Of a stretch of DNA of 22,328 bases, positions 1 through 22,328 are shown one piece after another; position 1 is the first letter of the stretch, and the number at the start of each line of letters is the position of its first letter. Under the pieces are notes generated by a model. The model searched no databases. It was given only the letters and a program-made list of their open reading frames with translations, and was not told the DNA's origin. A program made the translations under genes and the position numbers. The stretch is from a virus. The DNA is taken from positions 1 through 22,328 of the IMG/VR virus record IMGVR_UViG_3300035670_001334; one strand, 5' to 3'.

Positions 1-124
1 CATCGCCGCACATGTCCCAGACGACATCCGGCGTGTCGCCAGCAGCAAGATCAGCCGGATACCCGTCCTCTGGGACCGCAACGTCCACCAGCTTCGGATC
101 GATAGGAGCGAACGAGTCAATCAC
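1..124 (-). CDS. Partial unknown protein, N-terminal 41 residues
   Basis: A reading frame opens with GTG at 124-122 and stays open to the window edge. The start overlaps the TGA stop of the upstream gene in a GTGA arrangement, the same coupling seen between its neighbours. A purine-rich GAGGGGGTGGGG stretch just upstream could serve as ribosome binding site. The visible peptide is acidic and rich in Asp, Pro and Val, with MIDSFAPIDPKLVD at the start and VVWDMCGD at the edge. There is no signal peptide or membrane segment in the part seen. I do not recognise a family. Position suggests another member of the run of small late genes at the end of the operon. Confidence 0.55.
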   Translation of the reverse strand, partial: MIDSFAPIDPKLVDVAVPEDGYPADLAAGDTPDVVWDMCGD

Positions 125-510
125 TTCCCCACCCCCTCAATCTGCTCGGCGGTCGGGTTCGCCACCACCCGCAGCACCTTGCCGCCCGCCATCACAACCA
201 GGCACGGCAACCCGGCCTTGCGTGCAGCCTCTAGCGGAAGGCGATACTGTTCCGGCACGTCGCCATCGCCCGATACGGTGTCATCCTCAAACAGAGTCGC
301 AAGCACGTTGCGGCGATTGAGCGTGTTCAACGCCGCACGGACTGCGGGAGATACGACGTGTTCGTCTTTCTCGAACACGTAGACAACGGCGTCCACCTCC
401 ACCGGCTTGACCACCGCAACCGGCAGCCAATCGCTAAATTGCGATACGTCCGGCACGCCGAACAGCACGAACAGACCGGCGGCGATTAGGACGAAAGGCT
501 TCACGCTCAC
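121..510 (-). CDS. Membrane-anchored small protein, possibly thioredoxin-like fold
   Basis: The 129-residue product starts at GTG 510, whose GTGA overlaps the stop of the preceding gene. Residues 5-20 form an uncleaved-looking hydrophobic segment (FVLIAAGLFVLFGV), so the protein is probably anchored with its body outside the cytoplasm, or it carries a signal peptide. The rest alternates strands and helices: VDAVVYVFEKDE near residue 40, then LPCLVVMAGGKVLRVV near residue 101. This order, with a Pro just before a strand and then GGKVLR, resembles the second half of thioredoxin-like domains. The CXXC redox motif is absent, so a redox enzyme is unlikely. Fold assignment is inference. Its place among small post-tail genes makes a role in lysis or at the envelope possible but unproven. 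Confidence 0.6.
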   Translation of the reverse strand: MSVKPFVLIAAGLFVLFGVPDVSQFSDWLPVAVVKPVEVDAVVYVFEKDEHVVSPAVRAALNTLNRRNVLATLFEDDTVSGDGDVPEQYRLPLEAARKAGLPCLVVMAGGKVLRVVANPTAEQIEGVGK

Positions 511-755
511 TTGCCCTTGGATGGCGAAAGCATTTCCTGAACCAACGCACGGGCCAGGTCGGCAGCCTTGGATCGCCCAGCAGCATCAAGCCGCATGGAG
601 ATGTTGACGACGGTATGCACGTCGCCGTCAACGCTGGCAGCCTTGCCAAGCGACGGCAGCCGGAACGCTGGCAGCCTCTTCCAGCCTTCCCACAGGCCGT
701 AGCCGACAAGCCCGGCACCCACCGCAATCTGTGCTGCCGCTTCGAGGTCGATCAC
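507..755 (-). CDS. Small single-span membrane protein, unknown
   Basis: An 82-residue protein starts at GTG 755, overlapping the stop of the upstream gene by 4 bases. Residues 6-22 (AAAQIAVGAGLVGYGLW) form one likely transmembrane helix, followed by a basic stretch (EGWKRLPAFRLP). The C-terminal half (about 45-82) looks like a soluble amphipathic helix ending in SPSKGK. The size, single span and position between two other tiny coupled genes would suit a holin-like or spanin-like part of a lysis group. No family signature confirms this, and I would not assign a function. Confidence 0.6.
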   Translation of the reverse strand: MIDLEAAAQIAVGAGLVGYGLWEGWKRLPAFRLPSLGKAASVDGDVHTVVNISMRLDAAGRSKAADLARALVQEMLSPSKGK

Positions 756-1018
756 TTGTCGCCCTCCGGCATCATGTTCTGAATCTGGTCGATGACGTAC
801 TTCACGAAGTCCTCGCCTTGCGGCGTGCGGAGCATCGCCTCCAGCCGGGTGACAATGCCGTCATCCAGCTTGGTCTCGGACTTGCTTGCCAGGAACTCCA
901 CCGCATCCATGACCACAAGCACCTTCTTGTGCCCGTCGGGCTCGGCGGCGTACTGTTGCAGGATGGCGAGCATCGGCGACCACTCGCCAATGAGCCTGAG
1001 CTTGTCAAGGAAGTTCAT
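752..1018 (-). CDS. Small cytoplasmic phage protein, unknown
   Basis: An 88-residue protein starts at ATG 1018, with AAGGTG four bases upstream as ribosome binding site. It appears mostly helical and acidic (LDKLRLIGEWSPML, then TRLEAMLRTPQGEDFVKYV) with no membrane span or Cys. The stop overlaps the GTG of the next gene. It lies directly after a virion-like protein and before two small membrane-associated products. No family recognised. Confidence 0.65.
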   Translation of the reverse strand: MNFLDKLRLIGEWSPMLAILQQYAAEPDGHKKVLVVMDAVEFLASKSETKLDDGIVTRLEAMLRTPQGEDFVKYVIDQIQNMMPEGDK

Positions 1019-1032
1019 GTGTCACCTTGGGA

Positions 1033-1524
1033 CTAGGACGAATACGAACCCACGCCGATGATCGCGATGTCGATGCTCACGTCGGTTGACGTTGGGTTGT
1101 GAATCCGCAACGCCGAGCCGGCCCAATCGCTCACAGCGATGCCGGTCGTGTAGCTGCACATGTGGTACTCGCCACCGTACGGAACGCGGTGGCCGGTCAC
1201 GCCGGTTGCGTAGCCGACGAACAACTGAGCCCCGGTTGTCGCGGCAACCTTGACGAGAATCTCCTTGATGGAGGTAAACGCAACGAGGCCTGTCGACCCA
1301 AACGAACTGTATTCGATGCCGGCGAAGTCCAGCTCAAGCGTTGCCGTTCCGGTAACGGTGTGAGTGTTCGTGTAGCCTGCGGTCGCTTGATCCGGCCCGG
1401 TGCCGTTGGTGATCGTGCGAGAGGTGCTGATAGTGGCACCGCGACTGACAGTGCCTACCGCTTGCGTGTCGGTGAGCGTCCACGAAAGCCGGGTCGATCC
1501 GCTTGCGGTCAGACTATTTGCCAT
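1033..1524 (-). CDS. Beta-rich Ser/Thr/Gly protein, putative virion component
   Basis: A 163-residue protein starts at ATG 1524, overlapping the end of the previous small gene by 11 bases. It is rich in Thr, Ser, Gly and Val in alternating patterns (GTATLELDFAGIEY, then STDVSIDIAIIGVG at the end), typical of all-beta tail or decoration proteins. No catalytic motif, signal peptide or membrane helix is visible. A minor tail or fibre-tip structural role is inferred from composition and location only. It shares the general style of the 108-residue protein at 15270-15596, without obvious alignment. Confidence 0.6.
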   Translation of the reverse strand: MANSLTASGSTRLSWTLTDTQAVGTVSRGATISTSRTITNGTGPDQATAGYTNTHTVTGTATLELDFAGIEYSSFGSTGLVAFTSIKEILVKVAATTGAQLFVGYATGVTGHRVPYGGEYHMCSYTTGIAVSDWAGSALRIHNPTSTDVSIDIAIIGVGSYSS

Positions 1525-1735
1525 CTTGCTTTTGCTCCTCGATCAGTTGGGCGATGGTGACACCACGTAGCCAAGCCTCGTATTCCTGCTCGGTTGACGG
1601 TCGGCTCGTGATGCAACCGATGCCGTGCGAATGTCGGCCGTGAACGTGTGGGTGGATGCCGCTTGTGGCTGGCGTTGAAAGCGGATCGCGGCCGAACTTC
1701 GACCGCCGATAGACGCCTTCCGACTGCTGGTACAC
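1514..1735 (-). CDS. Small His-rich protein, unknown
   Basis: I place the start at GTG 1735, not at longer in-frame starts that would run into the upstream kinase gene, because AAGGAG sits eight bases before this GTG. The product is 73 residues. The middle holds a compact His cluster with a Cys (HPHVHGRHSHGIGC, about residues 28-41), suggesting metal binding. The C-terminus is a helix (EYEAWLRGVTIAQLIEEQK). I know no family with this pattern. It sits between the dNMP kinase and a virion-like protein. Confidence 0.5.
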   Translation of the reverse strand: MYQQSEGVYRRSKFGRDPLSTPATSGIHPHVHGRHSHGIGCITSRPSTEQEYEAWLRGVTIAQLIEEQKQDGK

Positions 1736-1752
1736 TGGCGGTCTCCTTACCG

Positions 1753-2331
1753 TTATTCTATACGGGCGTTCAGTGGTGCCCGGCCGGTGGCAAACGCCTC
1801 CCACGCAGCCTCGATTTCCTGCCGCAAGTCATCGACGGTGCCGATGTTGTCGATCACCCGATCGCACCGGTCGGCCGTGAGAAGCTGGTCCGAAACGTGT
1901 TCGCCTGCCGACAGGCCCGGCCGCTCGATCCACCACACTTCGCCGCCACGCTCGCGGATCGCGGCAACCTCGTTGCCGAACCGGGTGCCGCAGATGGTGA
2001 ACCGGCGGCAACCGGTGCTTTCCCGCAGCAACCGAATACGGTCCATCGTGAGTTGGACCCACAAGTCGTAGTGGATCATCTCCCGGCCCCATTCGGTGCC
2101 GAGCGTCCGCAGCAGATGCCGCGGCGACAAGTCCATGCCTGCCACGCGGATCGTGGCGTCCTTGCATCGACGGTCGCGGAGGATGGCTTCCTCGACGCCA
2201 AGGATGGCGGCGATGCCGCGGTACACCGCATCGCTCCATTGGAGATGCGTTGCACCGGGAACCATGCTGGCGGCCAGCGTCTTGCCGGCTCCGATGTGGC
2301 CGGCAAGGCCGATGATGCTTGTGCGGGTCAT
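1753..2331 (-). CDS. Deoxynucleoside monophosphate kinase (phage type)
   Basis: A 192-residue P-loop kinase. The Walker A motif GHIGAGKT is at residues 11-18. Downstream are RHLLRTLGTEWGREMI (about 92), VWWIERPG (about 133) and DRVIDNIGTVDDLRQEI (about 156), the layout of phage dNMP kinases related to T4 gp1 that phosphorylate dNMPs to dNDPs for phage DNA synthesis. ATG 2331 is preferred over an upstream TTG because it gives a 4-base ATGA overlap with the phosphoesterase gene and has GGAAGGTGAG just upstream. The nucleotide specificity cannot be read from sequence. A nucleotide-metabolism gene transcribed after the tail genes is slightly unusual. Confidence 0.8.
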   Translation of the reverse strand: MTRTSIIGLAGHIGAGKTLAASMVPGATHLQWSDAVYRGIAAILGVEEAILRDRRCKDATIRVAGMDLSPRHLLRTLGTEWGREMIHYDLWVQLTMDRIRLLRESTGCRRFTICGTRFGNEVAAIRERGGEVWWIERPGLSAGEHVSDQLLTADRCDRVIDNIGTVDDLRQEIEAAWEAFATGRAPLNARIE

Positions 2332-3329
2332 GACGATCTCACCTTCCAATTGGCTGATATGCGGAAGTTCTCAATCCCGAACTCGCCATCGCTTTCGACG
2401 GTCGCCATTGCAAAGCCGTGGTTCCAGCGATTGATGCGTGCGTACTCTGGCGTCAGGTCACAAAGGCAGCCGGTTGACCAGCACGCCGTCTCGTCGTGCC
2501 ACATGTCGGCCTCGGCATGAGCACTCGTGCGGTGCGAGTGTCCCACCAGCACGGTGTGCAGCGTCCGCATGAACGCACCGCGAGCAGGGTTCACTGGAGC
2601 GGCGATGCCGTTTGGCAGCTCGTGACCGTGCAGCACCGGCAGCTTGCCAAGCAGCACCGGTCGCTTGTCCTCAACCATCTCGATGCCGTGGTCACGCAAG
2701 TCCAACCACGCCTGCAACGACATGCGGGCTTCCTTGGACAACTCCGGCGCGTGCTGCCAGATGTAGTGCTGCCAGCGTTCCTCGTGGTTGCCAGCCTTGT
2801 AGACAATCGGAATCTTCGGGAGCTGTTGCCGCAGCCACCCAAGGAACTCACGGCACGATGTCAACTCGCCTGAGAAGTCCCGCTGCCGTGGGTCTTTCAT
2901 GTGCCGGCTGATGGAATAGAAGTCAGCCATGTCGCCGTTGACGAGAACAGCGTCTACCTTGGCTTTCTTGAGGTAGCCGACCGACGCCAGCACGGCGTTC
3001 TCCGAGTGGTACGGAATATGAACGTCGGAAATGATGCCGATGCGTCCGGCTACGCCGAGGTCGTACGGGGTCCACGGCTCTGCTATCGACGTGGGGAGGT
3101 TGTAGACGACGCCCGCCTGGCGTGGCTCGCGCGGCGTCTTGTCCTTGTATTCCTTGCGAGCCTTGACGCCTGCAGTGCCAAGGAAGCCACGCACGCGGCG
3201 GCGAGCGGCTTCTAGCGTGATGGCGTTGCGTGTCTCCTTCACAACCATCCTGGCAATGCCTCGTGCAGGGTGGTCCGGGTGCTTTTGCACAAGCCTCTTG
3301 ACGATTGATGTGATTGCGTCACGCGCCAT
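2328..3329 (-). CDS. Calcineurin-like metallophosphoesterase
   Basis: A 333-residue protein with the full set of metallophosphoesterase metal-site motifs: DVH (about 102-104), NGD (131-133), GNHE (180-183), HGHE (234-237) and GHSH (263-266). These bind two metal ions for phosphomono- or diester hydrolysis, so the enzyme is probably active. About 75 N-terminal residues are basic and helical, possibly nucleic acid-binding. ATG 3329 is chosen because GGGAG lies eight bases upstream; it overlaps the peptidase gene by 11 bases. The substrate is unknown: DNA ends, a nucleotide or a protein are all possible. The neighbouring dNMP kinase points weakly to nucleic acid metabolism. Confidence 0.85.
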   Translation of the reverse strand: MARDAITSIVKRLVQKHPDHPARGIARMVVKETRNAITLEAARRRVRGFLGTAGVKARKEYKDKTPREPRQAGVVYNLPTSIAEPWTPYDLGVAGRIGIISDVHIPYHSENAVLASVGYLKKAKVDAVLVNGDMADFYSISRHMKDPRQRDFSGELTSCREFLGWLRQQLPKIPIVYKAGNHEERWQHYIWQHAPELSKEARMSLQAWLDLRDHGIEMVEDKRPVLLGKLPVLHGHELPNGIAAPVNPARGAFMRTLHTVLVGHSHRTSAHAEADMWHDETACWSTGCLCDLTPEYARINRWNHGFAMATVESDGEFGIENFRISANWKVRSS

Positions 3330-3603
3330 TCGCTTGCTCCCGGTACTTGAGAATCCGATGGATAACCGACGCAGCAACTCGCCCGGCCTCGGTCACACAC
3401 TCCTCGGAGGCGTGTTCGCCCATCGTTGCGTGAACAATCTCGTGGACGATCGTGTCAACTTTGGCCTGGCCCTTGAGCCTGCTGTCGATGTGGATGAGCC
3501 GCTTGTCCCAATCGCACCACCCAGCAGCACCGCCGCGTAGCTTCGTGAAGCGGATCGTCCACCGCCGCTTGTGGATCGTTACGTGATGGTCTTTTGGTGG
3601 CAC
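3319..3603 (-). CDS. SprT-like zinc metallopeptidase domain protein
   Basis: The start is GTG 3603, supported by a GGAGG eight bases upstream. An upstream TTG would overlap the preceding gene by more than 100 bases. The product is 94 residues. It carries the zincin motif VHEIVHATMGEHASEE (about residues 53-68): HEIVH supplies two His ligands and the Glu base, and a downstream Glu could be the third ligand, as in SprT/WSS1-type or related minimal peptidases. N-terminal strands (RRWTIRF, LIHIDSRL) fit the SprT-like fold, which is normally larger, so this is a minimal form. The target is unknown; processing of a virion protein or of DNA-bound proteins is possible. Confidence 0.75.
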   Translation of the reverse strand: MPPKDHHVTIHKRRWTIRFTKLRGGAAGWCDWDKRLIHIDSRLKGQAKVDTIVHEIVHATMGEHASEECVTEAGRVAASVIHRILKYREQANGA

Positions 3604-4073
3604 GGGTCCGCCTCCGGTTGCGGCGGAATTGAACGTGAATCGGCTTCGTTGGGAAGAGGGATTGCGGACCACTTTCCCTCGGGGCAGGACTCGCTGGCCC
3701 AAGACAACTTAGAAACGAGGGCAAGGTTTTTGCTGATCTTGCAGCCGCACTTCTGGTGCGAGCAGTGATGATCCACGTAGAGCGGGCATTGTTCGCAAAT
3801 TGCGAACCGGGCCTCGACCTCTGCTGGCGTGCACTGCCGGCCACGATCGGCGATGTGCCGCATGGCGGCCTTGGCGAAGTTGGCGGCCTTGCGGGCGAGC
3901 GATGGCGGCGAGAAGCCCAGCCTTGCCTCCCGCGGGTATGCCGGGTGGTCAACGTCCACTGCTATGGTCGTGCCGTCGTCGCTTGTGATGCACGCGGCGA
4001 CCTCATTGAGCGTGTAGCCACGCCTCGCCATCTTCGCCACGAACACCTTGCGGCTCCCGGCGATCACGGCCAT
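3579..4073 (-). CDS. Cys-cluster (putative zinc-binding) phage protein
   Basis: A 164-residue protein. The N-terminal third contains GYTLNEVAACI and DVDHPAYPRE. A Cys cluster follows: C93, C96, C104, C109, C111 and C130, ending in the motif SCPEGKW (129-135). Cys clusters closing with CPxGKW recur in phage late genes and look like a structural zinc site; I know of no proven function. ATG 4073 overlaps the Cys-rich tail gene by 10 bases. An internal ATG at 4031 is an alternative start, and neither has a perfect ribosome binding site. The gene overlaps the start of the SprT-like gene by 25 bases. A tail-associated or assembly role is inferred from position. Confidence 0.65.
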   Translation of the reverse strand: MAVIAGSRKVFVAKMARRGYTLNEVAACITSDDGTTIAVDVDHPAYPREARLGFSPPSLARKAANFAKAAMRHIADRGRQCTPAEVEARFAICEQCPLYVDHHCSHQKCGCKISKNLALVSKLSWASESCPEGKWSAIPLPNEADSRSIPPQPEADPCHQKTIT

Positions 4074-4753
4074 GGGTCACCGCTGCAAGGGTCGTTGGGG
4101 TCATAGGTGCCGTCCTCGTACCATGTGCCTGGGTTGATATCGTCGCCGTTCGTCTCGCAATAGAACTGGGTTATCTGTTCTCCGATTGACACGCCATCGA
4201 CACAGCAGACACCACGCGGCGGATCTGGGCATATGACCAGGTCATATGGCCCGCCAGTGCCATTGTTGAATCCTGCCTCAAAATAGCCTTCGATTGTTGC
4301 AGGCCCAAACCCCAAGACCGGATCGGTCAAGTAGCCGTCCGGGTCGTGAACCTGAATGCTCGTTGGGCAGCAGTCGCTGCCAAGAAATATTTCAACCAGT
4401 GCCGTGCCGATAGTCATGAGGATCGACCGGCTTGTTGTAGTAAGGTGCTGGTGTTCAGCAGGCTCGCCGTCAACGTGGTAGTAGTCAATATAGTACGAGG
4501 ATACGCACGTAGAACCTACGTCGATAGGCACGTTGAATAGCGACGAAGAAATCCATGTGCCCTGGATGCCAATAGGGATTGTTGCCGGGTAGCCTTGACC
4601 GGCAACGATGCCGGCCGTGATGTAGGCACAACATTGCGTGCTGTAGTGATTTTCAGTGATGACTGCGCCGAGCGGGATGTACGTTATGCAATTGCAGCAG
4701 TCCCCGCAGGCATCGCAATGGCACGAACACGCACCGAATAGGAAGCCACCCAT
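4064..4753 (-). CDS. Cysteine-rich putative tail/baseplate protein
   Basis: The 229-residue product starts at ATG 4753 in a TAATG overlap with the upstream gene, suggesting termination-reinitiation. The N-terminus is extremely Cys-rich: C9, C11, C13, C16, C19, C20, C22, C41 and C42. The middle (45-180) is beta-rich and acidic, like tail proteins. The last 40 residues run GVCCVDGVSIG, then FYCETNG, NPGTWYEDG and DPCSGDP, a CC-x-DG...C...G-x-W...C pattern resembling a repeat common in planctomycete extracellular proteins. A structural role stabilised by disulfides or metal is inferred. No signal peptide is evident, so export would be only as part of the virion or after lysis. Confidence 0.65.
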   Translation of the reverse strand: MGGFLFGACSCHCDACGDCCNCITYIPLGAVITENHYSTQCCAYITAGIVAGQGYPATIPIGIQGTWISSSLFNVPIDVGSTCVSSYYIDYYHVDGEPAEHQHLTTTSRSILMTIGTALVEIFLGSDCCPTSIQVHDPDGYLTDPVLGFGPATIEGYFEAGFNNGTGGPYDLVICPDPPRGVCCVDGVSIGEQITQFYCETNGDDINPGTWYEDGTYDPNDPCSGDPWP

Positions 4754-5508
4754 TACGGCAAGCACTCCGCGGCGATGAGGAACCACTTCGGCCCGAACTT
4801 GTGGCACGCCACCCGGGCATAACCGGTCGCTATCGTCACATCCGCGAACCAGTTGCTCGCCTCAAAGATGCCAGTCGCCAACGCCGTTCCGTTCTCGTCA
4901 ATCGGCTCCACCGATCCGGTCGTGTCCTTTGCCCACGCCCCGGACGCTCCACCGGTCACGCGGCCAAGCCGGAACGACTCATCGTCATTGCCAAGCCGCA
5001 CGTAACCCCACTTCCCACCGCCGGTGCCGCTTTCCTTCCACAGGATGAACGCCGGCCCCGCCACGGCTGTCTGCAATTCCGTGATGTCGCCGTCTTTCGC
5101 TTTTGCGTACCTGTGGTCCGCGTCTATGACGTTTAGCTTGACAGGCGTGACGCCTGCCACTGCCCCCATTGCATAGGCACCGGTGGCACATGGTGCCGCC
5201 AGTACGCAGAAACCAGCACCGGTATCTTCGTCAGGCTCGGTGCCAATAAAAACCGGCACCGCTGAGAATTGCCCGCCGGCCCCGCCGGTAGGCGAGATGA
5301 TTGCGTTGCCGATCTTCAACACTGAGTAAATGTCGGCCAAGCCCGTCGTGTCGTTGCGGACGGCGACCCGAAAGTTGAGCAAGGCATCTGCGGCCTGGGC
5401 TCCGCCGAAGTCCGCACGCGGAGAGACGACATCCATCGTGCGGTTCCACGCCGCCGCATGGATGGTCAGCCTCTCGCCAGGTGCCACGCGGCGAAATGGA
5501 TCGCTCAT
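4753..5508 (-). CDS. Putative distal tail/baseplate structural protein
   Basis: A 251-residue protein starts at ATG 5508 in a TAATG overlap with the upstream gene. The N-terminus (MSDPFRRVAPGERLTIHAAAWN) is followed by beta-rich, Gly/Ala-rich sequence, including NVIDADHRYAKAKDGDITE near residue 125 and WGYVRLGNDDESF. There are no enzymatic motifs or membrane helices. I have seen similar N-termini annotated only as hypothetical phage proteins. Third after the tape measure, it probably belongs to the tail tip or fibre region. Exact role unknown. Confidence 0.65.
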   Translation of the reverse strand: MSDPFRRVAPGERLTIHAAAWNRTMDVVSPRADFGGAQAADALLNFRVAVRNDTTGLADIYSVLKIGNAIISPTGGAGGQFSAVPVFIGTEPDEDTGAGFCVLAAPCATGAYAMGAVAGVTPVKLNVIDADHRYAKAKDGDITELQTAVAGPAFILWKESGTGGGKWGYVRLGNDDESFRLGRVTGGASGAWAKDTTGSVEPIDENGTALATGIFEASNWFADVTIATGYARVACHKFGPKWFLIAAECLP

Positions 5509-6479
5509 TACGCCACCCCGAAGCCAGCCGATTGGAGCGGGTGCGTAAACTCATGCGTCGATAGGTAGAGGTTGCTCCACTCGCTGCCGATCTTCAGGTT
5601 TGCAAATGGCTTCCGCTCGATCACGCGGGCCACGTAGGCGAACTTCGGCTTGCGAATAAGGCTGTTACTTTCCACCTCGTTCTCGTACTCGACCCAGAGA
5701 TAATCCCAACCGTCCTTGAAAATGCCGGCAATCTCGCCGATGCCTACATCGGTCCGCCTTCTGCGAACGTCGAAGCGGAACGTGACCGGAACCATCGTTG
5801 CCGTTGCCGAGGCCTCCCACCTGGCCCCGCGGAACAAAACGGACCCTTGCTCGAAGCCCCGGAACGTGTCGGAGTTGACGGTGCAATTCATGTCCGAAAG
5901 CGTCTTGATGTACGGGTCGGCACCACCGCCGGCCCCGAACAGCAAATAGCTTGCCGGCATCATCCACGTCTCGGAGAACTGCATCGCCCCGACCGGAATG
6001 TCAACGCCGTTGACTTGGTTGCCACTTGTATTGATCGCACCGTAGGTAAGCGGTGCGGAACCAGTCGCTGCGTATCCTGTGACGTAGGCGTCTGGGTCGC
6101 CGGAGTCTGACCACGCTTGCGTCACATGCTCAGTGCCGTCCGTGAACTCAACCGAAACTGAGTGCGGAACGATCGTCGCCCCGTCGTCGTTCTCCACGGA
6201 CTCGCCATCGTCATACAGATCAATGCCAACATTGGCGTAATCCGCCGTCACCGCATACCAGCTGCCCGAGACCGGCCGAACGCTCAGATTGGTACGGCGG
6301 TGGCCGAAGTAAAGCGTCGGAGCCAGCGTCAAAGCCCGCTCCTCGGCAGCCGAATAGCCGCTCATGGAGTGAATCATCCACCGAAGCTCGGCACTCCTGG
6401 CGACGATTCCGCCGTCTCGCGATACCGAGCCTGACCCGGACTCGCGATGCTCGATGTCGTTCCTTGGCGTTTCGGCCAT
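5508..6479 (-). CDS. Putative distal tail or tail-tip protein
   Basis: A 323-residue protein starts at ATG 6479 with GAGGA about six bases upstream, ten bases after the tape-measure stop. It is beta-rich (LSVRPVSGSWYAVTADYANV near residue 65; VPVTFRFDVRRRRTDVG near 232). The C-terminal half includes GWDYLWVEYENE and KFAYVARVIERKPF. The gene directly after the tape measure in siphophages usually encodes the distal tail (Dit) or an equivalent hub component, and that is the basis of the call. I cannot recognise a Dit signature, so an adhesin or another tip protein is possible. Confidence 0.65.
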   Translation of the reverse strand: MAETPRNDIEHRESGSGSVSRDGGIVARSAELRWMIHSMSGYSAAEERALTLAPTLYFGHRRTNLSVRPVSGSWYAVTADYANVGIDLYDDGESVENDDGATIVPHSVSVEFTDGTEHVTQAWSDSGDPDAYVTGYAATGSAPLTYGAINTSGNQVNGVDIPVGAMQFSETWMMPASYLLFGAGGGADPYIKTLSDMNCTVNSDTFRGFEQGSVLFRGARWEASATATMVPVTFRFDVRRRRTDVGIGEIAGIFKDGWDYLWVEYENEVESNSLIRKPKFAYVARVIERKPFANLKIGSEWSNLYLSTHEFTHPLQSAGFGVA

Positions 6480-6488
6480 CTGATCCTC

Positions 6489-8402
6489 TTAGGCAAAGGC
6501 CAGCGGCTGGCTCGTGCGGGATGCAATCTGCCGCAGGATTTCGTTGGTGCGTTCGCCAGCCAGTGCGGCCCGCTCCGCGGCAGACAGCAGGCCGCGATCG
6601 CTCACGGCGGCAACGCCACCACGCACGCCGCTTCCGCCGGTTCGCACAGTCGCTCGTGCGGTCTCGGCCGAGGCCGCGGTATTCCGCTTGATTTCATCAA
6701 GAGAACTCGCCATGCGGGCCGTATTGCCGGCAGTCTCCATCGCAGCGGTGAGCGAAGCACCGATGCCAAGCTGGCCCAAGGCACCGCCTCCGAACGTGCC
6801 GTAGGTGTCGCCTCGCTTTTGGCCGGCGGTCGTTGCCATGCCGACGCCACCGCCAGCGTCCGCCAGCGACTGCTTCTCTTCGTCGCGTGCCAGCTTGACC
6901 TCTTCGACGGCTTTGTTGTCACCGCCCCACAAGACGTACGCCTCGACCGCGGCACCGACCGCAAGCAGCCCCCAGCCCACCGGCCCGAGGTTTGCCATCA
7001 GAGCCTTGACCGATCGAGCGGTTGCGAACATGGCAAAGCGAATGCGTGCCAACGCGGCAACCACCATCGGCCCGAACTTGATGATGGCATCAAACGCCTT
7101 GACCGTCAGCGAAACGCCGCCGCCCACCAAAAGCATTCCGCCGCCGAATGCAGTGAGCGTTGCGGCCAGCGTTGCCAGTGCCGTCGAAAGCCCTGGCACG
7201 TTCGCCAGGAGCCACGCCGCAGTGTCAATCAGCCCTGTGAGCAACGGCTGGATGATGCGAAGGCTCGGCCCGAGCGACGTACCGAACGCATCTGCAAGCC
7301 GCATGGTCGCTGCGTAGAGCCCGGCGAAAAAGCCGGTGAGCCCCTCCATCATGATCGCGTACTTCTCGGCTACGCTGCGGGCGTTCTCCATTTCCGTCGC
7401 GATGTCGCCGAAGCCCTTTTGGCCGGCATCGGCGAACGCCTGGATGACCTTGATGCCGCGAACGTCGAACACCTTGACCAACGCCTCATTCGCGAGCATG
7501 GCTTCCTTGGCGGAATCGCTCATGCCGCCAAGCCGCTTCTCAAACAAGGCAGCGATCTGTGAGATCGGCAACAGCTTGCCAGAAGCGTCCACGAAGTCGT
7601 TCATCGAAAGCCCCAGCGTTGCCAGGGCTTCCTTGGCGTCGTTCGTCGGTGCCAGCAGTTTCGTGAGTACCGTCTTGATGCCGGTGCCTGCCTCTTCTCC
7701 CGTCATCCCGTAGCGAGCGAGTACCGCGATGGCTTGCGACAACCCGAACAGGCTTTGACCGGTGCCCTTGGCAACCGATGCAATCTGCGGGAACGCCTCG
7801 ACCATCTGGGCAATGCTGGTTTCGCTCGCGTCCGCCGCGGCCGAGAGCGTGTTGACGGCCTCCTCGGCAGAAGTTCCGAACACGTTCATGGACACCTTCA
7901 TGAACTCGGCAGCAGTCGCAGCATCGACGCCGCCGACCTTGGCAAACTCCACCGCAGCGCGGCCGGCACCCTTCAAAACATCCTCAACGCTCATGCCAGC
8001 CTTGATGAGCAACGTCATCGCAGCGGCAGCGTCCGCCGGCCCGACTTTCAAGTCTTTCGACATGCGGATCGCGGAGGCACGGACGGCCTCAAACTGCTGC
8101 GGGGAAAGGCTCGACACCGCACCCTTGAGTTCAAGCAGCGAGTCTTGGAACGTGGCAGCCGCACGAGCCGCCATCACCATCGGCGTGCCGAGAGCCAGGC
8201 CGCCGCCAAGCATCTTCGCACCACCGGTAATCAGCCCGGCACTAGTCGCCTGCAGCCTGCTCCTCCCCGTCGGGTCCGCAAGCGGACGGCCGAGGCCTTG
8301 GATGCGTCGGCTCGTATCCTTGAGGCTCTTCTGAAACGGCCCGTCGTCCATGAACAGACGGACAAAAGCCTTACCCGCGACGACTCCGCCGAAGCTGCTC
8401 AT
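6489..8402 (-). CDS. Tail tape measure protein (TP901 type)
   Basis: A 637-residue protein. Residues about 80-330 match the TP901-type tape-measure core: KAGMSVEDVLKGAGRAAVEF, then FMKVSMNVFGTSAEEAVNTL, AYPQIA-like EAFPQIASVAKGTGQSLF, and TGEEAGTGIKTVLTKLLAP. Two hydrophobic stretches (about 400-430 and 460-490) are typical of tape measures and may act in DNA ejection. The C-terminus is helical and Ala/Arg-rich. ATG 8402 overlaps the T-like frame by 4 bases. At roughly 0.15 nm per residue, the length would give a tail near 95 nm; that is an inference from helical extension. It determines tail length and occupies the tail lumen. Confidence 0.93.
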   Translation of the reverse strand: MSSFGGVVAGKAFVRLFMDDGPFQKSLKDTSRRIQGLGRPLADPTGRSRLQATSAGLITGGAKMLGGGLALGTPMVMAARAAATFQDSLLELKGAVSSLSPQQFEAVRASAIRMSKDLKVGPADAAAAMTLLIKAGMSVEDVLKGAGRAAVEFAKVGGVDAATAAEFMKVSMNVFGTSAEEAVNTLSAAADASETSIAQMVEAFPQIASVAKGTGQSLFGLSQAIAVLARYGMTGEEAGTGIKTVLTKLLAPTNDAKEALATLGLSMNDFVDASGKLLPISQIAALFEKRLGGMSDSAKEAMLANEALVKVFDVRGIKVIQAFADAGQKGFGDIATEMENARSVAEKYAIMMEGLTGFFAGLYAATMRLADAFGTSLGPSLRIIQPLLTGLIDTAAWLLANVPGLSTALATLAATLTAFGGGMLLVGGGVSLTVKAFDAIIKFGPMVVAALARIRFAMFATARSVKALMANLGPVGWGLLAVGAAVEAYVLWGGDNKAVEEVKLARDEEKQSLADAGGGVGMATTAGQKRGDTYGTFGGGALGQLGIGASLTAAMETAGNTARMASSLDEIKRNTAASAETARATVRTGGSGVRGGVAAVSDRGLLSAAERAALAGERTNEILRQIASRTSQPLAFA

Positions 8403-8773
8403 GTCATCGCTCCCATTGCTACAAGGTCAGCAACGCCAATCTCCGGCGTCTTCGATTTTGTTCGCATCGGGTGCATCTCCGCCGCGTCAAACGGCCTGGA
8501 TCGCTTTTTAGGGTCGCGGTGAATCTCCGCCATCTGAGCCAGCATCGCGCACGTGTGGTTCCAAGACTCCCGCTGCCGGCCACGGGAAGCCACTACTAGC
8601 TCTCCGAGGCTCCAACGGGCTGGATGGACTCCGATAACTCCGGCAATTTCAAGGCAGAGGCATCGGACAGAAGATGCGCCGCCTCCGCCTTCGCCGCCTC
8701 CACCGCCTTTGCGTTGTGAATCTCCTGAGCCCTCAGGCTCAGTTCGAGAATCGCTCGGTATTCCGGCGGAGAA
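8399..8773 (-). CDS. T-like extension of tail assembly chaperone (-1 frame)
   Basis: This frame is open from the T-run to TGA 8399, one base back (-1) from the chaperone frame, and would add 124 residues after chaperone residue 97 for a 221-residue fusion. After the slip come a flexible linker (SAGIPSDSRTEPEGSGDSQ), GGGGGEGGGG, then a domain with HPARWSLGELVV, SWNHTCAMLAQMAEIHRDPK and RPFDAAEMHPM, which resembles the second product of G/T-type tail genes. The only start codon in this frame is GTG 8593, which would cut into the domain-like part (WSLGELVV lies upstream of it). Frameshifting therefore explains it better than independent initiation. It overlaps the tape measure start by ATGA. The role would be to recruit the tape measure for tube assembly. 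Confidence 0.78.
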   Translation of the reverse strand, partial: FSAGIPSDSRTEPEGSGDSQRKGGGGGEGGGGASSVRCLCLEIAGVIGVHPARWSLGELVVASRGRQRESWNHTCAMLAQMAEIHRDPKKRSRPFDAAEMHPMRTKSKTPEIGVADLVAMGAMT

Positions 8774-9063
8774 AAAAAAACTTGCTCGTCAAGCAACGCC
8801 TTGTGAGCGGCGTACATAGCGGTGCCGTCCATCGCCTTTGCAAACTGCGCCCGGGTGATGCCACGCTCCACCGCTTGCGGCTCCACCATCGCCCACAGCA
8901 CCTTGCCGCGAGTGACTGCCGATTGCACGGCAACCACGCTCTGCGGGTTGTCCGAGGCGATGTCGTCCAGCTTGACGCCCGTGGAGGCCTCGACACGCTC
9001 AAGCGTCTCGAAGTCCAAGCGAAGGAACCACTCCCGATTCTCCGCATCCTTGAAAGATTTCAT
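8596..9063 (-). CDS. Tail assembly chaperone (lambda gpG-like)
   Basis: A 155-residue protein starts at ATG 9063, just after the tube-like genes and before the tape measure, the standard position of the tail assembly chaperone. The N-terminus (DAENREWFLRLDFETLERVE) and ITRAQFAKAMDG near residue 69 are typical of small helical chaperones that bind the tape measure. Codons 95-98 (Val-Phe-Phe-Ser) are written with a run of nine T, a -1 slippery site, so two products are expected: this one, ending ...GASES, and a longer fusion into the T-like frame. The zero-frame C-terminus is Ala/Glu-rich helix, overlapping the Gly-rich linker of the other frame. Confidence 0.85.
   Translation of the reverse strand: MKSFKDAENREWFLRLDFETLERVEASTGVKLDDIASDNPQSVVAVQSAVTRGKVLWAMVEPQAVERGITRAQFAKAMDGTAMYAAHKALLDEQVFFSPPEYRAILELSLRAQEIHNAKAVEAAKAEAAHLLSDASALKLPELSESIQPVGASES
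8772..8780 (-). promoter_or_regulatory. Slippery T-run for -1 ribosomal frameshift
   Basis: Nine consecutive T on the minus strand (A on plus) within the chaperone gene. In the zero frame it reads GTT TTT TTT TCT, so it contains the canonical heptamer T TTT TTT at which both tRNA-Phe can re-pair one base back. The -1 frame is then stop-free for 124 codons. I did not identify a convincing downstream stem-loop or pseudoknot, but long U runs can slip without one. A homopolymer sequencing error is the alternative explanation. Confidence 0.75.
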
Positions 9064-9069
9064 GCGTTC

Positions 9070-9462
9070 TCAATGCCCCCACTGGTTGAACTGAATGCGA
9101 GGTTGAACAGCCCCGTCAACAGGCTGGTCGTCGTCAATGTCCGCAATGACGAACCGCTCATTGATGTTGATTACGGACCCGTCGATCTGAATCTCAAATA
9201 TGCGGGGCAGCAGAAAGTCACCCGCTGGCGCGACTCGCTGCGTCCACAGCATCCGGGCTTGTCGGATTTCCGGGAACGTGACTAGAACTTGATACGTGCG
9301 AGTGACCGGGATTTCGCTGACGACCGTTTGGCCGAACCCGGTTACGTCCAGCGTTTCGGTCCGCTCTCGAACCACTACATCGGCAATGCCTTCATACGGC
9401 TCGCCGTCTATTTGCAACTCGCACTGCCGGCCGAGCTTGTAGATTTTTTCGGCATTAGCCAC
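9070..9462 (-). CDS. Tail tube-like protein, second copy
   Basis: A 130-residue beta-rich protein starts at GTG 9462, with GGGGTGAT just upstream. It lies between the other tube-like gene and the tail chaperone. The pattern YKLGRQCELQI, then VVVRERTETLDVTGFG and EIPVTRTYQVLVTF, parallels the upstream neighbour (YRLGKNNLFQF, NVTVTVETSAEAEVTTRG, VYEVTVF). This suggests the same fold and an old duplication. Such sequence is typical of siphophage tube subunits. Which copy forms the main tube cannot be decided from sequence; the other may be a minor or capping tail protein. Confidence 0.65.
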   Translation of the reverse strand: MANAEKIYKLGRQCELQIDGEPYEGIADVVVRERTETLDVTGFGQTVVSEIPVTRTYQVLVTFPEIRQARMLWTQRVAPAGDFLLPRIFEIQIDGSVININERFVIADIDDDQPVDGAVQPRIQFNQWGH

Positions 9463-9465
9463 GCA

Positions 9466-9855
9466 TCACCCCAATGCGTACTTGCGGAGCGTGATCGTGT
9501 TGACGATCGCGCCGTCGATCTCCTGCGGCTCGCCGATGTTGTTGACGTAGTACATGCCCGTCGCGAGCATTCCGGTTGAGCCCGCGCCGGTCGGCCTGAT
9601 CGTGACAACGCCAGTGCCGTGCATCGTTGCAGCGTGGGCAAAGACGGTCACTTCGTAGACCGTGTTCTTGCGAACCGGAAGGAACTCTTGAATCTCGCCA
9701 GAGCCTCGCGTCGTCACCTCGGCTTCCGCCGAAGTCTCAACCGTCACCGTGACGTTCTGAACGTCCTTGTTGGCGATGTAGGTCTCGGTATCAGCGGACG
9801 AGCCGAACTGGAAAAGGTTGTTTTTTCCGAGACGATAGGACTGGCCGGCTGGCAT
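9466..9855 (-). CDS. Tail tube-like protein, first copy
   Basis: A 129-residue beta-rich protein starts at ATG 9855, with ACGGAG eight bases upstream. Strand patterns at residues 30-48 (NKDVQNVTVTVETSAEAEV) and 65-75 (TVYEVTVFAHA) resemble small tail-tube proteins that build the lumen of long non-contractile tails. It precedes a related gene and the tail chaperone. The 57-base gap before it (9856-9912) holds two TATA-like hexamers on the minus strand without a matching -35, so I do not call a promoter there. Confidence 0.65.
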   Translation of the reverse strand: MPAGQSYRLGKNNLFQFGSSADTETYIANKDVQNVTVTVETSAEAEVTTRGSGEIQEFLPVRKNTVYEVTVFAHAATMHGTGVVTIRPTGAGSTGMLATGMYYVNNIGEPQEIDGAIVNTITLRKYALG

Positions 9856-9912
9856 TTTTGCGGCTCCGTGTGCGATGTAGCGTACCTATACGTCAGTATA
9901 CCGCTACCGCTT

Positions 9913-10638
9913 TCAGCCCCCGGCCGACATGCCCGCCACGCTCATCTTCGGCTTGCCGAAAACTCCCTTGAACGCCTTGGCGATGTGGCCGAGCCGCACG
10001 GCCTTCAGGAGTGCCGGTCGCATGAAAGGCCGAGCCGGGTAGCGTGCAGTGTCGGTTCGCATCGTCTCCCACCCCGGCGTCGGACGCATCACGCCGGAAT
10101 CACCCACCGTGCGAATGATCGGCCGCCGCATCGAGCGGCCGTACCGAGGAATCCAGACTTGCGTACGGAGATTCACCGTACCGCCGAACTCATGGAGGAA
10201 CGGCAACGCCCTGCCCTTTGCGGACGGCCCGACAACCGCCGAATGGCTCATCGGGTCATAGAAGTTCCAGAGGTTGCGGCGGAATCCTACAAAGCTCGCC
10301 GGGTCGCCGGCGTACGGCGTGTGGGTGTGCGGTGGAGTGCCGGGAGACGACGCCGGGGGGTTGCGAATCTGCTTGACGATCGTGCCACGCACCCGCTCGC
10401 TGATGACACCATTCGCCACGAGCATCGATAGCGTTTGGCCGCTGGCAATCTGTAGCGAGGCGTTGTTGGACAACTTCGCCATGCCACGCTTCTTGATGGA
10501 CTTCCTCGCGAAGTCCTTGACCTTCATCGACGCCTTGGTGAGTGCGGTGTATTCGGCAGCGTTCAGCGAGTCCTGAACGTGCTTCCGATCAAAGAAAAAG
10601 TCGATCGAGCCGCGGAGTGCGATGCGTGGGCGTGCCAT
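9913..10638 (-). CDS. Tail completion / neck protein (HK97 gp10-like)
   Basis: A 241-residue basic protein starts at ATG 10638. The N-terminal half (YTALTKASMKVKDFARKSIKKR, about 28-50, quoted in part as KVKDFARKSIKKR) and the body GFRRNLWNFYD...FLHEFGG resemble the minor tail/morphogenesis group that includes HK97 gp10-like and lambda gpZ-like proteins, which sit at the head-tail joint. The C-terminus has YPARPFMRPALLKA, matching the usual RPFxRPAL ending of this group. It is longer than typical gp10 (about 120-150 residues) because of an inserted central segment. Location between a terminator candidate and tube genes fits. Confidence 0.7.
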   Translation of the reverse strand: MARPRIALRGSIDFFFDRKHVQDSLNAAEYTALTKASMKVKDFARKSIKKRGMAKLSNNASLQIASGQTLSMLVANGVISERVRGTIVKQIRNPPASSPGTPPHTHTPYAGDPASFVGFRRNLWNFYDPMSHSAVVGPSAKGRALPFLHEFGGTVNLRTQVWIPRYGRSMRRPIIRTVGDSGVMRPTPGWETMRTDTARYPARPFMRPALLKAVRLGHIAKAFKGVFGKPKMSVAGMSAGG

Positions 10639-10656
10639 ACCGTCATCGTAGCACGC

Positions 10657-11121
10657 TCACGCATCATGCTTCTCAACCAACCCGCGATACGTCACCGCAA
10701 TCTCAGCCAGGAAAATCCGCCCGTGGATGACGGACTTGGCATCGTACAGAACCGGATTCTCGATGCTAACGAACTGCATCCCGTACGGCATGGCAGGCAC
10801 GCTCTCCGGCAGGATGTTGGAGCGAATCTTGTCGGCCACCTCGGCACGTAGCCTAGTCAATTCCTGAAGCTCGTAGTTGTTCGTGATCGCCTTGGCGAAC
10901 ACGACGTTGACCGTCACCTCGTGCAGATTGGCACCACGCGCCGCTTCGGTGATGTCCACCGCACCCGGCACGACCGACACCCGTAGCAGGCCGGCTTCCA
11001 ACCGCTCAAAGTCCGGCACGTATTCCAGTTCCGGCGCGATGCCGGTGGAGAAGTCGTACCGCGAAAGGCTGTCAGCAAGGCTCGCCGCCACAAGCACCTC
11101 GATTGCTTCAACCGCTGCCAT
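10657..11121 (-). CDS. Tail terminator candidate (gpU-like)
   Basis: A 154-residue protein with alternating helix and strand: VEAIEVLVAASLADSLSRY at the start, LLRVSVVPGAVDITEAARG in the middle, EVTVNVVFAKAI, and FLAEIAVTYRGLVE near the end. This alpha/beta plan, beginning with a helix followed by a strand holding V-x-V-x-P, is typical of tail terminators that cap the tube and dock onto the head. The start at ATG 11121 is one base after the stop of the glycosyltransferase gene, so it is translated as part of the same operon as the glycan cassette. Assignment rests on pattern and gene order. Confidence 0.6.
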   Translation of the reverse strand: MAAVEAIEVLVAASLADSLSRYDFSTGIAPELEYVPDFERLEAGLLRVSVVPGAVDITEAARGANLHEVTVNVVFAKAITNNYELQELTRLRAEVADKIRSNILPESVPAMPYGMQFVSIENPVLYDAKSVIHGRIFLAEIAVTYRGLVEKHDA

Positions 11122-11122
11122 G

Positions 11123-12175
11123 TCAATCGGGCTTCGGCCCGTCCTCCGTGACCAAGGATTCCAGCACCGCTACGTTGCGGGCCAGTTCAGGATTGCTCGG
11201 TGCCCTTGCCGCTGCCACCTTGGCAAAACGCAGAGCCTCGCGGTAGCGGCCGACTTCCACGGCAGCACTCGCACCGATCGAGGCAGGCAGCGGGCCGTAT
11301 GCGTTCGGGTCGCTTGAATGCGTCTGGTCGCACTCCTGGCCCGCCACGGCAAGCCGCGAATAGTAAATGGCCGTTACGTGGTCGCCGATCTCGTAGGCCA
11401 TCGCGGCAAGCTCTGCACGTGCCTCCGGCTCCGGCGACTCAAGCACTGCCCGCAGTAGGTGCCGTTGCCGCTGATCTTTGTCGAGAACCGAAAGCCGACG
11501 ATAGGCAAACGACCGCTCGTGCGGCGTGCCGCCAGGCATGGCAAGGTAGTGGCGGTAGGCGTCGGCCGCGCCGGTTTCGTTCTCGGTGTCCAGTTCCCGA
11601 GCCAGATACCAGTGCATCCTGGCATCGTGCGGCGACTCCTTGACCGCTTGCTTGAGCAACGTCAAGTCCGACTTGTGCTTTTTGTTCGGGTCGCGGTGAT
11701 GGTGAATGACGACCGCCTCGGTATGGATCGGCTTGTGATCTACGGACCACGGCACGAGGCCTTCGTGGGTCGCGCCGGTCCAGCGGTAGCCGTGCCGCGA
11801 GTGGATGCGGTCGAGCCGGAACACTACGCCAGGCCCCCACCGGTACGGGTAGCGAAGCTGCGTGCAGCCATCCACCCACGCAGCCTCGATCGCTTGCCGC
11901 CAACCCGGCTCGATCGACTCGTCAAGGTCCAGGCGAACGGCAACGTCAACGTCGGCCGGAAGGTGCATCAGCGAGAGGTTGTGAGCGTCGTCCCAACGCC
12001 ACGGGATCGGCGAGCCGTGGTAGACCGTCACGCCAAGCGATTGCAGAGCCTCTACGGTGCCGTCCGTGCTGCCGGTGTCCGTGACCACCCGCACATCAGC
12101 CTCGCGGCAGCAAGCCTCCCAGCGTGCCACGTTCGCGGCTTCGTTCTTCGCCAAGGCATAGACGCCGATCTTCAT
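11123..12175 (-). CDS. GT2-family glycosyltransferase with TPR-like C-terminus
   Basis: A 350-residue enzyme. The GT-A domain shows ALAKNEAANVARW (7-19), VVTDTGSTDGTVEAL (30-44) and the DxD-type RLDLDESIEPGW (81-92, Asp83 and Asp85), which bind nucleotide-sugar and metal. About residues 190-345 are helical repeats of TPR type (for example AAVEVGRYREALRFAKVAAA), as in SunS-like and related glycosyltransferases that modify proteins. ATG 12175 overlaps the methyltransferase stop by ATGA; a longer frame start would bury that gene. As the last cassette gene, it ends one base before the tail terminator start. Donor sugar and acceptor are unknown; a virion protein is the natural guess. Confidence 0.85.
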   Translation of the reverse strand: MKIGVYALAKNEAANVARWEACCREADVRVVTDTGSTDGTVEALQSLGVTVYHGSPIPWRWDDAHNLSLMHLPADVDVAVRLDLDESIEPGWRQAIEAAWVDGCTQLRYPYRWGPGVVFRLDRIHSRHGYRWTGATHEGLVPWSVDHKPIHTEAVVIHHHRDPNKKHKSDLTLLKQAVKESPHDARMHWYLARELDTENETGAADAYRHYLAMPGGTPHERSFAYRRLSVLDKDQRQRHLLRAVLESPEPEARAELAAMAYEIGDHVTAIYYSRLAVAGQECDQTHSSDPNAYGPLPASIGASAAVEVGRYREALRFAKVAAARAPSNPELARNVAVLESLVTEDGPKPD

Positions 12176-12780
12176 ACCGCACGCTCCCACACGACAAGGA
12201 CTTCGCCGGCCGTGCCTTGGCACTCCGTACACCTCGCAGCACAACGGGTAGCCGAGCCGAGGCCGATGCCGGTTTTGATGTAGCGGACGGTGATGTCATC
12301 CGGCCGCTGCGGTGCCTCGCCGATCAAGTCCGCCTTGCAGTCGATCTCGATGTCTTCGCAGACGTAGATGCCGCCAGGAGCGAGGAGCGGCAGCAGAGCG
12401 TTTGCCGTGCGAATCTGGTCGGCGGCCAGGTGCGAGCCGTCGTCAATGATGAGGTCGAACGGGCCGAACTCTTTGATTGCCGCATGAACTCCACTGGCAC
12501 AAGCGTCCCCATAAAGACAGACAATGCGATTTGTCTCAAACATGCACGCCCGGTCAATATCCACGCCCACAATCTCCGCATTCAGGAAATACTCCTCCCA
12601 CATGCGAAGGCTCGCACCCTTGTGGACGCCGATTTCCAGAACCCGCTTCACTTTGTCCCGCCGGTGGCCCAGCAACTCGTGATACGCCGGCGTGTAGTTA
12701 TGGCAATGCTCGCCCGCGAGCGTGTGGTTGCCGCCCTTGTCGCAAGCGTGCTTCCGTGCCAGTTCGCAGAGCGGTGTCAT
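12172..12780 (-). CDS. Class I SAM methyltransferase, sugar O-methyltransferase type
   Basis: A 202-residue methyltransferase. The N-terminus has HNYTPAYHELL (27-37), a motif usual before the Rossmann domain in TylF/CmcI-like and related glycan methyltransferases. SAM motif I is LEIGVHKGAS (48-57), the acidic loop GVDID is at 72-76, FDLIIDDGSH is at 108-117 (likely metal/catalytic acidic residues), and LLPLLAPGGIYVCED is at 129-143. The C-terminus contains C180-x3-C184-x2-C187, possibly a small metal site. Both ends overlap neighbours by ATGA. A role in methylating a sugar added by the adjacent transferases is inferred from context; a different small acceptor is possible. Confidence 0.8.
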   Translation of the reverse strand: MTPLCELARKHACDKGGNHTLAGEHCHNYTPAYHELLGHRRDKVKRVLEIGVHKGASLRMWEEYFLNAEIVGVDIDRACMFETNRIVCLYGDACASGVHAAIKEFGPFDLIIDDGSHLAADQIRTANALLPLLAPGGIYVCEDIEIDCKADLIGEAPQRPDDITVRYIKTGIGLGSATRCAARCTECQGTAGEVLVVWERAV

Positions 12781-13469
12781 GTCAACGCCTTTCGATAGTT
12801 GAGGAATTGCGTCTCGTCATGGTTCGCCTTGAACCACTTGAACGGAATCACATTGAGAATCTCCACGAACGCGAGCGTGTTCATGTCCCACGACAGGCGG
12901 CCGGTGATGCTTGTGCGTGTCAACACGACTTCTCGAACTGCCTCGTACAAGTCCAGCACCCAATCGGCATGGACGACGAAGCACGAGCCGACGAACCGCC
13001 AGTGGGCCTCGGAATCATTGATAGGCCCGATCGGCCAGCAACCACCGGCACACACGCCGTCGAACGGCTTGACCTCTTGCAAGTCCCGAGCGAATTGCCG
13101 GATGACGTCCTCAGTCACGTTCGTCTGTTTCAGAGCCGAATACTCCACCCAAGCAAGCACCTCGGCATCATCGTCGGCCGCTGCCGCCTCATAAAGCCAC
13201 TGGAACCGTTGCAGCAAAACGGCATTACTCCGCACCATGTCTTGCGGCGTAGCAAAGCGATCGGCCGGAGGGTTCGCACACGATGGCAGCAACTGTCTTA
13301 GGTCGAGCTTCTGCGGCACCCAACACTCCGCAAACGGCGTCTCGAAAGCCATGAGACAATCGCCAGCGGCATCCTTGAGCCGAGCCCCGAGGCTACGGAA
13401 TTGCTCCTGGCTCAAGTGCTTCGCCGGGAATGCGTCCGGCACGAATCCAGTGACGATGCGGGCTTTCAT
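12777..13469 (-). CDS. Putative glycosyltransferase-like protein, paralogue B
   Basis: A 230-residue protein starts at ATG 13469 (ATGA overlap); a longer in-frame extension would run antisense-like through the upstream gene. The first residues MKARIVTGF match the start MKVRIVTGY of the preceding gene, with near-identical bases too. The middle AEVLAWVEYSALK (about 102-114) aligns with FDMLVWVDLGIFH of that gene, and DMNTLAFVEILNVIPFKWF with its EVNTWASAWARNPQFF. So the pair arose by duplication. In this copy the Asp of the VDxG metal-like motif is Glu and the Gly is lost, which may mean altered or no activity. Similarity to HtrL/YibB-type glycosyltransferases is my inference. Confidence 0.65.
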   Translation of the reverse strand: MKARIVTGFVPDAFPAKHLSQEQFRSLGARLKDAAGDCLMAFETPFAECWVPQKLDLRQLLPSCANPPADRFATPQDMVRSNAVLLQRFQWLYEAAAADDDAEVLAWVEYSALKQTNVTEDVIRQFARDLQEVKPFDGVCAGGCWPIGPINDSEAHWRFVGSCFVVHADWVLDLYEAVREVVLTRTSITGRLSWDMNTLAFVEILNVIPFKWFKANHDETQFLNYRKALT

Positions 13470-14170
13470 GCCGCCTCCAAGATGGTTTGGTTGTGGTCGC
13501 AAAGGTAGTGTCGGAAGAATTGCGGGTTCCTGGCCCACGCGGAGGCCCACGTGTTGACCTCGTACGTCAACGCTCCGCACGTGCGGTAAAGCTCCTCCGC
13601 TTCCGCCATCACCATTCCGTGCCATGCTGCGGCCCACAGTCCGCATGTAATCGCAACGCCGCCTGCACAGTACCAGGCAACAGGCGAAGCCTGGCAATGC
13701 GTCCGGGTTGGCGGCCCCCAAATGCTCGCAAGCGTCACCTGATTGGTCGGCAGCCGCAATGCACGCTCGACAAGCGACAGAACGCCTTCGGCCGTCACGC
13801 CCGGTACGTGGAAGATGCCAAGATCAACCCACACGAGCATGTCGAACGGATGCTCTACGGCGGCCTGCGCGAGCCACTTCGTTTTTTGATGCTGAATCAC
13901 ATGGAAGGCCAGCGTGTCCTTCTCCGGGTTGTCGGATCGCGGCAGCCGAGGCTCGATGCCGCTTGGACGGCTGGAAATCATCTCCGAAAGCCAATACTGC
14001 CCGGCTGGCATCACATCAACAGTCGGACCGGTCAAGAATCCATCCGGCCGATCGCAGAAGAACGTGATAGGCACCGGCAGCGAAAGCAGTTTGTGGCCAA
14101 GCCTCGCATACTCCGCGTGCGAGCGGTGAGCGTCCAGGCGGTGATACCCGGTAACGATGCGGACTTTCAT
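13466..14170 (-). CDS. Putative HtrL/YibB-like glycosyltransferase, paralogue A
   Basis: A 234-residue protein starts at ATG 14170, ATGA-coupled to the beta-propeller gene. Recognisable parts are RIVTGYHRLDAH (4-15), PITFFCDRPD (34-43), KTKWLAQAAVEHPFDMLVWV (96-115) with VDLG at 115-118, and DHNQTIL near the C-terminus (225-231). The KTxW...D-x-x-VW-VD-x-G layout resembles HtrL/YibB/WlaTC-like proteins with a GT-A-like fold, in which the Asp would hold metal and nucleotide sugar. I cannot confirm this without a profile search. It is the better-conserved member of a tandem duplicate pair and is embedded in a glycan cassette, which supports a glycosyltransferase role. Confidence 0.68.
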   Translation of the reverse strand: MKVRIVTGYHRLDAHRSHAEYARLGHKLLSLPVPITFFCDRPDGFLTGPTVDVMPAGQYWLSEMISSRPSGIEPRLPRSDNPEKDTLAFHVIQHQKTKWLAQAAVEHPFDMLVWVDLGIFHVPGVTAEGVLSLVERALRLPTNQVTLASIWGPPTRTHCQASPVAWYCAGGVAITCGLWAAAWHGMVMAEAEELYRTCGALTYEVNTWASAWARNPQFFRHYLCDHNQTILEAA

Positions 14171-15222
14171 AGCATCCTCACGGCATGGAGTGCCGCGCCC
14201 AACGGGAACTCAGCCAGCCACGCCTCGGCATCACGCACGCCAAACGATGCAACCGCACTGCCGCCGATCACGGCAAGCCCGGCGCAGAACTCAATGGCTC
14301 GATGCTCGCGGAACCAGAACGGCTCCGATACGCCGATGATCCGCCAGCTGTCCTCGCGGAACAGCACGAACCGGTGTTCGTAGATGCGGCGGTTGCCGTC
14401 CTGCGCCACCTCGTGGATGATGCAAAGCCACTGGCCCATGCCGACCGGCACAAGCTGCGAGCCGCCGCGGAACCCTCGAGCGATGGCAGGCGATGGCGAG
14501 CCGATCGTCACCCGCCACGTGTCGCCCTCTTCCACCGCCGTTGCCGTGTGGCCTTGCACGCTGCACGAGTAGAGCCATTCACGACGCCCGAGAATCGGCA
14601 TCCAGTTCTTCTCAGGGATGCCGTCCATCGTTTCACGGACGATGAGGTCAACGTGGTTGCCGTGTTCCATTCTGGCAACGCCGATGCGGCACGTGCCATC
14701 GTGCGGTGCTGCGTTGCGAACGGTGGCAGAGACGACGCACTCGTTGCCTACCCGGTTGAGCCGAACGTCCTCAAGTCCGTCCACCGGAAACGCCGTGCGT
14801 TCGTATTCGGCTTCCGCACGAACTTGGATGGCGATTGCCAGCGTCTCCGGGTCGAGCGTGCAGCCAATGTTGTCTGTGACAATAGTTTCGCCATCCTCCG
14901 GCGGCATGACATACTTGCCATCGACAATCTGATAGTTCGATGACCGCACGTTGACGAACGGCAAGCGATCACCAGCGATGATGCACGGGTTGAACCGCGA
15001 CCATCCCGGCCGCACCTCCGGCAGCAGTTCCACGAACCGAGGCTCGCAGTCGATCACCTGGCGGAGCGGCCGCGTGTACCACGTGCGGTTGCGTCGCACC
15101 TTCTCCTCGCGGGACTTCGACAAGCCTTCCGTGGCAAGGAGCTTTTCGCACGCCTCGCGGCCGACGTCATACTCGCCGCAATGCCAAGCGTGAGCCGCGA
15201 GTTGGTAAAGGTGTTCGATCAT
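14167..15222 (-). CDS. GH130-like five-bladed beta-propeller glycosidase/phosphorylase-like protein
   Basis: A 351-residue protein starts at ATG 15222; a 96-residue in-frame extension would lie antisense-like over the upstream gene and is rejected. Residues 1-45 are a helical hairpin of TPR type (YQLAAHAWHCGEYDVGREAC). The rest shows propeller landmarks of GH130-related proteins: RFNPCII (76-82), GLEDVRL (149-155), EKNWMPI (204-210), RGGSQLVPV (252-260), EHRFVLF (282-288) and IEFCAGLAV (310-318). True GH130 enzymes phosphorolyse beta-mannosides; these divergent versions are often found beside or fused to glycosyltransferases in phages and giant viruses, with unproven activity. First gene of the cassette, with a 47-base gap before it. 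Confidence 0.78.
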   Translation of the reverse strand: MIEHLYQLAAHAWHCGEYDVGREACEKLLATEGLSKSREEKVRRNRTWYTRPLRQVIDCEPRFVELLPEVRPGWSRFNPCIIAGDRLPFVNVRSSNYQIVDGKYVMPPEDGETIVTDNIGCTLDPETLAIAIQVRAEAEYERTAFPVDGLEDVRLNRVGNECVVSATVRNAAPHDGTCRIGVARMEHGNHVDLIVRETMDGIPEKNWMPILGRREWLYSCSVQGHTATAVEEGDTWRVTIGSPSPAIARGFRGGSQLVPVGMGQWLCIIHEVAQDGNRRIYEHRFVLFREDSWRIIGVSEPFWFREHRAIEFCAGLAVIGGSAVASFGVRDAEAWLAEFPLGAALHAVRML

Positions 15223-15269
15223 GCGTCCCGAACGTAGCGTGATCGGCTTTCGTTGGGAACGTCGGGAAA

Positions 15270-15596
15270 TCAGCCCTTCGGGCAAGCATAAAGCGTTGCC
15301 GAGCCGGCATTGAGGACGGGCACCGCAAACGGGAACCCGTAGCACTCGTCTGGGATCGGATAGGCCGTATCGTCCGTGACGCTTTGCGTCACAGCCACAT
15401 TGCTGCGATCCTTCAAGGCAAAGGTCGTTCCGGTGAGCGACGTTGACACGTGCCAGGTGATCGTCACGCCGGTGGCGAGACTGTCCACGATGTAGCCGCC
15501 GCCGGCCCACCGCTGAAGGTCAATGCGTCCGGTGGTCGATGTCGAGTTCGTTACGGCAATCGTGTCCTGGTCGCTCTCGCGGTCAATTCCTGGCAT
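15270..15596 (-). CDS. Small beta-rich virion-associated protein, unknown
   Basis: A 108-residue protein starts at ATG 15596 with GGAGG six bases upstream, a strong site. Alternating Thr/Val/Ser-rich strands dominate (VTNSTSTTGRIDLQRW near 15, SLATGVTITWHVSTSLTG near 39, NVAVTQSV near 66), with no helix-rich part and two Cys (CYGF, YACPKG). The last bases form a short GCCC/GGGC hairpin. It sits in the head-tail connector region just before the glycan cassette. It could be a decoration protein or a modified substrate of that cassette, but I recognise no family. Confidence 0.62.
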   Translation of the reverse strand: MPGIDRESDQDTIAVTNSTSTTGRIDLQRWAGGGYIVDSLATGVTITWHVSTSLTGTTFALKDRSNVAVTQSVTDDTAYPIPDECYGFPFAVPVLNAGSATLYACPKG

Positions 15597-15608
15597 GGTG
15601 CCCTCCGG

Positions 15609-15971
15609 TTATGCGTCGGCCAATCTGGTCGTGTGAATCCGCCGCAGCGTCTCGTTCTGGTCCGCCCACGCCCAGCATTGCTGCCGGCCCGGCGGCACCA
15701 TCACCTCGTATGTCGCGCCGTCCGCCGTGACGATCCGATCGCCTCTCGCCGGCTGCGTCGCGTAGTCCGAGGTTGCTACGAAAATGTCCCGAGTCTGAAT
15801 CCGCATCATCTGCCCGGCAGCGTCGATCACGTCCCACTTGCCGGTCACTACTGTGACAACGCAAGCAGTTCCGGCACCAACGCCGCCGGCGTAGTACGTT
15901 GCGTTCACCGACAGATGAGCCCGCCGCTGCGTCTCGAACCACGTAGCCGCGGTCGCCATCATGTCTTGCAT
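15609..15971 (-). CDS. Head closure / neck protein candidate
   Basis: I place the start at ATG 15971, because GGAGG lies eight bases upstream; the longer GTG at 15989 overlaps that site itself. The product is 120 residues. It begins with a helix (MQDMMATAATWFETQRRAH), typical of head-tail stopper and adaptor proteins, followed by a beta-barrel-like body with VVTGKWDVIDA, DIFVATSDY, GDRIVTADGATYEVM and WAWADQNETLRRIHTT. This order resembles small neck proteins found after the capsid genes in siphophages. Assignment to a particular connector is not possible from sequence alone. Confidence 0.6.
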   Translation of the reverse strand: MQDMMATAATWFETQRRAHLSVNATYYAGGVGAGTACVVTVVTGKWDVIDAAGQMMRIQTRDIFVATSDYATQPARGDRIVTADGATYEVMVPPGRQQCWAWADQNETLRRIHTTRLADA

Positions 15972-16042
15972 CGGCAACGCCTCCACCACGGACCGCCCGG
16001 CGGTGGCCGCAGTTACAGCGACTCACCGCCGGGCTAGGTCAA

Positions 16043-16375
16043 TCAGTTGCCGCCAGGGACGACGAGAACATCGACGGTCGTGTCGGTAGCGGCACGAGCC
16101 TTGGCGAGAAAGCCGAGGTCAACGCCGGTGGACGCCGAAGCGATGCCGGTCGTGGCCCAGTACTTGATCGCCGAACCCTGCGCACCGGTCGAACCGGTAA
16201 GGCAGGAAAACCGCCAGATGCCGCACGTTGAAACGGCACCAAGTTCATCAGCGGCGATCGCCGAATCAGCGACCGTCACCAGCGAACCGAGAACCACGAT
16301 CTCGCCAGCCGAAACGGCAGACGAAGGCGTGTAATCGAGCTTGTAGCCATCAGCCACACGAGAGGCAGTTGCCAT
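16043..16375 (-). CDS. Capsid cement protein, DUF2190 type
   Basis: A 110-residue protein starts at ATG 16375, after AAAGGA. The sequence VADGYKLDYTPSSAVSAGEI, then VVLGSLVTVADSAI, and the closing DTTVDVLVVPGGN match the DUF2190 family, small beta proteins that bind the outside of mature capsids and stabilise them. It directly follows the capsid gene, the usual place. A prominent hairpin lies in the 93-base gap between the two. Two Cys (C51 and C58, GIWRFSCLTG) are less usual. Being on the capsid surface, it is a possible target of the glycan cassette. Confidence 0.8.
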   Translation of the reverse strand: MATASRVADGYKLDYTPSSAVSAGEIVVLGSLVTVADSAIAADELGAVSTCGIWRFSCLTGSTGAQGSAIKYWATTGIASASTGVDLGFLAKARAATDTTVDVLVVPGGN

Positions 16376-16427
16376 CGTGATAAATCCTTTCCAAAGAGAG
16401 TTGAGGGATCAAAGAGCGAAGCCGAAG

Positions 16428-16456
16428 CCCGGCGGGAGCGTTGCACTCCCGCCGGG
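16428..16456 (-). terminator. Strong RNA hairpin after the capsid gene
   Basis: The arms CCCGGCGGGAG and CTCCCGCCGGG are perfectly complementary over 11 bp around a 7-base loop. It begins 12 bases after the capsid stop codon. On the minus strand the stem is followed by CTTCGGCTTCGCTCTTTG, without a T-run, so it is not a textbook intrinsic terminator. It may be a partial terminator or a 3-prime end that stabilises capsid mRNA, lowering expression of downstream genes relative to capsid. Confidence 0.75.
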
Positions 16457-16468
16457 ACTCCGTTGTCA

Positions 16469-18331
16469 TCACGAGGTCGCCATCTTGTAGGCACCCTTGG
16501 TCTCGGCCACGGCCACGCCGTAGGAGAAGTGCCCGCGGAACTGCACGCCCAACTGAGCGAAATCGACGTCAGCCGATTCCACCGTTGGGGCACGCTGCCC
16601 GTTGAGGTAGGCAATCTCCATCGCCGGGAGGTCCATCGGGCTTGCCACGAGCCACCACGTGGTGGCGGTCGTGAGGTAAGCCGAGCAGACCACCTCGTAC
16701 CGGCCGGCAAGCACGTTGGCATTGCCGCTGGCAGTCGTGTTGCCGCTGATGAGGAGCGAACTCGCCATCAGTTCAGCAGCAGCGATTTCCAGTTCCGGCG
16801 GAACCACGAGGTACTTCGCCGGGATACCCAGCGGGTTGCCGTCGGTGTCCGTCAGCTTCTTCCACGCGGCCACGGCGGCCTTGAGGGAAGTCAGGCTGAA
16901 GGCGTTGCCACCGCCAGGACTCGCGGCACCGTAACTGCCGGCCACGAAGGCCGCCCAGAAGTCGGTGTTGAGCTTGAGAGCCGCACCACGACCGAGCCGA
17001 GCCGGCACCTGAGACAGCATCCCGAGGTCGTCGTTGATGATGTCCACCATCGACACCTTCGTGAGCCGCCCGGTGAGCTTGGCCTGGATGGTCCGAGTCT
17101 CATCGGAAGCCGCCGCGTCCTTGATCTCGCCGGTGGGTCCGACGTCCAAGAAGTCGAAGCCGCCGTTCACGCGAACGCCGGTCATCGTCTTGTAGTCAGG
17201 CACCGAGCGAACCGAGGAAATCTTCTCAAACTCACGCTCGACGGCATCGAAGCCGGCTCGCATGAACTTGCCGTAGGTGGCCGCAAGCACGTTGCTGATC
17301 GAGTGCGTCGAGAACGCGCTCGCCAGAACTTCCTTGCAGTTGCCCTGGTCGATCCGGTAGTGCCCGGTGTAACCGTTGGCACGAGCCGCCTCGATCAGCA
17401 CCTCTTGCAGCGAGCCGCGGCCGTGCCGCTTGTCAGCGAGTTCCAGCGTCTTGGCATCGAATGCCTTCTCGACGTTGGGAAGCCCACCGGCAAGGCACAG
17501 CCCGGCCTCGATCACCTGCGGAGAGTTGACAGCCACAGCGTCAACCACGTGGACGGCCGGACTTTTGGCCCGATCGGCACGAGTCTCGGCAAGCCGCTCC
17601 TCTCGCAGCTTCGCAAGCACCACCTCGGCGACCGACTCAGCGGTCAGGCTCGCGCCTTCGCCGTTGGCCTTGATGCCGAGCGATGCTTCGACGGTCTTGT
17701 TCTCGGTCCCCACGGCGGCCTTCGCCGTGTCTTCCGCAGACGCCTTGACGTCTTCGGGCTTGTCGGTGGCCTTATCAGCCATAGGGTCAACCTCCGAACT
17801 CGCATCGGCTGCGATCGCCGCTGACGTATTGGCGTCAGCACCAAAGAGAACCAGCGAAACTTCCCGAAGCCGCGAGGCTCGGACGACGGTGAGCGGGCCA
17901 CTGAACTCGCGACCGTTGACGGTCACGCTCGTGCCCGGCTTGACGTATTCGGTGCGGTCAACGCTCGCACCGATCGACGCCTGGAGCGGCACGCCGGCCG
18001 ACCCGAGGCGAATGAGCTTGTCGCTATTCGGCTCGCCCCGGATGAGGTCGGCCGTGATGTTGAGCTGCCGCCCGGTGTTCTCGATGCCGGTGGACGCACC
18101 CACCACGCTATCGAGCGTGTTCATGTCCTCGCGGCCGTGGGCGTAGAGAACCGGCACGGTGCCGCCAGCCTTGACGCCAGCCAGGTCAACCACGAGCGGC
18201 ACGTCGGACCACGCCTGAGCGATCGCATCGCCGGTGTAGGCCACGATGTCAACGGTCGGCTGCCGCTCGCCATCGCCAGCAGCGAAGGCAAGGTCGGCCG
18301 AAAGGTTCAGCTTGTAGTTCTTCTTGCTCAT
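16469..18331 (-). CDS. Prohead protease / major capsid protein fusion
   Basis: A 620-residue polyprotein starts at ATG 18331 with GGAGG four bases upstream. Residues 1-170 look like an S78-type prohead protease: VLYAHGRED holds the likely catalytic His65, LQASIGAS the likely nucleophile Ser119, and RLREVSLVLFGADAN closes the domain. Residues 184-260 are Ala/Lys/Glu-rich, with a helix VAEVVLAKLREERLAETRA, like a scaffolding or delta region. Residues about 260-620 are the capsid protein (FSTHSISNVLAATYGKFMRA, DFWAAFVAGSYG, ending YGVAVAETKGAYKMATS), resembling gpT/HK97-fold shells. Such fusions are known in phages. An internal start at residue 184 may yield scaffold-capsid alone. Its stop precedes a hairpin. 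Confidence 0.9.
   Translation of the reverse strand: MSKKNYKLNLSADLAFAAGDGERQPTVDIVAYTGDAIAQAWSDVPLVVDLAGVKAGGTVPVLYAHGREDMNTLDSVVGASTGIENTGRQLNITADLIRGEPNSDKLIRLGSAGVPLQASIGASVDRTEYVKPGTSVTVNGREFSGPLTVVRASRLREVSLVLFGADANTSAAIAADASSEVDPMADKATDKPEDVKASAEDTAKAAVGTENKTVEASLGIKANGEGASLTAESVAEVVLAKLREERLAETRADRAKSPAVHVVDAVAVNSPQVIEAGLCLAGGLPNVEKAFDAKTLELADKRHGRGSLQEVLIEAARANGYTGHYRIDQGNCKEVLASAFSTHSISNVLAATYGKFMRAGFDAVEREFEKISSVRSVPDYKTMTGVRVNGGFDFLDVGPTGEIKDAAASDETRTIQAKLTGRLTKVSMVDIINDDLGMLSQVPARLGRGAALKLNTDFWAAFVAGSYGAASPGGGNAFSLTSLKAAVAAWKKLTDTDGNPLGIPAKYLVVPPELEIAAAELMASSLLISGNTTASGNANVLAGRYEVVCSAYLTTATTWWLVASPMDLPAMEIAYLNGQRAPTVESADVDFAQLGVQFRGHFSYGVAVAETKGAYKMATS
17780..17795 (-). promoter_or_regulatory. 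Internal ribosome binding site and ATG within the fusion gene
   Basis: GGAGG at 17795-17791, an 8-base spacer, and ATG at 17782-17780 are in frame with the fusion (codon 184). The ATG falls at the junction between the protease domain and the charged scaffold region, the expected place for a separately initiated scaffold-capsid product of 437 residues. The spacing equals the best ribosome binding sites elsewhere in this operon (genes at 3603 and 15971). The arrangement resembles lambda C/Nu3, where the scaffold starts inside the protease gene. Confidence 0.65.
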
Positions 18332-19782
18332 GCGTCCTCCGGGTCAGCGGCGACGGGTACGGCAACGTCCGACTCGTCAAGGCCGAGTTCTTCCATCAGT
18401 GCCTTCTCAGCAGCACGCTGCCGCAGCACGAGCCGCCAATCCTTGCCACGCCGACCGCAGACATCCGCAAGCGTGGCCATGTTGCCGGCCACCATCAGTA
18501 CGTCGGCTTCGGCTTCCTTCTTCGGGTCCACATGCTCAAAGCCGTCCCAAGTCCACGACCAGTTCCACTCCGCGAACGGAGGCAGGCCTCGAGGGATCAC
18601 GCCGTTAATGAGCGTTGCTTCGTCCAGCCAGGCATAGAACAGCGGATCGAGCCAGATACGCTCGACGTCCGACCGCTCCACGCCGATTGCCTTGCGGTAA
18701 ACCTGATAGTCGCCACGCATCGAGGAGTAGTTGGCAGACGACGAATCCATCGCCGCGACGATGTACGGCATGTCTAGGCAGCGGGCGATTTCGTTGAGAA
18801 TCCGACGCACGAACTGGTCGTGGTTGCTGGTCGGTTGCTCCGCCTTCATCTGCACGGGCTCCCACCCGTCAGGAGCGGCAATCGCCATGTTGCGAACAAT
18901 CGGCATCGTCTCGAACAGGTCGAGCGTCTTCGCGCCGGACGAATCCGCCGGCATCGTCGTCTTGAGGATCGCGGCGAAGCAGGCGGCAGTCTCGGCAGCA
19001 CTCACCACCGCGAGCGTGTAACGTCGCAGCATGGCGAACAGCTCGAGAGCCGGAGTGATCTCAGGCACGCCGCGGCTCTGGCCCGGTCGGGTGGCGTGGA
19101 ACCAGTGCAGCACCTTGTCTACGTCAACCCACTCGCCGTCCTGGCCCCAGCCGGAGAACGATGAGCCGGGATGGTACTTGGCGACCCAGTACGACACCGG
19201 GTTGCCGTCGTCATCGAAGCGGATGCCGTCCACCTCATTCGGCAGTTCGATCGTGCCGAGCGGCGAATAGACTTGATCCGCCTCAAGGAGCTTGACGTCC
19301 AGTTGCACCTTGCGGAACCGGCGGTTGTTGGTCTTGAGGCCGAACACCTCGCCGGAACCGATCTTGGCCTGCTTGCTCAAGCGGAGCTTCTGAGCCAGGT
19401 CGCACTCGACGGTCCAATCGAAGAACGCCGTCTCGACTTGCCGCGTCTTCCGCGGGTTGACGTCCGGCCCGAGGTCAAGCTGCAACCGCGGCCCGGTGCC
19501 AACCATGTCACGCGCCCAGGTCGAAGCCATGCCGGCGGCATACGAGTTGTTGGCAATCTCGTAGCGTGCCCGGTTGCGAATCTTCGTCCGCACGGCAGGC
19601 GACAACGCCGCATCGGCTGAGAAGCCGTCAGCGGCGGCCCAGTGCCGCTGGTTGTTCTCGTGCGTCTTGGCAGCGTCAAACGAGGCCCGCACGAGGCTCT
19701 GGATCGTGGCGTTCTGCACCTCGACCGTGGCCGCGAGTTGCGACTTGCTGGGGCCACGGTTGAACATGCCGAGAAGGCCCAT
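18328..19782 (-). CDS. Portal protein, lambda family
   Basis: A 484-residue portal that forms the dodecameric DNA channel at one capsid vertex. The N-terminal signature RARYEIANNSYAAGMASTWA (72-91) followed by MVGTGPRLQL is characteristic of the lambda gpB portal family, as are CLDMPYIVAAMDSSSANYSS in the middle and VERIWLDPLFYAWLDEA later. The last 30 residues are acidic (ALMEELGLDESDVAVPVAAD). ATG 19782 overlaps the stop of the gpW-like gene by one base, and its stop overlaps the fusion gene start by 4. Order terminase, gpW, portal, protease, capsid copies lambda. Confidence 0.93.
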   Translation of the reverse strand: MGLLGMFNRGPSKSQLAATVEVQNATIQSLVRASFDAAKTHENNQRHWAAADGFSADAALSPAVRTKIRNRARYEIANNSYAAGMASTWARDMVGTGPRLQLDLGPDVNPRKTRQVETAFFDWTVECDLAQKLRLSKQAKIGSGEVFGLKTNNRRFRKVQLDVKLLEADQVYSPLGTIELPNEVDGIRFDDDGNPVSYWVAKYHPGSSFSGWGQDGEWVDVDKVLHWFHATRPGQSRGVPEITPALELFAMLRRYTLAVVSAAETAACFAAILKTTMPADSSGAKTLDLFETMPIVRNMAIAAPDGWEPVQMKAEQPTSNHDQFVRRILNEIARCLDMPYIVAAMDSSSANYSSMRGDYQVYRKAIGVERSDVERIWLDPLFYAWLDEATLINGVIPRGLPPFAEWNWSWTWDGFEHVDPKKEAEADVLMVAGNMATLADVCGRRGKDWRLVLRQRAAEKALMEELGLDESDVAVPVAADPEDA

Positions 19783-19991
19783 CAGTCGGCGGCCCCCGGA
19801 GCCTCGACGCGAGCGAATCGCAGCCCGCCGAATGCGGAGGCTGAAGCGGCCCGCCCGTCGATGACGAACTTGGCTGCCGCAACCTGTTTGTCGAGGTCGT
19901 GCTGCTCAACTTCGCCGGCATCCGTACGCGCCCGCTTCGGCTGCGCCAGGTTGTCAGCGATCGCGTCGAGAACGTCGTCGTTGTCGGCCAT
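19782..19991 (-). CDS. gpW-like head-tail joining protein
   Basis: A 69-residue protein starting at ATG 19991, almost exactly the length of lambda gpW (68 residues), and like gpW lying between terminase and portal. It has a helical N-terminus (DDVLDAIADNLAQPKRARTD), a hinge and a short strand part with a helix (DKQVAAAKFVIDGRAAS, FGGLRFARVEAP). gpW family members plug the portal and allow tail attachment. Sequence identity to gpW is not obvious; size, helix order and synteny are the basis. The 87-base gap upstream (19992-20078) contains a 5-bp GCACG/CGTGC hairpin but no clear promoter. Confidence 0.62.
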   Translation of the reverse strand: MADNDDVLDAIADNLAQPKRARTDAGEVEQHDLDKQVAAAKFVIDGRAASASAFGGLRFARVEAPGAAD

Positions 19992-20078
19992 CCGGCAGCA
20001 CCTACGGCACGGAAAGCGTGCATCGCCTTCCTACCGTTCAGTGTACCGGTGTCCACGTGACCTCCCGGCCGACAGACG

Positions 20079-22280
20079 CTATCCGAACCGTCGCATGATC
20101 TCCTCGCGACGTCGCCGCGCCTCCTCCGCACTCACCGCAACGCGCCGCGGTGGTGGGGCGACTTCGGCACCAACATCGGACAAGCCGAGGTAGGACGCGG
20201 CGACCGCGGCACCGGTGATGCAGTCCCAAAAGTGATTATCACGGCCCGGTATCTGCGACCATTCATCGACCTCGCGGCCGGCTGACTCGTTCACGATGCG
20301 TTGCGGGTACTCGGCCGTCCATTGCTCGCACAGCATCGGATGCTGGCCCGCGTGGACTGTGATACCTTGCGGGTCGCCTTGCGGCAGCTTGATGCGGCCG
20401 GCCACGAAGTTCTTCCAGAAGTTGGTATCGAAAAGCACGTGCCGCTGCTTCTCGTAGGTGGCCGTTACCCACGACACGCCGCTTCGCTCGCCGGCCGCCG
20501 GCTTGCCGTCACTGAGTGACCGTCGCCTCGCACCAACGTGCCGGCCGTGCGTCGGGATGATCTGCTGGCCCCACTTCGACCGGCGGCAGAACGCACGCAC
20601 CACCGATGCCGACTGTGCCCAGTTGCAGTCGATGAACAACTGACGCACCCGCATCTCGGTTTCATCGCTCTCACGCTCGTAGACGCGATCCATCAGCAGC
20701 GTAGCAACCGCCTCAAGCCCGGCGTGGATCGCCGCGTCGAGTTGCTCGGTGTTCGCCGCACGCTGCAACGTGTGCTTGACGTCACGCAGCGTGAAGAACG
20801 CACGCCCCTGGTCCGGGTAGGTGCCATAGGCAACCACGTGGCCGCGAAGCCGCTGGCCCCAGGCCACCACCTTCCAGTAGAGTGCCGTGCCCTGCACGTC
20901 CACGAAGGCCGTGAGCGTATCCAAGCCAGCCGGCACCACCCACCGCGGCACGTTCAGCGTGGCCGCCATGATGTCCGCAGTCGTCACGCCGGCATTGGCG
21001 GCAGTGTTCGCGAGCGGTTGCTGCTGGCACTCCGACGCAAAGACGTCTTCGCCGTCGTCAATGAGGAAGTTGTAGGCGTGCTGAACGGCCGAGTGTTCCC
21101 GCTCCTCATCGAAGCAGTGGAACCACGACACCTCGCAACCGCGGTCCATCTCCGCCTGGTTCGCAAGGTAGAACTCGTTCGCCTCGCGGTGCGCCCTCGC
21201 CTGGTCGCCGACGATGGAACGGTCAAACGTCTTGCGGATCGTGGCATACTTGTCGAGCCACAAGTCCTCGTGACGGTCGCTCCACTTGCGAACCATCGGG
21301 ATTCGCTCGGTCTGCCACCCTGGCGACTTCACCGGGTCGAGCAACTGATCCACCATGTCGCCGTTCTGGATCACCGTTGCGTTGACAACGCACGCCATCG
21401 TGGACTTGTGACCGGCGAGCTTCAGGATCGACTTGCGTAGCACCTCCAGCCGCGTCTCGCACTGGCCCGGATGCTTGGCCGACTCGCGAGTCTGTGGGTC
21501 GTCAACGATCGCGAAGTCCGGCCGAAGCTGCCGGCCGTCCGCCGCCTTGTGCCGCAAGCCGAGGATCGAGCCGCCGAGGCCTTTCGACGCCACGATCGAG
21601 CCGGACGCAAGGCTGCCTTCGATGGTCGGGAACACCACCGAATCCTTCTGCCACTTGATGTGGGTGCGTTTGCCTTGGTGCGTCTGCGAGTTGCAACGCT
21701 GGGTCTTGCCCTCGATGGCCCGCACGGCATGGCAGACCTCGGGAAAGTCCTCGTAGAGCAAGTCGTTCTCGCTCAACTCCGTCTTGACCGAGTTGATCGC
21801 CTTGTCGGCCAGGCCTCCCTCGGCCGCGAAGATGGCGACGAACCGGCGATGGCCGTACAGCGTGGCCCAAATGGCAGCGTTCTCGGAAAGGGTGCTTTTG
21901 GCGAAGCCGCGGTAGACCGCATTGCAGAACCGGCCGCCACGCAAAAGGCAGTCCTGAATGCGTGCGATTACCCGCTTGTGATCGTCGGAAAACGGCGACA
22001 AACCCGTGGTATGCGGGAAGTATTCGACCAGAAACCGCTCCAAATCGAGCCGGCACGCCTCCCGGCGATCGGGATTCACAACTGCCGGCACTTCGCCGAT
22101 GTCGGAACCCTTGCGGGTCGTCTCGCGGGACCGCTCGATGTCGGCAATCCGCTTTTTCTCGGCCGCAACATCCGGGTTGCCGCGAGGCCGGCCGGGAGGA
22201 CGCTTCACCACCGGCGGTGCCTGTTTCTTCGGCACCGGAACGCTTTTGGGCCTCGGCTTCGTTGGCTTACGTTTCGGCAA
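20079..22280 (-). CDS. Terminase large subunit (ATPase and nuclease)
   Basis: A 733-residue DNA-packaging motor. The N-terminal 60 residues are Lys/Pro-rich and probably flexible. The ATPase shows VYRGFAKST (122-130) as Walker A-like loop and PDFAIVDDPQT (254-264) as Walker B. The nuclease part has the RNase H-like acidic set TAFVDVQG (Asp461), LFIDCNWAQ (Asp551) and DNHFWDC (Asp686), so it is complete and likely active. It resembles the GpA-type terminases that go with lambda-family portals. The start is TTG 22280; an in-frame TGA lies two codons upstream and GGTGA precedes it, so no longer start is possible. A small subunit gene is not in the window and may lie just to the right. Confidence 0.92.
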   Translation of the reverse strand: MPKRKPTKPRPKSVPVPKKQAPPVVKRPPGRPRGNPDVAAEKKRIADIERSRETTRKGSDIGEVPAVVNPDRREACRLDLERFLVEYFPHTTGLSPFSDDHKRVIARIQDCLLRGGRFCNAVYRGFAKSTLSENAAIWATLYGHRRFVAIFAAEGGLADKAINSVKTELSENDLLYEDFPEVCHAVRAIEGKTQRCNSQTHQGKRTHIKWQKDSVVFPTIEGSLASGSIVASKGLGGSILGLRHKAADGRQLRPDFAIVDDPQTRESAKHPGQCETRLEVLRKSILKLAGHKSTMACVVNATVIQNGDMVDQLLDPVKSPGWQTERIPMVRKWSDRHEDLWLDKYATIRKTFDRSIVGDQARAHREANEFYLANQAEMDRGCEVSWFHCFDEEREHSAVQHAYNFLIDDGEDVFASECQQQPLANTAANAGVTTADIMAATLNVPRWVVPAGLDTLTAFVDVQGTALYWKVVAWGQRLRGHVVAYGTYPDQGRAFFTLRDVKHTLQRAANTEQLDAAIHAGLEAVATLLMDRVYERESDETEMRVRQLFIDCNWAQSASVVRAFCRRSKWGQQIIPTHGRHVGARRRSLSDGKPAAGERSGVSWVTATYEKQRHVLFDTNFWKNFVAGRIKLPQGDPQGITVHAGQHPMLCEQWTAEYPQRIVNESAGREVDEWSQIPGRDNHFWDCITGAAVAASYLGLSDVGAEVAPPPRRVAVSAEEARRRREEIMRRFG

Positions 22281-22328
22281 GTGTCACCAAAAGCCTACGT
22301 TTCGGGAGAGACTCGATCGTTTTGGGCG

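Follow-up and report, generated by a model that had tools for sequence, protein, structure and literature searches.

How can a phage build its shell from a capsid subunit that is made as one chain with a protease? Such a fusion seems to force one protease per subunit, hundreds of them per T=7 shell, and T=7 is the geometry of the Gifsy-2 capsid (PMC8814770). The question is raised by one gene of the window—the whole stretch of 22,328 bases analysed here, a virus record—in which protease, scaffold and capsid share a single open reading frame of 620 codons plus stop (16469-18331, minus strand). We consider here whether a second start inside this gene could provide the answer.

Layout of the fused gene

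All head genes of the window lie on the minus strand: the terminase (22280-20079), the portal gene 5' of the fusion (18328-19782; PF05136, 1.2e-58), the fusion itself and, 3' of it, a head decoration or cement gene (16043-16375; PF09956, 4.8e-12, and phrog_122). The start of the fusion and the stop of the portal gene overlap in an ATGA (18328-18331, minus strand), an arrangement which likely couples their translation, and the start is preceded by a GGAGG (18336-18340, minus strand) at a distance of four nucleotides. Elsewhere among the structural genes, the product of 11123-12244 (minus strand) matches phrog_13126, 'beta-1,4-glycosyltransferase' (3.8e-61), with weak TPR matches besides; it may serve sugar modification on the phage or host surface. 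Rfam and tRNA scans gave no matches.

The profile phrog_4523 ('major head and protease protein') covers nearly the whole fusion protein (residues 10-618), at 1.4e-51. Its protease domain (residues 22-176; 17804-18268, minus strand), modelled alone with AlphaFold, reaches a pLDDT of 93.4 and has the fold of T4 gp21 and of the herpesvirus assemblin: the model compares with the T4 capsid assembly protease gp21 at Z 11.2, with an rmsd of 2.2 across 120 residues, and with herpesvirus proteases at Z up to 9.7 (VZV protease 9.7). The profile PF04586 (Peptidase_S78) matches 10 of the 40 aligned members and gives no match in the window protein itself. Two putative catalytic residues, His65 (codon 18137-18139, minus strand) and Ser119 (17975-17977, minus strand), show no variation in any sequence that covers the aligned position; Glu157 (17861-17863, minus strand), the putative third one, is invariant in the 40-member alignment and differs in one partial distant homologue, L176. 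The fold and the conserved Ser and His of the Peptidase S78/assemblin clan are thus both present in what we regard as a putative protease. By its modelled fold and its putative His-Ser-Glu residues, it is assigned to the S78-type branch (phrog_4523), the same as that of RcKemmy and B8b; no ClpP-type N-terminal protease was recognised in the window gene.

At the other end, the HK97-type capsid domain occupies residues 342-620 (16472-17308, minus strand), and is identified by PF25209 (Phage_capsid_4, residues 342-616, 4.7e-37) and PF10124 (Mu-like gpT, residues 480-553, 3.7e-8). From its position, the middle region would be the scaffold, so that the three parts of a tripartite capsid gene are found in one open reading frame adjoining the portal. 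The whole 620-residue chain is poorly modelled by AlphaFold (pLDDT 47.7), and in this model the linker between protease and scaffold (residues 163-230) has low confidence and is probably disordered.

The nested site and its close family

The original prediction placed a GGAGG-N8-ATG in this gene, without giving a strand. It is found on the minus strand, where 17795-17777 reads GGAGG-TTGACCCT-ATG-GCT: the Shine-Dalgarno (SD) sequence GGAGG at 17795-17791, the spacer TTGACCCT and the ATG at 17782-17780. As (18331-17782)/3 equals 183, this ATG is codon 184 of 620, in frame with the gene. The 437 codons that remain from Met184, followed by the stop (16469-17782), agree with the predicted chain length and comprise a delta-like scaffold and the capsid; Met184 itself falls after the protease domain, in the linker, hence at the protease/scaffold boundary where it had been announced. 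Paired with the anti-SD, the nested site has a duplex energy of -10.2 kcal/mol, vs -8.9 at the gene's own start.

A portal-anchored search yielded 68 further fused genes, mostly at 53-61% identity, and thus a close family of 69 with that of the window. Met184 is invariant in all 69, in 34 distinct DNA contexts. In these genes the residue just before it may be T, P, S, N or L, the preceding one is equally variable, and the following one is always Ser or Ala. More generally the residues 5' of the Met vary (NEV, NEG, NGEG, SGD, QGEV, PGEE, TGD), and an SD is encoded in every version. The 'perfect GGAGG' of the prediction is therefore present in the window without being conserved as an exact string; the conserved element is an SD-like string with its ATG, the relatives using GAGG, GGGGA, AGGAG, GGAGAAG or AAGGGGG. 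Over 578 aligned codon columns from 29 distinct homologues, the nested site and the adjacent column have the strongest worst-case SD (maximum -5.5 to -6.1), and the nested Met is the only invariant Met column; the other conserved Mets are without a consistent SD. No structural reason for keeping a Met at this place is apparent in the modelled linker.

A constraint on the protein might nevertheless be proposed: the Met and the acidic or Gly residues before it could form a cleavage or recognition site of the protease, the SD being a by-product of Glu and Gly codons. The close family offers some ground for this, since its Glu-Val codons supply GAGG and since synonymous recoding of these related sequences gives a mean of -6.0 vs -7.2 observed, 3 of 2000 null sets being as strong. 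The recoding test is weak alone because Glu, Val and Gly codons already encode GAGG, and we therefore relied on distant relatives, discussed below.

The close family also shows a gene-wide peak of excess synonymous identity, centred on residues 189-210, i.e. in the first codons of the nested ORF; its first 27 codons (17702-17782, minus strand) hold the maximum of the gene. Between the window and relative L003, 36 informative codons spanning the nested site are without any synonymous change (permutation p 0.0016). The observation concerns 17702-17782 of the window and the linker of L003-L085, where the part after the nested start is the best conserved of the gene at synonymous sites. Part of this similarity might come from exchange of DNA: the window and L078, otherwise diverged, have blocks of linker DNA in common (GTCAAGGC..GCGGAAGACACGGCG), which suggests that the linker may be where protease and capsid modules are joined by recombination. 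These blocks suggest an input of recombination, so that we count the synonymous peak as supporting the internal start and not as decisive. Taken as the whole explanation, recombination appears unlikely: it covers the low synonymous divergence, including the 36-codon run, but not the in-frame SD-ATG kept amid unrelated linker DNA. It is moreover compatible with internal initiation, and both may hold.

Two other sources of the synonymous peak were considered and rejected. Overlapping sense frames are open in only 9/29 (+1) and 3/29 (+2) homologues; on the antisense strand two are open in 24-26 of the 29, as is often the case in GC-rich DNA. As for a conserved RNA structure, the 114 columns yield a weak consensus fold (-15.5 kcal/mol), and the site has unusually little structure.

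Distant relatives, cultured phages and controls

Used as a single query in a protein search of genome contigs, the window protein found no relative, while an alignment query succeeded: in bacterial genomes it retrieved 28 prophage-type relatives at 27-41% identity. Most are labelled Planctomycetota, and the host of the window is therefore probably a planctomycete. Their linkers have no recognisable amino-acid motif in common with the window, and nearly all keep an in-frame ATG with an SD (AGGAG, GGAGG, GAGGA, AAGGA or similar) about 5-10 nt before it. The residues before the boundary Met are diverse among distant relatives (KEGKN, NTEERT, EQGGSK, QKENQ, NTGATK, EEFEH, QSKGKT) and still encode an SD at about 5-11 nt. 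The original prediction had pointed to homologues keeping the amino acids and losing the motif as the observation that would speak against it; the opposite is seen, the amino acids change and the SD and ATG stay, including in unrelated linkers.

Fusions of cultured phages were examined for both types of protease, those with S78-type (RcKemmy, LPPA33, S1, PBb002, Shewanella phage 1/44, B8b, vibriophages and Paenibacillus Pd_22F) and those with ClpP-type (Gifsy-2, Fels-1, mEp460, mEp043, MD8, Pmp14, Pben1, Sc-Yong805-1, PE001 and a gut phage). The boundary ATG is present (Met188 in mEp460, Met211 in mEp043, codon 221 in Gifsy-2), with an SD in nearly all; the SD is weak in PE001 and Pben1, and in vibriophage PE001 the ATG lies just beyond the fixed window of 60 codons used below. 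The boundary SD-ATG thus accompanies two unrelated protease folds. In this respect the original prediction was too narrow: the feature belongs to most of the protease-scaffold-capsid genes examined, ClpP-type ones included.

These genes speak against a constraint on the protein: distant relatives devoid of a common motif before the Met still encode the SD, and so do ClpP-type fusions. Such a constraint would also leave unexplained two controls. When clusters at <45% identity are considered, the 60 codons that follow the protease domain include an in-frame SD-ATG in 20/22, compared with 14% of windows in the remainder of these genes (binomial 1.6e-15; codon-permutation Fisher 1.6e-10), and the two other frames have it in 3/22 and 0/22 clusters only. 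The true anti-SD ranks first among 201 9-mers of the same composition at the boundary sites. We consequently hold a protein-level origin of the motif to be very unlikely. Chance is more improbable still, close to negligible: these genes are GC-rich with purine-rich codons, and SD-like strings with dG <= -5 occur at about 22% of their codon positions, but the within-gene, permutation, frame and anti-SD controls all contradict it. In addition the boundary site carries less structure than the gene in general (mean percentile 0.12, Wilcoxon 1.2e-7). For the anti-SD ranking and the folding comparison 38 genes were used, part of which are related to each other; in four (L073, L147, Pben1, PE001) the boundary ATG was assigned by hand.

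A few relatives depart from this picture. L164 and L169, two out of three related fused genes of Pirellulales (Rhodopirellula/Pirellula), have no convincing SD-ATG in the linker, and in their kin L167 the SD-ATG lies in a Glu-rich stretch and could be due to chance. Either a secondary loss or another way of setting the ratio of products could account for L164 and L169. In L161 the scaffold part is absent and the SD-ATG stands directly before the capsid. The nested ORFs of six planctomycete prophages (L157, L158, L163, L172, L174, L178) open with a common small motif, roughly M-x-F/Y-E/K-x-W-L...G...L...Q...Y/F, which is absent from the window's family and is possibly an extra N-terminal module of the scaffold.

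Other relatives carry the two parts as distinct genes. In Faecalibacterium phage FP_Epona (gp38, gp39) and in Dulem virus 34, homologous protease and scaffold-capsid are encoded by two non-overlapping genes, the second with its own SD and starting after the same boundary; the nested ORF of the window thus has real genes as counterparts in other phages. L162 has a capsid ORF without fused protease. In Vibrio phage PhiPS02 (L201:2423-4349) the annotated genes for a ClpP-type protease and for the capsid share 137 nt in different frames, a layout between split and fused. Given FP_Epona, Dulem virus 34 and PhiPS02, a true start may have existed here in the ancestor, and it could then be imagined that the SD and ATG of the fused genes are left over from a once-separate scaffold-capsid gene and no longer initiate. 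Such a relic would decay, whereas the SD and ATG outlast the full replacement of the nearby amino acids (<45% identity) as well as two types of protease; there is only a slight probability that they have fallen silent.

Predicted products and known systems

Internal initiation at Met184, giving a protease-free scaffold-capsid precursor, is therefore our preferred reading, to which we attach a probability of roughly 0.88 on the strength of sequence comparisons. Sequence evolution gives strong support to the internal start; initiation itself, the product ratio, the co-assembly and the cleavage are steps that we infer from it. Initiation at 18331, coupled to the portal by the ATGA overlap, would give the 620-residue protease-scaffold-capsid chain, and ribosomes binding the internal SD (17795-17791) would begin at Met184, their product being a scaffold-capsid precursor of 437 residues, the equivalent of a precursor of the HK97 gp5 type. 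Both chains would co-assemble through their common scaffold/capsid part, so that each prohead receives protease-bearing chains as a minority and the scaffold-capsid chain as the majority; after assembly the protease would excise itself and the scaffold region, leaving the capsid domain. It is plausible, as the original prediction reasoned, that many scaffold-capsid chains are made per protease chain.

The two halves of such a system are already known separately: nested starts in protease-scaffold genes, as in lambda C/Nu3, and tripartite capsid genes, as in Gifsy-2 and MD8. Gene C of lambda encodes a protease with a nested in-frame scaffold, Nu3 (Shaw and Murialdo 1980, as cited in PMC8508860). 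The parallel drawn with it by the original prediction is apt: the same scan applied to gene C detects codon 309 as the only strong in-frame SD-ATG, situated like Met184 between protease and scaffold. RefSeq places the nu3 start at codon 239 of C (L202:633, NC_001416 position 5132), which is without SD, and this annotation may be wrong. Lambda and the window have in common an internal in-frame start at this boundary, and one gene for two products with and without protease, predicted in our case. They differ in the protease, S49-type in lambda and S78/assemblin-like here, and above all in the capsid: that of lambda, gpE, is a separate gene and the nested product is scaffold only, whereas the nested ORF of the window carries the major capsid (PF25209). 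The nested start described here would apply to the capsid what lambda C/Nu3 does with the scaffold.

One gene for protease, scaffold and capsid has been described as gp5 of Pseudomonas phage MD8 (PMC8508860) and as the tripartite capsid gene of Salmonella phage Gifsy-2 (Effantin 2010, via PMC8814770). As in the window, the three parts form one ORF directly after the portal, and both sequences have the boundary SD-ATG as well; their proteases are ClpP-type, unlike that of the window. The MD8 paper mentions no internal start: the word 'internal' is absent from it and 'nested' is used for spanins only (PMC8508860). In the literature examined, a coverage which leaves the Gifsy-2 study of Effantin 2010 outside, we found no report of a nested start in fused genes.

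Beyond phages, the protease fold of the window recalls another nested arrangement. The UL26/UL26.5 genes of herpesviruses encode a maturational protease-scaffold and a nested scaffold, the latter from a separate nested transcript, and their capsid gene is separate. The likeness with the window resides in the same protease fold and in a minority protease chain sharing its scaffold part with an abundant nested chain; the difference, in a ribosome-binding site within one ORF instead of a separate transcript and a separate capsid gene. As for HK97, it keeps the protease (gp4) and the delta-domain capsid (gp5) as separate genes (see also PMC8508860), contrary to the fused gene of the window; its protease is also S78-type, and the 437-residue product of the window has the layout of gp5, a delta-region followed by the capsid.

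A wider proposal can be made, for which the balance tips to the favorable side with less assurance than for the window alone: a start nested at the boundary would be near-universal in the fused protease-scaffold-capsid genes of tailed phages, so far undescribed and independently retained in genes whose protease folds are of two unrelated types, the capsid being made mainly from this unannotated internal start and the full-length chain being the minor form that delivers the protease. A conserved internal start would resolve the 1:1 problem posed by the fusion and turn the precursor assumed for heads of the Gifsy-2/MD8 type into a testable two-product system. If this is true, it is the minor product that databases list as the major capsid protein of these phages, which would bear on capsid annotation, on structural work and on structure-based classification.
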